Below, piece by piece: positions 1 to 64,000 of a DNA stretch of 64,000 nucleotides. Below the pieces are notes generated by a model, which saw nothing but the letters and a program-made list of their open reading frames with translations, did not search any database and had not been told where the DNA came from. Both the position numbers and the translations under genes were made by a program. This stretch comes from an uncultured Nitrospira sp. (GTDB taxonomy: Bacteria; Nitrospirota; Nitrospiria; Nitrospirales; Nitrospiraceae): the NCBI GenBank assembly GCA_902500995.1, contig CABVSR010000006.1, positions 110,092 through 174,091 of the forward strand, written 5' to 3'. How positions within the stretch are numbered: the stretch's first letter is position 1; the number at the start of each line of letters is the position of its first letter.

Positions 1-49
1 TCAGTACTATCGCCCCTGACTGACTCAGTTCAACCCGCTTCATTCTTGA

Positions 50-1069
<1,020 letters not shown>

Positions 1070-1166
1070 CAGGCGTCACGCACGACACGCTTTTCTGACG
1101 TGCAGCACCGGCCGGAGCTGCCAGCGACCGGCGCGGGACACACCAGAAGAGGAGTGAGGATCTGCC

Positions 1167-2366
1167 ATGAATATTCGCAAACGGATTATCGAGGACGTGC
1201 AACTTCGCGGCAAACGCGTGATTATTCGCGCCGACTACAACGTGCCCCTTGATGATTCCTTGCAGATCACCGACGACACCAGGATTCGATCGACGCTGCC
1301 CACCATCAACAGGGCCGTCGATGAGGGGGCGAAAGTCATCCTCTGCTCGCACCTCGGCCGTCCAAAAGGCAAATTTGATCCGAAGTTCAGCCTGACGCCG
1401 GTCGCGAAGCGACTGCAGCGGCTGCTCGGCAAGGAAGTGGTGTTTGCGCCGGACTGCATCGGCTCGGCCGTCGAGGGTCTGGTCGCCAAGATGCAACCCG
1501 GCGATGTGATGTTATTGGAAAATCTCCGCTTTCATCCCGAGGAGGAAAAGAACGACGAAGGATTTTCCAAGGCGCTGGCTTCACTCGCCGACGTGTATAT
1601 CAATGACGCCTTTGGTGCCGCCCACCGCGCCCATGCCTCCACCGTCGGCATTACGAAATATATTCCCGAAGCGGCGGCCGGGTATCTGCTCAAGAAAGAA
1701 ATCGAATACCTGGAAGGAGCGGTGGAGAATCCCGTACGGCCGTTTGTCGCTATTTTAGGCGGCGCCAAGGTCTCCGGGAAAATCGGCGTGATCGAGAATC
1801 TGGGCAAGAAAGTCGACAAGGTCATCATCGGCGGAGGCATGGCGTTTACGTTTTTGAAGGCCATGGGCCTCGAGATCGGCCAGTCACTCGTTGAAAACGA
1901 CATGCTCGACTTCGCGAAGGGAGTGCAGGACCACGCCTTCGCGAGCGGCGTGAAATTCTACCTTCCCGTGGACTGCGTCGTCGCAGCCGGCCGCGAGCCC
2001 GGAGCCGAGACGAAGATCGTTCCGGTTCAGGAAATTCCCAAAGGATGGTATGGACTGGACATCGGCCCTGCATCCGTCAAATTATTCTCCGAAGCAGTCC
2101 AGGATGCGAAAACCATTCTGTGGAATGGCCCCATGGGCATGTTCGAAGTCGACGCGTTTGCTAGAGGCACCCTTGCCATGGCCCATTCCGTCGCCAACGC
2201 ATATGCGTTGACTATCGTCGGAGGAGGCGAAACCGCCCTGGCCATTCACCGCGCCGGAGAGTCTGAAAGCATTTCGTTTATCTCCACCGGTGGCGGCGCG
2301 GCGCTGGAATTGCTCGAGGGAAAGACGCTGCCGGGCCTTGCCGCGCTTCCGAATCGCGCAGAATAA
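1167..2366 (+). CDS. pgk: Phosphoglycerate kinase
   Basis: Transfers the acyl phosphate of 1,3-bisphosphoglycerate to ADP in the cytoplasm, the step after Gap. The 399-residue length is typical. The N-terminal substrate-binding segment RADYNVPLDD (residues 21-30) and the SHLGRPKG motif are present. The C-terminal nucleotide site includes GGGETA and the STGGGA loop. The gene starts with ATG after an AGAGGAGTGAGG ribosome site, lies 97 bases after gap and is followed 35 bases later by tpiA. Confidence 0.98.
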   Translation: MNIRKRIIEDVQLRGKRVIIRADYNVPLDDSLQITDDTRIRSTLPTINRAVDEGAKVILCSHLGRPKGKFDPKFSLTPVAKRLQRLLGKEVVFAPDCIGSAVEGLVAKMQPGDVMLLENLRFHPEEEKNDEGFSKALASLADVYINDAFGAAHRAHASTVGITKYIPEAAAGYLLKKEIEYLEGAVENPVRPFVAILGGAKVSGKIGVIENLGKKVDKVIIGGGMAFTFLKAMGLEIGQSLVENDMLDFAKGVQDHAFASGVKFYLPVDCVVAAGREPGAETKIVPVQEIPKGWYGLDIGPASVKLFSEAVQDAKTILWNGPMGMFEVDAFARGTLAMAHSVANAYALTIVGGGETALAIHRAGESESISFISTGGGAALELLEGKTLPGLAALPNRAE

Positions 2367-2401
2367 CGACAACGTCCGCCCTTCCTCGCTATTGAGGCCT
2401 C

Positions 2402-3181
2402 GTGAGAACCCGATACATCATCGGCAACTGGAAGATGAATAAGACCGCCACCGAGGCGGGGGCGTTCGTACGCCGCCTCATGCAGGAACTGCCTGCTAGC
2501 GATGGCATCCAGGTCGGTTTTGCGCCGCCGTTTACCGCACTGCATGCAGCCCGTGAAGCGCTCGGCTCGACATCCACCTTGCTCCTCGGTGCGCAGGATC
2601 TCTATTGGGAGGAGAAAGGCGCCTTCACCGGTGAAGTGTCGGGAACCATGCTGAAAGACCTGGGCTGCCGATTTGTTCTGGTCGGTCATTCGGAACGCCG
2701 GCAATACTTCGGTGAACAAGACAGCTGGACGAATAAGAAAGTGCTGGCGGCGCTCCGGAACGGACTCCAACCGGTTCTCTGTGTGGGCGAAACGCTTCAA
2801 GATCGCGAGTCAGATCAGATCGACCTGGTCATCCAACGACAGCTTCGCGCCGGGCTGGCCGGCATCGAAGCGCAGAGTCTCGAAACCATGGTCATCGCCT
2901 ACGAACCAGTGTGGGCGATCGGCACTGGGCGAGCGGCATCACCGGAGCAGGCGGTGCCGGTGCATCGCTTGATCCGCGGAACCATGAATGAATTGAGCGG
3001 ATCCGAGGCAGGACAGCGAGTTCGGATTCTGTATGGAGGGAGCGTCACCCCGCACAATCTTGCCGACTTCCTGGCTTCTGAAGAAATCGACGGCGCATTG
3101 GTCGGCGGGGCTTGTCTAGATCCGGTCTCTTTTGCTACACTCGCCAAAGTTGCCATCGGGTCCAAACCCACCACGGCCTAA
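2402..3181 (+). CDS. tpiA: Triosephosphate isomerase
   Basis: Interconverts dihydroxyacetone phosphate and glyceraldehyde-3-phosphate. The 259-residue protein starts at a GTG; the family N-terminus (IIGNWKMNK) begins only five codons later, so this start fits. The catalytic His is in GHSERR (His96) and the catalytic Glu in AYEPVWAIGTG (Glu168). The phosphate-binding YGGSV and GALVGGA motifs are intact. It is the third glycolytic gene in the run and is separated from secG by 8 bases. Confidence 0.98.
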   Translation: MRTRYIIGNWKMNKTATEAGAFVRRLMQELPASDGIQVGFAPPFTALHAAREALGSTSTLLLGAQDLYWEEKGAFTGEVSGTMLKDLGCRFVLVGHSERRQYFGEQDSWTNKKVLAALRNGLQPVLCVGETLQDRESDQIDLVIQRQLRAGLAGIEAQSLETMVIAYEPVWAIGTGRAASPEQAVPVHRLIRGTMNELSGSEAGQRVRILYGGSVTPHNLADFLASEEIDGALVGGACLDPVSFATLAKVAIGSKPTTA

Positions 3182-3189
3182 GATTCAAC

Positions 3190-3543
3190 ATGTATACACT
3201 GCTCATCATCGTTCATGTCATCGTCTGCCTGCTCATGATCGGGGCCATTCTGCTGCAATCCGGCAAGGGGGCTGAAATCGGAGCGGCCTTCGGCGGTTCC
3301 AGCCAAACCGTGTTCGGCAGCCGGGGACCGGCAAACTTCCTGAGCAAGTTCACGGTCATCACCGCATTTGTCTTCATGTTCACGTCATTGTCTCTGGCGA
3401 TTATCGCGAAGGATCGCAACTTTTCTTCCACGGTCATTGACTTGAACAAGAAACCTGCGGCCACAACCCCGAGCGCGACACCGTCTGAGTCCGCGACGCC
3501 ACCGGCCAAAGATTCGCATTCTTCCAACGAAGCCTCCCACTAA
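3190..3543 (+). CDS. secG: Preprotein translocase subunit SecG
   Basis: Small inner-membrane subunit of the SecYEG protein-export channel. The 117-residue protein has two hydrophobic segments (about residues 3-24 and 52-74) separated by the conserved loop LLQSGKGAEIGAAFGG followed by SQTVFGSRG, which identifies SecG. A Pro/Ala/Ser/Thr-rich tail follows. I start at the ATG at 3190; a longer upstream reading would run into tpiA. tpiA-secG adjacency is common in bacteria. The gene ends the glycolytic transcription unit. Confidence 0.95.
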   Translation: MYTLLIIVHVIVCLLMIGAILLQSGKGAEIGAAFGGSSQTVFGSRGPANFLSKFTVITAFVFMFTSLSLAIIAKDRNFSSTVIDLNKKPAATTPSATPSESATPPAKDSHSSNEASH

Positions 3544-3770
3544 GCTTCCCGGTTCACCTCTCTTTCGAAACGATCCACGCCGATCAACCGGAATAACACG
3601 CCTCGCCTGGAAAGCGGTGCTGTGCGGTTATTTAACCAGGCCGCAGCCCATCGCAGCAGGAAAGAAGATCTCTGGAGGGAGTCAGTTCGTGAGCGAAACG
3701 CTATCGCGAGACTCAACCGGCAGGCCTGATATTTCTGCCAAGAAAACGAGAGGATACACTGGATCGACTG

Positions 3771-4685
3771 CTAGACGGGAGTCAGCCACTGCCGGTGAGC
3801 GGCGTCGGTTCCGCGCACCACGTCAAAAAACGCCTTCTGTAATGCCTGTGTGATCGGCCCCGGTTTCCCGCTTCCGATGCGACGCTGATCAATTTCCGTC
3901 ACCGGGGTGAGTTCGGCTGCCGTCCCCGTCACGAACACTTCCTCGGCCACATACATTTCATCACGCGTGAATCGCTCTTCGACCACGGGAATGTTTCGCT
4001 CTTTTGCCAGCTGAATGATGGAATTGCGCGTGATGCCTTCCAGAATCGAAGTGAGCGGCGTCGTCTTCAAGAGGCCACGTCGCACGATGAAGACATTTTC
4101 GCCCGTTCCCTCGGCCACATACCCTTCCGGATCGAGCATGATCGCTTCATCGTACCCGTCCGCTTTGACTTCGCGCTTGGCGAGGATCGAGTTCACATAG
4201 TAACCGGAGATTTTCCCGCGAGTCATGGACACATTGACGTGATGGCGCGTAAATGAAGAGACTCTGGCGCGAATGCCTTTCAGCAACGCCTCTTCCCCCA
4301 GGTACGTGCCCCATTTCCACGCAGCGATACTCACCTTGATGGGATTCTCGCCCGGATACAACCCCATGGCACCGTACCCGATATAGACGAGCGGGCGGAT
4401 GTAACAGGCTTCTAATCGATTCACCCTGACGGTTTCGACAATGGCTTCGGTCAATTGCTTGCGGTCGTAAGGCATCTCGATGAGGCCGATGTGCGCCGAC
4501 TCAAATAATCGATCCACATGCTCAGGCAGCCTAAAAATGGCCGACCCGTTGCTACCTTTATAACAACGGATGCCCTCGAACGCCGCCAAACCATAGTGGA
4601 GGGAGTGTGTCAGCACATGGACCTGCGCCTCAGCCCAGGGCACAAACTTGCCATCCATCCAAATTTTTTCGCTGGCTTGCAACAT
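3771..4685 (-). CDS. ilvE: Branched-chain amino acid aminotransferase
   Basis: Fold-type IV PLP aminotransferase that makes Leu, Ile and Val from their 2-oxo acids in the cytoplasm. The protein is 304 residues, typical of the family (E. coli 309). The PLP lysine is expected at Lys158 in the segment TRGKISGYYVNS, and the cofactor-phosphate region EGTGENVF follows. The N-terminal block SLHYGLAAFEGIRCY is classic IlvE. An in-frame upstream ATG (4712) lies inside the promoter, so the start at 4685 is preferred. There is no ribosome site before this ATG and the predicted -10 box ends 7 bases upstream, which suggests a leaderless mRNA. Divergent from rplU. Confidence 0.95.
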   Translation of the reverse strand: MLQASEKIWMDGKFVPWAEAQVHVLTHSLHYGLAAFEGIRCYKGSNGSAIFRLPEHVDRLFESAHIGLIEMPYDRKQLTEAIVETVRVNRLEACYIRPLVYIGYGAMGLYPGENPIKVSIAAWKWGTYLGEEALLKGIRARVSSFTRHHVNVSMTRGKISGYYVNSILAKREVKADGYDEAIMLDPEGYVAEGTGENVFIVRRGLLKTTPLTSILEGITRNSIIQLAKERNIPVVEERFTRDEMYVAEEVFVTGTAAELTPVTEIDQRRIGSGKPGPITQALQKAFFDVVRGTDAAHRQWLTPV

Positions 4686-4692
4686 GCGCGGG

Positions 4693-4722
4693 ATAATACC
4701 AGCGGCTCGCAACGAGCGTCAA
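4693..4722 (-). promoter_or_regulatory. Promoter of ilvE, predicted leaderless
   Basis: Read on the minus strand, TTGACG (4722-4717) and TATTAT (4698-4693) are separated by 18 bases. The first base of the ilvE ATG lies 8 bases beyond the -10 box, exactly where transcription should begin. Confidence 0.6.
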
Positions 4723-4829
4723 GACAACAGCGCCGCAGGCCGATCGACGGTCTTGTCGCACCTCGTCTTCTGAATGCCCGCCGTCGCCCCGCCTTGCCCT
4801 TACCGCTTCGTCACAGTCAGAGCAACTTC

Positions 4830-4857
4830 TTGACACTCTCTCCGAGCCTATGATAAA
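4830..4857 (+). promoter_or_regulatory. Probable promoter of rplU-rpmA
   Basis: TTGACA at 4830-4835 is followed 16 bases later by GATAAA (4852-4857), within the AT-richer stretch TATGATAAAC. It lies 35 bases upstream of the rplU ATG, leaving room for a short leader with a GAGGAGAAGG ribosome site. Confidence 0.5.
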
Positions 4858-4891
4858 CACCCACGTTCTGCTGACGAGGAGAAGGACGCAC

Positions 4892-5206
4892 ATGTACGCT
4901 ATTATCGAGACAGGCGGAAAACAGTATCGAGTGGAAACAGGGACCGTGCTCCAGGTAGAGTCCCTCCCGGGCGATGTCGGCCATTCCGTGCAGATCGACA
5001 AGGTTCGACTGCTGAATGGTGATAACGGATTGGTGATCGGCCAACCGGTCGTCGCCGGCGCGCACGTCACGGCGGAAATCATCCGCCAGGGACGCACCAG
5101 ATCCATCACGGTCTTTAAGAAACAACGCCGGAAGAATTATCGGCGAACCAGAGGCCACCGGCAGGGCTTTACGCAGCTGCGGGTCACTGAGATCGCAACC
5201 AAGTAA
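4892..5206 (+). CDS. rplU: 50S ribosomal protein L21
   Basis: Structural protein of the large ribosomal subunit that binds 23S rRNA. The 104-residue protein begins with the family signature MYAIIETGGKQYRVE. I use the ATG at 4892 rather than an upstream in-frame start because the signature begins here and a strong GAGGAGAAGG ribosome site precedes it. The basic C-terminal half (KKQRRKNYRRTRGHRQ) matches L21. It is 21 bases upstream of rpmA, the usual rplU-rpmA pair, with obgE next as in many bacteria. Confidence 0.98.
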   Translation: MYAIIETGGKQYRVETGTVLQVESLPGDVGHSVQIDKVRLLNGDNGLVIGQPVVAGAHVTAEIIRQGRTRSITVFKKQRRKNYRRTRGHRQGFTQLRVTEIATK

Positions 5207-5227
5207 CGACTCGAAGGAGAGTTTGCC

Positions 5228-5491
5228 ATGGCAACAAATAAAGGCGGCGGTTCGACAAGAAACGGCCGCGACAGTAACCCGCAATACCTCGGCGTGAAAG
5301 CCTACGGCGGCGAGACGATCAAGGCCGGCTCCATCATCGTGCGCCAACGCGGAACGAAGTTTTTCCCCGGCCTCAACGTGGGCCTTGGTCGGGATCACAC
5401 CCTCTATGCCTACGTCGCGGGTGTCGTAAAATTCGAAGGCGGCCGCGGCAGGCAGAAGGTCAGCGTCTATCCGGTGACGGCAAAGGCCTGA
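5228..5491 (+). CDS. rpmA: 50S ribosomal protein L27
   Basis: Large-subunit ribosomal protein near the peptidyl-transferase centre. The 87-residue product has the family core [20 protein letters not shown] near the N-terminus and the [13 protein letters not shown] block. The N-terminus ([15 protein letters not shown]) lacks the cleavable extension seen in Firmicutes. A GAAGGAGAG ribosome site precedes the ATG. It directly follows rplU and precedes obgE. Confidence 0.98.
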
Positions 5492-5614
5492 TCCCTCCAC
5501 TGCCCCAACCCTGTTCCCCGGAATACAGGCCCTTCGCTTAGGCAGCACCCCCATGATCCGGCGAATACGCTATACTGCAGTTTCTGAATAAACGCCGCCG
5601 GGTGGCTCGCTGCG

Positions 5615-6646
5615 ATGTCTACATTCGTCGATCAAGTCCAAATCCTGGTCAAAGCCGGGCACGGCGGCAATGGCGCCTGCAGCTTTCGCCGGGAGAAATT
5701 TGTCCCCCGCGGCGGCCCGGATGGCGGCGACGGCGGCGACGGCGGTAACGTCATCGTCGAGGCCACCACTCGCCTCAGCACTCTCCTGGATCTCCGGTAC
5801 CAAAAACATTACGAAGCGGAACACGGCGAAGTCGGCGGCGGGAGCAACTGCCATGGGCGCCGCGGCGCCGATGTGCTGATTCCTGTCCCGGTCGGCACCA
5901 TCGTCCTCGATGAGAATACGCAGGAACTCCTGGCCGATTTGACCGTGGATGGCCAGCGGTGCGTCATTGCCAAGGGTGGAACGGGGGGCCGCGGTAACAC
6001 GCAATTCGCGACCTCCACCAACCGCGTACCGACTCAGTTCGAACCTGGCACGCCGGGCGAGGAACGCCTTCTTCGCCTCGACTTGAAACTCCTGGCCGAT
6101 GTCGGATTGGTGGGCTATCCGAACGCCGGAAAGTCCACGTTCATCGCCGCCGTTTCTGCGGCACGCCCCAAGATCGCCGACTATCCTTTTACGACCCTCA
6201 CCCCCAACTTGGGTGTCGTCCGGTCGAGCGAGGAACACAGCTTCGTCATTGCAGACATCCCCGGGCTGATTGAAGGGGCCCATGAAGGGAAGGGCCTCGG
6301 CTTTCAGTTCCTCCGGCACATCGAGCGCACCAGCCTGTTGATCCATGTGATCGATATTTCCGAGTGGGCGACCGACGAGCCGGTCGCAAGCCTCACTGTC
6401 ATGCGCCATGAACTGTCGGCCTATGATGAGGCCCTCGCCGCGCGCCCCTTTGCCGTAGTGGGTACGAAACTCGACGTCAAAGGCGATGGAGAACGGCTCG
6501 AACAGCTTCGGAAGTATTGCCGGCGACGCAAGATTCCTTTTTTTGCCATTTCAGCTGCCACGCGAGAAGGGCTGGACGAGTGCATACGCTACATGGGCCA
6601 GCAGGTGGAACTGCTCCGGAAAACCCCGTGCGAGACGAACTCCTAA
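5615..6646 (+). CDS. obgE: Obg-family GTPase (ObgE/CgtA)
   Basis: Essential ribosome-assembly GTPase that acts on the 50S subunit. The 343-residue protein has the glycine-rich Obg domain (about residues 1-160, with GGPDGGDGGDGGNV) followed by the G domain: P-loop GYPNAGKST, G3 DIPGL, and a G4-like VGTKLD. There is no long C-terminal extension. The neighbours rplU, rpmA and proB match common Obg synteny. A TATACT hexamer at 5571-5576 could be a -10 box, but no good -35 was seen. The 3' end overlaps the proposed proB start by 19 bases. Confidence 0.96.
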   Translation: MSTFVDQVQILVKAGHGGNGACSFRREKFVPRGGPDGGDGGDGGNVIVEATTRLSTLLDLRYQKHYEAEHGEVGGGSNCHGRRGADVLIPVPVGTIVLDENTQELLADLTVDGQRCVIAKGGTGGRGNTQFATSTNRVPTQFEPGTPGEERLLRLDLKLLADVGLVGYPNAGKSTFIAAVSAARPKIADYPFTTLTPNLGVVRSSEEHSFVIADIPGLIEGAHEGKGLGFQFLRHIERTSLLIHVIDISEWATDEPVASLTVMRHELSAYDEALAARPFAVVGTKLDVKGDGERLEQLRKYCRRRKIPFFAISAATREGLDECIRYMGQQVELLRKTPCETNS

Positions 6647-7749
6647 AACAAGCGAGACGCGTCGTCATCAAGATCGGGAGCAGTCTGGTCGCGTCACGCG
6701 AATCCGGGCTGAGCACCGAGCGCATCGAGCGTCTCGCGGCCGAAATTGCCCGGGTACGGGCCCAGGGGCGTGAAGTGCTGGTGGTTTCGTCGGGCGCAGT
6801 CGTCTCCGGCATCAAAAAACTGGAGCTGCGCGAGTACCCCAAGAGCCTGCCGGTCAAACAGGCCGCTGCCGCGGTGGGCCAGAGCCTCCTGATGTGGGCC
6901 TACGAGAAGGCGTTCGAGCGCCTCTCGCTGCGGGTGGCGCAGGTGCTGTTGACCCATGGAGACCTCGCGGATCGCCGGCGATTTCTAAATGCTCGCCACA
7001 CCTTAACTACGCTGATCAAATTCGGCGTCGTCCCCATCATTAACGAGAACGACACGGTGGCCGTCGAAGAGATACGTGTCGGGGACAACGATACGCTGGC
7101 AGCCCAGGTTGCCCACCTGGTGGATGCCGACCTGCTGGTCATCCTGTCGGACGTCGACGGACTCTTTACCGCGGACCCTCGCAAAGATTCCCAGGCCACG
7201 CTGATTCCGCTGATTCACGAGATCACGGCGGACATCGAGCAACGCGCCGGCATGTCCTCCACGTTCGAAGGCACGGGCGGCATGGCGACGAAAGTCCGCG
7301 CCGCCAAAAAAGTCGGCGAATATGGCGTGGCAACCTTGATCTTGAACGGGACTCGCCCAGATCTACTTCCGGGCGTGTTATCCGGTCAACCGGGCGGCAG
7401 CCTGTTTCTCGGGCGGGAACGGCGGATGAACAGTCGAAAACACTGGATTGCGTTCACGTTGCGCCCCCGTGGGCACCTGCAATTGGATCAGGGCGCCGTC
7501 GAGGCGTTGGTACGGAACGGCAAAAGCCTGCTGGCCTCCGGCATCCGCGACATCACCGGCGACTTCGAGGCGGGCGACCCAGTGACCTGCGCCGGACCTG
7601 ACGGGAAAGAATGCGCCAAGGGCCTGGTGAATTTCTCCTCCACGGTCCTGACCCGCATCAAGGGCCTGAAGACCGCCGACATTCAAAAAATCCCCGGGCT
7701 CCAGGAGTATGAGGAGGTCATTCACCGAGACAACCTGGTGATCCTGTAG
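6628..7749 (+). CDS. proB: Glutamate 5-kinase
   Basis: Phosphorylates glutamate, the first step of proline synthesis. The 373-residue protein has an amino-acid-kinase domain starting at RRVVIKIGSSLV, with VVSSGAV, NENDTVAVEEIRVGDNDTLAA and the FEGTGGMATK region. A C-terminal PUA domain (about residues 275-360) follows. Length and layout match the family. The start is set at the GTG at 6628, because anything further upstream would add non-family sequence inside obgE. The 19-base overlap with obgE suggests translational coupling. No proA was seen nearby. Confidence 0.95.
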   Translation: MRDELLKQARRVVIKIGSSLVASRESGLSTERIERLAAEIARVRAQGREVLVVSSGAVVSGIKKLELREYPKSLPVKQAAAAVGQSLLMWAYEKAFERLSLRVAQVLLTHGDLADRRRFLNARHTLTTLIKFGVVPIINENDTVAVEEIRVGDNDTLAAQVAHLVDADLLVILSDVDGLFTADPRKDSQATLIPLIHEITADIEQRAGMSSTFEGTGGMATKVRAAKKVGEYGVATLILNGTRPDLLPGVLSGQPGGSLFLGRERRMNSRKHWIAFTLRPRGHLQLDQGAVEALVRNGKSLLASGIRDITGDFEAGDPVTCAGPDGKECAKGLVNFSSTVLTRIKGLKTADIQKIPGLQEYEEVIHRDNLVIL

Positions 7750-7844
7750 CGGCTCGGATTCGGACGCCGCCACGGCAGGGGCCGCCCCTCGCAGGGCTGT
7801 CCTCCATGATGACCATCACGTTGGCGAGTTGAACCGGAGCCGGC

Positions 7845-8525
7845 ATGCGTCTAGGCCTCTTGGGCGGCAGTTTTAATCCGATCCACCGGTGCCATCTCTC
7901 GATTGCACAGGCGGCACAACGACTTCTGCCTCTGGATCGGGTGCTGTTTATTCCGACCGGAGACCCTCCGCACAAACAACCAGGCACTCTAGCCCCCGCT
8001 CACCATCGCTATCGCATGGTCCAACTGGCGATCCAGGATGAGCCTGCCTTCGCCCTCACAGACATTGAAATCCGCCGTTCCGGCAAGTCCTATTCGATCG
8101 ACACGGTCCGTGCGCTTCACGCGCAATACGGGTCTGGCACCGCGCTGTTTTTCCTCATCGGCCTAGATGCATTTATCGACCTTCCCTCATGGAAGCAAGC
8201 CGACCAGCTGCTTGATCTCTGCCAATTCGTGGTGATTTCACGGCCTTTCACAAGTTTTCTGCAAGTGGCCTCAATGCCTGTCTTTTCCGGTGTGCCCACA
8301 GATGAGTTGCGCGCGCTCGATGAAGGACGACAAGAGCGAGCAGACGTGCCCATCCGAAACGGCCGGGCCCTGACATGCTTGAGGCTGCCGCCTTGTGACA
8401 GTTCCGCGTCGGACATCAGAACACGCATTGCCGATGGCCGCCCTCTGGCAAATCTGTTGCCGCCCCTGGTCGAATCCTATATACTTCGCGAGGGGTTATA
8501 CAGGGAGGACAGTGAGCGTCTCTGA
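7845..8525 (+). CDS. nadD: Nicotinate-nucleotide adenylyltransferase
   Basis: Adenylates nicotinate mononucleotide in NAD biosynthesis. The 226-residue protein opens with the nucleotidyltransferase motif LGGSFNPIHRCHL (GSFNPiH plus the second His) and has the C-terminal SSASDIRTRI motif of NadD/CoaD-like enzymes. ATG at 7845 follows GGAGCC. The stop overlaps the rsfS start by 14 bases, forming the common nadD-rsfS pair. nadA, another NAD gene, lies 21 kb away. Confidence 0.95.
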   Translation: MRLGLLGGSFNPIHRCHLSIAQAAQRLLPLDRVLFIPTGDPPHKQPGTLAPAHHRYRMVQLAIQDEPAFALTDIEIRRSGKSYSIDTVRALHAQYGSGTALFFLIGLDAFIDLPSWKQADQLLDLCQFVVISRPFTSFLQVASMPVFSGVPTDELRALDEGRQERADVPIRNGRALTCLRLPPCDSSASDIRTRIADGRPLANLLPPLVESYILREGLYREDSERL

Positions 8526-8934
8526 AACAAAAGCCAAAGCTCTCGCGGTGGCGGCCGCCATCTTGGACAAGAAAGCCACCGATGTCCTGATCCTGCATAT
8601 CGCCAAGCTGACCTCTATCGCCGACTACTTGGTCATCGGTTCCGGAGAGTCGGAACGCCAAGCACGGGCGATCGCAGACCATGTCGGCGATGTGCTCAAG
8701 GCCCAAGGGCACCCGCCGCTCAGTATTGAAGGCGCATCGTCTGCCAAGTGGGTCGTCATGGACTTTGGTGACGTCATCGTTCACATCTTTCAGAAGGATA
8801 TTCGCGAACACTACGCCCTCGAACGACTGTGGGGCGACGCAGGACAGGTCAAGCTGCCAGAAGAGCGCGCGGTAAAAGTGGCGCCACCGGCACGACCAAC
8901 GGCCCGTCCTGCTCGCACCCGGAAACGGGTCTAG
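8512..8934 (+). CDS. rsfS: Ribosome silencing factor RsfS
   Basis: Binds ribosomal protein L14 and blocks 30S-50S joining when nutrients are short. The 140-residue product has the Oligomerisation/RsfS core: KATDVLILHIAKLTSIADY, SGESERQARAIAD, and the C-terminal DFGDVIVHIFQKDIREHYALERLWGD pattern. The start is the GTG at 8512, with a GGGAGGA ribosome site about 5 bases upstream; longer in-frame readings lie wholly inside nadD. A basic Pro/Ala-rich tail ends the protein. It lies one base from the downstream TPR gene. Confidence 0.95.
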   Translation: MSVSETKAKALAVAAAILDKKATDVLILHIAKLTSIADYLVIGSGESERQARAIADHVGDVLKAQGHPPLSIEGASSAKWVVMDFGDVIVHIFQKDIREHYALERLWGDAGQVKLPEERAVKVAPPARPTARPARTRKRV

Positions 8935-8935
8935 C

Positions 8936-10336
8936 ATGTTTCGGCTCCTCTCGACGATTTTCCTCGTCAGTGTCGGCATCTTTCTCTATAGCTATTTCCG
9001 CGAGCTGAACCCGGGGACGATTACGGTCCGGGCCAGTCCGACGGCCCTCTTTGAGCTCAGTCCCGTCTCATTAGTGCTGTTCTCGATGGCCCTGGGGGCC
9101 ACGCTGGTCGCCCTCATTGTCACGGTCAAGGAAACCTCGCACGTCTTCATGAATTGGCGCACCAATCGCTTGGTTCGCCGCAAAGAAAAGGTGGACGCGC
9201 TCCACCGCGATGGAACTCATGCCTTCATGTCCAAGCGGACAGCCGATGCCGTGAGCCTGTTTGAACGCGCCCTGGTCATCGATCCCAATCGCACCGATTC
9301 GTTGTTGTGGCTCGGGAATATTTACCGCTCCGAAAGCAACTTCACGGAAGCCATCCGGCTCCACCAACAGGCTCACCGGATTGAAGAACGGAATGTCGAG
9401 GTGCTACTCGAACTGGCCAAGGATCTGGAAGGCGCCCGGCGGTATGAAGAAGCGCTCCAGACCCTGCAGAACATCCTCCGCATCGAACCGGATAATCTGA
9501 TGGCCCTCATCCGCAAACGCGATTTGCAGATCAGACTGGAAAAATGGAGCGATGCGCTCGAGATCCAACACCGGCTGGTCAAGGCGAACCTTCCCGACAG
9601 CGAGCGGCGGGCCGAGGCCAATCTGTTGTTGGGCTGTATGTATGAGGTCGGCCGGCAACTTCTGGAACGGGGGCACCCCGACAAGGCCCGCCGGTATTTC
9701 AGGGGCGCGATCAAGAAGGATCGCACCTTCCTTCCCGCCTATATCGGGATCGGGGAAATCCTGGTCCGTGAAGGCAAAATCAAGAACGCGGTTGAAATTC
9801 TGAAGAAGATTTACGCCAAAACGCGCAGCGTGATCATCCTCCATCGCCTGGAAGAACTGTTTCTCGAGTTGGGTGAGCCCGACGAGATTATTCGTGTCTA
9901 CCAGGAGGCACTCCAGCAGGACCCCCACAATACCGTGATCCAGTTTTATCTGGGGAAGCTGTACTACCGGCTCGAAATGGTGGACGAGGCGTACGACGTG
10001 CTCTCAACCTTGGACGGCACGCAGGAACAGCTGGTCGATTATCATAAGATCATGGCCAATTTGTATCTGCGCAAACAGCACATGGATGAGGCGGTGGGAG
10101 AACTGAAGAAAGCCCTGGGTTTCAAGAAACGCGTCGTTGTGCCTTACCAGTGCACACAGTGCCATCACGAGTTGGCCGAATGGTCCGGCCGCTGCCGGCG
10201 GTGCGGTCGCTGGAATACCTACGTCGCCCTTCCGTGGAGAGACAATACCAAGTCCGCTGCCGATCAGGACGGGCCGAGCGGACGATTACCTGCCGTCCCC
10301 TACCAAGGCATTGCATCTCCGTTTGAAACCGTGTAG
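8936..10336 (+). CDS. LapA-LapB-like fusion: two membrane helices, TPR array, rubredoxin-type zinc domain
   Basis: The 466-residue protein has two N-terminal hydrophobic helices (about 3-19 and 43-65) with spacing like LapA (DUF1049). A cytoplasmic TPR array follows (about 95-420), then a C-terminal CTQCHHELAEWSGRCRRCGRW knuckle (CxxC...CxxC, about 403-424), as in LapB/YciM. In E. coli, LapA and LapB are separate neighbouring proteins that assist LPS assembly and LpxC turnover by FtsH; the same role here is inferred. The TPR and zinc parts are seen clearly; the LapA assignment rests on topology and spacing. It is co-transcribed with nadD-rsfS (1-base gap). Confidence 0.85.
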   Translation: MFRLLSTIFLVSVGIFLYSYFRELNPGTITVRASPTALFELSPVSLVLFSMALGATLVALIVTVKETSHVFMNWRTNRLVRRKEKVDALHRDGTHAFMSKRTADAVSLFERALVIDPNRTDSLLWLGNIYRSESNFTEAIRLHQQAHRIEERNVEVLLELAKDLEGARRYEEALQTLQNILRIEPDNLMALIRKRDLQIRLEKWSDALEIQHRLVKANLPDSERRAEANLLLGCMYEVGRQLLERGHPDKARRYFRGAIKKDRTFLPAYIGIGEILVREGKIKNAVEILKKIYAKTRSVIILHRLEELFLELGEPDEIIRVYQEALQQDPHNTVIQFYLGKLYYRLEMVDEAYDVLSTLDGTQEQLVDYHKIMANLYLRKQHMDEAVGELKKALGFKKRVVVPYQCTQCHHELAEWSGRCRRCGRWNTYVALPWRDNTKSAADQDGPSGRLPAVPYQGIASPFETV

Positions 10337-10434
10337 GGTTTCCACCGCCCTTTTCTTTTCACAGACCAAACCTCAACCGCGAGTGCGCCGATTGTGGAGC
10401 AGCGGCCGGTCTGTCTTTTCGAGGAGTAGCGTGC

Positions 10435-11463
10435 ATGACTGATTTCACGATCCTGGCTGACAAGGCCTTGCAGGATGAATTGCTGACCCGGGAGGAATGC
10501 CTCGCCGTATTAAATGCCCCGAACGACCGGTTGCTCGAACTCCTGCAGGCCGCCTTCAAGGTCCGCAAGCGCTATTTCGGCAAGACCGTTCGCCTGCAAA
10601 TGCTCCTGAACGCGAAAAGCGGCGCCTGCCAGGAAGACTGCGGCTACTGCTCGCAATCGTCCGTCTCGACGGCTCCCATCGAGCGATATGGCTTGCTGGC
10701 CCAAGAGCAAATGGTGACCGGCGCGCGCCGCGCCGCGGCAGCCAAGGCCCAACGGTATTGCATCGTCATCAGCGGCCGCAGCCCCTTGGACCGGGAGATT
10801 GCCGATATCGCTTCGGCGGTCCGGTCGATCAAGCAAGACATTCCGATCCAAATCTGTTGTTCCTTAGGCCTGCTCAATGAGCGCCAGGCAAAGGACCTCA
10901 AAGCAGCCGGCGTGGATCGCATCAATCACAATTTAAATACGAGCGAAGCCTATCACGCGGAAATTTGCAGCACGCATACTTTTCAAGACCGGCTGGCCAC
11001 AATTCGCCATGCCAGAACGGCCGGCTTGGAGATCTGCTCGGGCGGCATTGTCGGGATGGGAGAAGGCGATGAGGATTTGATTGATCTGGCCCTTGCCCTG
11101 CGGGAGGTCAAACCGGATTCGATTCCGCTCAACATGCTGCATCCGGCCTCCGGCACTCCGCTGGAACATTGCACGCCCTTGACCCCGCAGCGGTGCCTGA
11201 AAGCGCTCTGCCTCTTCCGATTCCTGCACCCACGGACGGAGTTGCGGATCGCCGGCGGCCGCGAGCACAACTTACGCAGCCTGCAGCCCTTGGCGCTCTA
11301 TCCGGCCGATTCCGTCTTCGTGAACGGCTATCTGACCACGCCCGGCCAACCGGCCGCAGAAGTCTGGCGTATGATTGAAGATCTGGGATTCGACATTCAG
11401 GTGGACACACCGGCACCAGGGACTACTCCGGCGACAGAACCAGCTGTCGGCCTTCATTCATAG
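10435..11463 (+). CDS. bioB: Biotin synthase
   Basis: Radical-SAM enzyme that inserts sulfur into dethiobiotin. The 342-residue protein has the radical-SAM cluster CQEDCGYCSQS (CxxxCxxC) near residue 65. It also shows BioB blocks for the second [2Fe-2S] site and substrate (CCSLG, NHNLNTS, SGGIVGMGE, NMLHPASGTPL, RIAGGRE). The ATG is preceded by GAGGAG. The 3' end overlaps the convergent permease gene by 10 bases. No other bio genes were seen in the window. Confidence 0.97.
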   Translation: MTDFTILADKALQDELLTREECLAVLNAPNDRLLELLQAAFKVRKRYFGKTVRLQMLLNAKSGACQEDCGYCSQSSVSTAPIERYGLLAQEQMVTGARRAAAAKAQRYCIVISGRSPLDREIADIASAVRSIKQDIPIQICCSLGLLNERQAKDLKAAGVDRINHNLNTSEAYHAEICSTHTFQDRLATIRHARTAGLEICSGGIVGMGEGDEDLIDLALALREVKPDSIPLNMLHPASGTPLEHCTPLTPQRCLKALCLFRFLHPRTELRIAGGREHNLRSLQPLALYPADSVFVNGYLTTPGQPAAEVWRMIEDLGFDIQVDTPAPGTTPATEPAVGLHS

Positions 11464-14120
11464 CGAAGTCCTTCCACCAAGGGTTGTCTGGCGGCCCAGC
11501 GGGCCGGCCAGAACCCGGCGACGAGCGCGGCCACCAGGGCCAAGGCGGCCACCCCCGCAATCAAGCCGAATGGCCAGGAAATCTGGATCGTCCAACCGAA
11601 CGACTGCCGGTTGATCACCCGGATTAAGATGAGCGCGAGGGCGCACCCTCCGACCAATCCCATCCCGGTCCCCAGCAACCCCAGATAGCTGGCTTCCCAC
11701 AAGATCAGGGCGGTGATCTGCTTCCGGCTGCTGCCCAATGCCTGCAGGGTGGCCAATTCACGGCGCCGCTCTACAACCGACGTGACCAACGTGTTGATGA
11801 TCCCCAGGGTCGCGATGATCACGGCGATGGCCTCCAGTACATACGTCAACGTAAAGGTCCGGTCAAAAATTCGAAGAATTTCCTGGCGCAACTCTGCATT
11901 GCTCAAAACCGTCGGCATCAGATTCCCTGCGGAGGCTTGCGCGAGGGTGCCGAGAATCGCCGTCCGGGCTCTTGCCATGTCTGCGCCCGATTCGACATAG
12001 ATGGGAAATACCGTGACCCCCTCATCGTTCCACCATTGCCGGTATAAGGAACGATCAATGACGATCTTTCCTCCGTCGGTGGCATAATCATAAAACACCC
12101 CCAGCACTTCTAAAGACTGTTGACCCTTGGGCGTTACGAGAGACACCCGGCTTCCGCGACCCATTCCCAGGCGATTCGCGACCACCTCTGAAAGAATTGC
12201 GCCTTCTCCGGCCGCGGCGCGGGCCAGGATTGCCGCAGACTCTCCTTCAACGAACAGATAGCGGCTCCGGGTCGCATGGAGAGCCAGATCCCTGGACACC
12301 AGCGCAACCGGCTGTCCCTGTAAGTCGATGCGCAGATCGCGGTACGTATCGACCGCCGACACAAGCTGCGCCCCTGCCAATCGGGATCGCCAGGCGCCGG
12401 GCAGTGTGGGGCTTGACGCGCCGTTACGCACAGCATGCGGCCACCCGGCGGGAGCGACGATAAAATCGGCCATGACCGTCTGATCGATCCAGATTTCCAC
12501 GGTGTCTCGAAAACTTCGAATCATTACCAGCACCCCGACCATAATGGCGACGCCCACGAGAAACGCCGACACCGTCACGGCATTTCGCCCCATCCCACGA
12601 CTGGTCTGTTCGCGGGCGATATGCCGAATAGTCCCTCCTAAGGTCGGCGGCGGCGAAAGCACGCTCAACCCCCGCGTGCGACACAGGCGTTGTATGAGGC
12701 CGGGGACCAGGCAGGACAGGCCTGCAAGAAGGCAAAAGGTGGCCACATAACCGAACACAGGGACGCCGCGGATGGGACCGGCGAAGGCGCTCCCACAGGC
12801 AATGAGCAACAGAAGCCCTCCCGCTTGGCCCAACCGCGCCGTGCGGACTCGCTGAGCGACATCGTATTCACCGGGCGCCAACGCCGCGACGATCACCGTG
12901 CGTCCGGCATCGAGACTCGGCCCGAGAGCTCCCAGCACCGATACCCCGCTCCCGATCAACACGGCTTCAACCAGCCACAGGCCCGCCCCGGGTGGAAAAC
13001 CGAACGCTCCGCCGGCAGGAGGCATGGGGGCGTAGAGGTCATGGATGGTCCGACCGACCAGCGCGACAAGCACATCGCCCAGCAACAAACCGAGCAGGCC
13101 CCCCAAGAGCCCGCCGGCCACGCCGAACACGCCCGCCTCCGCCAAAAACAAGGTGACCACCATTGGTTCCGACATGCCAATCGCGCGCAGAATTCCCACT
13201 TCTCGCCGCCGCTGCGCTACCGTAAAAGACACCGTGTTGTAGATGAGAAAAATTCCGACGAGCAGTCCGACCATGCTCAAGACCGAGAGATTCAATTGAA
13301 AAGCACGCACCATCGACTCGACCTGCTGGCTGCGCTGGATGGGGCGGCGCACCGTGACAGCCGGAGGCAACACCCGTCCGATCGCTTCCGCCACCTCCTC
13401 GACCGATGTAGCCGGCAAGGTCACGACGTCGATGCGATCGAGACGACCGATGAGTCCGAACGTCCGCTGGATTGCCGCGATATCCATCACCGCCAGGCGA
13501 TCCCAGGGGGAAGACGCACCAGGACGGCGGCCCATCACTCCGATAATCGATACCGTGACCTGCTGGTCCCCGCTGTGCAGCGCCAACTGAGCCCTTGGTG
13601 CGAGGCCCAACTCCGACGCAAGAGCCTGGCCCACCAGCAAGCAGTTGTTCGCCAGCAGGTCATCCAATGCGACGTGGCCACGGGCCTGCTCTCCGGCGTC
13701 AGAGGAAGGTAGGAGGCGTCCTCCGTCGGAACTCAACTCCTCCAATAAGTCCAGGCCAAGAATCGAAAACGACTGCCGCTGGGTCCTGCCATCCGTGACT
13801 TGCACTCCGACTTCCAGCACCGGCCGAGCCGATCCGACGCCGGGTACCGCCCGCACGACGGAGATCAGGCTTTCATCGAGACCGGATTCTCCCGCCGACA
13901 CTTCAAGCGTGACCGGGCCAGCGACGGTCAAGACGGACTCTTCAAAAGACCGCAAGACTTCGACGTTGGCCGTCTGCACCGCGATCGTCGCCGCGACCCC
14001 GAGTCCAACGCCGAATAGAGTCAACGCGGTCCGACCGGGATGAGTGGACAAATGTGTCCACCCCAGATGCGCGCAGACTTTGAATAACGCGGAGTGGATC
14101 AACGACATCTGCATGCCCAT
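11454..14120 (-). CDS. ABC transporter permease with two FtsX domains (YbbP/SalY type)
   Basis: An 888-residue inner-membrane protein. A first helix (about 25-45) is followed by a MacB-like periplasmic domain, three helices near 280-390 forming the first FtsX domain, two central helices, a second extracytoplasmic domain and a final FtsX triplet (about 760-880). This duplicated plan matches YbbP-type permeases, which work with a LolD/YbbA-like ATPase. A suitable ATPase lies at 15585-16283 on the same strand, separated by pyrD and a small regulator. Substrate unknown; export or extraction of lipids, lipoproteins or peptides is the family theme. The 3' end overlaps bioB by 10 bases. Confidence 0.85.
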   Translation of the reverse strand: MGMQMSLIHSALFKVCAHLGWTHLSTHPGRTALTLFGVGLGVAATIAVQTANVEVLRSFEESVLTVAGPVTLEVSAGESGLDESLISVVRAVPGVGSARPVLEVGVQVTDGRTQRQSFSILGLDLLEELSSDGGRLLPSSDAGEQARGHVALDDLLANNCLLVGQALASELGLAPRAQLALHSGDQQVTVSIIGVMGRRPGASSPWDRLAVMDIAAIQRTFGLIGRLDRIDVVTLPATSVEEVAEAIGRVLPPAVTVRRPIQRSQQVESMVRAFQLNLSVLSMVGLLVGIFLIYNTVSFTVAQRRREVGILRAIGMSEPMVVTLFLAEAGVFGVAGGLLGGLLGLLLGDVLVALVGRTIHDLYAPMPPAGGAFGFPPGAGLWLVEAVLIGSGVSVLGALGPSLDAGRTVIVAALAPGEYDVAQRVRTARLGQAGGLLLLIACGSAFAGPIRGVPVFGYVATFCLLAGLSCLVPGLIQRLCRTRGLSVLSPPPTLGGTIRHIAREQTSRGMGRNAVTVSAFLVGVAIMVGVLVMIRSFRDTVEIWIDQTVMADFIVAPAGWPHAVRNGASSPTLPGAWRSRLAGAQLVSAVDTYRDLRIDLQGQPVALVSRDLALHATRSRYLFVEGESAAILARAAAGEGAILSEVVANRLGMGRGSRVSLVTPKGQQSLEVLGVFYDYATDGGKIVIDRSLYRQWWNDEGVTVFPIYVESGADMARARTAILGTLAQASAGNLMPTVLSNAELRQEILRIFDRTFTLTYVLEAIAVIIATLGIINTLVTSVVERRRELATLQALGSSRKQITALILWEASYLGLLGTGMGLVGGCALALILIRVINRQSFGWTIQISWPFGLIAGVAALALVAALVAGFWPARWAARQPLVEGLRYE

Positions 14121-14139
14121 TCGTCCGACAGTCCAGTAA

Positions 14140-14168
14140 TTGTTTTTACAGATTTACCCAGGTATGCT
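14140..14168 (+). promoter_or_regulatory. Probable promoter of the LuxR-type gene at 14207
   Basis: TTGTTT (14140-14145) and TATGCT (14163-14168) are separated by 17 bases in the AT-rich gap between divergent genes. Transcription would start near 14175, about 30 bases before the ATG. Confidence 0.45.
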
Positions 14169-14206
14169 AAGATTACTTTCAGTAGAATTTGGGGTACATA
14201 ATCTTT

Positions 14207-14542
14207 ATGGCACTACGCAAACGACCTCAAGCAAAGAAATCCTCCAAGGCCGCCAAAGCTGCTCCCGCAGCGAAGAAACGAAAGCCCGTCAGGTTGTCCA
14301 AGGCTGCGCCGGTGCGCGCCAGACGCTCAGACGGACTGACTCCCCGTCAAAAAGAAATTTTGAAATTGGTGTCGCAAGGAAATACCAACCGCGACATCGC
14401 TCGCCGTCTGGATATCAGCGTGCGAACGGTTGAGGTACACCGGTTTAATCTGATGAGGCGGTTGAAGGTCCGCAACGTGGCCCAACTGCTCCGCCAGGCA
14501 CTGCAGCAGGGATTCCTCCCCAAGAACTTCGCATTCAGATAG
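14207..14542 (+). CDS. Small stand-alone LuxR-type HTH protein
   Basis: A 111-residue DNA-binding protein. A very basic, Ala/Lys-rich N-terminal 40 residues precedes a LuxR/GerE helix-turn-helix (about 45-105): LTPRQKEILKLVSQGNTNRDIARRL, then ISVRTVEVHR, with a C-terminal AQLLRQALQQG. There is no receiver or ligand domain, so how it is controlled is unknown. Its HTH closely resembles two other lone LuxR proteins in this window (41501-41851 and 43589-43909). An in-frame TTG at 14189 is a less likely start. The basic tail could bind DNA non-specifically. Confidence 0.8.
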   Translation: MALRKRPQAKKSSKAAKAAPAAKKRKPVRLSKAAPVRARRSDGLTPRQKEILKLVSQGNTNRDIARRLDISVRTVEVHRFNLMRRLKVRNVAQLLRQALQQGFLPKNFAFR

Positions 14543-14584
14543 TCCGACCGAACCTCGCGTGGCGCGGAACCCCCGCGCCACTTC

Positions 14585-15511
14585 TTATAACTCCTTCAAC
14601 CGGCCCCGATAGTCGTCCATCGTTCGCCCCCCGCGAGAAACGAACTCCGCCGCCAATTCACGCTCCAGGCGCTCGAAGACTCCCAGGCCTTGTTCGACCA
14701 GTACCGTGCCCACCTGAACAGCCGACGCCCCGCAGAGAACATGCTCAAAGGCATCGATGCCCTGGACGATTCCGCCGGTCCCGATGATCGGTATGCGCCC
14801 GCCAAGCAGTTTCCAAAAGGCGCGCACATTCGCCAACGCCACAGGCTTGATCAAAGATCCGCCTAAGCCCCCGAATCCGCCCTTGGGTTTGATGACCGGA
14901 GTCTCGCGCGCCGGATCGATCACCAGGCCGTTGCCGACGGAGTTGATCAGATTCAGATAGTCCACCCCGCAACGACCGATGACTTCCGCCATCACCGCAT
15001 GGTGAGCCGGATCAAAGTAGGGCGGCAGCTTGACGCCCATCGGAACCGTAATGAGCGGCCGTACCCGTTTCAGGAGCCGTTCGGAATCGACCGGGTCATA
15101 GGCGATCTGGGGCTTACCGGGAATATTCGGACAGGACAGATTCACCTCGATGAGATCGGGTTTCGCCTGATTGATGGCTCGCGCCATGGTGAGAAAATCG
15201 TCTTCGCAGAGACCGGCGATGCTGGCGATGACCGGCTTGCCGAACTGTTTGAGCTCCGGGATGAGCTCCGCATAGGCCAGATAGCCGAGGTTCGGAAGCC
15301 CCATCGAGTTAATCGACCCGCCGGAAAATCCGTAGTAGCGCGGCTCAGGGTTGCCGGTACGCGGTTCGACCGTCATCGATTTCGTCACGATGGCGCCGGC
15401 CCGCGAACGTCCGAGGGCCAGCAGCTCCTCGCGGGTCATGCAGAGCGCGCCAGACGCGTTCATGAAACAGCTGGGAAAGCTGACGCCCGCAATGGTCATA
15501 CTGAGATTCAT
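14585..15511 (-). CDS. pyrD: Dihydroorotate dehydrogenase, class 1A type
   Basis: FMN enzyme that oxidises dihydroorotate to orotate in pyrimidine synthesis. The 308-residue protein lacks the N-terminal membrane helix of class 2 enzymes. It carries the class 1 catalytic-Cys motif NLSCPN followed by IPGKPQIAYD and the VKLPPYFD block. These are characteristic of the cytosolic class 1A (fumarate-using) homodimer; no pyrK partner is adjacent. GTGGI and GAxxVQVGT phosphate-binding segments lie near the C-terminus. It lies between an ABC permease gene and its probable ATPase. Confidence 0.92.
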   Translation of the reverse strand: MNLSMTIAGVSFPSCFMNASGALCMTREELLALGRSRAGAIVTKSMTVEPRTGNPEPRYYGFSGGSINSMGLPNLGYLAYAELIPELKQFGKPVIASIAGLCEDDFLTMARAINQAKPDLIEVNLSCPNIPGKPQIAYDPVDSERLLKRVRPLITVPMGVKLPPYFDPAHHAVMAEVIGRCGVDYLNLINSVGNGLVIDPARETPVIKPKGGFGGLGGSLIKPVALANVRAFWKLLGGRIPIIGTGGIVQGIDAFEHVLCGASAVQVGTVLVEQGLGVFERLERELAAEFVSRGGRTMDDYRGRLKEL

Positions 15512-15584
15512 ACCGATCTTTTCTCCTCTCCATCACGAACGGACCCAAGGCTACGTATGCGGACCATACATCGCCCGCTCGAAT

Positions 15585-16283
15585 TCAGTGCGTGATACGA
15601 TTCACCAACCGCCCGTCTCGCATGTGCCAGACATAATCCGCGGCTTCGGCCGCGCTGTCGCTGTGCGTCACCAATAATACGGAATGACCGAACCGTTGGG
15701 GCAATGTGCGGAAGAGACTCACGATATCGGCGCCTTGCTTGGAATCCAGGTTGCCCGTCGGCTCGTCCGCCAGAATCAGCCGGGGACGATGCACGATCGC
15801 CCGGGCGATAGCCACCCGCTGCTGCTCTCCGCCGGACAATTCACTGGGCCGGTGCGACCGGCGCGCCTCCATACCCACTGCCAGCAACACCTCATCGATC
15901 CGGTCCGCAACGCTCTGCCCCTGTTCGCCCTTCAGCAGCATGGGCAATGCTACATTCTCCGCAACGGTGAGACCGGGAATTAAATGAAAGGCCTGGAACA
16001 CAATGCCGATCATTTCGCGGCGCAGACGAGTCCATTCTGTGGGAGAGGCATCGGTGACGGGCCGGCCTTCGATCAGAATGGATCCCGAAGTAGGTTGGTC
16101 CAACCCGCCGATCAAATTGAGCAAGGTGCTTTTTCCGCAGCCGCTCGGCCCCACAAACGCGCAAAATTCTCCCCGCTGCACCTCGAGCGTGACATCCTGC
16201 AGCGCGCACAAGACGGTTCCGCCACGGCGATATTCTTTCGACAGATTTTGCACGCTCACGAGCGCTGCGGCAGCATCACGCAT
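15585..16283 (-). CDS. ABC transporter ATP-binding protein (LolD/YbbA-like)
   Basis: A 232-residue cytoplasmic ATPase with Walker [11 protein letters not shown]-loop VFQAFHLIP, signature [14 protein letters not shown], Walker [13 protein letters not shown] and an H-loop LLVTHSD. The DEPTGNLD signature places it with MacB/LolD/YbbA ATPases that drive FtsX-type permeases. The start is the ATG at 16283, six bases after GAGG; nearby upstream in-frame starts lack room for a ribosome site. The likely partner is the 888-residue permease at 11454-14120. Confidence 0.92.
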
Positions 16284-16455
16284 CCCCATCCTCAATCGTG
16301 AACGAGAGCGAATCTTCCACTCGCGCAGATTTGGCCGAACGGGTCTATATCATACCCCCTTTACGAGCCACAACCTTGACAGCCCAGAGGGTTTCCACAC
16401 AAAATCCCAGCAGCGGAACGAGCCGCATTCGAACGACGACGATGACTGTTCGCCA

Positions 16456-17271
16456 ATGATCAAGGACCTTCTCCGACAAGCCTCGCGGCTGCTGCTTCCC
16501 ATGGACTGCACCACCTGCGAGCAGCCCCTCACGGATGATCCGGTGCCCTTCTTCTGCCGCCGCTGCTGGGCACTGATCCGGCCATTGCGCGGTCCTTCAT
16601 GCCCGCGCTGCCATCGCCCTTTCGCATCACCGTCCGCCCTCAGCCATAGCCCGACTCATGAGTGCCACGACTGCCGCACTCGCCATCCGCACTACTCCCA
16701 GGTCTGGGCTCCCTACGCCTACTGCTCGCCTCTCCAGGATGCCGTGGCCCTCTTCAAATATCGCGGCAAGGTCGCGCTGGCGGATGCCTTGGGCGATTTG
16801 CTCGTCGCGGCGCTGCCCGATCGCCTGGATGTCGATTGCCTGATGCCGATTCCGCTGCATCCCAACCGGCTCCGGCAACGAGAATTCAATCAGTCATTGC
16901 TGCTCGCGGACCGGGTCGGCCATGCTCTCGGGCGACCGGTATCCGCTCGAAACTTGAGGCGTACGGTCGATACCGATCCGCAGATCTCGCTCCCGCGCGC
17001 AGCTCGTCTGCACAATCTCCGGAAGGCCTTCGCCATACACGCGCCGCAGGAGGTCGCCGGAGCGCGCATTCTCCTCGTCGACGACGTCTTCACCACCGGT
17101 ACGACGGCAAGTGAATGCACCCGTGTACTCCTCCAAGCGGGAGCGAAAGACGTCACCGTCCTCGCCTTGGCCCGATCCGTGGACGCGGCCATGGTGCCGG
17201 ACACGTGGCTGCCTCCCTCACCCGTCAACCCAAGGACAGTATCAGCGAGTGTAAGCCATGCCGATTTATGA
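16456..17271 (+). CDS. comF: ComF family phosphoribosyltransferase-like protein
   Basis: The 271-residue protein has an N-terminal zinc-binding region with Cys pairs (CTTC, CRRC, CPRC, CHDC) and a type I phosphoribosyltransferase fold. The PRPP loop ILLVDDVFTTGTT is near residue 210. ComF proteins are linked to DNA uptake in competent bacteria, but the biochemical role is unsettled. An open frame extends more than 400 bases upstream across the divergent ATPase gene; the family N-terminus starts at the ATG at 16456. The stop overlaps the next gene by 14 bases. Confidence 0.9.
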   Translation: MIKDLLRQASRLLLPMDCTTCEQPLTDDPVPFFCRRCWALIRPLRGPSCPRCHRPFASPSALSHSPTHECHDCRTRHPHYSQVWAPYAYCSPLQDAVALFKYRGKVALADALGDLLVAALPDRLDVDCLMPIPLHPNRLRQREFNQSLLLADRVGHALGRPVSARNLRRTVDTDPQISLPRAARLHNLRKAFAIHAPQEVAGARILLVDDVFTTGTTASECTRVLLQAGAKDVTVLALARSVDAAMVPDTWLPPSPVNPRTVSASVSHADL

Positions 17272-17602
17272 GTATCGTTGCCGACAGTGCGGAACCCGCG
17301 CCACACGCCTGATTCTGAACGCGAACGCGGTACCTCAACAAAGCTGTGCCCATTGCCGGAGCGCCGACATGGAGCGCCTCCTGTCTCGATTCGCCTCGCC
17401 CAAGTCCGAGGAAGCGCGACTGGAGGCCTTGTCCGATCCCAGCAATCTGGGAGGACTCGATGAAAACGATCCCCAGAGCATGGCGCGCTTCATGAAAAAA
17501 ATGGGGCAGGAAATGGGTGAAGACCTGGGTGAGGATCTCGATGCGGCGATGGAAGACAGTCAATCGTCCCCGCCGGGAATGGACGGGAGCGGCTTCGATT
17601 GA
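17258..17602 (+). CDS. FmdB-type zinc ribbon protein
   Basis: A 114-residue protein with the FmdB/CxxC_CxxC_SSSS signature: MPIYEYRCRQCG at the start, then CAHCRS near residue 32, forming one zinc ribbon. An acidic, Met/Asp-rich tail follows (about 60-114). The family is found as a putative regulatory protein; function is unproven. It overlaps comF by 14 bases and is probably co-transcribed with it. Confidence 0.85.
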   Translation: MPIYEYRCRQCGTRATRLILNANAVPQQSCAHCRSADMERLLSRFASPKSEEARLEALSDPSNLGGLDENDPQSMARFMKKMGQEMGEDLGEDLDAAMEDSQSSPPGMDGSGFD

Positions 17603-17624
17603 CCAACGCTGTCAGAATATTCTC

Positions 17625-17653
17625 TTGACAGGATGGTCCATGTCTCCTACCAT
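17625..17653 (+). promoter_or_regulatory. Promoter of mraZ
   Basis: TTGACA (17625-17630) and TACCAT (17648-17653) are separated by 17 bases. Transcription would begin about 20 bases before the mraZ ATG, which has an AGGAG ribosome site. Confidence 0.6.
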
Positions 17654-17679
17654 CGGCAGGGAAACAGGAGAAACCGCTC

Positions 17680-18120
17680 ATGTTCGCCGGAGAACACCTC
17701 TGCAAGGTCGATGAAAAGGGACGCTTCCTGATTCCTTCGCCCCTCCGTGAACGGTTCCAGGCAGAGGGCAATCAGGTGATGTTCCTCAAGAACACCGAGC
17801 AGACGCTCTGGATGTACTCAGCCAAAGAATGGCAGCAGGTCCTGGAACGGACCAGAGCGACCCTCGACGAAGATCAGACCCGCCTGTTCATGCACCATGT
17901 GATGGCTCAAGCCGGCGCCTCCGACATCGACAAGACGGGCCGGGTCTTGATTCCCAGCCGCCTCCGCAAACTCGTCCCGATGGATGAGGATCAAGAACTC
18001 GTCCTCGTGGGGATGTACCATCGCCTGGAAATCTGGGGCCCGTCTGAATGGCGACGGTACTTGACGCGAAACGAAGACCGGGCCGAGCAAGACATGGCTA
18101 AGATCCAAAATCTTCTATAG
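17680..18120 (+). CDS. mraZ: Transcriptional regulator MraZ
   Basis: The 146-residue protein contains two SpoVT/AbrB-like beta domains (about 1-50 and 78-125), each with a KVDEKGRFLIPSPLR or DKTGRVLIPSRLRK type motif. MraZ normally heads the division and cell-wall (dcw) cluster and represses it by binding direct repeats near its own promoter. Here the neighbours are comF, an FmdB-type protein and a RusA-like gene, with no mraW, ftsL or ftsI following. It has its own consensus-like promoter. It could be a paralogue of a dcw-linked copy elsewhere. Confidence 0.9.
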   Translation: MFAGEHLCKVDEKGRFLIPSPLRERFQAEGNQVMFLKNTEQTLWMYSAKEWQQVLERTRATLDEDQTRLFMHHVMAQAGASDIDKTGRVLIPSRLRKLVPMDEDQELVLVGMYHRLEIWGPSEWRRYLTRNEDRAEQDMAKIQNLL

Positions 18121-18299
18121 GCAGGCCCTTGCGCCGCGTCTCCCCTTCCCGACAATCCTCCGTGACCATCCGAGCACTGTCCTTCAGGTCCCTGCCACAG
18201 CAGGCCGCGCCTACGGACGGAGCCTCCCTCATCCGGACTCGACCGGTTCGAGATCGCCGTTCCTTGCCTTTCCCAATTCCGTCGGACAACAGGCTGAAC

Positions 18300-18716
18300 G
18301 TGACCATCGACTCGATTACGCTCGTCTTGCCCATCCCACCCAGCGTGAACCACCAGTACGCCACCGTCAACGGCCGCCGTCTGCTCTCCGCAAAGGGACG
18401 CGCATATAAAGACTTCGTCGGACAGCAAATTGTGGTCGCGCTAGCCCGATCGCCGCATCGTGCGACGCTCAGACAGACCTTGCAGCAGTCGGGCCTTGCG
18501 TTGTCGATCCACTTTTTCTTCGCCTCCGCGCTGCGTCGGGATACCGACGGCGGGCTCAAGATCGCGCAGGATGCGTTATGCGAGGGGCTGGGCCTCAACG
18601 ACAATCTGGTCGTCGAAACCCATCTCTACAAACATCAGGATCGCGACAATCCCCGTATGGAAATCCGGTTGGGCGTGGCGCCCTCGCCAGCACCAGATCC
18701 GCTGTTTCCTGACTGA
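18300..18716 (+). CDS. RusA-like Holliday junction resolvase
   Basis: A 138-residue protein of the RusA endonuclease family, often phage- or plasmid-encoded, that cleaves four-way DNA junctions. It has the N-terminal LPIPPSVNHQYATVNG segment and the acidic core RRDTDGGLKIAQDALC...GLNDNLVVE, corresponding to the metal-binding aspartates (D-x-D...D...ND). The usual DxDN is DTDGG here. The start is set at the GTG at 18300; an open extension upstream to 18129 has Arg/Ser-rich sequence unlike the family. No other phage gene is nearby, so it appears to be a resident or domesticated copy. Confidence 0.75.
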   Translation: MTIDSITLVLPIPPSVNHQYATVNGRRLLSAKGRAYKDFVGQQIVVALARSPHRATLRQTLQQSGLALSIHFFFASALRRDTDGGLKIAQDALCEGLGLNDNLVVETHLYKHQDRDNPRMEIRLGVAPSPAPDPLFPD

Positions 18717-18797
18717 CGCGCGGCCGGGCTGCGTTGAGGCCCAGCCACCGTTCAGCGACAGGCGGAGCCGAGACGATGGCCGGGTGAGACCGGCTTG

Positions 18798-20066
18798 ATG
18801 CCGCCCGACGGACGACCAACACTCGTTATGGCACACCGACCCATTACCATCGACGCGCTCCGCATCGGCATGCATGTCGCCAAACTCGATGTGGCCTGGT
18901 TTCGCTCACCTTTCATGCGCCACTCGTTTCTGATTCAAACCGACGAGCAGATCGAGAAGCTGCGGCGCGCGGGCGTCAAACATCTCAGCATCGATCCCAC
19001 CCGCGGGCTCGACCTCCAAGATCCAACATCGGTCTCCGAACAGCCATTGTCTCTCGCCCAGCAACCTGCGCCTTTTCCGGCAGGGAAATCACCGGAGATC
19101 CGCTCGCTCGCCGCCATGGCTCAGGAACTGCTGGCGGCCAGGTCAGCGCGCGCCAAACTGGAAGAATCCGTTCATACGGCCTTTTCTCGCATTACCAAAA
19201 CCGGCATCGTCGATCCCGAAGAGGCCAGCCATACGGTCCACGCCATCAGCGCCGTGGCTCAGTCACTGAACACCCATGCGTTATTCATGGTCTTCAGCCA
19301 GGGGCGCGAACCCAATGCGCCCGTCAGTCAACATGCGCTCGCCACCTGCAGTTTTTCGATGATCCTCGCGCATGCCGCCGACTATAATTTACTGGCCATC
19401 CAGGAGTTGGCCACCGGCGCCCTGTTGCATGACCTCGGGTTGTTGCACGTGCCGGCCGCGATTCTCCAGCGCGTTCACGATACCTCCACCACGCTCTCCG
19501 AACAGCAGCGGCGGACCTATGAGGCCCACCCGCGCATGGGTGCCATTCTCCTGGAACGCCGGGGCGGGTTCGCCAAAGCCGTGGAACAGATCGTCGCGGA
19601 ACATCATGCCTACTTGAACGGCGGCGGGTTTCCTGCGGAAACGGGCGGCGCGTTCACCTCGGACATGACCCGGATCGTGATGGTGACCGACCGCTACGAC
19701 GAATTGCTGACGGGATTCGGGGGCGCCTCGCCGCTGACGCCGCATCAATCACTTCAGCGGCTCTATCAGGAAGGACAGGATGGCCGCTATGAGGGCCGGC
19801 TGATTTCGCTATTCGTAAAAGTCATGGGCATCTATCCGGTTTACAGTTATGTCCAGCTCACGACCGGCGAACGTGCCATCGTCTCGGTCATCAATTCAGC
19901 AAAACTCCATCAACCGATCGTCACGATCACGCACGATCCTTCGGGAGAGGCCTACATCGTGCCGCTCGTCATCGACCTGGCGAACCAGAACGAGGAAGCT
20001 CCTCCGCGCGCAGTCCGTTCGGTGCTCGGCACCATTCCGGAAGAATTCGAACGCGCCTATCACTGA
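18798..20066 (+). CDS. HD-GYP domain protein with N-terminal DUF3391
   Basis: The 422-residue protein starts with a DUF3391 segment (TIDALRIGMHVAKLD...HSFLIQTDEQIEKLRRAG). A degenerate HD-GYP domain follows at about 170-330, with LLHDLGLLHVPA and HHAYLNGGGFP. HD-GYP proteins hydrolyse cyclic di-GMP. The HD pair is present, but the usual HHExxDGxGYP reads HHAYLNGGGFP, with three changed key positions, so activity or specificity may differ. No signal peptide is visible, so it is probably cytoplasmic. The alternative ATG at 18828 fits the domain edge equally well. Convergent with the MacB-type permease gene. Confidence 0.85.
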   Translation: MPPDGRPTLVMAHRPITIDALRIGMHVAKLDVAWFRSPFMRHSFLIQTDEQIEKLRRAGVKHLSIDPTRGLDLQDPTSVSEQPLSLAQQPAPFPAGKSPEIRSLAAMAQELLAARSARAKLEESVHTAFSRITKTGIVDPEEASHTVHAISAVAQSLNTHALFMVFSQGREPNAPVSQHALATCSFSMILAHAADYNLLAIQELATGALLHDLGLLHVPAAILQRVHDTSTTLSEQQRRTYEAHPRMGAILLERRGGFAKAVEQIVAEHHAYLNGGGFPAETGGAFTSDMTRIVMVTDRYDELLTGFGGASPLTPHQSLQRLYQEGQDGRYEGRLISLFVKVMGIYPVYSYVQLTTGERAIVSVINSAKLHQPIVTITHDPSGEAYIVPLVIDLANQNEEAPPRAVRSVLGTIPEEFERAYH

Positions 20067-20130
20067 CGTCGGATCGCGCCCAGACGCTTACCCGGAAGAT
20101 TCGGCTCATGCCGCCCTTCGGCGTGACGCC

Positions 20131-21366
20131 CTATTCGTAGCGGAGCGCTTCGATCGGGTTGAGCCGCGCAGCTTTATTGGCCGGATACAATCCAAAAAAG
20201 AGACCGACAGCCAGAGAGAAGAGAAACGCTGTCAGGATCGCATCGACCGAAATCATCGTCGGCCAGCCGGCTATGACCGTCGTCAATTGCGCCCCGGCGA
20301 TGCCCACGATGACGCCGATCATGCCGCCGAACAGACTCAGCGTCATGGCCTCGATCAGAAACTGAGTGAGTATGTGGATACGTTTCGCGCCGACGGCCAT
20401 ACGGACGCCGATCTCCTTCGTCCGTTCGGTGACCGACACCAGAAGAATGTTCATAATCCCGATGCCGCCGACCAGCAGAGAGACGGATGCGATGGCGAAC
20501 AACATGACCGTCAAAGTTTGACTCGTGCCCTCCTGCACCTTCCCGATATCGACCTGCGTTCTGATCGTAAAATCGTCGGCCTGGTCCGGTCCCAGCCGAT
20601 GCCGGGCCCGTAAGGTCTCGCGAATATGCTCCACCGCCTCGGGCAAATCGGCGCTCTGCTCGGTGGAGGCAAACAAGGCCCCCACCGACCCGAGAAACTG
20701 GCTGCCGAACACCTTGCGTTCCGCCGTGGTGAAAGGGATGAAGATGACATCATCTTGATCGGTGCCCTGGGCCGACTGGCCTTTCGGGGCCAACACCCCC
20801 ACGATGTGGAAGGGCACGTTCTTGATGCGAATCGTCGCCCCCATCGCTTCTTCGCCCGGATCGAAGAGGTTTTCCAACGTGGTCTGGCCGATCAAGGCCA
20901 CGCGAGCCGCGCTCTCCATATCGGCCTGCGTAAAGGGCCCTCCGCTGGTAAACGACCAATCGCGAATGGTGAGATAACTCGGCGACACCCCGTTGACCGG
21001 ACCGTTCCAATTACGGTTCCCGTTGACGATTTGCATCACGTCGCGCTTCGCCCAGCCGGTGTCGGATAACAGCGGGCTCCGCTTTTTCAACTCCGCCGCA
21101 TCGTTGATCGTCAACGTCACCGCTCCGCCCTGCCCACCGCGGACCCCGCTGACCGTCGTGGAGCCGGGCATGATGACGATGACATTCGTCCCCATGCTCG
21201 CCACCTGGGCCTGAACCGCCGCGCGGGCACCCTGGCCGATACTGACCATGGCAATCACCGCCCCTACGCCGATGACGATGCCGAGCATGGTGAGACCGGC
21301 GCGCAGCCGATTGCGATGCAAAATCCGCAAGGCGGTCATGACGGTCAGGAGAACAAATGCCGGCAT
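20131..21366 (-). CDS. MacB-type ABC transporter permease
   Basis: A 411-residue inner-membrane permease. One N-terminal helix (about 15-40), a MacB_PCD periplasmic domain (about 45-240) and three C-terminal helices (about 285-400) form an FtsX domain ending in KAARLNPIEALRYE. The block SVTERTKEIGVRMAVGAK is typical of MacB/FtsX proteins. It follows the ATPase gene by 7 bases and the membrane-fusion gene further upstream, making a macA-macB1-macB2 operon. Such tripartite pumps expel peptides, macrolides or siderophores with a TolC-like channel; no channel gene is present here. Confidence 0.92.
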   Translation of the reverse strand: MPAFVLLTVMTALRILHRNRLRAGLTMLGIVIGVGAVIAMVSIGQGARAAVQAQVASMGTNVIVIMPGSTTVSGVRGGQGGAVTLTINDAAELKKRSPLLSDTGWAKRDVMQIVNGNRNWNGPVNGVSPSYLTIRDWSFTSGGPFTQADMESAARVALIGQTTLENLFDPGEEAMGATIRIKNVPFHIVGVLAPKGQSAQGTDQDDVIFIPFTTAERKVFGSQFLGSVGALFASTEQSADLPEAVEHIRETLRARHRLGPDQADDFTIRTQVDIGKVQEGTSQTLTVMLFAIASVSLLVGGIGIMNILLVSVTERTKEIGVRMAVGAKRIHILTQFLIEAMTLSLFGGMIGVIVGIAGAQLTTVIAGWPTMISVDAILTAFLFSLAVGLFFGLYPANKAARLNPIEALRYE

Positions 21367-21373
21367 CGGTGGC

Positions 21374-22084
21374 CTAGGTCACAGCGGACAGGTGAGGGGC
21401 GCGACGAACATCCTGCACGATCTGCCCGTCCTTCATGACCAGCTCGCGCGAAGCATAGCCAGCGATATCGGGCTCGTGTGTCACGAGGATAATCGTGATC
21501 CCGTCCTCGCGGTTGAGATGTTCGAGGATATCCATGATTTCACGGCTCGAGGCGGTATCGAGATTCCCGGTGGGTTCATCCGCAAACAAGATCGACGGGG
21601 CGCCGACCAATGCCCTGGCAATGGCCACGCGCTGCTGTTGGCCGCCGGAGAGCTGAGCCGGATAGTGCTGTTCCCGCCCGGCCAAGCCGACCCGCTGGAG
21701 CGCCGCGGCCGCCTGCCGGCGCTGTTCCTTGATCGAGACGCCGCGATAAAACAACGGCAATTGCGCGTTTTCCAACGCACTGGTCCGGGGAATGAGGTTG
21801 AAGTTTTGAAACACGAATCCGATCTGCCGATTACGAAGATCGGCCAGCAGGTCAGGTTTCGCGGTACTGACATCCAAGCCGTCCAGGTGGTAACGGCCCC
21901 GCGAGGGCTGGTCCAGGCAACCGAGCAGATTCATCAAGGTGGACTTGCCCGATCCCGAGGTGCCCATCACCGCAACGAATTCACCCCGGTCGATCGTCAA
22001 ATTGATGCCGCGTAGCGCCGGCACCTCGACGTCGCCGATGCGATAAATTTTCCACAGATCTTCGCACAGGATCAGGGGCGCCAC
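21374..22084 (-). CDS. MacB-type ABC transporter ATP-binding protein
   Basis: A 236-residue ATPase with Walker A GTSGSGKST, Q-loop VFQNFNLIP, signature [14 protein letters not shown], Walker [13 protein letters not shown] and H-loop ILVTHEPD. It powers the permease encoded 7 bases downstream. The start is set at the GTG at 22084, preceded by GAGG at a good distance; the open frame extends 33 codons further up, but that sequence is not family-like. Confidence 0.93.
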   Translation of the reverse strand: MAPLILCEDLWKIYRIGDVEVPALRGINLTIDRGEFVAVMGTSGSGKSTLMNLLGCLDQPSRGRYHLDGLDVSTAKPDLLADLRNRQIGFVFQNFNLIPRTSALENAQLPLFYRGVSIKEQRRQAAAALQRVGLAGREQHYPAQLSGGQQQRVAIARALVGAPSILFADEPTGNLDTASSREIMDILEHLNREDGITIILVTHEPDIAGYASRELVMKDGQIVQDVRRAPHLSAVT

Positions 22085-22224
22085 AGTGGCCTCGCAGAGA
22101 AATGTCGCTGGACCGGGTGGGAGGGCGGTTCCTCCACCCAAAAACCTAGTGCAACGGGTCTTGCACAACTGAATGATCGGCAAGCATCGGCAGGAAGCAG
22201 TTTACTGGCGGGGGTTCACCGCAC

Positions 22225-23502
22225 CTACATTCCACGATCCCGCCGCCCGCTCCGCTGTTGCCCGCCGCCGAAACCCGGAGGAAGTTCACCGGCCTTGCGC
22301 TCACTACGCGGAGACTCAATCCCGATCACGACCTGGTCCCCCTCCTGGATACCCGCCGCCGAAATTTCGACATACGACCGGTCTGAAATCCCCATCTCGA
22401 CAGGCACGCGCTCCAATTCTCCCGACGCGTCCATTTTCCACACAGCCCATTGCCGGTTCATGGGGTCCGCAGGAACACCGGCTGCCGGGCGGGCGCCTGC
22501 GCCGTTTCCATTCTTCAATGCGGTCTCCCCTCTCTCGTCCCGAACCGCCTTGGGAGGAACGAAACGCAGAGCGGCATTCGGCACCTTGAGCACATCTTCC
22601 CGTTTCTGTACGACAATGGAGACATTCGCGGTCATGCCCGGCTTCAGACGAAACTCGGGATTGTCGAATTCCACGACGACATCGTAGGTCACCACGTTCT
22701 GGATATTGATGGGGGCATTCCGCACTTGGCGCACCCGCCCTTGAAAGGCTTCTCCGGGATAGGCATCGACGGTGAACGACGCCGCTTTGCCCTCGACGAT
22801 GCCGCCGATGTCGGCCTCGCTCACATTCGTATCCACCTGCATTTTGGTGACATCTTCTGCAATCAAGAACAATGTCGGAATGGAAAAACTCGCGGAAATT
22901 CGCTGGCCGACCTCCACGAGGCGCGAAATCACCACCCCGTCGACCGGCGAGCGGATGACGGTATATTTCAAATCCAATTCGGCCGCCTGCAGCATGGCCT
23001 CCGCCTGCTTGACGGCGGCTTCCGTCACCTTCAGTTGCGCCACCGCCCCCTCGGAAGCCGTCAATGCGACATCGACTTCGTTCTGTGAAATGAATTGTTG
23101 ACCGATGAGCGACTTGGCTCGATCCAGTTCGCGACGCCGCTGCGCGAGATCCACCCGCGCTTTTTCCAATGCGGCCTTGGCATTGGCGAGGCTGGCAACG
23201 GCCTGATCACGCCTGGCTTGGTAGGGAAAGGGATCGATACGCGCGACGACCTGGTTTGCCTTCACCTTGGAATTGAAATCAGCATGCAGGCTCTCAATCA
23301 TGCCCGAGACCTGGCTGCCAACCTGGACCGTGGTGATGGGATTGATCGTCCCGGTGGCGGTCACCAGGGACACGACCGTTCCTCGCTCGACCGGCACCGT
23401 GCGGTACCGTACGGGAACCTTCCGTTCGCCGTTGAAAAACACGTATCCGGCGATCGCCAGGCCGAGTGCAAGCACCCCGACAATGATACTGACACGGCGC
23501 AT
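22225..23502 (-). CDS. MacA-like periplasmic adaptor (membrane-fusion protein)
   Basis: A 425-residue protein with an N-terminal signal-anchor helix (about 5-25) and the RND/MacA layout: barrel-sandwich halves (VGSQVSGMIESL...VIRSPVDGVVISR), an alpha-hairpin coiled coil between them (about 95-165), a beta-barrel and a C-terminal membrane-proximal domain. It bridges the inner-membrane ABC permease to an outer-membrane channel. The start at 23502 has GGAGAGGA upstream. The C-terminus is Gly/Arg-rich. First gene of the macA-macB1-macB2 set, 140 bases from the ATPase. Confidence 0.93.
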   Translation of the reverse strand: MRRVSIIVGVLALGLAIAGYVFFNGERKVPVRYRTVPVERGTVVSLVTATGTINPITTVQVGSQVSGMIESLHADFNSKVKANQVVARIDPFPYQARRDQAVASLANAKAALEKARVDLAQRRRELDRAKSLIGQQFISQNEVDVALTASEGAVAQLKVTEAAVKQAEAMLQAAELDLKYTVIRSPVDGVVISRLVEVGQRISASFSIPTLFLIAEDVTKMQVDTNVSEADIGGIVEGKAASFTVDAYPGEAFQGRVRQVRNAPINIQNVVTYDVVVEFDNPEFRLKPGMTANVSIVVQKREDVLKVPNAALRFVPPKAVRDERGETALKNGNGAGARPAAGVPADPMNRQWAVWKMDASGELERVPVEMGISDRSYVEISAAGIQEGDQVVIGIESPRSERKAGELPPGFGGGQQRSGRRDRGM

Positions 23503-23606
23503 GGACAGGCGTTCCTCTCCGCCAAGTGCTGCGGGCATTCTAGCAGAAAACAATTTGACGATGTCAGGAAGAGGTCCCCGGGTTCCTCTCGCGGAACGCC
23601 GTGGCA

Positions 23607-23649
23607 GGGAAGAAAAACGGCCGTTTGCCGGAGAGGGCAAACGGCCGTT
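23607..23649 (-). terminator. Rho-independent terminator after the lipoprotein gene at 23689-24408
   Basis: A perfect 14-bp stem (23616-23629 with 23636-23649) with a 6-base loop is followed on the minus strand by TTTTTCTTCC. It lies 40 bases beyond the stop of the lipoprotein gene and insulates it from the MacA operon. Confidence 0.9.
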
Positions 23650-23688
23650 CATGTCGCGCTGTCATGCAGCGCCGGTCTGCGCGGACGA

Positions 23689-24408
23689 TTACGGACTGAC
23701 GGTGATGCGATCCTTGATGTCGTCAAAGACGTCTTTCGTCACCACGTTCTTGGCGACCAACTCGCCTTTGACTCTATAGGGGCGGTTACTCACGATGCGG
23801 TCCGCCACATCCTGTGAAACGCCGAGCGTGAGCACGAGATCGGTCGATGGCGCCTTGTTGATATTCAGCAACGACGCAGCCGGTGCCGGCGCGTCCAATG
23901 GTGATGGCGCAGGAGCGGCCTTTGAGGAAGACCCGGCGCCGCCAAGCGGGGCGGTTACGGCCGGGGAATCCATCCCGGAAGACAGGGATCTCGACCGTTC
24001 CTTCATTTCTTTCTGATACCGCGCAACCAATGATTTCAATTGCTCATTGTGCCGGCGGGCTTCTTCGTATTCCTGCTTCACGCTTCGATTTTGCGCGCTC
24101 AGCTGCTTGACCTTGTCTTCCAGCTCCTTGGTCCTGACATCGATCGTATCGCGCTCTTTATCGCGCCCGTGTTGAATGCGCTGAAGTTCATCGCGGGCGA
24201 TCTGGCTTTCGGACCCGAACTTGGCGTTCAGGTCTTTCAAGGTCTTGACCTGTTGCTCCAGGGCATTCTTCTGCGCTCGCGCGCGCTCCAATTCGCCCCT
24301 GGTGGCATCGGCATCGGCAAGCGCCTCATGATATTTCTTGTCACTTACGCACCCGCTGACGGCCATCGCACTCATCAGCGCGAGCCCAGCCATCCACACA
24401 TGCCTCAT
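23689..24408 (-). CDS. Coiled-coil lipoprotein with C-terminal helix-hairpin-helix-like domain
   Basis: A 239-residue exported lipoprotein. It has a signal peptide with lipobox VSGC (Cys about 20), a long heptad-rich coiled coil (about 30-140, with RTKELEDKVKQLSAQN), a Pro/Ala/Ser linker and a C-terminal domain starting LLNINKAPSTDLVLTLGVS. That resembles the ComEA helix-hairpin-helix (LNINtAs.eeL..LpGi...A..I). The coiled-coil half is related in style to envelope tethers. Function unknown. The gene is monocistronic, with an excellent terminator downstream. Confidence 0.75.
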   Translation of the reverse strand: MRHVWMAGLALMSAMAVSGCVSDKKYHEALADADATRGELERARAQKNALEQQVKTLKDLNAKFGSESQIARDELQRIQHGRDKERDTIDVRTKELEDKVKQLSAQNRSVKQEYEEARRHNEQLKSLVARYQKEMKERSRSLSSGMDSPAVTAPLGGAGSSSKAAPAPSPLDAPAPAASLLNINKAPSTDLVLTLGVSQDVADRIVSNRPYRVKGELVAKNVVTKDVFDDIKDRITVSP

Positions 24409-24563
24409 GCGACCCTCCCTGTTCGATCTGGACCGATCGGACTTCTTCCCTCTTGTTGTGTGTATGCCATCACCTGAACTTTGTCAACAAGTTTGCCGAT
24501 TGCCCAGTCCAGGCCGGCAAGCGGCACTCGAGAACAAGGATCCGCCCCAAAATCCGACAGCGC

Positions 24564-24592
24564 TTGACTGCCGGTGACCAGTCTGGGAATAT
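24564..24592 (+). promoter_or_regulatory. Probable promoter of uppP
   Basis: TTGACT (24564-24569), 17-base spacer, GAATAT (24587-24592). Predicted transcription start is near 24599, which rules against the in-frame GTG at 24596 and supports the ATG at 24662 as the uppP start. Confidence 0.5.
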
Positions 24593-24661
24593 GCAGTGAC
24601 GGTTCAGGACAACCACACAACCAACCGCAGCCTTCCACACTCAGACCATCTCGCGCACACT

Positions 24662-25537
24662 ATGATGAACTGGGGCCCGGAGCTCGCCGTCATTCTCGGC
24701 ATCATTGAAGGACTGACCGAATTTCTTCCCGTCTCCTCAACCGGTCATCTCATCCTCGCGGGGCATGCCCTGGGCTTCACGGGGGACATCGCTTCCAACG
24801 TCGAGATTTCCATTCAGCTGGGCTCGATTCTGGCGATCATTGCCTACGAGCGCGCCAAACTCGCTTCGCTGGCCTCGCATGCGTTGCGCGAGCAACGGGA
24901 GTTTCGAGTATTGGTCGCCGGCCGGGGTAGGAAATCCTGGGCGGAAACGCTTCAGCAGTCGATCCATACCCAACCCAATCTTTGGTTCGTCATCGGGTTA
25001 GGCCTGGCCTTTCTCCCTGCCGCGCTGGTGGGATTTCTCGCGCACAAGTCGATTAAGGCCTACCTCTTTTCCCCGACTACCGTCGCCATTTCCTTGATCG
25101 TCGGAGGCATCATCATTCTAGCCGTTGAACGCATGCAGAACCGCGTGCATGTGAAGGAGTTGCTGCAGGTGACGCCGCGATCGGCGCTGTGGGTCGGCCT
25201 GGCGCAATGCGCCTCCTTGATTCCGGGCATGTCCCGCTCCGGTTCCACGATCGTCGGGGGCCTGTTGGCCGGCCTCGACCGGCGTGTCGCCACGGAATAT
25301 TCCTTCTTCCTGGCGCTCCCGACCATGATCATCGCCACGATCTATCAAATGCTGAAATCGCAGGCCTCGTTTTCCCAGGACGATTATGTCGCGCTCGGGA
25401 TCGGCCTCGTGGTGTCCTTCGCGGTGGCCTGGGCCGTGATTGCCGCCTTCCTCACCTACGTGCAACGCCACAGCTTGAGCCTGTTCGCCTACTACCGCAT
25501 GGTGCTGGGCGTCATCGTGCTGCTCGTGGTTCGATAA
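24662..25537 (+). CDS. uppP: Undecaprenyl-diphosphatase (BacA/UppP)
   Basis: Inner-membrane enzyme that recycles undecaprenyl pyrophosphate, the lipid carrier for peptidoglycan and O-antigen. The 291-residue protein has about eight hydrophobic helices and both signature motifs: EGLTEFLPVSSTGHL (residues 17-31) and PGMSRSGSTI. A hydrophilic cytoplasmic insert (about 75-110) is longer than in some homologues. The ATG at 24662 is chosen over a GTG at 24596 because of the promoter position. Confidence 0.95.
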   Translation: MMNWGPELAVILGIIEGLTEFLPVSSTGHLILAGHALGFTGDIASNVEISIQLGSILAIIAYERAKLASLASHALREQREFRVLVAGRGRKSWAETLQQSIHTQPNLWFVIGLGLAFLPAALVGFLAHKSIKAYLFSPTTVAISLIVGGIIILAVERMQNRVHVKELLQVTPRSALWVGLAQCASLIPGMSRSGSTIVGGLLAGLDRRVATEYSFFLALPTMIIATIYQMLKSQASFSQDDYVALGIGLVVSFAVAWAVIAAFLTYVQRHSLSLFAYYRMVLGVIVLLVVR

Positions 25538-25566
25538 ACCAATCTACAACCCGGAGTCGACTCGTT

Positions 25567-25833
25567 ATGGAAAATGCGATGGAGAGCGTCCACGTCTACG
25601 ATACGTGGGTCAAGGGCAAGAACGGCAAACTGCACTTTGACGTGATGACCACCAGTCAGGACAAGGCGTTGACACTGGCGAAACAGCATCTGGTCCGAAT
25701 CGGTGAACCGGAAGCCGTGATCACCCTCAAGGAATGTCAATTCTGCCATAGCGAACCGCTCGCGATGTTTTCCGTAGAGCAGCAACGGCAATTCCGGGAG
25801 CAAGGCGGATTCATCATCACCCTGCCGGCGTGA
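25567..25833 (+). CDS. DUF2024 family protein
   Basis: An 88-residue protein matching the DUF2024 pattern: an N-terminal VHVYDTWVKGKNGKLHFDV segment, an alpha-helical centre (ALTLAKQHLVRIGEPEA) and CQFCHSE near residue 59, ending with a GGFIITLPA strand. The function of the family is unknown; the CxxCH-like sequence is unlikely to bind haem because the protein has no signal peptide. The ATG at 25567 has GGAG about 11 bases upstream. It follows uppP by 29 bases. Confidence 0.85.
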   Translation: MENAMESVHVYDTWVKGKNGKLHFDVMTTSQDKALTLAKQHLVRIGEPEAVITLKECQFCHSEPLAMFSVEQQRQFREQGGFIITLPA

Positions 25834-25871
25834 CGGGAAGCACAGGCAGTCTTCTCTATGAGGCCCGCCTG

Positions 25872-26393
25872 TCAGGAGGGAGGATTCTCGGAGACCACCG
25901 GGCTGTGCTCCGGCTCTTTCTCCAGCGCAAAGTGGAGGATCAAAAACACCACTCCCACCGTAATGGCCGAGTCAGCCACATTAAACGCGGGCCAGTGGTA
26001 TCCGTTGATATAAAAATCGAGGAAATCGATCACTTCGCCGTAACGCAGCCGGTCCAATAGGTTTCCGATCGCTCCGCCCAGAATCCCCGCGACGCTCAAT
26101 CGCCCCATCCAGTCATCTTTCGGCATGCGCACCATGATCATGCCCAGCAAGCCCACCGCGAAGACCGAGGTCAGGCCGAAGAAGACAAACCTGAACGAGC
26201 TGCTGCTGGTGGAGAGAAAGCCGAAGGCCGCGCCGGGATTGCGAATGTAGGTGATGCTGAACAGATTGGTGATGACGGGAATGGATTCATGGAGCCGCAT
26301 GGTCTCCATGACGTAGACCTTGGTGACTTGATCCAATACGACGATCACCAGGCTCAGCAGCCCGAGCAGAAGATAACGGATGGCTGGGCTCAC
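25872..26393 (-). CDS. lspA: Lipoprotein signal peptidase (signal peptidase II)
   Basis: Inner-membrane aspartyl protease that cleaves prolipoproteins after lipidation. The 173-residue protein has four hydrophobic helices and the catalytic-Asp motifs GGAIGNLLDRL and FNVADSAITVG, plus the YIRNPGAAFGF block. It starts at a GTG at 26393 that overlaps the ileS stop codon as GTGA, indicating translational coupling. ileS-lspA pairing is widespread. Many lipoproteins in this window are its expected substrates. Confidence 0.96.
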   Translation of the reverse strand: MSPAIRYLLLGLLSLVIVVLDQVTKVYVMETMRLHESIPVITNLFSITYIRNPGAAFGFLSTSSSSFRFVFFGLTSVFAVGLLGMIMVRMPKDDWMGRLSVAGILGGAIGNLLDRLRYGEVIDFLDFYINGYHWPAFNVADSAITVGVVFLILHFALEKEPEHSPVVSENPPS

Positions 26394-29209
26394 CGGACAG
26401 CCTCGAGGCAACGGTCGCAGAGGGTCGGATGCTCCGCCGAGGCGCCCACAGCCGACCGATAATTCCAGCAGCGCTCGCACTTCGCCCCGGTCGCCTTCTC
26501 AACCGTAATCGCAAACCCGGCGCTTTCCGGCACTTGAGCCACCGCCTTGAGAACGACTTCCGACACGATAAAGAATGACGGCAGATCCTGGCCGTAGGGT
26601 TTCAAGAATTCGTATTGGCCGGCATCGGCTTCGATGATGACCCGCGCCTCCAACGGCGCGCCGATCACCTTGTCGCGTCGCTTCACTTCGAGCGCCGCCT
26701 GGACCGCCACTCGTACATCAAGCAGCCGCTCCCACCGCTCAGCCAACTTCGGATCGGCCCAGCGCGGATCGGCCTCGGGGAACATGGCGATATGGACGCT
26801 GTCGGCCTTCGCCTCCGCTCGTACGCTCTCCGGCAACGTCCGCCAAATCTCCTCGGCGGTAAAACTCAGCACCGGCGCCATCAATTTGGTCAGGGCCACG
26901 ACAATCTCGAACAGCACCGTCTGCGAGCCGCGCCGGAGCGGAGAATCCTTCCGGAACGTGTAGAGCCGATCCTTCAAAATATCGAGATACACGGCGCTCA
27001 GATCGACGGAACAAAAATTGTTCAAGGCGTGAAAGATCGTGTGGAATTCAAAGTCGTCATACCCCTTCCGCACGCGCGGGATCAGATCGCTCAGTCGCAT
27101 GAGCGCCCAGCGGTCTAATTCAGGCAACTGCTCGAACGGCACCCGATGCTGCGCCGGATCGAAATCGTAGAGATTGCTCAGCAGGAAGCGGCAGGTATTG
27201 CGAATCTTTCGATAGGCTTCGATCAGATGATTCAGGATCTCCTGGGAGATCCGAAGGTCTTCGCGATAGTCCTGAGCCGAGACCCACAACCGGAGGATTT
27301 CCGCACCGGATTGTTTGATGACATCCTGCGGCGCCACGACGTTACCGGCCGACTTGGACATTTTCCGTCCCGCCCCGTCCAACACGAAGCCATGCGTCAG
27401 CACCGCCTTGTACGGCGCCTGCCGGTCCGTGATCACGCCGGACAAGAGGGCGCTATGAAACCAGCCGCGATGCTGGTCGGAGCCTTCCAGATAGAGATCC
27501 GCCGGATACCATTGACGTGGTTTGAGCACGGCCGCGTAACTCACGCCGGACTCGAACCACACGTCCAGGATGTCGCGTTCCTTTTCGAATTCGGTCCCGC
27601 CGCATCCTTCGCATTGAGTGCCCTGAGGAAGCAGCGAGGCGGCCTGGTTAGCAAACCAGTAGTCGGTCCCATGCTGCCCGATCAAGTCCGCCACATGATC
27701 AATCACACGAGGGTGGGCCAGCACCTTGCCGCACGATACGCAGGTAAAGCCGGGAATCGGCGTGCCCCAGACCCGTTGACGTGACAGACACCAATCGGGC
27801 CGGTTTTCGATCATCCCATTGATGCGGTCGCGGCCATAGGCCGGAATCCAGCGCACCCGGTCGATCTCCGCCAACGCTTCTTTTCGCAGCTCATTCGTCT
27901 CCATGGAGACGAACCACTGCTCCGTTGCGCGAAAGATGACGGGACTCTTACAGCGCCAGCAATGGGGGTAGGAGTGATTCAGCGAGCCGTGGCCAACCAG
28001 CCGACCGTTTTCCTTCAGGCGCTCCACGATCTTCGGATTAGCCTTGAAGACATGCTGCCCGGCAAATTCCGGCACGGCCTCGGTGAATTTCCCGCCATTG
28101 TCCACCGGCGCCAGGATTTCGAGCCGCTCTCCGACGCTGGCCTTGGCATTGTGATCCAGCACCAGCAGATAGTCTTCCATGCCATGGCCCGGCGCGATGT
28201 GCACGCAACCGGTTCCCTGCTCCAAGGTCACGAAGTCGCCGAGGAGAATCGGCGAAAGACCCGTGCTCAGCGGGCGTTGCGTCTCCAATCCCTCAAATCC
28301 CTCACGGCCTTTCTTGACTGCGACGATCGTATATGTCGGCAGGTTGCAGGCCTTGGCCACCGACTCGACCAGCTTCTCAGCCATCACCAGCAATTCGTCG
28401 CCGACCAGCACAAAGGCATAGTCGATGTCGGCATGCAGGCAGACCGCCTGGTTGGCCGGCAAGGTCCATGGCGTCGTCGTCCAGATCAGCACCGACGCGC
28501 TGGTCGCTTCGACAGGGAATGAAACCAATCCGAACCTCTTGCTCAACACCGAGGGCGGACTCACGAGCGGAAATTTCACATAGACCGACGGCGACGTGTG
28601 GTCGTCGTATTCCACCTCCGCCTCTGCCAAGGCCGTCTGGTCTTGCGTGCACCACAAGACCGGCTTCAAGCCTTTGTAGACGCCCCCGCGCTCCACAAAC
28701 CGGCCGAACTCGCGGATGATGGTGCCTTCATAGGCCGGGTTCAAGGTGAGATAAGGCTCTGGCCATTCACCCAGCACGCCCAGGCGTTGGAATTCCTCCC
28801 GCTGAATCGCCACATACTTCTCCGCATATTCCTTACAAAGCTTGCGGATCGCGAGCGCGTCCAAATCCCGCTTCTTGTCTCCCAGTTCTTTCAAGACCTG
28901 ATGCTCGATCGGCAAACCATGGCAATCCCAGCCCGGCACATACGGGACGTGATAGCCCGACATGGTCTTCGATTTGACGATGATATCTTTCAGAATTTTG
29001 TTGAGGGCGTGCCCGATGTGGATCCGCCCGTTCGCATAGGGCGGCCCGTCGTGGAGAATGTATTGTTCACGCCCCCGGCGGGATTCCTGAATCCGTTCGT
29101 AGAGCTTGTCCTGCGCCCAGCGGGCCAGCATCTCCGGCTCCCGCTGCGGCAAGTTCGCCTTCATCGGGAAGTCGGTCTTCGGCAAATTGAGGGTTGATTT
29201 ATAGTCCAT
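26390..29209 (-). CDS. ileS: Isoleucyl-tRNA synthetase
   Basis: Class Ia aminoacyl-tRNA synthetase charging tRNA-Ile. The 939-residue protein has HIGH at residues 64-67, a CP1 editing domain (about 190-400), KMSKS in the segment GAGRKMSKSAGN, an anticodon-binding domain and the C-terminal zinc knuckle CERCWNYRS...CDRCLEA. This is the bacterial-type IleRS. It is coupled to lspA through a 4-base overlap. Repeat copy A lies between it and nadA upstream. Confidence 0.98.
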   Translation of the reverse strand: MDYKSTLNLPKTDFPMKANLPQREPEMLARWAQDKLYERIQESRRGREQYILHDGPPYANGRIHIGHALNKILKDIIVKSKTMSGYHVPYVPGWDCHGLPIEHQVLKELGDKKRDLDALAIRKLCKEYAEKYVAIQREEFQRLGVLGEWPEPYLTLNPAYEGTIIREFGRFVERGGVYKGLKPVLWCTQDQTALAEAEVEYDDHTSPSVYVKFPLVSPPSVLSKRFGLVSFPVEATSASVLIWTTTPWTLPANQAVCLHADIDYAFVLVGDELLVMAEKLVESVAKACNLPTYTIVAVKKGREGFEGLETQRPLSTGLSPILLGDFVTLEQGTGCVHIAPGHGMEDYLLVLDHNAKASVGERLEILAPVDNGGKFTEAVPEFAGQHVFKANPKIVERLKENGRLVGHGSLNHSYPHCWRCKSPVIFRATEQWFVSMETNELRKEALAEIDRVRWIPAYGRDRINGMIENRPDWCLSRQRVWGTPIPGFTCVSCGKVLAHPRVIDHVADLIGQHGTDYWFANQAASLLPQGTQCEGCGGTEFEKERDILDVWFESGVSYAAVLKPRQWYPADLYLEGSDQHRGWFHSALLSGVITDRQAPYKAVLTHGFVLDGAGRKMSKSAGNVVAPQDVIKQSGAEILRLWVSAQDYREDLRISQEILNHLIEAYRKIRNTCRFLLSNLYDFDPAQHRVPFEQLPELDRWALMRLSDLIPRVRKGYDDFEFHTIFHALNNFCSVDLSAVYLDILKDRLYTFRKDSPLRRGSQTVLFEIVVALTKLMAPVLSFTAEEIWRTLPESVRAEAKADSVHIAMFPEADPRWADPKLAERWERLLDVRVAVQAALEVKRRDKVIGAPLEARVIIEADAGQYEFLKPYGQDLPSFFIVSEVVLKAVAQVPESAGFAITVEKATGAKCERCWNYRSAVGASAEHPTLCDRCLEAVR

Positions 29210-29375
29210 GGTACTTACGCTGTCGGCGAAGAGCCTTCAGCGATCAGCATATCAAGAGGTTGCGAGCTTCGTCTTCGGTGATCTGGTGGAATATACCGGA
29301 AGGAAGCGAGGGGAACCAGTGGTTTGTTAGCGGCCGAAGGCATTAACAAGGTGACTGGCAGGATTTGGCTGTCTT

Positions 29376-29501
29376 GCAAGCTGTTCAGAAAGGTCGTCCG
29401 GTAAGGCCGCAGCGAGGAAGCATGTGAGGCGTACCCTCAGCGGTACGTTGAACATGCGAGCGACGCGAGAACGCCGCCGGCGGCCTTTCTCAACAGCTTG
29501 C
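29376..29501 (+). repeat. Dispersed structured palindromic repeat, copy A
   Basis: A ~125-bp imperfect palindrome. The outer 18-base arms (29376-29393 and 29484-29501) are complementary at 17 positions. It contains AGGCCGCAG and GAGGCGTAC, shared by all four copies, and an inner hairpin from GCATGT to ACATGC with a GTACC/GGTAC tip. It abuts the nadA stop codon and precedes ileS. Related copies lie at 36852-36972, 37804-37928 and (inverted) 39987-40110. Confidence 0.85.
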
Positions 29502-30604
29502 TAACTGAGCGCCATCATGCGGTCCAACGCTACCTTCGCCAATTGCTTTTCGTCGTCCGGAACGACGATCCGGTTGACGACATGGCCGTCGGCGAGATTT
29601 TCCAGCGCCCAGCAGAGGTGCGGGGCATCGATGCGGTACATCGTGGCGCATTGACAGACCGTGGAAGAAAGGAAAAACACCTTCTTGTCCGTCTGCTCAT
29701 GCTTCAGGCGATTGACGAGGTTGAGTTCCGTACCGACGGCCCAGGTGGTGCCAGCCGGTGCCGCCGTAATCGTGCGGATGATGTATTCCGTCGAGCCTAC
29801 GAGGTCGGCTTTGTTCACCACATCTTCATGGCATTCTGGATGCACAATCACCTTCACCTCGGGGTGCTGCTTGCGGAAATAGTCCACGTGGGACGGCTGA
29901 AACATCTGGTGCACACTGCAATGGCCCTTCCACAGGATCAACTTCGCCCGCTGAATGGCCTCCACAGAATTGCCGCCACGCGGCATGTAGGGATCCCAGA
30001 CGATCATCTGCTCGCGCGGGATGCCCATTTTATTCGCCGTGTTCCGGCCCAGGTGCTCATCGGGGAAAAACAGGATCTTCTCGCGCCGCGCCCAGCTCCA
30101 TTCAATGACCTTCCGCGCGTTCGACGAGGTGCAGGTCAGTCCGCCATGTTCGCCGCAAAAAGCCTTGAGGATTGCGGCGGAGTTCACGTAGACCGCCGGC
30201 ATCACCGTTTCTTCCACCGGCACCACCCGGCCCAGCGCATCCCAGCACTGTTCCACCTGTTCAATCGCCGCCATGTCGGCCATGGAGCAGCCGGCAGCCA
30301 TGTCGGGAAGAATGACAGTTTGATTGGACCGGCTCAGCACATCGGCGGTTTCAGCCATGAAGTGCACGCCGCAGAAGACCACATAGGGACGATCGGAACG
30401 CTGCTCGGCGACTTGCGCCAGAATGAGAGAATCGCCGCGGAAATCGGCATGTTGAATGACTTCATCACGCTGGTAGTTATGACCGAGCACCATGACCTGG
30501 TCGCCCAACCGGCGTTTGGCCGCACGGGTGCGCTCGAAGAGTTCTTCGGCAGACAGAGCTTGATAGTCGGTAATGGGACGGGGAAGCGTGGCGACCGTTT
30601 TCAC
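29501..30604 (-). CDS. nadA: Quinolinate synthase
   Basis: [4Fe-4S] enzyme that condenses iminoaspartate with dihydroxyacetone phosphate to quinolinate in NAD biosynthesis. The 367-residue protein shows VLGHNYQRDEV, the cluster-Cys regions VFCGVHFMAETAD, TCTSSNARK and SSTVCQCATMYRID, and HPECHEDV. The start is the GTG at 30604, 8 bases after AAAGG; an upstream in-frame GTG (30679) lies above the predicted -10 box. nadB and nadC were not seen nearby. Confidence 0.96.
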   Translation of the reverse strand: MKTVATLPRPITDYQALSAEELFERTRAAKRRLGDQVMVLGHNYQRDEVIQHADFRGDSLILAQVAEQRSDRPYVVFCGVHFMAETADVLSRSNQTVILPDMAAGCSMADMAAIEQVEQCWDALGRVVPVEETVMPAVYVNSAAILKAFCGEHGGLTCTSSNARKVIEWSWARREKILFFPDEHLGRNTANKMGIPREQMIVWDPYMPRGGNSVEAIQRAKLILWKGHCSVHQMFQPSHVDYFRKQHPEVKVIVHPECHEDVVNKADLVGSTEYIIRTITAAPAGTTWAVGTELNLVNRLKHEQTDKKVFFLSSTVCQCATMYRIDAPHLCWALENLADGHVVNRIVVPDDEKQLAKVALDRMMALS

Positions 30605-30659
30605 CTGCAGCCTTTCGGTTGATTCAAAAACTAGACCACGAGGGAACTTACACCCTGAG

Positions 30660-30689
30660 ATTTTACGACACCCTGTCACGGGTACGCAA
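30660..30689 (-). promoter_or_regulatory. Possible promoter of nadA
   Basis: On the minus strand, TTGCGT (30689-30684), an 18-base spacer and TAAAAT (30665-30660). It predicts a leader of about 50 bases before the GTG at 30604. Confidence 0.4.
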
Positions 30690-30950
30690 TGAAATGAGTC
30701 GACGCAGATGGCCTACGAAGAATGGCGGGATGGGTCAAAGGGGAAGGAGAAGCCGGTGTCTAGCAGGTAATTGATCCGGCACGGACACCTGCATGAGCGC
30801 CCGGCTCTGTGCTGGTAACGGGAGTATTAGCGCTCGTCTTTGCCATTATCCTCCGCACACTGAACACCAGGCTCGCGCAACAAGGCATGTAACATCTCAG
30901 CCTTCGTGGCATACGCCCGCAGCGCATTCAGCGACAGCAAATGTGTGAAC
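30690..30950 (+). other. Intergenic region without a recognised gene
   Basis: With the nadA leader, this makes a 346-base gap between nadA and the cytochrome gene. On the minus strand a 42-codon open stretch (about 30950-30828) reads like protein, ending ALLREPGVQCAEDNGKDER, but has no convincing start or ribosome site. It may be a gene remnant. No tRNA or repeat was seen. Confidence 0.3.
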
Positions 30951-31547
30951 CTATCGCCCCAGCGGAATGCTGAGCACAATCCCTCCCATCACGTCCTGCG
31001 GCTTGAAATCCTTCTTTGGGCTATTCGGGTGGGCATTGTGGCAGCCGACACAGGATTGCGACGCAGCTTTGTCTGCGTAGATGGCTTGAAACACCGGGGG
31101 GCCGCCGTCGCTTGTGACTGCCGTGTAGGGCTGATCGGGATTGACCAGAATTTCTGTGAGGCCGGCTCGCTCGAAGTCGGTCCTTGGCCGGTTCTTGGCA
31201 TTGATCGCCCAGTTGCTGATCAGCCGGTATTGCAGGCCGCTACGCCCCGCTGCCACGAGCCGCCCGGTTTCCAACAAATATTGAGCCGGCAGAGGAAGCC
31301 GCGAGGTCTCTCGCCAGTTTTCGGCGGCGAAGGCGATCCCCCGCATCTGCATCCGCTCGACAATATCCGTGGTGTAAAACGTGCGATCGGCCTGAATGAC
31401 GCTATGCAGATACTCCGCCACCGCCGCGGCGGGAATACAGCCGGAGGGGTCGGTGTCTTTACTTGCGGCGGCAGGCCCCCACTGGCCGAGAATCCCCATC
31501 CCGCTCACTCCCAGAAAGAGCCCAAGCCAAAACCCTCTTGTGTTCAT
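30951..31547 (-). CDS. Secreted monoheme cytochrome c with DUF3365 (Tll0287-like) domain
   Basis: A 198-residue exported protein. A signal peptide (about 1-28, ending AAASKD) precedes a Tll0287-like/DUF3365 sensor-type domain, with one haem c motif CVGCHNAHPNSP near residue 165. The start at 31547 follows GGAGG by 6 bases. Related domains occur as periplasmic redox or haem sensors and in cytochromes of nitrite- and iron-oxidising bacteria; the role here is unknown. It stands alone between nadA and the metallopeptidase unit. Confidence 0.8.
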   Translation of the reverse strand: MNTRGFWLGLFLGVSGMGILGQWGPAAASKDTDPSGCIPAAAVAEYLHSVIQADRTFYTTDIVERMQMRGIAFAAENWRETSRLPLPAQYLLETGRLVAAGRSGLQYRLISNWAINAKNRPRTDFERAGLTEILVNPDQPYTAVTSDGGPPVFQAIYADKAASQSCVGCHNAHPNSPKKDFKPQDVMGGIVLSIPLGR

Positions 31548-31682
31548 GAGGTGCCTCCGTTTCTCTGAGCGCAGTCCGTCATGCACCCAAGAAAAAATCT
31601 TACACCTGTCGATCCGGCAACGCGAGCGCCGGCGGACCGAGGCCTCAGGGCATCGGTCCGCTGACGCACCTATCCGTCCGGC

Positions 31683-33935
31683 CTAGCGAGGGACCGGCTC
31701 CTGCTCTTTCAGGCTGGACAGGGCCTCTTTGATGACCCGCATGGTGTGCTCGACATCACCGATCTTTTCTCGCTTGGCATCTCGCCGGACATCGCGGGGT
31801 TCTTTCTTCAGGACCGCTCCATGCTCCACCAGGGCCGCTCTGAACCGGCCGAGATAATATTCATAATCGGTGCGGCCCAAAGTCGCGATGGCCTGGTCTT
31901 TTTTCTCGAGTAACGCGCTCGTATAGAGCTGCCGCGCTTCTTCAATATGAGGCGCCGCGCGGCGGAGACGGCCGCCGGCTTCCTTGGCGGACGCCATTTC
32001 TCCCATGCGGTCGCCCATGTCGAGCACCTTGTAGTCTTTTGCCAGCGGCGCAGCCAAGGCCACGCGCGCATGATAGGCTACCGCACGATCGCCGAACCGG
32101 TCGCTCACTTCGCGGAGCGTATCGTTGCCTCCGCGGAGTACGGCACTCCCGTCGAAATTGAGGATCCGGCCGACCTCATCGGAAAAGAAATCCTGCGCGA
32201 CGAATTCCTCATCGTACCCGCGGGGTGGGGCGACACGAATGGTCAACGCGTCAGAAACAATGTCTTCCGTCTCCATATGGAGGGCGATTTGGATGGTGTA
32301 GTAGCCCGGTTCGGCGATGTCCCACCCGTTTCGTCCCACGGAAATGAACAGCGAATCGGTGACGAACTCGCCGGGCATGACCACTTGCGCCTGCATGTTA
32401 TGGCAATAGCGCGCAAAGGGCAGATACTGGCGAGCCGGCTTATCCCGCTTCTTGACGATGACGGTCATATGATCCGCCATGGACAACAATTCCTTCTCCA
32501 GCACCAGCGGTCGCGGTCCGATATTGGTCAGCTGGAGTTCGAGCACGACCGGCTCGAGAAACTGGTAGGTGGCTTGTGCCCGTTCGACTCGAAGGTTGAG
32601 CTTCAGCGACGGCTCCGGTGAGCTGCTCGCCTGCTCGAAACCATGGTGATCGAACCAATCGGCATTCCCCATCTGCACAAACCGCTCCGGCGCATGGCGC
32701 ATGAATACCAACTCGTTGTCGCTGAAGCGGTAGCCGAAGTCGGAGAAAAATGCCGTCTGCCCGCCCGACACGTTGTACGGATAATTCATGAAGCTGCGAG
32801 CCTCCGGCTCATTGGCCAAGGGAATCCAGGGCGTGCCCCAGTCCGGGGGGTGCTGCTTCTGCCAGGAATGCGCCAGGTTGAAGGCGTGCCCCATTTCATG
32901 GCAGGCCGTCCAGAACCGCATCCGCTCGACCCACGCAACCGGCTTGGCATCGCCGGTCGGCGCCGTGGAGATGAACGAGTCATTGAAAATCGCCGTGCCC
33001 TGACGATGGTTCGGCCCGATATCGTCGAACATGATGCCGCCCAGGTTTGTGCCTTGTTCGTGCAGCTTGGCGAAAAACACCCAGAGAGACCACTGCGCCT
33101 TGCCCGCAAATCGCGACCAGTACACCTGCATGGCATCGTGCATTTCGTTGTCGCTCCAACGCGCATTCGTGCCCGCATCGCCGATGGGCACGATGGTATC
33201 GCTCCCCGATTTCCGTACGTCGAACCCGACCCTCCGGTAGACCTCCTCGATCGAGAGCGTTTCGTTCGGCAAGGTGGCCGGACGATTCGGGTGGTCATGC
33301 GTGCCGATTTTCGTGGTGGCCGTGACTGCGGTCGCGCAGTCAAACTCAAATTCGACCGACCGGAAATAGGGTGATTTGAACGCCAGCGTTCTGGTGCGGA
33401 CCGACGTGCCGCCGCCCGACAGTCGAACCACGGCTCTGCGCTGGCTGGAGAGAAAGGTTGCCGTTGTGGTGATGTCGACCGTCGTGTAGGGGAACCCTGC
33501 GACATCGCCATCCTTAAACCAGATCGAACCGGTCCAGGCGTTCGGCCCGGATGCGGTGAGACGGGCAATCCAGTGCACACGTTTGGCCAGCACCCCGTAC
33601 AGTGTTCCGCTGGCCATCATCTGCGGATACCGCCCATCGACATCGAGGCGCAGTTCTTCGCGAAGCAGGCCCCAGGGAAGCAGTTCCTCAATTTGCCAGG
33701 GAGCGGCTGATGTGGGCACCATGCCCGGCAGCGGCTGAGGAATCGGAACGGGCTGAATCGGCAAGGGGCCAGGGGCGGGAATGGGCGGCGTCACGATCCT
33801 CGATGCCACATACAGCCCGCTCACCCGGATGCGCGGCGGCCAAGGGATAATCGGGAGAAGAGGCTCTATGCCGGGACGAGCCGCTTCGGATGCTTCGGCG
33901 AGAGACTCCTGATCAATGTGGTCATGCTCTTTCAT
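31683..33935 (-). CDS. Large zinc metallopeptidase-like protein (metzincin-type HExxHxxxxxH)
   Basis: A 750-residue protein. A Pro-rich N-terminus (about 25-75) is followed by a beta-rich region and a peptidase-like segment with HEMGHAFNLAH at residues 346-356. That has the metzincin spacing of three zinc-binding His, with Glu347 as the general base. C-terminal to this is an immunoglobulin-like beta domain (about 430-540) and a helical tail (about 590-750). No clear signal peptide is visible, so location is uncertain. The start at 33935 has GGAGGCAGAGC upstream. It follows a 99-residue partner gene by 59 bases. Function unknown; peptidase activity is inferred from the motif. Confidence 0.75.
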   Translation of the reverse strand: MKEHDHIDQESLAEASEAARPGIEPLLPIIPWPPRIRVSGLYVASRIVTPPIPAPGPLPIQPVPIPQPLPGMVPTSAAPWQIEELLPWGLLREELRLDVDGRYPQMMASGTLYGVLAKRVHWIARLTASGPNAWTGSIWFKDGDVAGFPYTTVDITTTATFLSSQRRAVVRLSGGGTSVRTRTLAFKSPYFRSVEFEFDCATAVTATTKIGTHDHPNRPATLPNETLSIEEVYRRVGFDVRKSGSDTIVPIGDAGTNARWSDNEMHDAMQVYWSRFAGKAQWSLWVFFAKLHEQGTNLGGIMFDDIGPNHRQGTAIFNDSFISTAPTGDAKPVAWVERMRFWTACHEMGHAFNLAHSWQKQHPPDWGTPWIPLANEPEARSFMNYPYNVSGGQTAFFSDFGYRFSDNELVFMRHAPERFVQMGNADWFDHHGFEQASSSPEPSLKLNLRVERAQATYQFLEPVVLELQLTNIGPRPLVLEKELLSMADHMTVIVKKRDKPARQYLPFARYCHNMQAQVVMPGEFVTDSLFISVGRNGWDIAEPGYYTIQIALHMETEDIVSDALTIRVAPPRGYDEEFVAQDFFSDEVGRILNFDGSAVLRGGNDTLREVSDRFGDRAVAYHARVALAAPLAKDYKVLDMGDRMGEMASAKEAGGRLRRAAPHIEEARQLYTSALLEKKDQAIATLGRTDYEYYLGRFRAALVEHGAVLKKEPRDVRRDAKREKIGDVEHTMRVIKEALSSLKEQEPVPR

Positions 33936-33994
33936 GCTCTGCCTCCTGTTGTGAGAAGCCACGACCGTCATGCGGCACCGATCCGGAACGCCTC

Positions 33995-34294
33995 TCACAG
34001 GTATCCGAAGGGTTCGTGTGAGAGCTTCCAGACCACTTCCCCTTCCATCGTGAGGGACAGGCCGACATAGGTCGGACGATCCACCGACACCGATTTGCGT
34101 TGAGTCACCCCCCGCTTGCTCAACACCACCTCCACCATGACCGGGCTGCGCGTCACATCGAGGTCCACGGAACCGGCATATCCGGTTTGTCGACGCGTAG
34201 TGACATCGCCATTCGCCAATGCCTCCCGAGCATCCACCAGCACGCGCACCTCGTCATGATGGAAGCCCTCCTGAAGAGCAATGTGCAGCAACAC
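33995..34294 (-). CDS. Small beta-rich hypothetical protein upstream of the metallopeptidase
   Basis: A 99-residue acidic/neutral protein starting at a GTG with GAGGTG upstream. The alternating hydrophobic pattern (VEVVLSKRG, KSVSVDRPTYVGLSLTM) suggests a small beta-sandwich. No signal peptide and no recognised family. It is the first gene of a two-gene unit with the metallopeptidase, so it could be a cofactor, inhibitor or chaperone; this is inference from position only. Confidence 0.65.
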   Translation of the reverse strand: MLLHIALQEGFHHDEVRVLVDAREALANGDVTTRRQTGYAGSVDLDVTRSPVMVEVVLSKRGVTQRKSVSVDRPTYVGLSLTMEGEVVWKLSHEPFGYL

Positions 34295-34523
34295 GATTCA
34301 CCTCGTCCGGATCGTTGCCATGGGGCGGTTGCAGGGAAGTGCTCCAACAGGTTCTCTAGAGCAAGCCGTATACCGCAGCTGACAGCAGCGCATTCAGCGG
34401 GTGCCAAAAGAAAGCACGTATTTGGAAGTCTGTGAAATACGGCGCGTCCGGCTCACCGCCTGGGAGCGGCGACACACATACCTCTCGAAGATGCGGAAGA
34501 GCGGCGGCGGCGCGGCATCTGTT

Positions 34524-34565
34524 CTCGTATCCGATACGATACGAGATCGGTATCTGATGCGATAC
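34524..34565. promoter_or_regulatory. Cluster of GATAC/GTATC palindromes, possible operator
   Basis: Five copies of GATAC or its complement lie within 42 bases. CTCGTATC (34524-34531) pairs with GATACGAG (34538-34545), and GATAC-N7-GTATC spans 34538-34554. It lies about 180 bases upstream of the TPP riboswitch in a gene-poor gap. The function is inferred only. Confidence 0.4.
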
Positions 34566-34597
34566 AAGCGCGCAGTGCTTCCCCCCGCATCCTCAGA

Positions 34598-34626
34598 ATC
34601 ATTCTGCGTCAGCATCATTCTGCGTC
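34598..34626. repeat. Tandem 13-bp direct repeat upstream of the TPP riboswitch
   Basis: ATCATTCTGCGTC occurs at 34598-34610 and again at 34614-34626, 16 bases apart (about 1.5 helix turns). It could be paired binding sites. The remainder of the 34295-34743 gap shows no convincing gene. Confidence 0.5.
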
Positions 34627-34709
34627 GTCGCTCTTGACGGTACGGTCTCTTCAGAACTCGACTCCCCGTCCGAGAGGGCCTTCCATCACTGGGCCTTCCA
34701 GCGCATTGA

Positions 34710-36851
<2,142 letters not shown>

Positions 36852-36972
36852 GGCTGGTCAAAATGGCTGCCCAGCGAGGCCGCAGGCGAATCCAAACCGG
36901 AGGCGTACCCTCAGGGGTGCGTTGAGGATTTGATGAAGCCGAGCACGAAGCCGGGAGTCATATTCAGCAGCC
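36852..36972 (+). repeat. Dispersed structured palindromic repeat, copy B
   Basis: Starts at the base after the thiC stop. It carries AGGCCGCAG and GAGGCGTAC and an inner hairpin closed by AATCC/GGATT with CGTACC/GGTGCG. The outer arms begin GGCTG and end CAGCC. The arms differ from other copies but remain largely complementary. It lies between thiC and thi4, so it is probably transcribed. Confidence 0.8.
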
Positions 36973-36990
36973 GCTGAGAGGAAAGAGAGT

Positions 36991-37791
36991 ATGGGGAAGC
37001 CAAAGCCGGCACCGTTACGCGAGCGCGATATCACCCGCCAGATTGCACGGGAATACTATAAAGAATTCGATCAGCTGATCGAGAGCGATGTCATCATCGT
37101 CGGCGCCGGCCCTTCAGGGTTGATCTGCGCCCACGATCTCGCCAGGATGGGTGTGAAGACCCTGATCGTCGAACAAAGCCTGGCCTTGGGCGGCGGATTC
37201 TGGTCCGGCGGCTACCTCATGAACAAGGCCACGATCTGCGCTCCGGCCCACAAGATCCTCAAAGAAGTGGGTGTGCCCTGTAAGCCGATCAAAGAATGTC
37301 CCGGCATGTACATGGTCGATCCTCCGCACGCGACGGGCGCGCTGATCGCGGCGGCCTATGATGCGGGGGCGAAGATCATGAATCTGACGCGCGTCGTCGA
37401 TCTGATTTTACGCCGCGAAGGCGTGCTCGAAGGGGTCGTGGTCAATAGCACCACCGCCGAAATGGCCGGGCACGATATTATCCATGTCGATCCCATCGCA
37501 TTAGAGAGTAAGATAGTCGTTGACGCCACCGGGCATGATGCGGTGGTGGTGAACCTTCTCCATAAACGAGGGCTGTACCAGCAGGTTCCGGGCAACGGCG
37601 CCATGTGGGTGTCGCGATCGGAAGAGGAAGTCATGGATCGGACCGGGGAAGTCTCTCCCAATTGCTTCGTGATCGGACTAGCCGTTGCAGCGGTGTTCGG
37701 CACGCCACGCATGGGCCCGGCCTTCGGCTCGATGTTGCTCTCAGGCCGGTACGGCGCGGAGCTGATTCACAAGAAATTGAAGAGTCGGTAA
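36991..37791 (+). CDS. thi4: Thiamine thiazole synthase, Thi4 family, His (sulfide-dependent) type
   Basis: Builds the ADP-thiazole precursor of thiamine from NAD and glycine. The 266-residue protein has a Rossmann GAGPSGL motif (residues 38-44), a GGGFWSGG loop, and a C-terminal TPRMGPAFGSMLLSG segment. Where eukaryotic suicidal Thi4 has the sulfur-donor Cys before a DP pair, this protein reads HVDP, with His165. That matches archaeal-type enzymes that use free sulfide catalytically. It replaces thiG/thiO-type thiazole synthesis and follows thiC under the riboswitch; GAGAGGAAAGAGAG precedes the ATG. Confidence 0.93.
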   Translation: MGKPKPAPLRERDITRQIAREYYKEFDQLIESDVIIVGAGPSGLICAHDLARMGVKTLIVEQSLALGGGFWSGGYLMNKATICAPAHKILKEVGVPCKPIKECPGMYMVDPPHATGALIAAAYDAGAKIMNLTRVVDLILRREGVLEGVVVNSTTAEMAGHDIIHVDPIALESKIVVDATGHDAVVVNLLHKRGLYQQVPGNGAMWVSRSEEEVMDRTGEVSPNCFVIGLAVAAVFGTPRMGPAFGSMLLSGRYGAELIHKKLKSR

Positions 37792-37803
37792 CTCACACTA
37801 CCC

Positions 37804-37928
37804 TGCGGCTTCTCAAACGGGTTGCCGGCAAGGCCGCAGGAAGCGAAATCGACGAGGCGTACTGCATGAGTACGTCGAATCGATTGAGCGACCGAGAACG
37901 CAGCCGGCGACCCGTTTCAGAAGCCGCA
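37804..37928 (+). repeat. Dispersed structured palindromic repeat, copy C
   Basis: The best-preserved copy. The 26-base outer arms (37804-37829 and 37903-37928) pair with one mismatch and one G-U wobble. It has AGGCCGCAG, GAGGCGTAC and GAGCGA, with an inner hairpin AATCGA/TCGATT and CGTACT/AGTACG. It begins 13 bases after the thi4 stop. Its right arm ends one base before the ATG of the next gene. Confidence 0.85.
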
Positions 37929-37929
37929 T

Positions 37930-38445
37930 ATGGATGTCCAAGATTTTCTCATACAGGGCGACGGCAGCGAGGAAGACAAGCGCGAAGCCTGGCAACTGTT
38001 TCAGCAAGCCTACGAACAGCAGATGAAGGGGCAGTTGGAAGAAGCCGTCAGCCTGTACAAACTGTCACTGGCGACCCATCAGACGGCTGAAGCCTATACC
38101 TTTCTCGGCTGGACCTATAGTTTCATGGGCAAGCTGGACGAAGCGATCGAGGAATGCCATAAGGCGATTGCCTGCGATCCGCACTTCGGCAATCCCTACA
38201 ACGACATCGGCGCCTATTTGATCGAAAAGGGCGACCTGGACGAGGCGATCCCCTGGTTTCAAAGGGCGATGCAGGCCAGACGGTATGAAAGCCCGGCGTT
38301 CCCGCATCTGAACCTGGGACGCGTCTACGAACGCCAAGGCAAGTGGAGCGAGGCCATCGACTGCTACAAGCAAGCCCTGGCCCTCAATCCGGATTATGCT
38401 CTGGCGAAGAAAGCGCTGGGCCGCCTGATCAGCTCACTGAACTAG
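37930..38445 (+). CDS. Tetratricopeptide-repeat protein
   Basis: A 171-residue soluble protein made largely of four TPR-type helix pairs (about 30-165; for example EAYTFLGWTYSFMGKLDEAIEECHKAI and PHLNLGRVYERQGKWSEAIDCYKQAL). TPR arrays mediate protein contacts; the partner is unknown. The ATG lies one base after repeat copy C and has no normal ribosome site, so translation may depend on repeat folding. Followed by a receiver-like gene and a YgfZ-like gene. Confidence 0.85.
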   Translation: MDVQDFLIQGDGSEEDKREAWQLFQQAYEQQMKGQLEEAVSLYKLSLATHQTAEAYTFLGWTYSFMGKLDEAIEECHKAIACDPHFGNPYNDIGAYLIEKGDLDEAIPWFQRAMQARRYESPAFPHLNLGRVYERQGKWSEAIDCYKQALALNPDYALAKKALGRLISSLN

Positions 38446-38460
38446 ATCGATCGATTTTCG

Positions 38461-38874
38461 ATGAATACCACCATCCTCGTGGCCGTCACCGACATTTTCT
38501 TTTACACCAAGATCCGGGACGCTTTGCGCCCGCAAGGGTATACCTTGGAACGCATTCGTCACCAAGAGGACGTGGCAGACAAGACGGCTTCGGCAGATCC
38601 AGCCGCCCTGATCTTGAACATGAACGACCTCGCGGTAGATGCCTTCCAGGCCCTGGAAACCATCCAGCGTCATCCCACCCTGCGCGCACTGCCCATCCTG
38701 GCCTTCGCCAATCACGAAGAAGTCGACACCTGGCGCCGAGCCAAGGAGCTCGGGGTCACCAAGATTGTTTCGAGAAACGAGTTCTCGGCCCGCACGAGAG
38801 AGCTCGTCGAAGAATTGATCACGAACCGCGGCCGGCAAGCAGCCGCCGGCTCTGAGCTGAACGCCGACCGCTGA
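38461..38874 (+). CDS. Degenerate response-regulator receiver-like protein
   Basis: A 137-residue single-domain protein with receiver-like alternation (TTILVAVTD...AALILNMND...LPILAFANHEEVD...VTKIVSRNEF). The phospho-acceptor Asp position after strand 3 is LILNMND (no LD), and the conserved Thr/Ser and Lys positions are also replaced. It is therefore probably a phosphorylation-independent pseudo-receiver. It lies between the TPR gene and the YgfZ-like gene; no ribosome site is obvious. Confidence 0.7.
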   Translation: MNTTILVAVTDIFFYTKIRDALRPQGYTLERIRHQEDVADKTASADPAALILNMNDLAVDAFQALETIQRHPTLRALPILAFANHEEVDTWRRAKELGVTKIVSRNEFSARTRELVEELITNRGRQAAAGSELNADR

Positions 38875-38894
38875 CAGAAGAAAGCACAAGCCCG

Positions 38895-39986
38895 ATGAAA
38901 CAGTCTCGCCTCCATGACCAACACCAGCAACTCGGCGCCACATTCGAAGACGTCACGGGATGGTCCGTGCCAGCGCGATATGGCGACGTCACCGCGGAAC
39001 ATGCCGCCGTGCGGAACGCTGTCGGATTGTCGGACTTGTCACAGCGCGGAAAGATTCGAGTGACCGGCGATGACCGCATCAAGTGGCTCCAGAGCATCAT
39101 CAGCAACGATATCCTCCCGCTTGAGCCTGGGCAGGGCCGCTACTCCAGCTTCCTCACCCATAAGGGAAAAATGCTCGGCTATTTCCGGGTGTACATCCAA
39201 AGCGAGGCGGTCTGGATCGAGGATGTCGGTGAAGTCGGAGAGGCCACGTTTCAGGCGCTCCGAAAGTTTCTTCTCTACGGCACCAAAGCCAAGATGGAAA
39301 ATTGCGCGGACAGTTGGGGCTTGCTGCTCGTGAGCGGGCCGAAATCCGCGGAGGTAATGGAAGCGGCATTCGGCGTCAAGGTCCAGACCTTACAACTTCT
39401 CCAGACCATCTCTACCACCATCGACGGCCACTCAGCCCTGATCATGCGCACAGAAGAAACGGGCGAACAGGATCTGGAAATCCTTCTGCCTGCTGATGGC
39501 CTTCAGGCGGCATGGAGCCGGCTCATGACTGCAGGCGCTCCGGTCGGCATCAAACCCGTGGGTTCTCAAGCACGTGAACTGTTGCGGATCGAAGCAGGGC
39601 TTCCCAAGGCCGGACCCGATTTGAACGAGGAAATTGTTCCGCCGGAAGCCAACTTGGAAGACAAGGCCTTCAGCCTTTCAAAGGGTTGTTACCCGGGGCA
39701 GGAAGTGGTGGCGCGGATGGACACCTACGGAAACGTTCGCCGGCATCTGGTGGGGTTGGTGATCCAGGATCAGACAGTTCCGGCACGGGGATCGAAGCTA
39801 TTCAGCGGAGATCGGGAAGTAGGATGGATCAGCAGCGCCGTCTTCTCACCGCAGCGCAATGCCGTCCTGGCATTCGGCTTTCCGCTACGCGACTTTTCTG
39901 CGCCGAATACCGAGCTGAGCGTGGAAGCGGCAGGGACGCGCCATCAGGCAATCGTCCATGCCCTTCCGTTCTACGTTCGCTCTTAG
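38895..39986 (+). CDS. ygfZ: YgfZ/GcvT-like folate-binding protein (Fe-S maturation)
   Basis: A 363-residue aminomethyltransferase-fold protein. It has the YgfZ signature KGCYPGQEVVARMDTYGNV (K-G-C-Y-x-G-Q-E) near residue 263 and a C-terminal barrel domain. YgfZ/COG0354 proteins bind folate and assist repair or maturation of Fe-S enzymes such as MiaB; they are not glycine-cleavage T proteins. ThiC and NadA, both Fe-S enzymes, are encoded nearby. Followed at once by repeat copy D. Confidence 0.88.
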   Translation: MKQSRLHDQHQQLGATFEDVTGWSVPARYGDVTAEHAAVRNAVGLSDLSQRGKIRVTGDDRIKWLQSIISNDILPLEPGQGRYSSFLTHKGKMLGYFRVYIQSEAVWIEDVGEVGEATFQALRKFLLYGTKAKMENCADSWGLLLVSGPKSAEVMEAAFGVKVQTLQLLQTISTTIDGHSALIMRTEETGEQDLEILLPADGLQAAWSRLMTAGAPVGIKPVGSQARELLRIEAGLPKAGPDLNEEIVPPEANLEDKAFSLSKGCYPGQEVVARMDTYGNVRRHLVGLVIQDQTVPARGSKLFSGDREVGWISSAVFSPQRNAVLAFGFPLRDFSAPNTELSVEAAGTRHQAIVHALPFYVRS

Positions 39987-40110
39987 CAGGATACTGAAAA
40001 CACCCGCCAGCAGCATTCTCGCATCGCTCAGGGCCTCAACGTACCCCCGAAGGTACGCCTCAGCCCTTCACTTGCTGCGGCCTTGCTGGACGGCCATTTT
40101 GACTATCCTG
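39987..40110 (-). repeat. Dispersed structured palindromic repeat, copy D (inverted)
   Basis: On the minus strand it reads like copies A-C, with AGGCCGCAG, GAGGCGTAC and GTACGTTGAG. The outer arms start CAGGATA and end TATCCTG, with an inner hairpin closed by a TACC/GGTA tip. It begins at the base after the ygfZ-like stop, in the gap between convergent genes. Confidence 0.8.
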
Positions 40111-40166
40111 CGGGGATCTCAATCACGAAAACCAGTCGTCACCGTTTTGTGATCTGGCAGCAATAT

Positions 40167-40649
40167 CTATTTTTCGGGATTGCGCACAGCCGATACGGCG
40201 GAGGCGAATCCGAGCAGGCTCCTCCGTTCCTCATCGTCCAAGGCCAGCAACAGATGGGTTTCTTCGGCATGCATCAGCCGGAGGCTCAAGAACGGTTCCT
40301 CACGGCGCTTTTCCCGGTTGTCCCACATGGCGTCGATCACTTGCACCTTGTCCAACTGCCCGACCGAGACGACATCGTAGCGGAAATAGGAATCGCCGAT
40401 CACGATATCGAAAATGACATTCCCGACCGTCAAGAGGATGAGATTGAACCGTCCCTGATCTTCGTATCCTTCGGGCAAAAACTTGTTGATATGGCACCGC
40501 GCGACCTTGCGATCGCCGAGGGCAGCGCGAAACTTGACCTGCAACGCTTCGTAATCGATCTGGAGCGCCTTTTCATCCGCGCTGGTCGCCCCGACCGCCG
40601 CATTTTTCGCCTGTTCAAACACGTCATCCGCCGACAACAACCCTGCCAT
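40167..40649 (-). CDS. Conserved-looking hypothetical protein
   Basis: A 160-residue soluble protein without signal peptide or recognised domain. A helical N-terminus (about 1-50, with ADEKALQIDYEALQVKFRAALGDRK) is followed by a beta-rich centre (FNLILLTVGNVIFDIVIGD) and a Leu-rich C-terminal helix. A GGAGTAGG ribosome site lies about 10 bases before the ATG. Convergent with the ygfZ-like gene. Confidence 0.65.
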   Translation of the reverse strand: MAGLLSADDVFEQAKNAAVGATSADEKALQIDYEALQVKFRAALGDRKVARCHINKFLPEGYEDQGRFNLILLTVGNVIFDIVIGDSYFRYDVVSVGQLDKVQVIDAMWDNREKRREEPFLSLRLMHAEETHLLLALDDEERRSLLGFASAVSAVRNPEK

Positions 40650-40703
40650 AGCGACCTACTCCTTCGTTACAAGACTGCCTGATGTGTATGATGTCATCCA
40701 GAA

Positions 40704-40958
40704 TCAGAGGCCGCGCGCGGTGCGCCGGGCGCGTATCGACCGGGCTACCCCGACCAGCCCGATTCCTGCCCACGCAAATTCCAACAGGACGAACCCCACC
40801 CGTCGATCTTCAATCGCCACGATCCCCAATAGCAGAGATCCGATGATGTTCAATGCCAAATAGCCCGCATCCAGCTCTCGCCACGTGCCGGCCTGAATGA
40901 GGCCATAGGCGATCAGCACCATCAAGGCTCCAACCACCGATATGACCTGCATGACCAT
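40704..40958 (-). CDS. Small CBU_0592-like membrane protein
   Basis: An 84-residue protein with three hydrophobic helices (about 2-23, 31-52 and 55-75). The pattern QVISVVGALMVLIAYGL...YLALNIIGSLLLG...RRVGFVLLEFAWAGIGL matches the small CBU_0592 family of membrane proteins of unknown function. The start is set at the ATG at 40958, where the family begins; an in-frame ATG at 40997 would add 13 residues. Confidence 0.7.
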   Translation of the reverse strand: MVMQVISVVGALMVLIAYGLIQAGTWRELDAGYLALNIIGSLLLGIVAIEDRRVGFVLLEFAWAGIGLVGVARSIRARRTARGL

Positions 40959-41180
40959 GGATAGGCTCGAGCACTGGGCCCCAATCTGATTGGGCATCAG
41001 GGTACGGTACCTGGCTGCCGGATAGGATTGCAAGCGAATTCCCTGCCCGGCACGAGAAAGCGATCCACGCATCTGGGGTGGCAGATGAGCGCCGCCGTCG
41101 GGACTCACCAGCCTCGCGTGTCGCATTGCATTTGCGAGGGGATCTCCGGCATACTTCGCTCGAATGACGGGGAGGCAGAC

Positions 41181-41417
41181 ATGAGCGGACAGAGCTGTTT
41201 GATCGATGGGTGTCAGGCGAGAGTGTATGCGCCGGCAGGGACCCGTTCTATTTGCAAAGATCACTTCCTGGGGTTTTTGACCTGGCGGCGCCGTCGCGGC
41301 CCCCAGATGTTCCGCAAATATGCCGGCATGAGGATGGAAGAGCGCGATGTCATTGCAGGTGAGTGGCTTGAGACCCTGGGCACCAAGGATCTTCCTCACC
41401 CCATCCCTGGTTTGTGA
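41181..41417 (+). CDS. Small Cys/His-rich putative zinc-finger protein
   Basis: A 78-residue protein with CLIDGC near residue 6 and CKDH near residue 25, suggesting one zinc site, then a basic patch TWRRRRGP and an amphipathic helix. The ATG has a strong GGGGAGGC ribosome site. No family is recognised. Divergent from the small membrane protein gene; the shared gap (40959-41180) holds no other gene. Confidence 0.6.
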   Translation: MSGQSCLIDGCQARVYAPAGTRSICKDHFLGFLTWRRRRGPQMFRKYAGMRMEERDVIAGEWLETLGTKDLPHPIPGL

Positions 41418-41500
41418 CCATTTCCTCCCGGCTCGCTCGCCTCGCCCCGCGCAAGTGCCTGCCAACACATGAGGCGACATCCTCCCGAATGCCTCAGCAT

Positions 41501-41851
41501 CTATTTCGTCCCTTCTGACCGCCGAATTCCCTCGTGAGTACCCAACAATTTTCCTTCCAGCGCCGCCTTGAGCAGCTGCGCGGTGTTTGAGGCTCGCAGT
41601 TTCTTCATCATATTGGCCCGATGCGTATCGGCGGTCTTCATGCTGATGTTGAGCAATTCCGCAATGCTGCGGTTGGTGTGACCATCCCAGATCAAGCGAA
41701 GAATTTCCAGTTCACGCGGGGTAAGATCTTCCGGTCTACGCTTCGGCACGGACATGTCGGCGCCGCCGGACACCTCGCGGATCATCCTGGACGATCTGCC
41801 CACAGCCGCGTCTTGGTTGTTCCCCACCCTCTCTTGTTTTTCGGCCAGCAT
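41501..41851 (-). CDS. Small stand-alone LuxR-type HTH protein
   Basis: A 116-residue protein. A hydrophilic N-terminus (1-40) leads into a LuxR/GerE helix-turn-helix at about 41-100 (LTPRELEILRLIWDGHTNRSIAELL, ISMKTADTHRANMMKKL). It ends AQLLKAALEGKLL. No receiver domain. It closely resembles the lone LuxR protein at 43589-43909, including the PEDLTPRE lead-in. The ribosome site is AGGAGAGG. It lies 56 bases downstream of the 41908-42210 gene on the same strand and is probably co-transcribed. Confidence 0.85.
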   Translation of the reverse strand: MLAEKQERVGNNQDAAVGRSSRMIREVSGGADMSVPKRRPEDLTPRELEILRLIWDGHTNRSIAELLNISMKTADTHRANMMKKLRASNTAQLLKAALEGKLLGTHEGIRRSEGTK

Positions 41852-41907
41852 GGTACCTCTCCTTTTTCGCCAATCGCGGAGCTTAGGGTCTCATAAGACG
41901 CCGGTGG

Positions 41908-42210
41908 TTAATTCTCCCGCGTCACAACCGGTTTCGAAGTATCCCACAGGCGTTGGAGATACCCCAACACGGCCGTAATGGCCTGCGTGCGCGGTTGCCA
42001 GCTGCCTTGCGCGTTGCCGTTGAGTTCGACCCAACAACCATCGACCTTTTGGCGCACAATCAGTCGTTCGAACATTCCATGCGTCGCCGGCTGAATGGCC
42101 AACAGATACTCCTGCTCTTGCCCGTCTTTGAGCAAAAACCCCTTCACCGTCATGGCTTGATCCTCCTTCACAGGCTTGCAGCAGAGACTTGGACCTTCTT
42201 TCACTGCCAT
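41908..42210 (-). CDS. Hypothetical protein with two possible starts
   Basis: A 100-residue protein from the ATG at 42210 (AAAGGAGGG upstream), or 81 residues from the in-frame ATG at 42153, which has its own AAGGAGGATC site. The conserved-looking part is beta-rich (TVKGFLLKDGQEQEYLLAIQ, FERLIVRQKVDGCWVEL) followed by a helix. A Cys pair (LCCKP) lies only in the longer form. A sigma-54-like motif lies 57 bases upstream. No family recognised. Confidence 0.65.
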   Translation of the reverse strand: MAVKEGPSLCCKPVKEDQAMTVKGFLLKDGQEQEYLLAIQPATHGMFERLIVRQKVDGCWVELNGNAQGSWQPRTQAITAVLGYLQRLWDTSKPVVTREN

Positions 42211-42266
42211 ATTCCCTCCTTTGATCTCCCCAAGGTGTTCGCCCTACGACATCCACCAGGCACTAG

Positions 42267-42282
42267 ATCAAAGCTTGTGCCA
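42267..42282 (-). promoter_or_regulatory. Sigma-54-like promoter motif, copy 1
   Basis: On the minus strand it reads TGGCACAAGCTTTGAT, close to TGGCAC-N5-TTGCW except that the -12 GC is GA. A near-identical motif precedes the LuxR gene at 43589-43909. The rest of the 42211-42509 gap shows no gene. Confidence 0.4.
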
Positions 42283-42509
42283 CGAGCGAGCCAGGCGTTC
42301 ATTCAAAGAAAATACAATCACTTGCGTCTTTCTTGCGAGGAGAGGAAGACAACCGGCCTCTGTGTCACGATCGCTGGAGTTGTGCCAAACCGTCGCCGTG
42401 AGACAGTCGAGCGACAACTAGGCAGAGCGCTGCCCTGGCCGGGTGCCCGAGCCGCTCAAGGGATGCAGCACTGATGATTTAGGGCGTGGACACGACGGGC
42501 GGGCACCGG

Positions 42510-42908
42510 TCATTCGGCGCAGGCACAACCTTCGAGCGAACGTGTCGAAATATAGGTGAGATTGTTGGTGTAACGCGTGAATCCTTTTCGACGGCCATAG
42601 AGACGCAGGAGGCAGGTTTCGCTTTTGCGTTGGACAAAGAAACTGTAATCGGTGCCGGACGGCGAAGATACGCCGAAGGGGCGAGGCCCCAACGCGCCGG
42701 TTGCCAACACGACGGTGGTGTTGACGGCGAGACGATTCGCCGTCTCCGGTTGTTCCCCCTCTTCGACGAGAATGGATTCAAGCTGACCGCGCACCCTTTG
42801 GCGACAGGATTCATCCGACAGGGTCGTGATCTGTGCCACCGTGGCGCATCCGGATAACAGGATAGCCCCCCACCCGGCCCACCTGATGGCGAACACAACT
42901 GGTTTCAT
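42510..42908 (-). CDS. Predicted lipoprotein of unknown function
   Basis: A 132-residue exported protein with signal peptide and lipobox LLSGC (Cys about 21). A Gln/Glu-rich helix and a beta-rich, Cys-containing C-terminus follow, ending SLEGCACAE. The ATG at 42908 is preceded by AGGGAA. No family recognised. Located among small regulators and hypotheticals. Confidence 0.65.
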   Translation of the reverse strand: MKPVVFAIRWAGWGAILLSGCATVAQITTLSDESCRQRVRGQLESILVEEGEQPETANRLAVNTTVVLATGALGPRPFGVSSPSGTDYSFFVQRKSETCLLRLYGRRKGFTRYTNNLTYISTRSLEGCACAE

Positions 42909-43046
42909 GACGGACGATTCCCTATTCACATGGCACGGGCATCATTCACAGCCATCGGGTGATCGGACAGAAACCTCACGCCGGCAAGCCGACATCCGGA
43001 CTGCTGCGCTGGTCGGGATACCGAGATTGGGCCGCACCGGGTACCG

Positions 43047-43439
43047 TTACCCCATGACGGGGCTGCCGTGGTGATGAATCATCAACCACTCATCACCGAT
43101 CCGTTCAAACAGGTTGGTGGCGAGCACGCGGGTTTCTACCGGCTGGTCGTCCTGGCGGCTAGTGAGATGTTCGGTACAGATGACCCAACCCAGGTCGCCT
43201 GCAACCTGGACCTGCACGTCGGCCAACTCGAATTTCATGGAAAAGGTGTTGTTGAAGATCAGGACCCAGGAATCGCGTACCGCAGGCCAGTCGCTTCGGA
43301 GCGTCCAGCCCGGGTGAATGCAGGTGACGTATTCGAGGTGGGCCCATACCTTATCCATCTGGAGCATATCCAGACTTTCAAAGGCGGCGTAAAAGGCGAG
43401 ATTCGCCCGAGTGATTTCTTCGATGCGCTGTTCGACCAC
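43047..43439 (-). CDS. SnoaL/NTF2-like fold protein (SnoaL_3 type)
   Basis: A 130-residue cytoplasmic protein with the calcium/calmodulin-kinase-association/SnoaL-like cone fold: a long N-terminal helix (RIEEITRANLAFYAAFESLD), CIHPGWTLRSDWPAVRDSW, and C-terminal strands ending WLMIHHHGSPV. Such domains act as small-molecule-binding or oligomerisation modules; the ligand is unknown. The start is the GTG at 43439 with AGGAG 7 bases upstream; the open frame above it does not look coding. Confidence 0.8.
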   Translation of the reverse strand: MVEQRIEEITRANLAFYAAFESLDMLQMDKVWAHLEYVTCIHPGWTLRSDWPAVRDSWVLIFNNTFSMKFELADVQVQVAGDLGWVICTEHLTSRQDDQPVETRVLATNLFERIGDEWLMIHHHGSPVMG

Positions 43440-43588
43440 GACTCGCTCCTGCGACGGTCCGGCATTGTACTGTAAACCCCGTCGCCGGTGCGAGCCTGAA
43501 TTATGCCGGGAGGGGACGGACTCGCGGGGAGCCGCCGCGCTGCCGGAAGTGGGACTTCCTCCGAGAGCGCGGGCCGCCGCGAATCCCT

Positions 43589-43909
43589 TCAGCCCGCGTG
43601 GGTGGCGAGCAGCCCCTCTTCCAGCGCCGTTTTCAATAGCTGCGCGATATTGGAGACACGGAGCTTCTTCATCATATTGGCCCGATGCGCCTCCGCGGTC
43701 TTGATGCTGATATGCAACTGCTCCGCAATGGTGCGGTTGGTCAATCCAGCCCAAACCAGCTGCAGGATTTCCTGCTCGCGCGGAGTCAAATCCTCGGGGC
43801 GACGCTTCACCGCCACAGTCGGGCTCGACGCGAGGTGAAGTTGGGGTGATCCTGCTCGGGCAGTATCGCCTTGGGCAATCCGCACTCTCTCTTGCTGATC
43901 ATTCCACAT
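43589..43909 (-). CDS. Small stand-alone LuxR-type HTH protein
   Basis: A 106-residue protein with a hydrophilic N-terminus and a LuxR/GerE helix-turn-helix (about 36-96: LTPREQEILQLVWAGLTNRTIAEQL, ISIKTAEAHRANMMKKL). It is a close paralogue of the protein at 41501-41851. The ribosome site is AAGGAGAAC. A sigma-54-like motif lies about 100 bases upstream (44008-44023). How it is activated without a receiver is unknown. Confidence 0.85.
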   Translation of the reverse strand: MWNDQQERVRIAQGDTARAGSPQLHLASSPTVAVKRRPEDLTPREQEILQLVWAGLTNRTIAEQLHISIKTAEAHRANMMKKLRVSNIAQLLKTALEEGLLATHAG

Positions 43910-44007
43910 GGCATGTTCTCCTTTATGTCAGGCGCTCCATCATGTCGTCCGGGCTGCAAATCCTTCCACATCCATAGATCTCCACACTGTCTTCGGGAGC
44001 TGCATGT

Positions 44008-44023
44008 ATCAAAGATCGTGCCA
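44008..44023 (-). promoter_or_regulatory. Sigma-54-like promoter motif, copy 2
   Basis: On the minus strand it reads TGGCACGATCTTTGAT: the -24 element is perfect and the -12 has GA for GC. It lies 99 bases upstream of the lone LuxR gene. The rest of the 43910-44229 gap holds no recognised gene. Confidence 0.4.
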
Positions 44024-44229
44024 TCGGTGTGGGCAAAAAAGCTCCGTGAAATACTAGGGGGTTAGGCTAAGGACCTTTCCCGTGAGCGGCTCGATGCGTC
44101 AAGGGGATGGCACAATGGGCTGTATCATAGGTGTGTCATGTGACGATTTGCCGAGAGACGGCAGGCGAAGACATCACCACGAACGCTGAGGACCGGCAAG
44201 GAGAGAGAATGTGAGGCAGAGGGCTTCGA

Positions 44230-45336
44230 TCAGGCCATTCCGCGGAACGGCGTGAAATGCAGATTGGTGTCCAGGGAGATGGTCGTGGACTCGGTTGAAG
44301 ACTGCCGTACCGCATCCATGACCTGTTGTACCGCCAGACCATCCTGAAAGGACGCATCGACCTCGGCATCCAAGCTTCCACGCAAACAGGCATCGACGAA
44401 ACTGTGCATCATGCGGAACAGGCAATGGGGTCGGCCATCCGAGGCTTGCTCCGGCAAGGGCACGACTTCCCAGGCGGGTTTCAGCGGGCGGCTGATTTTC
44501 AGCACATCCACCGACCCCCGACTCAAGGAAGCCTTCAACGCTCCCTCTCGGCCCACGACCTCGATATAGGCCTTATCGCCGGCATTCGGCGTCGCGCGAC
44601 TGGCAAACATCTGCCCCTGGATCCCGCCGGCACAGGTAAATGCCGCCGACGCAATATCGTCTGTCTCCACGCGGGCAGGCTCGCCGGTCCTGACGTCGAT
44701 CCCTGCCCGTGGGATCAGAACGGTATTGCCGGAAACGGCTTCGATCGGCCCGACCACAAACCGCACGAGATCGAAGAGATGCGACCCGACGTCATACAGC
44801 ATTCCGGCCCCGGCTGAATCGAGCTGTTCACGAAAGCCGATCGGAGCACCAGGCCTCAGACCGTCCCAGGAATCATAGTGCACCACCACATAGTGCGGCT
44901 CACCGATGTCTCCGTTTCCCAATCGCCGCTTCAGTTCCTGCACGCCATACAGATACCGATAGGTGAAGGCGGTCTGGTGAATCTTGCGGCTCTCCTTCGC
45001 GACGCGAAACATGTCCGTCGCTTCGTCCGTGTTCATCCCAAGCGGTTTTTCACAAAAGACGTGTTTGCCGCCCGCGAACGCAGCCAGGGCTTGGCGGGCA
45101 TGGACCACATTCGGAGTGGCGATCGTGATCGCATCAAGGTCGGCCCGGGCGCAGACGGCTTCATAGTCGATCGAGACGTCCGAAACCCCCACCCGCTTCG
45201 CCGCCGCCATGGTGCGCTCCCAATCCCGCCCGCAGAGCACGGCGACCTCTGCGTCCGGATGCGATTGCAAGCCCGGTACGTGGCAGCACTCGGCAAATGC
45301 GCCGGCTCCGATGACTCCCACTCGTAACTTGGTCAT
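44230..45336 (-). CDS. Gfo/Idh/MocA family NAD(P)-dependent oxidoreductase
   Basis: A 368-residue protein with an N-terminal Rossmann domain (GVIGAGAFAECCHV, residues 6-19), the EKPLG motif with its cofactor-site Lys near residue 96, and a C-terminal alpha/beta substrate domain (about 130-360). The family oxidises or epimerises sugars, inositols or related compounds; the substrate cannot be read from sequence. The start at 45336 has AGGATG upstream. No carbohydrate cluster surrounds it. Confidence 0.88.
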   Translation of the reverse strand: MTKLRVGVIGAGAFAECCHVPGLQSHPDAEVAVLCGRDWERTMAAAKRVGVSDVSIDYEAVCARADLDAITIATPNVVHARQALAAFAGGKHVFCEKPLGMNTDEATDMFRVAKESRKIHQTAFTYRYLYGVQELKRRLGNGDIGEPHYVVVHYDSWDGLRPGAPIGFREQLDSAGAGMLYDVGSHLFDLVRFVVGPIEAVSGNTVLIPRAGIDVRTGEPARVETDDIASAAFTCAGGIQGQMFASRATPNAGDKAYIEVVGREGALKASLSRGSVDVLKISRPLKPAWEVVPLPEQASDGRPHCLFRMMHSFVDACLRGSLDAEVDASFQDGLAVQQVMDAVRQSSTESTTISLDTNLHFTPFRGMA

Positions 45337-45589
45337 TGGATCATCCTGCAGAAAGCTGCCGTCGCCTGACAGCACTCCTCCCCGGCGTCGTACACGTGCA
45401 CTTCCGGCGGGGAGACTCGCATGACATGAAGGCCGTACAGAATAACTGGACTAAGTGTCCACTGTAGCTGATTACCGGAGGGCTGTCGAGACTGCTGTTT
45501 CTTGGAGGGAATGATACGTAGTTTTATGAGCTACATGACACGGCGTGCCATGCGGGGCGAGCGTCGACGCCCTGTCTAGGGCCGTTGCG

Positions 45590-46501
45590 TTACCCGGCGC
45601 GCTTCCCGCGGGCCGACTGCCACCCGACCAACCACACCCCTGCCAGGATGAGGAGAATGCCCAGACATTCCCGCAATCCAATCGTCTCACCCAAGACCAG
45701 GGCCGACAACAGAAGAGCCGACACAGGAATGAGGTTCACGAAGACGCCGGCTCGTGAGGCGCCGACTCCCTGTACTCCATACAGCCAGGCTTGCTGCCCG
45801 AATGCCGTGGCAAACACGATCAGGTAGAGTAACGTCAGCCAGCCGGATACCGGCACGGTGCTTGGTCCGGTCAGCAGCATTTTCCGATCGGTCCACAGAA
45901 GGGGGATCTGCAGCAGCAACGACAGCAGGAGTGTCGTCCAATTGACGGTCAGGGGAGACAGCCGCTCCATCACCTGACGGCCGCCGATGGAATACAACGC
46001 CCAGCTTACGAGCCCCAATATGACGAGCGTTCCCCCTAGCCAGGGATGCTCTCCAAGCGGAGCATCCCCTCCGACCCCCGACACCAGCGCCACTCCCGCA
46101 AACGAAACCGCGCACCCCCCGGCGACTTTCCTGAAGGGAATATCGCGCACCAGCAGTGAGGAGAGAAGCGCGGTGATGACCGGGCTCGCGCCGATCAGGA
46201 CGCCGGCGGTGGAGGCACCGACATAGCGGAGGCCGAACAATGTCAGCAAATGGTTGCCGAGCACGCCCAGTCCCAAGAGGGACAGTAACTTGAGGTCCCG
46301 TGCCGTGAAGGTCGTGTGCCCACCTTCAGTCCACCACCACAACGGGATCAAAATCGCCAGCGCGCCGATGCCGCGAAAGAGTGACGTTTCGACGGCGGAA
46401 AAGGCCCCCAGCGCCAGTTTTTGCCCGACGATCGAACCGCCCCAGACTAAAGCCGACATGGTCAGCGCCGCATAGGCGGCGGATGCAGACGGTTTTTCCA
46501 T
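45590..46501 (-). CDS. EamA (DMT) family transporter
   Basis: A 303-residue inner-membrane protein with about ten hydrophobic helices in two EamA halves (about 10-140 and 150-295). An LVWGGSIVGQKLAL start and a second-half FVNLIPVSALLLSALVLGE motif are typical of the family. Such proteins export amino acids or other small metabolites; the substrate is unknown. The ATG at 46501 overlaps an in-frame GTG at 46504; GGGGAAC lies upstream. Confidence 0.88.
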   Translation of the reverse strand: MEKPSASAAYAALTMSALVWGGSIVGQKLALGAFSAVETSLFRGIGALAILIPLWWWTEGGHTTFTARDLKLLSLLGLGVLGNHLLTLFGLRYVGASTAGVLIGASPVITALLSSLLVRDIPFRKVAGGCAVSFAGVALVSGVGGDAPLGEHPWLGGTLVILGLVSWALYSIGGRQVMERLSPLTVNWTTLLLSLLLQIPLLWTDRKMLLTGPSTVPVSGWLTLLYLIVFATAFGQQAWLYGVQGVGASRAGVFVNLIPVSALLLSALVLGETIGLRECLGILLILAGVWLVGWQSARGKRAG

Positions 46502-46547
46502 CACGTCAGTTCCCCGCCGGTACCTCGCGCGCGATCGACAGGCCCGA

Positions 46548-47198
46548 TCATCGAGTGCTCGCGGGGGTAATGACCCAGATGCCGTCCCGAATCGTTGCTA
46601 GCACGGCCGTGACACGAGTATCATTCGCGACGACGCGGTTCAGCGCTTGAATCGCCGCCGTCCGGTCATCCGTTGGCGGGTCGGCGAGCACCTCGCCGCC
46701 CCACAACACGTTGTCGACAAGAATGACGCCGCGCGGTGAGAGCAACTCCATTGCGCGCCGGTAATAATTCACATAGTTCACTTTGTCGGCATCGATAAAA
46801 ATCACATCGAACGGTCCGGTCAATTCCGCCATGGTTTCGAGAGCCGGCCCCATCCGGATCTCGATTTGACGGCCATGCGGCGACTGCGCAAAAAATCGGC
46901 GCGCCACCGCGGCAGACTCCTCATCCACTTCGCACGTCACGACTCGGCCCTGCTCAGGCAATGCTTCGGCAAAGCAGAGGGCGCTGTAGCCCGTGAACAT
47001 GCCGATTTCCAGAACTCGTTCAGCCCGCACGAGCCGGGTCATCGTATGCAGGAAGGCCCCTTCCAACGGGCCGACCAACATCCGCGCATCTTCCATTGTG
47101 CGTTCGGTTTCTTCGCGAAGAGCCCGGCGCAGTGGGGTTTCCGGCAGGGAATGGGCAGCAGCATAGGCCTCGACATCCAGCGGCACGAGATCGGCCAT
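46548..47198 (-). CDS. SAM-dependent O-methyltransferase (COMT/CaiE-like, family 3)
   Basis: A 216-residue methyltransferase of the bacterial catechol/caffeoyl-CoA O-methyltransferase type. It has a SAM site VLEIGMFTGYSALCFAEALP (about 61-80) and metal-binding IDADK with VILVDNVLWGGEV. It probably methylates a catechol-like hydroxyl using a divalent metal; the substrate is unknown. The start at 47198 is chosen because GGAGTG lies about 8 bases upstream. It is 46 bases upstream of the EamA gene and possibly co-transcribed. Confidence 0.88.
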   Translation of the reverse strand: MADLVPLDVEAYAAAHSLPETPLRRALREETERTMEDARMLVGPLEGAFLHTMTRLVRAERVLEIGMFTGYSALCFAEALPEQGRVVTCEVDEESAAVARRFFAQSPHGRQIEIRMGPALETMAELTGPFDVIFIDADKVNYVNYYRRAMELLSPRGVILVDNVLWGGEVLADPPTDDRTAAIQALNRVVANDTRVTAVLATIRDGIWVITPASTR

Positions 47199-47281
47199 CG
47201 GTTTCACTCCGGGTGACAGTTATGCGACAATTTGCGCCGGCGGCGATCATACCACGGACATTCTGAAGAAAGAGCGCACAC

Positions 47282-48802
47282 GTGAAGACCTTGAAGACCT
47301 TGGAACCGTTGACGACGCGGCTGCTGGAAATCCGGCGCATTCAGAGTGCCGCCTCCGTGCTGTCATGGGATCAGGAAACCTACATGCCTGCAGGCGGCGG
47401 CGCGGCCCGCGCCGAACAACTTGCCACGCTGGAAGGTCTGGCCCATGAGCGGCTCGTGTCGCCGCACATGGAGTCCTTATTGAACGAATGGATCGACCCC
47501 GCAACCGGGCAGGCGGCAGACAGCTGGGATGAACCGTCACGGTCGCTGTTGCGAGAAACCTGGCGCGATTTCAGCCGCGCGAAAAAGCTCCCGTCTCATT
47601 TCGTCATCCGCCTGAGCCGCGAATGTTCATTGGCTCAGCAGGCCTGGGTGACCGCGCGGACAGAAAGTCGATTCGCAAAGTTCCTTCCTTCCCTGAAAAC
47701 GGTCCTGGGCCTCAAATGTGAAGAAGCCCAGTATCTCGGATACAAGGATTCGCCCTATGACGCGCTACTGGACACCTATGAGCCAGGCGCCACGGTGGCC
47801 CAACTCACACCCCTGTTCACTCAGCTTCGCGCGCGACTAGTTCCGCTTCTGAAGCGCGTGCAGGCCAGTGAGGTGACGATTGATGATAGCTGCCTCCATC
47901 AGACCTTTGATCACACGAAGCAACTCGAGTTCGGGCGTCTTGTCCTGGTAGCCATGGGGTATGATTTCGAGCGCGGCCGACTCGATCTCTCGGCCCACCC
48001 CTTTACGACCTCCTTTCACCCGACGGATGTCCGGGTGACCACACGGGTCTTCGAGAAGGATTTGCCGTCCTGTCTCTTCAGTTGCATCCACGAAGGCGGC
48101 CACGGTCTGTACGACCAAGGGCTGGACGCGCGCTATTATGGATCGCCCCTCGGCGAGTCTGTCTCGCTCGGCTTTCATGAGAGCCAGTCGCGGCTCTGGG
48201 AAAACTGTGTCGGGCGGTCGCGGGCGTTCTGGCAATGCTTCTACCCGATTCTTGAGCACACGTTTCCTGAGCAACTGGCCGGCCTGTCTCTCGATCAGTT
48301 TTATGCCGCGATCAACCGCGTCACCCCCTCGTTCATCCGCGTCGAAGCCGATGAGCTGACCTATAACCTACACATCATGCTGCGCGTAGAAATTGAACAG
48401 GCGCTGATCGAGGGTCGCGCGCGCGCCGAAGATCTACCCGCTTTGTGGAATGACAGCATGCAGGCGTACTTGGGCATCACCCCTGAACAGGATGCCGACG
48501 GCGTCTTACAGGATGTGCACTGGTCGATGGGGGCCTTCGGCTACTTTCCCACGTATACCCTGGGTAACCTGTACGCGGTGCAATTTTTCGAACAAGCGAA
48601 GCAGGAAATTCCGCAATTGGAAGAGAACATCGCGGCCGGACAATTGATTCCGCTCCGGCACTGGCTGGAACAGAAGATTCACCGATGGGGACGCATGTTT
48701 ACGCCAGACCATCTGGCTCGGCGTGTCACCGGTCACGGCGTGAGCCCGGAGCCGTTTTTGCGCTACCTCGAGATGAAATACGGCAACCTCTACCGGCTGT
48801 AA
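47282..48802 (+). CDS. Carboxypeptidase Taq, M32 metallopeptidase
   Basis: A 506-residue cytoplasmic metallocarboxypeptidase. It has the HExxH zinc motif in CIHEGGHGLYDQG and the M32 blocks DVRVTTR and GSPLGESVSLGFHESQSRLWEN. The C-terminal motif RVEADELTYNLHIMLR is also present. Length matches the family. The GTG at 47282 is the only reasonable start. It releases C-terminal residues from peptides, a housekeeping turnover role. Divergent from the O-methyltransferase gene. Confidence 0.95.
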   Translation: MKTLKTLEPLTTRLLEIRRIQSAASVLSWDQETYMPAGGGAARAEQLATLEGLAHERLVSPHMESLLNEWIDPATGQAADSWDEPSRSLLRETWRDFSRAKKLPSHFVIRLSRECSLAQQAWVTARTESRFAKFLPSLKTVLGLKCEEAQYLGYKDSPYDALLDTYEPGATVAQLTPLFTQLRARLVPLLKRVQASEVTIDDSCLHQTFDHTKQLEFGRLVLVAMGYDFERGRLDLSAHPFTTSFHPTDVRVTTRVFEKDLPSCLFSCIHEGGHGLYDQGLDARYYGSPLGESVSLGFHESQSRLWENCVGRSRAFWQCFYPILEHTFPEQLAGLSLDQFYAAINRVTPSFIRVEADELTYNLHIMLRVEIEQALIEGRARAEDLPALWNDSMQAYLGITPEQDADGVLQDVHWSMGAFGYFPTYTLGNLYAVQFFEQAKQEIPQLEENIAAGQLIPLRHWLEQKIHRWGRMFTPDHLARRVTGHGVSPEPFLRYLEMKYGNLYRL

Positions 48803-48806
48803 CGGC

Positions 48807-49028
48807 TCACGATTTCGCCAACGGGATCTTCGCAGCGTCTACCTCAGTAATCCGCCCACTCCCTCCTGCACCGTCGGGGATTGTCAACTGCCTGATTTCT
48901 CTAGGGCCATAACAGGGCCCTTCAGCTCTGGCGAGCCATTCGGCCGCGTGGTATTCGTGAACGAGTTCACAGTTGGGACATGTATTTTTTGCCCTGCTCA
49001 CCGGTTTCAGGGATGAGCATGTGGACAC
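48807..49028 (-). CDS. Possible small zinc-ribbon-like hypothetical protein
   Basis: A 73-codon open frame on the minus strand with KNTCPNCELVHEYHAAEWLA and a third Cys (GPCYG). This looks more ordered than random sequence, but no ribosome site is clear and the start (GTG at 49028 or 48992) is unsure. It occupies most of the 329-base gap between the M32 gene and the response-regulator gene. It may be spurious. Confidence 0.35.
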   Translation of the reverse strand: MSTCSSLKPVSRAKNTCPNCELVHEYHAAEWLARAEGPCYGPREIRQLTIPDGAGGSGRITEVDAAKIPLAKS

Positions 49029-49131
49029 TTGAAGGCATTGAATGATGCCGTCCGGGTTTGCGAGCTAAAGGGCCCCAAGGGCAGTTCGCAATCGCTCGAG
49101 CTGCCCCTCGCAATGAACTATTGGGAAACGC

Positions 49132-49824
49132 ATGGTCGTGAATGCCTGTGACACGCTACCGGCCGTCAAAACCGACCTCAACATCCTGCTCGCCGATGAC
49201 CATGCCCTCCTCCGGCGCGGCTTGAAAGAATTTCTGCAGGACTTTCTCATCGAAGACGGACTGACGCTTCACATCGCCGAAACCACCTCAGCTCACAGTG
49301 CGATTAATCATATTCGAACCGCAGCCTGGGATCTGGTGATCCTGGACTTAAATTTGCCGGATATGCCGGGGCTGGAAGTCTTGCGCATCCTGAAATCTCT
49401 CCAACCGGCCCTGCCTGTCTTAGTCGTGAGCATCTACGCAGAACAACATTATGCTGCCCGTGCGATTCGAGCAGGCGCCCTCGGCTATTTGACGAAGGAG
49501 ACCGGACCCGAGGAACTTCGTGCTGCCGTGTCTCGCATTCTCCAAGGCGGGAACTATATCCCGCCGTCTCCGCCGGAACAGATCTCAGACCCCATCGTGA
49601 ACCGCAACGCTCTGGGCGCCTGCGACCTCCCTGCGGTTCTCTCGGATCGGGAAATCGAGGTTCTGCAATGGATCGCACAAGGCCGGCGCCTGACTGAAAT
49701 CGCGGAGCACCTCAACCTGAGCATCAAGACCGTGAGTACGTACCGGTCTCGGCTGCTCATCAAGCTCGGAATGAGAACGACTGCAGAATTGATTCGATAT
49801 GCCCTGGATCAACAGCTGGTCTGA
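49132..49824 (+). CDS. NarL/FixJ-type response regulator
   Basis: A 230-residue two-domain regulator. The receiver (about 16-135) has acidic pocket ADD, phospho-acceptor Asp72 in VILDLNLPD, and Lys in YLTKE. The C-terminal LuxR-type HTH (about 165-228) reads LSDREIEVLQWIAQGRRLTEIAEHL and ISIKTVS-like LSIKTVSTYRSRL. No histidine kinase gene is adjacent. Intact, unlike the degenerate receiver encoded just downstream. Confidence 0.93.
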   Translation: MVVNACDTLPAVKTDLNILLADDHALLRRGLKEFLQDFLIEDGLTLHIAETTSAHSAINHIRTAAWDLVILDLNLPDMPGLEVLRILKSLQPALPVLVVSIYAEQHYAARAIRAGALGYLTKETGPEELRAAVSRILQGGNYIPPSPPEQISDPIVNRNALGACDLPAVLSDREIEVLQWIAQGRRLTEIAEHLNLSIKTVSTYRSRLLIKLGMRTTAELIRYALDQQLV

Positions 49825-49958
49825 CACCACCATTTTCATGAGAGGAGGCACACCTTCACGACACCACCTCCGCCAAAACGGGCAGACATCTGCACGATGC
49901 TTTCGGGCCGTCGCACGGTGATCAATCGCTCTCTCTCATCACTTCGTGTCGGGGGACT

Positions 49959-50345
49959 ATGGCCAATATCCTGATTATCAACGCCGACCCGAATCTTAAA
50001 CGGCACATCAAGCTCGCGCTACCCGGCATGGAACACTTCGTTCAGTATAGTGCCAATTTACAGAACGCTTCCGCTCAGCCTCTCGCATCCAAACTGGATC
50101 TGGTCATCGCCCGCCTGGTCGCCGACGATGATCAGGGACCGGAAGATCTGGTCGACCTTCGAGCAACGTTTCCGACTGCCCGCATCGTCGTCACAGCGGC
50201 CCTGCACGATTCTGCTCTGGAAGGTGAAAAATTTCAGCGTGTGGTGCGCGAGCTGCAAATCGAATATTGTTTGCTGGAGCCAATCGAGACGGGGGCCATG
50301 TTGCAGACGATTCAATCGGCGCTGGCCCTGCCTCGGCGACACTAG
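49959..50345 (+). CDS. Divergent receiver-like protein
   Basis: A 128-residue single-domain protein with a flavodoxin-like pattern (ANILIINADPNLKRHIKLAL, LDLVIARLVADD, ARIVVTAAL, YCLLEPIETGAML). It resembles a receiver, but the acceptor Asp at the end of strand 3 is replaced (VIARL) and the Lys is missing. It is probably not phosphorylated. It follows the intact response regulator by 134 bases and might modulate it. Confidence 0.65.
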   Translation: MANILIINADPNLKRHIKLALPGMEHFVQYSANLQNASAQPLASKLDLVIARLVADDDQGPEDLVDLRATFPTARIVVTAALHDSALEGEKFQRVVRELQIEYCLLEPIETGAMLQTIQSALALPRRH

Positions 50346-50431
50346 CAGGGGCCCTTTCCCCAACCCTCGCCTGCAGCAAGGCGAGCGGGGGCACGAACTG
50401 CATCGCCTCTCTCGACACGTGAGCGTCCCGA

Positions 50432-50995
50432 TCAGTAGCCCATCGCGGCATTCAGCTTGGCCAGCCGAGGTGGGGGCAACAGAAATTCTGCCGTCGTCTC
50501 GATTCGCGAAGGAACCAGAAGCGTGGTGTGAAACACGATATCGCGGATGGGGATTTTGAACTCGGGTTGCTGCGGGGTACTCAGTTCCACCGATTCAACC
50601 GATTGCATAATGGCGGTGACATCCTGCGGCCCGTAGGTGGCGATGACGGCTTGCACGAGATCACGGACCTTTTCATTCGTCTCATTGCCGTCAATACTGT
50701 TCATCAGCAGTGGGAGGATCTCGTCACGAGCCTGATCCGACGGGCTGAAGTTCTCAATCCGTTCCTTGCGCCGCAGTGAAGTCAGGTCATTATCCAGATC
50801 CCGGCTGAAGGCTCCATAGGCAAACCGCACAAACTCGAAGTGAAATCCTTTCAGGCCTTTTCCGAACAGTTGCAGCTCGCAAAGAAAACAGAGTTGCTGC
50901 AGTTTGACGTCGCTCAACAGTCCGTAGGGCTCGGCTAATGAGAGCACATACAGAAGCAAGGCCCGGTCAATCGTCATTTCATGTGACTTTCGCAC
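50432..50995 (-). CDS. Hypothetical protein resembling YwgA/Panacea (DUF4065)-like domains
   Basis: A 187-residue soluble protein. The N-terminal third (ALLLYVLSLAEPYGLLSD, VKLQQLCFLCELQLFG, then FVRFAYGAFSRDLDNDL) resembles the KLQKLLYlae...yGPf pattern of YwgA/DUF4065-type proteins, some of which are antitoxin domains. No toxin-like gene is adjacent. It starts at a GTG (50995) or the ATG at 50977. Function unknown; the similarity is by eye only. Confidence 0.6.
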   Translation of the reverse strand: MRKSHEMTIDRALLLYVLSLAEPYGLLSDVKLQQLCFLCELQLFGKGLKGFHFEFVRFAYGAFSRDLDNDLTSLRRKERIENFSPSDQARDEILPLLMNSIDGNETNEKVRDLVQAVIATYGPQDVTAIMQSVESVELSTPQQPEFKIPIRDIVFHTTLLVPSRIETTAEFLLPPPRLAKLNAAMGY

Positions 50996-51089
50996 CTGAT
51001 GGAATCTCCCTCGTTCGGCCGCAACGGGGAGGACTATAAACAGGCCACTTCCGATTCGTCAATCCGCAGATGCCTGCCCACCAACCCCC

Positions 51090-51119
51090 TTGACCCATCA
51101 GGGCATTTTCGTTTTTAAT
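51090..51119 (+). promoter_or_regulatory. Probable promoter of fur
   Basis: TTGACC (51090-51095) and TTTAAT (51114-51119) are 18 bases apart. Transcription would start about 25 bases before the fur ATG. Confidence 0.5.
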
Positions 51120-51148
51120 GAGCCTCTTTTTATGCCGGGTCATAGGTT

Positions 51149-51580
51149 ATGAGCAAAGCCCTCAAAGAAATGGACGTGCTTCGCCAGCATCTGGCCAAGC
51201 ATCAATTGAAGCTGACTCGACAACGCGAGCTGATCTTGACGGCGTTCCTGAGACAGGAACATGTCACCGCCGAAACGATGTACCATCAACTCGCCAAGAA
51301 AGATCCTCATCTTGGCCTCGCAACGATCTACCGAACGCTCAACCTCTTCTGCGAAGCCGGCATTGCGCAAGCCCGGCACTTCGGCACCCAGACGCAATAC
51401 GACAACATCTCCCACAAGGGTCACCATGACCACCTCATTTGCACGGGTTGCGGGACCATTGTCGAGTTCGAGAATTGCGAGATCGAACGGCTCCAGGAAG
51501 AGGTTGCCACCAGGAACGGCTTTGTCATTCAAACCCATCGACTGGAACTGTACGGACTCTGCGCGCGCTGCCGCCATTGA
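51149..51580 (+). CDS. fur: Ferric uptake regulator family repressor
   Basis: A 143-residue metal-sensing repressor. It has a winged helix (about 10-85, with KLTRQRELILTAFLRQEHVTAE and LGLATIYRTLNLFCEAGI), the metal motif HHDHLICTGCGTIVEF, and a second C-terminal CxxC pair (LCARCRH). Both CxxC pairs suggest a structural zinc. It stands directly upstream of the ferric ABC transporter genes, and two good Fur boxes lie downstream (51609 and 59000), so Fur rather than Zur or PerR is the best reading. Confidence 0.9.
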   Translation: MSKALKEMDVLRQHLAKHQLKLTRQRELILTAFLRQEHVTAETMYHQLAKKDPHLGLATIYRTLNLFCEAGIAQARHFGTQTQYDNISHKGHHDHLICTGCGTIVEFENCEIERLQEEVATRNGFVIQTHRLELYGLCARCRH

Positions 51581-51606
51581 CGGATTCCCGGCCCATCCGG
51601 TATCCT
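51577..51606 (+). promoter_or_regulatory. Promoter of the fbpABC-like operon
   Basis: TTGACG (51577-51582, overlapping the fur stop) and TATCCT (51601-51606) are separated by 18 bases. Predicted start near 51613 lies inside the Fur box. Confidence 0.5.
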
Positions 51607-51608
51607 CT

Positions 51609-51623
51609 TGATACAGCTTATCA
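51609..51623 (+). promoter_or_regulatory. Fur box upstream of the ferric ABC transporter
   Basis: TGATACAGCTTATCA matches 12 of 15 positions of the 7-1-7 Fur consensus TGATAATGATTATCA. It is nested in the 17-bp palindrome TTGATA-N5-TATCAA (51608-51624) and covers the predicted transcription start, as expected for iron-dependent repression. Confidence 0.75.
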
Positions 51624-51673
51624 ATTTCAACTAGGACGCCCTCGGGGTGTCCTCACACGTGGAGGCACGCCGC

Positions 51674-52705
51674 ATGGCTGTATTCCCTCGCACTCTGTAT
51701 GCCCTGACGCTGCTCCTTGCCATGTCGGTCTTGGCGCCGTGGCCTCTCCGCACCGCGGAAGCCGGCGACAAACTTGTCGTCTATTCGGGTCGCGCCGAAC
51801 GACTGATCAAGCCGGTGCTTGACGAGTTTCAAGCGAAGAGCGGCATTCAAATCGAGCTCTTGTCTTCGGGCACAACCGAATTGGTCAATCGCTTGCAGGC
51901 TGAAGGCGACCATACTCCTGCCGATGTCTTTCTGACCAACGATGCCGGCAGCCTCGAGCATGCGCGGGAGCTCAAACTCCTTCGTCCCATGAATATGCGT
52001 GAGGTCGAGCGGGCCATTCCTTCTCAATTCCGTGCGGCCGACAATAGTTGGATCGGGCTGTCCGGCCGATTCTGGATCGTCGTTTACAATACGAATATGG
52101 TGAAACCCGAGCAAATCAAGTCGCTGCTCGACCTCGGTCAGCCGCAATGGAAGGACAAAATCGCGATTCCGAATTCAGGCAGCGAGTACCTTCAGGCCGG
52201 CGTGTCGGTCATCAAAACCACGTACGGCGACGACCGGACCAAACAATTTCTCCAAGGACTGAAAACCAACGCGGGGTCGCAGGTCTACCAGAAGAGCTCG
52301 CAAATTGTGGAAGCGGTCGCAAAAGGCCAGGTCACAGCTGGGATCGTGAACCACTACTATATCTATCGCCATCTGGCCGCGCAGCCGACCGCGCCTATCG
52401 CGGCCATTATGACCGATCAGCAAGAAGGCGGCATGGGCGCGATTATGAACGTGACCGGAATCGGCGTCACACGTGCGTCGAAACACGTCGAGAGCGCTAA
52501 ACTATTGATCGAATTTCTGGTGGCGCAGGCCGGGCAGAAACTGTTTGCAGACCTGGACAAGGAATATCCGCTGCATCCGGACGTCAAAGCCGACCAGGCT
52601 CTTGTCGACCGGCACAGCTTCCGCGCGGCACTCGTTCCCTTAGCCAAACTCGCTGAATTGCGCGAGCCCACTCTGACCCTGATCGAGCAGGTCGGCCTTC
52701 GCTGA
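51674..52705 (+). CDS. Ferric iron ABC transporter substrate-binding protein (FbpA-like)
   Basis: A 343-residue periplasmic binding protein. A signal peptide ends near residue 30 (TAEAGDKLVVYSGR), followed by an extracellular solute-binding domain type 1 with VVYNTNMVKP, the GIVNHYYIYRHL segment containing the paired tyrosines typical of ferric binding, and a C-terminal lobe. The ATG at 51674 has GGAGG upstream. A Fur box precedes it, and permease and ATPase genes follow, so periplasmic Fe3+ capture is the likely role. Confidence 0.92.
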   Translation: MAVFPRTLYALTLLLAMSVLAPWPLRTAEAGDKLVVYSGRAERLIKPVLDEFQAKSGIQIELLSSGTTELVNRLQAEGDHTPADVFLTNDAGSLEHARELKLLRPMNMREVERAIPSQFRAADNSWIGLSGRFWIVVYNTNMVKPEQIKSLLDLGQPQWKDKIAIPNSGSEYLQAGVSVIKTTYGDDRTKQFLQGLKTNAGSQVYQKSSQIVEAVAKGQVTAGIVNHYYIYRHLAAQPTAPIAAIMTDQQEGGMGAIMNVTGIGVTRASKHVESAKLLIEFLVAQAGQKLFADLDKEYPLHPDVKADQALVDRHSFRAALVPLAKLAELREPTLTLIEQVGLR

Positions 52706-52720
52706 TCGCTGTAGCCAAGC

Positions 52721-54325
52721 ATGCTGACCGTCACTCGAGTTCCGCCGCCGTCTCCCTTGCAGTGGGTCAGCCTCCTCACTGCCGCATTTCTGGTGCTTCC
52801 GACCGGCTACATCACGTATGTGGCGGTTACGGCCGCACCCGCTGTATGGACTCGCCTCTGGTCCACACGCATCCCGGAACTGCTGGGAAACACCCTGTCG
52901 TTGGCCGTCAGCGTGGCATTGACCACATTCGTGCTGGGGGTGTCTCTGGCGTGGATTACCGTCCGATACGATTTCCCCGGCCGCCGCATGTGGGAGTGGG
53001 CACTCGCGCTGCCGTTAGCCATGCCGACCTACGTTCTCGCCTACGTGTATGCCCACCTCATCGGCATGGGAGGTCCGGCTGAACAATGGTGGCAGATGGT
53101 CCTCGGCCCGGACGTTCGACTGCCGTCGCCCCAGAGTTTTGTCGGCGTCACCATCATCATGTCCCTCGACACCTTTCCCTTCGTCTATTTGCTGGTGCGT
53201 GGAGCTCTCCAGAATCTGAATATTTCCTTTGAAGAGGTGGCGCGTGCCTGTGGCATCTCACCTTGGGCAACCCTCCGCCGGGTCACGCTCCCGCTCATCC
53301 GACCGGCCATGGCGGCAGGGTTGGCGCTTGTCGTCTTGTATGTAATTTCCGACTTCGGGGCGGTGTCCTTGCTCAGATACCAGACCCTCACGTATGCAGT
53401 CTACCAACAGATGACCAGCCGCTACGACCACACAGCCGCCAGTATCCTGAGCCTGCTGCTCGTGCTCATGGCCATCGTTTTTCTCGCGACCGAACGATGG
53501 TTCCGCCAGCGGAGCCGTTTCTATCAAACCTCGGGCCGATACCGCCATTCGACACGGCAACACGCAGGCCTGCTGGGAACCGCCCTGATCACCGGCTACG
53601 TAGTCGTCGTCTTTGCGGCCGCTTTTGGAATCCCCGCGGCAATGCTGATCCACTGGAGCATTGAAGCCATCTCGCAGGGAGCGCTGGATGCGCGGTTCCT
53701 GGGGTTTATCTGGAACAGCACTTTTCTCGCAGCACTGGCCGCCAGCGGCGCCGTGATCATCGGGCTCCCGTTAGCGTATCTCGCCAGCCGTCGCCCGACT
53801 CGGCTGAACATCGCCTGCCTCCAAGCCGCCTATGCCGGTTATGCGCTGCCGGGACCTGTGGCCGCGCTGGCAGTGCTCGTACTCTTTACGCACTTCGCGC
53901 CGGCGTTGTATGGGACAGTGGTGGTGCTCATCATCGCATATATTCTGCACTTTCTGCCGGTCGGTCTCCAATCCATGGAGCCGGCCCTGCAGCAAATCAC
54001 GCCCAATGTGGAAGAAGTCGCGCGCACCCTTGGGTGCACGACGCAGCACACACTTCGTCGCGTGACGCTTCCGCTCGTTCGCAACGGGTTTATTGCCGCG
54101 TGGGTCTTGATGTTCCTCCAGACCATGAAAGAACTTCCGGCAACCTTGCTGTTGCGACCGGTGGGATTTGATACACTGGCCATCCGCGTCTGGTTGGAAG
54201 CCAGCGAAGAGTATTACCAACTGGCGGCGCCTGCCGCGCTGCTAATCGTCCTCTTGAGCCTTCCAGCGCTGATGTTGCTGGTGTCCAACGACTGGCGTCG
54301 ACATGCGCAGGAGGGTGCCAGGTGA
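52721..54325 (+). CDS. Ferric iron ABC transporter permease (FbpB-like)
   Basis: A 534-residue inner-membrane protein with two tandem binding-protein-dependent permease domains (about 60-260 and 330-520) and about twelve helices. Each half has an EAA loop: EEVARACGISPWATLRRVTLP and EEVARTLGCTTQHTLRRVTLP. This double-permease architecture is typical of FbpB/SfuB iron importers. It overlaps the ATPase gene by 4 bases (GTGA), indicating translational coupling. Confidence 0.93.
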   Translation: MLTVTRVPPPSPLQWVSLLTAAFLVLPTGYITYVAVTAAPAVWTRLWSTRIPELLGNTLSLAVSVALTTFVLGVSLAWITVRYDFPGRRMWEWALALPLAMPTYVLAYVYAHLIGMGGPAEQWWQMVLGPDVRLPSPQSFVGVTIIMSLDTFPFVYLLVRGALQNLNISFEEVARACGISPWATLRRVTLPLIRPAMAAGLALVVLYVISDFGAVSLLRYQTLTYAVYQQMTSRYDHTAASILSLLLVLMAIVFLATERWFRQRSRFYQTSGRYRHSTRQHAGLLGTALITGYVVVVFAAAFGIPAAMLIHWSIEAISQGALDARFLGFIWNSTFLAALAASGAVIIGLPLAYLASRRPTRLNIACLQAAYAGYALPGPVAALAVLVLFTHFAPALYGTVVVLIIAYILHFLPVGLQSMEPALQQITPNVEEVARTLGCTTQHTLRRVTLPLVRNGFIAAWVLMFLQTMKELPATLLLRPVGFDTLAIRVWLEASEEYYQLAAPAALLIVLLSLPALMLLVSNDWRRHAQEGAR

Positions 54326-55473
54326 GTCTCGTCAACGAATCCATCCCGGGTGAACCACAAACCAACTCCGGAGGGATACGCTCGAACACGCTGGACACGA
54401 CCGCCGGACGGGCGGCGGTTCTTGAATTGCGCGACGTGTCATGCGCCTATGAGCCGACCCGACCGGCCGTCGAAGGCATCACCTTCTCGGTTCATCAAGG
54501 GGAAATTCTCTGCCTGTTAGGGCCTTCCGGCTGCGGCAAGACGACGATCCTTCGCGCCATCGCAGGATTTGAACGGGTGACCACGGGAAGTATCGCCCTC
54601 TCGGGCCAACTGGTTTCGTCGCGAGACACCGTGATTCCGACCGAACAACGGCATATCGGCATGGTATTCCAGGAATATGCGCTGTTTCCGCATTTACGCG
54701 TCGACAAGAATATCGCGTTCGGTCTGCGCCACCTTTCCCGAGCCCAGCAGCAGACGGTGGTCGATGACCTCCTCGCATTAACCGGCCTGCGAGGGCTGGA
54801 GCATCGCTATCCGCATGAACTCTCCGGAGGCCAGCAGCAACGTGTCGCCCTCGCCCGCGCCTTGGCCCTCCGTCCGGTGCTGCTGCTCCTTGACGAACCG
54901 TTCAGCAATCTTGATCCCGATATGGCCGGCCGTATGCGCCAGGATCTCCACGCTCTGCTGAGACAAACGAAGACGACGGCCATTCTCGTCACACACGATC
55001 ACGATGAGGCATTTTCCATGGCTGACCGAGTGGCGGTCCTCAACAAGGGGCGTCTGGAACAATTCGATACTCCCGAAGCCATCTACCATCTCCCGTCGAC
55101 TCCCTTTGTGGCCGATTTTGTCGGGCAGGCGGACTTTATCGAGGGGGTCGTAAAAGATCACGTAGTGACGACCGAAATCGGTGACTTTCCCAACACGCAG
55201 CATTTCGCCACGGGCGCGCACGTCGTTGTGATGATTCGTCCTGACGATATTCACATCGTCCCGACCAAAGGTGCCGAGGCCCATATTCTTGCGCGGCAAT
55301 TCAAGGGCTCGGAGAACGTCTACACCATTCAATTGCCGTCTGGTCAAATCGTGCATAGTAGTGAATCATCGCTGAGCATCTATCAGGTCGGGACCGCCAT
55401 CGCCTTGCGCGTAGTGGCCACGCATACCGTGTTGTTCCCTCAATCCCCGGGCTCGCCGCAGGCAACGCTCTAA
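54322..55473 (+). CDS. Ferric iron ABC transporter ATP-binding protein (FbpC-like)
   Basis: A 383-residue ATPase with Walker A GPSGCGKTT, Q-loop VFQEYALFPH, signature LSGGQQQRVALARA, Walker B LLLLDEPFSNLD and H-loop ILVTHDHDEAF. A C-terminal TOBE-like regulatory domain spans about 280-375. A hydrophilic 30-residue N-terminal extension precedes the ABC domain. The GTG start overlaps the permease stop. It completes the substrate-binding protein-permease-ATPase operon. Confidence 0.93.
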   Translation: MSLVNESIPGEPQTNSGGIRSNTLDTTAGRAAVLELRDVSCAYEPTRPAVEGITFSVHQGEILCLLGPSGCGKTTILRAIAGFERVTTGSIALSGQLVSSRDTVIPTEQRHIGMVFQEYALFPHLRVDKNIAFGLRHLSRAQQQTVVDDLLALTGLRGLEHRYPHELSGGQQQRVALARALALRPVLLLLDEPFSNLDPDMAGRMRQDLHALLRQTKTTAILVTHDHDEAFSMADRVAVLNKGRLEQFDTPEAIYHLPSTPFVADFVGQADFIEGVVKDHVVTTEIGDFPNTQHFATGAHVVVMIRPDDIHIVPTKGAEAHILARQFKGSENVYTIQLPSGQIVHSSESSLSIYQVGTAIALRVVATHTVLFPQSPGSPQATL

Positions 55474-55584
55474 CATCAACACAATGCGCTGCTACGATAC
55501 TAGACACGACGCACAAAGGCACCACAATCGATAGACCGCGGGCTTCCCCGCCGAGCAACAACAGCGAGAGTGGAGGATCGACGA

Positions 55585-56016
55585 ATGGACGTGCTGAAGA
55601 ATGCGGTGGAGTATGGAATTATCGGCTTGTTGGTCGCCTTGAGCGTCTGGTCGGTCGCTGTCGCGGTTGAACGGTGGCTTTACTACCGGCGCGTGAATCC
55701 GGCGGAGTTCACAGACGTTCAAACCTTTGAGATCGCGTTGACCAAGCGGCTCGTCGTCATCGGCACCGTCGCAGCCAACGCTCCGTATATCGGATTGCTG
55801 GGGACGGTCCTAGGGATTATGATGACATTTCATACGATGGGCACTTCCGGAACCATGGCCGTGAATACCATCATGATCGGCTTGAGCCTGGCCCTCAAAG
55901 CGACGGCCGTTGGCCTCCTGGTGGCAATCCCCTGCGTGGTCATGAACAACATCCTTCGCCGGCGCGTCGCGGAACTTCTGACGACTTATAAGGTGCAACA
56001 TGGAACGCGAGGTTAA
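55585..56016 (+). CDS. exbB: ExbB/TolQ-type proton channel protein
   Basis: A 143-residue inner-membrane protein with three hydrophobic helices (about 8-28, 67-87 and 98-120). It has the MotA/TolQ/ExbB segment APYIGLLGTVLGIMMTFHTMG and GLSLALKATAVGLLVAIPCVV. It is shorter than E. coli ExbB (244), lacking most of the cytoplasmic loop, as in compact ExbB forms. With ExbD it forms the proton-driven motor for TonB. The ATG at 55585 has GGAGGATC upstream. It lies 111 bases after the iron ABC operon. Confidence 0.92.
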   Translation: MDVLKNAVEYGIIGLLVALSVWSVAVAVERWLYYRRVNPAEFTDVQTFEIALTKRLVVIGTVAANAPYIGLLGTVLGIMMTFHTMGTSGTMAVNTIMIGLSLALKATAVGLLVAIPCVVMNNILRRRVAELLTTYKVQHGTRG

Positions 56017-56374
56017 TCAGATCAACGTCATTCCCTTGGTGGATGTGATGCTGGTGCTGCTCGTCATCGTCCTCACCACCGCCACCTTCATCAGCACGGG
56101 GCAAATCCCGGTCAATCTTGCTAAGGCCAAGGAAGCCGGAGATCATAAGGATGTTCCCATCGTGGTGACCTTGACTGCCACCGGTGATCTGTTTTTGAAC
56201 GACCGGCCCGTCCCGGCGGATGGCCTCAAAAGTGTGATGCTGGCCCACCCGCGAGAATCCCTGGTGGTTGTTCGGGCTGACAAAGTCACGATGCTTGAGC
56301 GTTTTGTGTCGGTTGTCGATGAGATCCGTGGCCTGGGATTTCAATCTGTCAGTCTGGAGGTCGTACGCCTGTGA
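56000..56374 (+). CDS. exbD: ExbD/TolR biopolymer transport protein
   Basis: A 124-residue protein with a short cytoplasmic N-terminus, one transmembrane helix (about 11-31) carrying the family Asp (PLVDVMLVLLVIVL), and a periplasmic domain (about 40-124). It partners ExbB in energising TonB. It overlaps exbB by 17 bases and tonB by 4 bases, so the three are translated together. Confidence 0.93.
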   Translation: MEREVNQINVIPLVDVMLVLLVIVLTTATFISTGQIPVNLAKAKEAGDHKDVPIVVTLTATGDLFLNDRPVPADGLKSVMLAHPRESLVVVRADKVTMLERFVSVVDEIRGLGFQSVSLEVVRL

Positions 56375-57333
56375 CCCATCAGCATGCCGGCGTACCGGGC
56401 GCCTTCATTCGCTTGCGGGCAAGCGGGTGGATTATTTCGCTATGCCTGCATGGCACCGCCATGGTTGTCGCCGCCATGTTGGCCACCAGGGTGGGCTTAG
56501 CCCCGCCGTCAGCTTTGTTTCATTGGGACGTGACGGTCGTCACTCCGTCAGGCGCGCCATCTGCACCCTTACCGACGACCGACCAGCCACAGAGTGGCTC
56601 ACAATCTGCGCGGCTGCGAGCACCGAGCAAGCCATCACCACCTCAGCGCTTTGCTTCACAAGAGCTACCACAGCCGGCAAGATCGGCTCTGACCACAGAC
56701 GTCACACCTTCAACGCTGCAAGCGTCGCCCCCTGCGCTTCCTCCACCTCCTCGGAATATTGAACAGGAACCTCACCATCCTCTGGCATCTCCTCATTCCC
56801 AGCCTCTCGCAGGCCCTCATGAAGAAGTCGGAATGGAACAGTCCCCCACAACGGTGGCGGAATTCCCGTCTGATGCTCGGCAAGAGCAGACACCGGCATC
56901 TTCACCCGCCCAAGACAACGAGCCCTTGGGGCAATCCTTATCACCGCCGCAAGCTGCTCATGCATCACCTGAACAGCAGCTCGCCCCCACTGCAATCGCC
57001 GCCCTTGCCCCATCAACTCGCGACATTCCGGTGACCAGAAAGGCCGACTATGGATGGCTTGCAGGCATCCTCTTGCCACGCATTGAAGCGCTGAAACATT
57101 ACCCCGCGGATGCTCGGCTCAAACATGCCGAAGGTCGTGTGGTCGTTCGAATTGTGATTCATGACAACGGGCACATTGCATCTGCGGTGATCGCGAAAAG
57201 TTCAGGATACGATCTGCTCGATCAAGCAGCACTCGAAACGATTCGCCAGATCGCGCCTCTCACGCTCTCCCAACCGCTCGAACAGGCTTCAGTCACGATA
57301 CACGTTCCCATCGGGTACTACCTGGACCGGTAA
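56371..57333 (+). CDS. tonB: TonB energy-transducing protein
   Basis: A 320-residue protein with an N-terminal transmembrane anchor (about 19-40), a very Pro/Ser/Gln-rich periplasmic spacer (about 60-215), and a C-terminal TonB domain (about 235-318, with EGRVVVRIVIHDNGHIASAVIAKSSG and DQAALETIRQ). It transmits proton-motive force to outer-membrane receptors. The start is a GTG overlapping the exbD stop (GTGA). No TonB-dependent receptor gene is present in the window. Confidence 0.92.
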   Translation: MTHQHAGVPGAFIRLRASGWIISLCLHGTAMVVAAMLATRVGLAPPSALFHWDVTVVTPSGAPSAPLPTTDQPQSGSQSARLRAPSKPSPPQRFASQELPQPARSALTTDVTPSTLQASPPALPPPPRNIEQEPHHPLASPHSQPLAGPHEEVGMEQSPTTVAEFPSDARQEQTPASSPAQDNEPLGQSLSPPQAAHASPEQQLAPTAIAALAPSTRDIPVTRKADYGWLAGILLPRIEALKHYPADARLKHAEGRVVVRIVIHDNGHIASAVIAKSSGYDLLDQAALETIRQIAPLTLSQPLEQASVTIHVPIGYYLDR

Positions 57334-57342
57334 GACCCAGAA

Positions 57343-57711
57343 CTATTCCTGGCAATGTCGCTGTTCCCAGCCTCGCAACACCTTCTGCTTGTCGAACGCC
57401 AATACATAAGCCCGGCAACTCCCGCCGCGCACCTGGCCGCCAAACCCTGCAGTGCCGCTGCCTCGCTCGAAATAGGTCCAGATTTCTCCCCCGTCGGAAG
57501 CTACCTGTGTCTTGTGTGGAGACCCGTAGCGCTTTCCCACCATGTCCTGCGTCGCTTGGTTGACTGCGTCCTGAAAGTATTTGGAATTGCCGCTGCATGC
57601 ACTCAACAAGCACAGGCTCAACGCAATCCCAACGAGCTCGCCCTTCAGGCGCCACCGACAAACAGGTCCCCCTGGTGAACGTTCGCGTTGGAGGGAATTA
57701 CTCGATGCCAT
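57343..57711 (-). CDS. Small lipoprotein downstream of apbE
   Basis: A 122-residue exported protein. A hydrophobic segment with lipobox LLSAC (Cys about 39) is preceded by a 25-residue basic N-terminus. The mature domain (YFQDAVNQATQDMVGKRYG...GEIWTYFERGSG...CRAYVLAFD) resembles small outer-membrane lipoproteins of the SmpA/BamE-like style. It overlaps the apbE 3' end by 14 bases with GAGGATG upstream, so the two are coupled. Function unknown. Confidence 0.65.
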   Translation of the reverse strand: MASSNSLQRERSPGGPVCRWRLKGELVGIALSLCLLSACSGNSKYFQDAVNQATQDMVGKRYGSPHKTQVASDGGEIWTYFERGSGTAGFGGQVRGGSCRAYVLAFDKQKVLRGWEQRHCQE

Positions 57712-58723
57712 TATTCATCCTCACTCTTCCTTTCAGATACGATGAGACCCATATTTTGCCGTCACGATCGACGATGACGGCACCGACCCCCGGCAAGCGC
57801 TCAATCAACGCCAGCCCTCGTTCCCGGCCCATGACGAAGATGCCGGTGTCCAGGCCGTCCGCCGTCAGCCCGTCGCGGGCCACCACGGTCACACTTTGGC
57901 AATCGCGGGCCGGTAGTAAAGAGAGAGGATCGAGAATGTGGTGATAACGCACCCCATCCCGCTCGAAATACCGCTCATAGTCACCTGCTGTCGAAATCGC
58001 CTCATCCTGAAGATCGATAAAGGCTAACACAGCCTCTTCCTGCCTGGGATGCCGGATGCCGAAGGGGAATTTCATGCCGCCCGGAAGCCTACCGAAGGTC
58101 CTGATATCGCCCGCGAGAGCCACCACCCCTGCAGTAGCCCCGGCCTTCTGCATCGCGGCGACAGCCCTATCGGCAGCGAAGCCTTTGCCGATCCCACCCA
58201 CATCCACTCGCATTCCAGCCTTGGCTAAATAGGCAGTCCCTGCCGGGGCATTCAGATGGAGCGATCGCAAATCCGTCAGTGGGCGAACAGCCTGTAAGAC
58301 TGCGTCGGATGGAATCTGCTGTCCATCAACAACATTCCAGGCCTCCACCGCCGGTCCGACGAGAATATTGAATCCGCCTTCCGTCAACCGGGCCATTTCG
58401 AGCGACGACTCCAACACTGTCATCGTGTCAACGCTGACAGCAGTGGCCTCCTTGCCGGCCGCAGCATTCACTCGCGAAAGCTCACTGGTTACAATCCAGG
58501 TACTGATCAAGTCTTCCAAGCGACGCACTTCTTGAAATCCTGCCGTCGCCGCATCCTGTGCCCGCTGGCGATCCGACGCGACCGACGTGATCGTCACAAG
58601 CGTTCCCATCTGCATTTGCGTTCGTTTCACGACGACAGGAACGGAGTCTGGCCTTGTCGTCGTGCAACCTGAGGTGAACAAGAGCAGAATGACCCCCGTC
58701 ATAACTAAAAGATGATATCTCAT
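57698..58723 (-). CDS. apbE: FAD:protein FMN transferase (ApbE)
   Basis: Attaches FMN covalently to Thr/Ser of exported flavoproteins, outside the cytoplasm. The 341-residue protein has a lipoprotein signal with lipobox FTSGC (Cys about 20), and the ApbE core MGTLVTIT, VDVGGIGKGFAADRA, AISTAGDYERYF, HHILDP and the metal-site DGLDTGIFVMG. A likely substrate, a secreted FMN-binding protein with a SGAT motif, is encoded 3 kb away at 61313-61999. The divergent gene cluster carries a Fur box. Confidence 0.95.
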   Translation of the reverse strand: MRYHLLVMTGVILLLFTSGCTTTRPDSVPVVVKRTQMQMGTLVTITSVASDRQRAQDAATAGFQEVRRLEDLISTWIVTSELSRVNAAAGKEATAVSVDTMTVLESSLEMARLTEGGFNILVGPAVEAWNVVDGQQIPSDAVLQAVRPLTDLRSLHLNAPAGTAYLAKAGMRVDVGGIGKGFAADRAVAAMQKAGATAGVVALAGDIRTFGRLPGGMKFPFGIRHPRQEEAVLAFIDLQDEAISTAGDYERYFERDGVRYHHILDPLSLLPARDCQSVTVVARDGLTADGLDTGIFVMGRERGLALIERLPGVGAVIVDRDGKIWVSSYLKGRVRMNNGIE

Positions 58724-58977
58724 CGCCCCCTCTCACTCACACGCAGACGTCATCAGCAGGCGTTGACCACACATTCTCTCGCCTGGCCTTATTTCAACAC
58801 TTCACCAATGGACTCCACACAAGTCCTATCTTCTTCGGCACGCCTCACAAAAGCAAATCCTCTCCCCAGTCGGACGGAAGACTCCGTGATTCCGTCCTCT
58901 CCGGATCGTAAAAGAATCACTTGGCACGGACATGCCATGGAGACCAGACGCGATCCTTCTAAATTTGATGGCGAGTC
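58724..58977. other. Intergenic region between apbE and the Fur-boxed cluster
   Basis: The 322-base gap between the divergent apbE and zinc-ribbon genes runs to 59045. This part holds short open stretches on both strands (for example 58789-58992 minus), but none has a good start, ribosome site or recognisable product. The strong Fur-boxed promoter occupies 58978-59018. Confidence 0.4.
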
Positions 58978-59018
58978 TTGACATTTCCTCACTGATCGGG
59001 ATATTAATAATCGTTCTC
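58978..59018 (+). promoter_or_regulatory. Promoter with overlapping Fur box for the flavin/porin cluster
   Basis: TTGACA (58978-58983) and TATTAA (59002-59007) are 18 bases apart. The Fur-box match GATATTAATAATCGTTCTC (59000-59018) agrees at 15 of 19 positions with GATAATGATAATCATTATC and overlaps the -10. Fe-Fur would block transcription of the downstream genes. Confidence 0.8.
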
Positions 59019-59045
59019 AATTTCACCCGCGAGCTTGATTACCCT

Positions 59046-59234
59046 ATGATCACAGAAAAATCTTTGGCATCCCCGTCGTGCCACGAGAGTGAGACGCGCT
59101 GCGAATGCGGACAACTCATTGCAAAAGTTCGTGGGCAGGGGCTTGAGCTCAAATGCAAACGGTGCAAGCGCATCGTGGTCATTCCCTTCACGTCAATCGA
59201 AGGCTGGGCACCATCACAGTATGATTCGATCTAG
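59046..59234 (+). CDS. Com-like small zinc-ribbon protein
   Basis: A 62-residue protein with RCECGQLIAKVRGQGLEL then KCKRCKRIVVI. The pattern resembles phage Mu Com, an RNA-binding zinc-finger protein that activates translation of mom, though here the first pair is CxC rather than CxxC. Small Com-type ribbons also occur in bacterial chromosomes without known function. It is the first gene after the Fur-boxed promoter; the ribosome site is weak. RNA binding is an inference. Confidence 0.65.
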   Translation: MITEKSLASPSCHESETRCECGQLIAKVRGQGLELKCKRCKRIVVIPFTSIEGWAPSQYDSI

Positions 59235-59357
59235 GAAAGGAGGCCTTGCTACCCGGCATACAACAGGGCAGCGATCGCGCACATTGGTTTTCACCACAGG
59301 CCAGAGACCTTTGAGTCCCGAGTCAAACTACAACTTTTCTCGCGGATGGAGGATCCC

Positions 59358-60806
59358 ATGAAAATTCGGGCACTCCTCGGGGCTCTCGTCTTAGCCAGTC
59401 TGCCGGCCATGCCGGTCTTGGCGGAAAATATGACCCCGGAGGACATTAAAAAATTGGTTGATGAGGCGGTCGAGAAGCGGCTTCAGGAGCATGAACGACG
59501 TGAAGGCGGCATGCCACCTGGCCAGGCCGAGGCTGCGTCGACTCCGCAATACCCGGTCGCGACCGGCCCGATGACCGACATTCGCGTAGGGCGACCAGGT
59601 GAGGAAAAAATTCCGTTGGGATTCGGATCAACCGGATCCGGCAAACTCCTTTACGCCAAGCCTTTCTTGAGCGCCCCCAAAGCCACTGTCGGTGGATATG
59701 CCGATGTGATGTACAACTCTCTGTCCCGCCAGAATCTCGACAACCCGAGCCGTAATTCATTCGGACAACAGCGGCTGGTGCCTTTTATTTATGCGGACAT
59801 TACTGACCATATCAAGTTTGCCACTGAAATCGAGATCGAACGCGGAGGCCAGAATGCCCCACAGGCCGGTGACGGATCGATGCAGATCGAGTTCGCGCAG
59901 TTGGACTATCTCATCGACGAATCGATCAATCTTCGAGCAGGTATTTTGTTGATGCCCGTCGGCAAGTTCAACTTGCTACACGATTCGCCTTTGAACGACC
60001 TCGTCGATCGGCCGATGGTCTCACGTATCGTGATCCCCAGCACCTGGTTTGAAGCCGGTGCCGGTATTTACGGAACCTTGTATCCGTCCTCACGGTCGAA
60101 GCTGGATTACGAAGTCTATGCCGTCAATGGCATGAGTCAAACGGCGGGCGGCATTACCGATCTCGGGGTGCGAAACGCACGGGGCAGCGTCTCTCGAGAT
60201 CGCGACGACAACAAAGCTGTCGTCGGCCGCCTCGCATTCAGCCCGATGCTGGGTATTGAAATTGCCGGGTCCGGCTATCACGGCGCCTATAAACCGGCAG
60301 CTGGAGCTGTTGGAGCCGGCTACATCGACATGTTCGCGCTGGACTGGACACTTCAGCGGGGCCCGTTCGAAATCATCGGAGAGTCAGCGTGGACGAGAAT
60401 CAGCAACAATAATGCGACCGGGGTGGCCAACCGAGCCATTGGACCTGCCGGCATGCAAGGGTACTATGTTCAGGGCAATTATCACTTCATGCCGGAATTT
60501 CTCAAGAAATGGGCGCCCAGCCATTTCACCGACGCTTCCACGTTTACGGCAGTCGTGCGATGGGAACAAGTCAATACCGACACGGACGACCGTACCAAAC
60601 AAAACGCGCTGGGAGGCCAGCGGAAGCTGGAGCGCCTCACCCTCGGACTGAATTTCCGGCCGATCGAAGATACGGTCATCAAGTTCGATTGGCAATTCAA
60701 TACTCAGAAGGATGCAAAGGGGCTTGTGGCCGCCGGAGACCTCGGCAATGCAGGCAGCCCATTGAACGGGAACGGATTTCTAATCCAAGCAGCCACGTAC
60801 TTCTAA
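59358..60806 (+). CDS. Outer-membrane porin-like beta-barrel protein
   Basis: A 482-residue exported protein. The signal peptide is about 1-22 (MPVLAEN), followed by a short predicted coiled coil (DIKKLVDEAVEKRLQEHER). A beta-barrel with alternating aromatic strands follows (KATVGGYADVMY, IKFATEIEIERGG, INLRAGILLMPVGKF, VIKFDWQFNTQ) and ends at ATYF, the usual barrel C-terminus. Resembles phosphate-selective/OprO-like porins. The start at 59358 has GGAGGATCCC upstream. Iron-regulated by position; the substrate is unknown. Confidence 0.82.
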   Translation: MKIRALLGALVLASLPAMPVLAENMTPEDIKKLVDEAVEKRLQEHERREGGMPPGQAEAASTPQYPVATGPMTDIRVGRPGEEKIPLGFGSTGSGKLLYAKPFLSAPKATVGGYADVMYNSLSRQNLDNPSRNSFGQQRLVPFIYADITDHIKFATEIEIERGGQNAPQAGDGSMQIEFAQLDYLIDESINLRAGILLMPVGKFNLLHDSPLNDLVDRPMVSRIVIPSTWFEAGAGIYGTLYPSSRSKLDYEVYAVNGMSQTAGGITDLGVRNARGSVSRDRDDNKAVVGRLAFSPMLGIEIAGSGYHGAYKPAAGAVGAGYIDMFALDWTLQRGPFEIIGESAWTRISNNNATGVANRAIGPAGMQGYYVQGNYHFMPEFLKKWAPSHFTDASTFTAVVRWEQVNTDTDDRTKQNALGGQRKLERLTLGLNFRPIEDTVIKFDWQFNTQKDAKGLVAAGDLGNAGSPLNGNGFLIQAATYF

Positions 60807-60815
60807 TTTAACTAC

Positions 60816-60849
60816 GTCCAGGCCGTTCCCATTCGGGGGCGGCTTGGAC
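60816..60849 (+). other. Intercistronic stem-loop after the porin gene
   Basis: GTCCAGGCCGTTCCC (60816-60830) pairs with GGGGGCGGCTTGGAC (60835-60849) through G-C and G-U pairs around loop ATTC. No U-tract follows, so it may stabilise the abundant porin mRNA or partly attenuate downstream genes. Confidence 0.55.
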
Positions 60850-60866
60850 AAACCGACGCAAGAGCA

Positions 60867-61328
60867 ATGAACCGACGCATCTCTCGACTCACAATCCTTC
60901 TACCTTTCACGTTCTTGACTGCCTGCGCGTCACTGGGTGGGATGCACGAACGGTTCGCCGTGTGCAGTTACGATCATGCTTGGGAAGCGGCGCTGGCTGC
61001 AGTCAAAGATCGTGCGATTGAAAAGCAAGACAAAGCCTCCGGCGTGATCGATACCGGATGGCTCGAAATTCCCATGCCGGGACGGACCTTTGGTGCCCTT
61101 CAACGAGACATGGGGGACAGCAAAGATCGGTCGCGGATTTCACTGGTCGTTAAGCGACTCGAGGATGTAACAAAGGTCGGCTTCATTGAAGAGCGGCAGC
61201 GATGGGCGTTTCGCGGCGGCTCTCGACTCTTCGGGTGGACAGACACCGAGCCCTCGACCGAGGTCATGATGGATATACAGAACCGTTTGGATACCAAATT
61301 AAAGGAGCATGGATGTTCAGTACATTGA
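60867..61328 (+). CDS. Predicted lipoprotein in the flavin/porin cluster
   Basis: A 153-residue exported lipoprotein with lipobox LTAC (Cys about 20). The mature region has an alpha/beta pattern (CSYDHAWEAALAAVKDRAIEKQDKASGVIDTGWLEI), similar in style to DUF/BamC-like small lipoprotein domains, and a Trp/Phe-rich segment WAFRGGSRLFGW. It overlaps the FMN-binding protein gene by 16 bases, so the two are translationally coupled. Function unknown; a partner of the redox protein is likely. Confidence 0.72.
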   Translation: MNRRISRLTILLPFTFLTACASLGGMHERFAVCSYDHAWEAALAAVKDRAIEKQDKASGVIDTGWLEIPMPGRTFGALQRDMGDSKDRSRISLVVKRLEDVTKVGFIEERQRWAFRGGSRLFGWTDTEPSTEVMMDIQNRLDTKLKEHGCSVH

Positions 61329-61999
61329 GTGCGTACCGCACCCTGATCATACTCACAGTAATCATCGCATCGGCATTTCCTGCACTGGCCGCGGAGAAAG
61401 TGTGGGACAACGAACTACGCCGCTACCTGAAAGAGGATGACTTCAAGTATGAAGAGTTCATGACTGAGGAAGATGCCGTCAAGACCATCCTCCCGAAGTC
61501 TCAACGTGTGCGCAAGGAAATCATTCGGCTCACGCAGGACAGGAAGGAACTCATCGAACAGCGCATCGGCTGGAAGTTTCCTGAAGACACGTTTGATCTC
61601 TATATCGGCGAGACAGGAGACAAGATCAATGGGTATGCGATGATCCACAATACCATCGGCAAATATAAACCGATGACCTATATGGTCGGGGTCGATCCAA
61701 AAGGGAATTGCACCGATGTCGAATTGCTGGTGTTCCGGGATGCAAAGGGCAGCGAGGTAGGAAAGAAGCGGTTCAATTCGCAGTATGACGGCAAGACGGT
61801 GTCGGACCCCATTCGGATCAACAAAGACATCATCAACATTAGTGGCGCCACGATGTCCGTCCGGTCGATGAATGCCGGCGTCAAGAGAGTGCTGGTGTTG
61901 GTGGACGAATTTTACTTGAAGCCGGCCGGTATGGGCAGCGATACGGTCGCAGTGCAGAAGGCCGAGAGGGGCCTATTGGGAACCCTGTTCGGCAACTGA
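61313..61999 (+). CDS. Secreted FMN-binding (flavinylated) redox protein
   Basis: A 228-residue periplasmic protein. The signal peptide is about 1-27 (FPALAAEKVWD). An FMN-binding domain at about 95-210 carries the ApbE target motif DIINISGATMSV, with Thr180 as the expected flavinylated residue (S-G-A-T, as in RnfG/NqrC). An N-terminal helical region (about 40-90) resembles that of heme-lyase-adjacent FMN_bind proteins. AAAGGAGC precedes the ATG. It probably carries electrons between a membrane donor and a periplasmic acceptor; the nearby apbE supports covalent FMN. Confidence 0.88.
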   Translation: MFSTLSAYRTLIILTVIIASAFPALAAEKVWDNELRRYLKEDDFKYEEFMTEEDAVKTILPKSQRVRKEIIRLTQDRKELIEQRIGWKFPEDTFDLYIGETGDKINGYAMIHNTIGKYKPMTYMVGVDPKGNCTDVELLVFRDAKGSEVGKKRFNSQYDGKTVSDPIRINKDIINISGATMSVRSMNAGVKRVLVLVDEFYLKPAGMGSDTVAVQKAERGLLGTLFGN

Positions 62000-62022
62000 G
62001 GCCTCCGGGACACTGCACTGGC

Positions 62023-62538
62023 ATGCGAAATTTTAATGCCCGATTCCGTCTGCGTGATTCAGACCGTCACATCAGGTTGCTGTACACGCAATTCCTTTTG
62101 CTCATGTTGGTCGGATTTCTATTTTCTTTTTTTTGGGCACACAGCATGACCGGACTCAGCCCCCAAGGAATCGCCGATCACTATCGCGGCTCAGATGCAA
62201 CCTTCGGCGAGCCGATGTCGTTCCGGGAGCTGGCTGAAGTCACGCATTTTCATCTCTTTACCATGCCCGTCGTCTTCATGATCCTGGTTCACGTCCTCTA
62301 TCTCACGCACGCCAGTCACGCCACGCAAGTCTGGCTGACATGGCTGTCCTTTGGGGGGGTCGCGCTCGATCTACTCTCCCCCTGGCTGATCAGTTACATC
62401 TCTCCTGTTTTTGTGCTCACGATGCTCGCGGGCGACACGCTCATGATGGGGACATTTCTCGTCATGATGGCCATCCCGCTATACGAAATGTGGATTTTGA
62501 AACAGCCGCTCATGGCCGGAAAACGCGGAGAAGAATGA
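62023..62538 (+). CDS. His-rich four-helix inner-membrane protein
   Basis: A 171-residue protein with four hydrophobic helices (about 19-39, 78-95, 103-122 and 128-152). The second helix region has clustered His (His75, His77, His90, His96 and His99), which could ligate haem b. No named family is recognised with confidence. It is the last gene of the Fur-boxed cluster, 23 bases after the FMN-binding protein gene, and is followed by a terminator. A quinol-oxidising membrane partner is the working inference. Confidence 0.7.
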   Translation: MRNFNARFRLRDSDRHIRLLYTQFLLLMLVGFLFSFFWAHSMTGLSPQGIADHYRGSDATFGEPMSFRELAEVTHFHLFTMPVVFMILVHVLYLTHASHATQVWLTWLSFGGVALDLLSPWLISYISPVFVLTMLAGDTLMMGTFLVMMAIPLYEMWILKQPLMAGKRGEE

Positions 62539-62589
62539 GACGCGTCTAGCAAAACGCTGTTGATCCTGTTGCGGCCAGAGGTATCAGCC

Positions 62590-62633
62590 CAGAGCCCAAG
62601 ATCATTGCAGATGGTCTTGGGCTCTGATTTTTT
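62590..62633 (+). terminator. Rho-independent terminator ending the flavin/porin cluster
   Basis: CAGAGCCCAAGATCAT (62590-62605) pairs with ATGGTCTTGGGCTCTG (62611-62626) and is followed by ATTTTTT. It lies only 12 bases before the next gene's ATG, whose GGAGG site directly follows the U-tract. Confidence 0.9.
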
Positions 62634-62644
62634 GGAGGCATCCT

Positions 62645-63382
62645 ATGCATCAATCGACATTGCCGACACCTACCACGACCCAACTCGTTCGGGACCTCGG
62701 TCGGCAACTCTTTGCCCTGGACACGCTTGAGCTCCCTCAGGAGTCCCTTGAGGCAGTACGGTTGCTCCAACTTCGGCGCCTGACTCGACGGATCGAGACC
62801 TTCATTCCCGGACACTTCGGGCATGGAGAACGCACCGCGCACTATGCGCTGTTGCTGGCCGAACAGCTCCGACTCACCGGAGAACAATGCCTCCACCTGC
62901 AATATTCGGCATTGCTGCACGACATTGGACTCTTGATGATGCCGGAGCATCTGCTTGGCGCGGCGGCCCCTCATACGCTGAACGAGTACGCCCTGATCCA
63001 AAGCCATCCCCGGGAAGGGGCCGCGCTCTTGACCCCCTATTCGTTTCTCCAAGAGCCGGCACGGCTCATTGCCCATCATCATGAGCGATGGGACGGGGCC
63101 GGTTATCCTTATGGCTTGCGAGGTGAATACATTCCCGGCTCGGCGAGAATTCTCGCGATCGCCGACGCATTTGATAGCATCGTCAGCCGAACCAATTCAT
63201 GGGGCAGCGCCCTGCGCACACTTCGCGCCTCCTCCGGATCCCAATTTGATCCGACCTTCTGCGCCATGTTCTACGACCTTCTGCAGAACCACGATCATGA
63301 TCGGGCAGGCCAAATGTTCAGCGCCACCAGCACCGCCACGTATCCCGAACCGGCGGTAGACCATCCCGCTGTATGTCCATAA
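62645..63382 (+). CDS. HD-GYP domain protein
   Basis: A 245-residue cytoplasmic protein with an HD-GYP phosphodiesterase domain (about 40-190): HGERTAHYALLLAEQL, ALLHDIGLLMMPEHLL, SHPREGAALL and an intact HHHERWDGAGYP. This version keeps the consensus, unlike the protein at 18798-20066, and so is likely to degrade cyclic di-GMP. No receiver or sensor domain is present. The ribosome site sits immediately after the upstream terminator. Confidence 0.9.
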   Translation: MHQSTLPTPTTTQLVRDLGRQLFALDTLELPQESLEAVRLLQLRRLTRRIETFIPGHFGHGERTAHYALLLAEQLRLTGEQCLHLQYSALLHDIGLLMMPEHLLGAAAPHTLNEYALIQSHPREGAALLTPYSFLQEPARLIAHHHERWDGAGYPYGLRGEYIPGSARILAIADAFDSIVSRTNSWGSALRTLRASSGSQFDPTFCAMFYDLLQNHDHDRAGQMFSATSTATYPEPAVDHPAVCP

Positions 63383-63457
63383 CCAACCTCGGCATCTAGG
63401 GTCATCGCCGGAACAATCATCCGCCCTGAAACCTGGACCAACGCGACGGAGGATCTT

Positions 63458-64000
63458 ATGTCAGACACATCATCCACCTCGACTATTTCTTATGATCGTC
63501 TCCACACCTTCTCGTCAGAACTTCGAATTCACTCGCCACAGTGGGCAGACCGATTGGAACAGGTCCGGACGGAACAGGAGCTTGGCGACCTCATATGCGA
63601 TTTATTCAACCTGTCACACACGGTCATTCCTGACCATCATCCGCCGACGATTCCCTCAACACCAGCCGCGCGGATTACGGCCTTTATCAACGAAAATCTC
63701 CACCGAGGCATCACGTTAAAAGTCCTCGCAAACTTTCTGGGCTACTCGGAAAAGTACTGCTCCAACCTGTTTTGCCGCGTCATGGGTGAGCCCTTCTCGA
63801 AATATCTCCGACGGCAGCGTATCGAGCGTGCCAGTGCATTGTTGACCACGACCGAACACAAGCTGGCCCACATTGCGTCCCTGCTGGGATTCAGCGATCA
63901 GTTCTCGTTCAGCCATTTCTTTAAGCGTGCAACCGGGCAGTCCCCCAAACATATCCGCGTGACGTTTGCCCGGCAGCAGGGACGACGCCTTCAGGCGTTT
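63458..64000 (+). CDS. AraC-family transcriptional regulator (truncated by window end)
   Basis: The visible 181 residues are open to the edge. An N-terminal region (about 1-70) without a recognised sensor domain leads into an AraC/XylS double helix-turn-helix (about 72-170): ITLKVLANFLGYSEKYCSNLFCRVMGEPFS, then LAHIASLLGFSDQFSFSHFFKRATGQSPKH. The ATG at 63458 has GACGGAGGATC upstream. The HTH comes early, so the protein is probably short. It may be linked to the HD-GYP gene 75 bases upstream. Confidence 0.88.
   Translation, partial: MSDTSSTSTISYDRLHTFSSELRIHSPQWADRLEQVRTEQELGDLICDLFNLSHTVIPDHHPPTIPSTPAARITAFINENLHRGITLKVLANFLGYSEKYCSNLFCRVMGEPFSKYLRRQRIERASALLTTTEHKLAHIASLLGFSDQFSFSHFFKRATGQSPKHIRVTFARQQGRRLQAF

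What the first reader, a model, noticed from the sequence alone, without database searches (positions are those of the whole stretch)
29376..40110. Dispersed ~125-bp structured repeat family with covarying arms
Four copies (29376-29501, 36852-36972, 37804-37928, inverted 39987-40110) share AGGCCGCAG, GAGGCGTAC and a GTACGTTGA-like block, but their outer arms differ. In each copy the arms still pair: 17 of 18 in A, 24 of 26 plus a wobble in C. Inner stems also change together (GCATGT/ACATGC, AATCC/GGATT, AATCGA/TCGATT). This covariation argues for selection on a folded RNA or single-stranded DNA. Every copy abuts or closely follows (0-13 bases) a stop codon, in either orientation.
Basis: seen in the sequence. 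Interest (0 to 1): 0.75.

Follow-up and report, generated by a model that had tools for sequence, protein, structure and literature searches.

The report
Jumping DNA hairpin beside stop codons
The four repeats belong to a family of about 127-letter hairpins with around a hundred members in this Nitrospira genome and relatives across its order; most of those examined sit beside a gene's stop codon, and they are likely the tail of a small jumping element that would be moved by another element's transposase.

Summary
All four copies match one covariance model, which gives 102 hits in the window's own genome and hits in 41 of 41 Nitrospirales genomes searched, own included. The arms covary well beyond shuffled and slid controls.

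The interpretation changes. Identical recent copies in two other Nitrospira genomes show the hairpin as the right end of a ~200-bp non-autonomous mobile unit. The left end of the unit carries the terminal repeat of a complete IS5-family insertion sequence, and 13 of 13 such units are flanked by a matching CTAG or CTAA. An orthologous empty site has a single CTAA, which is a gene's stop. In older copies the hairpin's right end is flush with the stop of an opposite-strand gene: 116 of the 133 with a gene facing that way.

The folded strand is one particular strand, with invariant tandem G·A pairs. Compensation is strong between copies and weaker in copies compared at one orthologous place. What the fold does is inferred.

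Closest known kinds: MITEs, ERIC, REP. Verdict: new variant of a known kind.

The parts
29375..29502 (+). hairpin copy A; right end at the stop codon of the minus-strand ORF 29501-30679 (nadA by recall)
   Evidence: 128.4 bits; RNA MFE z -8.3; bases
29501..29503 (-). stop codon TAG met by the right end of copy A
   Evidence: ORF list, bases
36848..36976 (+). hairpin copy B, directly after the stop of the ORF ending 36851 (thiC by recall); weak fold, decayed copy
   Evidence: 96.4 bits; z -2.4; orthologous hairpins at this slot
36849..36851 (+). stop codon TGA met by the left end of copy B
37803..37929 (+). hairpin copy C, 12 bases after the stop of the ORF ending 37791 (thi4 by recall)
   Evidence: 110.5 bits; z -10.2
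37789..37791 (+). stop codon TAA upstream of copy C
39985..40112 (-). hairpin copy D, inverted; right end flush with the stop of the plus-strand ORF ending 39986
   Evidence: 125.6 bits; z -6.4; short hairpin-free orthologous slots
39984..39986 (+). stop codon TAG met by the right end of copy D

Best explanation
The repeats are copies of a 127-base imperfect hairpin that forms the right end of a roughly 200-base mobile unit without a gene of its own, likely moved in trans by an IS5-family transposase and duplicating a 4-base YTAR target that is often a gene's stop codon. Shown: the unit, its paired ends, the duplication and one precise empty site in relatives. Shown: an IS5-family element with the same terminal repeat in one of those genomes. 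Inferred: that this transposase moves the unit. Inferred: that copies with only the hairpin, like the four in the window, are mostly old units whose left part has decayed; 27% of 190 still show the left repeat. Inferred: that the fold matters mainly while the element spreads, as a hairpin of one DNA strand at the transposing end, and is only loosely kept afterwards. A landing flush behind a stop codon leaves the protein unchanged, which would explain why copies survive there.
For: Mobility: 8 and 5 copies with identical hairpins in two genomes share a ~200-bp unit and no outer flank; 13 of 13 have the same CTAG or CTAA on both sides. Of 29 units found by a rule that asks for YTAR on both sides, 28 have equal 4-mers. 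Empty site: CTAA-unit-CTAA against a single CTAA, the stop of the gene, in the relative at 93% identity. Partner: a 1316-bp element with TTAG on both sides, repeats CAGGCTGCGGAAAAACTC / ...ACGC and an intact transposase ORF, NF033581 transpos_IS5_4 at 278.9 bits, cut-off 140; 15 of 29 units carry the same 18 bases, most of the rest 1-2 changes. Target: IS5 of E. coli duplicates 4 bp with consensus C(A/T)A(G/A) (PMC11677980, passage seen). Stops: 116 of 133 right ends with an opposite-strand gene facing them lie within -12..20 of its stop, 73 of them at exactly -2; TAG 69, TAA 37, TGA 10; only 21.6% of non-coding YTAR sites are stops. Left repeat 72-76 bp upstream: score>=0 in 27.4% of 190 hairpins against 1.5% of control stretches. 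Fold.
Against: Only one element with the matching repeat was found, in one genome, and the transposase was not tested on the unit; it had no other close relative in the loci held. 73% of hairpins show no left repeat, and among 49 hairpin-only copies with YTAR at the right only 5 have the same 4-mer at the expected left place, against 0-3 in seven control windows, so decay from units is plausible, not shown. IS5-type transposases act on double-stranded ends (recalled), so a single-strand role is not expected. Orientation: the right end is at the stop 19 to 7 in units and 94 to 22 in hairpin-only copies, which insertion at a near-palindromic YTAR does not explain by itself. Resident copies are not free of constraint: slot B has 29 compensated cells against 12.5 shuffled (0 of 500 reach it), slot C1 6 against 2.3 (4 of 500), slot A 79 against 32.4 (0 of 500); slots C2 and D are not significant. 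No significant strand bias with respect to replication (9 to 18, p 0.12).
Confidence: 0.68

Rival explanations
1. Mobile or resident bidirectional transcription terminator: the hairpin is kept because an A-run, G+C-rich stem and T-run can end transcription from both sides behind genes.
For: A-run>=4 in the 5' arm and T-run>=4 in the 3' arm in 161 of 198 each, opposite polarity in 1 and 0 of 198. Convergent gene pairs 45 of 178 against 71 of 526 ordinary gaps, divergent 14 of 178 against 93 of 526. Right-end-at-stop orientation is more skewed in older copies. Other species fill slot C with unrelated inverted repeats. Some compensation at slots A, B, C1.
Against: The simple terminator scan flags none of the four copies, though its rule allows loops of 3-8 only. 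The T-run lies inside the stem. The better-folding strand is antisense to the gene that the right end abuts. Resident copies at B, C and D have 155 broken against 43 compensated cells, and slot D is hairpin-free and only 20-28 bases long in about eleven of 29 genomes.
Confidence: 0.3
2. The arms match because of copying errors, not selection: template switching or gene conversion turns near-palindromes into better palindromes.
For: At slot B one species (L308) has an inner left arm that is almost the exact complement of its right arm, with the usual G.A steps gone. Slot A shows inner blocks swapped between copies with outer arms kept, and L322 with unmatched arms (read by eye).
Against: Such correction would remove mismatches, yet C.C is kept in 116 and GA/GA in 121 of 124 copies, and two G.T pairs are near-invariant. 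G.T exceeds A.C 154 to 39. The second module alternates between GA/GA and Watson-Crick.
Confidence: 0.12
3. REP-like element moved as single-stranded DNA by a RAYT (Y1) transposase, which would give fixed orientation beside a short target and no duplication for the hairpin-only copies.
For: Strand-specific fold with conserved mismatches; oriented right ends at TAR without a left duplication in most hairpin-only copies.
Against: No Y1_Tnp match in eight same-genus genomes with 39 to at least 85 hairpins, the own genome included. Intact units have duplications and IS5-type ends. Replication-strand bias not significant.
Confidence: 0.1

Closest known systems
[quoted passage not shown] RUP of pneumococcus
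   Same: Short, non-coding, dispersed, terminal repeats shared with a full insertion sequence, target duplication; RUP's link to IS630-Spn1 also rests on repeat and target similarity (PMC2229807, passages seen).
   Different: One end is a 127-base structured hairpin with conserved non-Watson-Crick pairs; IS5-type YTAR target; copies flush with stop codons.
ERIC / IRU
   Same: 127-bp intergenic imperfect palindrome, transcribed with neighbours, orientation matters (PMC2229807, passages seen).
   Different: Unrelated host group; here the hairpin is one end of a longer unit, with tandem GA modules. I made no sequence comparison with ERIC beyond the Rfam scan.
REP elements
   Same: Hairpins near the 3' ends of genes; REPs within 15 nt of a stop are reported to stall ribosomes (PMC12306157, passages seen).
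   Different: Much longer; no RAYT gene in several carriers; IS5-type duplications in intact units.
IS5 (E. coli) and IS5-family transposases
   Same: 4-bp duplication of the CTAG/CTAA type (PMC11677980, passages); the partner's transposase passes the NF033581 cut-off.
   Different: The unit has no transposase and carries a hairpin end that the partner element lacks.

Membership tests
MITE of an IS5-family element | terminal inverted repeats shared with an autonomous element in the same genome | tested here: met
   G024: element L278 and units L216-L220; unit left repeats match the element's 18 bases exactly (L216) or with one change (L217-L220); the right end matches less well (CAGGATGCGGAAAAAGTC)
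MITE of an IS5-family element | target-site duplication of the partner's type | tested here: met
   13 of 13 recent units CTAG/CTAA; partner TTAG/TTAG; empty site CTAA
MITE of an IS5-family element | movement by that transposase | not testable with these tools
   needs a transposition assay
MITE of an IS5-family element | hairpin-only copies derive from such units | tested here: inconclusive
   left repeat in 27.4% of 190, none seen in the rest; weak 4-mer test
REP / RAYT system | a Y1 (RAYT) transposase in the carrier genome | tested here: not met
   0 matches in the own genome and in seven other same-genus carriers with 39-76 hairpin hits
known Rfam RNA family | match to a covariance model | tested here: not met
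   only the TPP riboswitch in the window; no other match at E<=1 in 29300-40200
intrinsic terminator | stem followed by an exposed T-run | tested here: inconclusive
   T-run conserved but inside the stem; scan rule does not fit long hairpins

The most novel reading that the evidence does not exclude
A stop-codon-homing mobile hairpin: the folded top strand, with its ladder of tandem G.A pairs, is itself a working part of the transposing end, and the element spreads across a whole bacterial order by landing in TAA/TAG stops in a preferred orientation, leaving each protein intact and giving the gene a ready-made 3' structure.
Probability: 0.18. Interest if true: 0.8.

Novelty: new variant of a known kind. 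Interest (0 to 1): 0.52.

Why it matters
The family is abundant in nitrite-oxidising Nitrospira and present across its order, so it shapes gene ends in many genomes and no Rfam family covers it. It gives a clean comparative case for asking whether a conserved fold in a small mobile element serves the element or the host: recent units, empty sites and old orthologous copies are all available. It also shows how a 4-base target rule can make gene stops a safe landing place.

Tried and rejected
Rfam scan: only a TPP riboswitch. A text search for core letters in papers returned 670 papers, the 20 listed being unrelated by title and abstract. Searches for a published description gave none on this family in the listings: Nitrospira + palindromic + intergenic repeat, 0 papers; Nitrospira + miniature inverted-repeat transposable, 2; Nitrospira + repetitive extragenic palindromic, 5, of which RepRanger lists N. 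moscoviensis in a table (passages); Nitrospira + palindromic repeats + insertion sequence, 6; two searches on stop-codon insertion and terminators. Only this open library was searched. IS200/RAYT partner rejected as general mover. PF01609 search: other matches in G000, G014 and G004 showed no matching repeat by my pattern in the loci looked at. Viral contigs: the strict pattern has no match. Replication-strand bias: not significant. I first read as 'no excess of compensation in place'; a proper shuffle control showed an excess at slots A, B and C1, and the claim was softened. Dropping L308 does not remove the excess at B (25 against 10.8).

Rows dropped: 2 of 200 pasted hits as same site; hits below about 84 bits, cut-off ones and reverse-strand doubles were not pasted. 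In one search, 7 of 198 hits lay in loci without gene calls, 11 were at edges, 2 overlapped ORFs. In some searches, 7 of 76 reverse-strand doubles were left out. Alignments A3 and A4 are fitted to the model and A3 was chosen by E<=1e-18, which leans towards pairing. Gene calls come from a simple hexamer script of my own, not a standard gene finder.

Full report
Observation. The four copies are real and lie where stated. Three fold far better than shuffled sequence; B only marginally (z -2.4). A covariance model built from 27 copies of the own genome gives 102 hits there, one of them the reverse strand of another.

Host and spread. The window lies in G000 (3.97 Mb, 56 contigs). A same-genus genome, G008, has a contig of the same length with the model hit at the same place as CABVRO010000108.1, an uncultured Nitrospira, so the genus is taken as Nitrospira. 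All 41 genomes searched have hits: 2 to at least 85 in the genus (85 is the scoring cap of that search), 1 to 82 in the 16 others of the order. The strict pattern has no match in viral contigs. In three other families of the order the core, the A- and T-runs and, in several loci, a right end at an opposite-strand stop recur.

It is the end of a mobile unit. G014 has eight and G024 five copies with identical hairpins. They share about 80 bp to the left and nothing to the right. The shared stretch of about 200 bp runs from CAGG(C/T)TGCGGAAAAAC to CCTG, and in 13 of 13 the bases outside are CTAG on both sides or CTAA on both sides. A wider pattern that asks for YTAR at both ends found 29 such units, 28 with equal 4-mers. 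In G024 one unit has CTAA on both sides where the closest relative has a single CTAA, the stop codon of the gene there, and matching sequence continues on both sides. A second unit is consistent but its relatives are more diverged.

Likely mover. G024 also has a 1316-bp insertion sequence with TTAG on both sides, near-identical inverted ends and a transposase that passes the NCBIfam cut-off for IS5 family. Its left 18 bases equal the left end of 15 of 29 units. E. coli IS5 duplicates a 4-bp C(A/T)A(G/A) target (PMC11677980, passages). That this transposase moves the units is inferred.

Place beside genes. With a simple gene caller, 178 of 198 hairpins had both neighbours called. In 133 a gene on the opposite strand ends towards the hairpin's right end; in 116 its stop lies within -12..20 of that end, in 73 at exactly -2. 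Stops are TAG 69, TAA 37, TGA 10. Only 269 of 1245 non-coding YTAR sites are stops. Units recognisable by their left repeat have the stop at the right end 19 times, the left end 7, neither 14; hairpin-only copies 94, 22 and 30, with 8 counted on both sides. Strict two-sided units gave 9, 6 and 14. So landing at stops is seen early and the orientation skew is stronger in older-looking copies. In the window A and D follow the main mode; B and C lie in sense orientation behind their genes.

Orthologous slots. Slot B (ORFs ending 36851 and starting 36991) carries a hairpin in 21 aligned genomes; G004 has a 24-base gap there. Slot C holds one of two different hairpins, an unrelated inverted repeat or nothing. 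Slot D is filled in eleven genomes including the own, 20 to 28 bases long with no hairpin in about eleven, and remnant, expanded or unrelated in the rest of the 29. Slot A shows swapped inner blocks and, in L322, unmatched arms (by eye).

The fold. Between copies: 548 compensated and 135 one-side-broken cells; shuffling gives 129.5 compensated. G.T exceeds A.C 154 to 39, and the same strand folds better in 190 of 198. GA/GA flanks the apical stem in 121 of 124; a second such step is GA/GA in 67 and Watson-Crick in at least 41; a third is GA/GA in 82; C.C is kept in 116. A single folded strand is therefore under selection; RNA and DNA cannot be told apart. In copies compared at one place the picture is weaker: B+C+D 43 compensated to 155 broken, G.T to A.C 72 to 42. 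But compensation still exceeds shuffles at B (29 v 12.5) and C1 (6 v 2.3), and at A where blocks are swapped (79 v 32.4), not at C2 (1 v 0.4) or D (7 v 3.9). Shuffles ignore relatedness, so these are upper readings. The fold thus seems kept mainly in the spreading lineage, with some constraint in place.

What it most likely does. I read it as a MITE-like unit whose structured right end works during movement, probably as a hairpin of one DNA strand; copies landing in TAA/TAG stops do no harm and stay. The terminator rival fits the A- and T-runs and the excess of convergent gaps and is not excluded. Template switching has one clear example (L308) but does not explain conserved mismatches. A RAYT route lacks the gene in eight carriers.

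Novelty. No Rfam family matches and the listed paper searches showed no description. It is a new variant of the MITE/ERIC/REP kind.

Noticed in passing
window 34739-34841 +: TPP riboswitch upstream of the ORF 34875-36851 (64.3 bits, gathering 54.3).
   Followed up: no
L001, L007, L318, L325, L336, L340: A roughly 45-base insert beginning TTCTTACCCGCCC and ending in a short G+C-rich inverted repeat sits in the apical loop of hairpins in several species, as if a second tiny element targets the loop.
   Followed up: no
window about 29288-29328: A stretch around GAACCAGTGGTTTGTT upstream of the minus-strand ORF 26390-29209 is strongly conserved in most orthologous gaps printed; possibly a leader or promoter.
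   Followed up: no
G000:C34:5094-5484, C39:71-327, C15:96503-96767: Head-to-tail arrays of two or three hairpins a few bases apart.
   Followed up: no
G004: This same-genus complete genome has only 2 hairpin hits but 14 identical-scoring copies of another DDE_Tnp_1 element.
   Followed up: no
L122, L195: Hairpins in contigs binned as Phycisphaerae and Deltaproteobacteria; either transfer or binning error.
   Followed up: no
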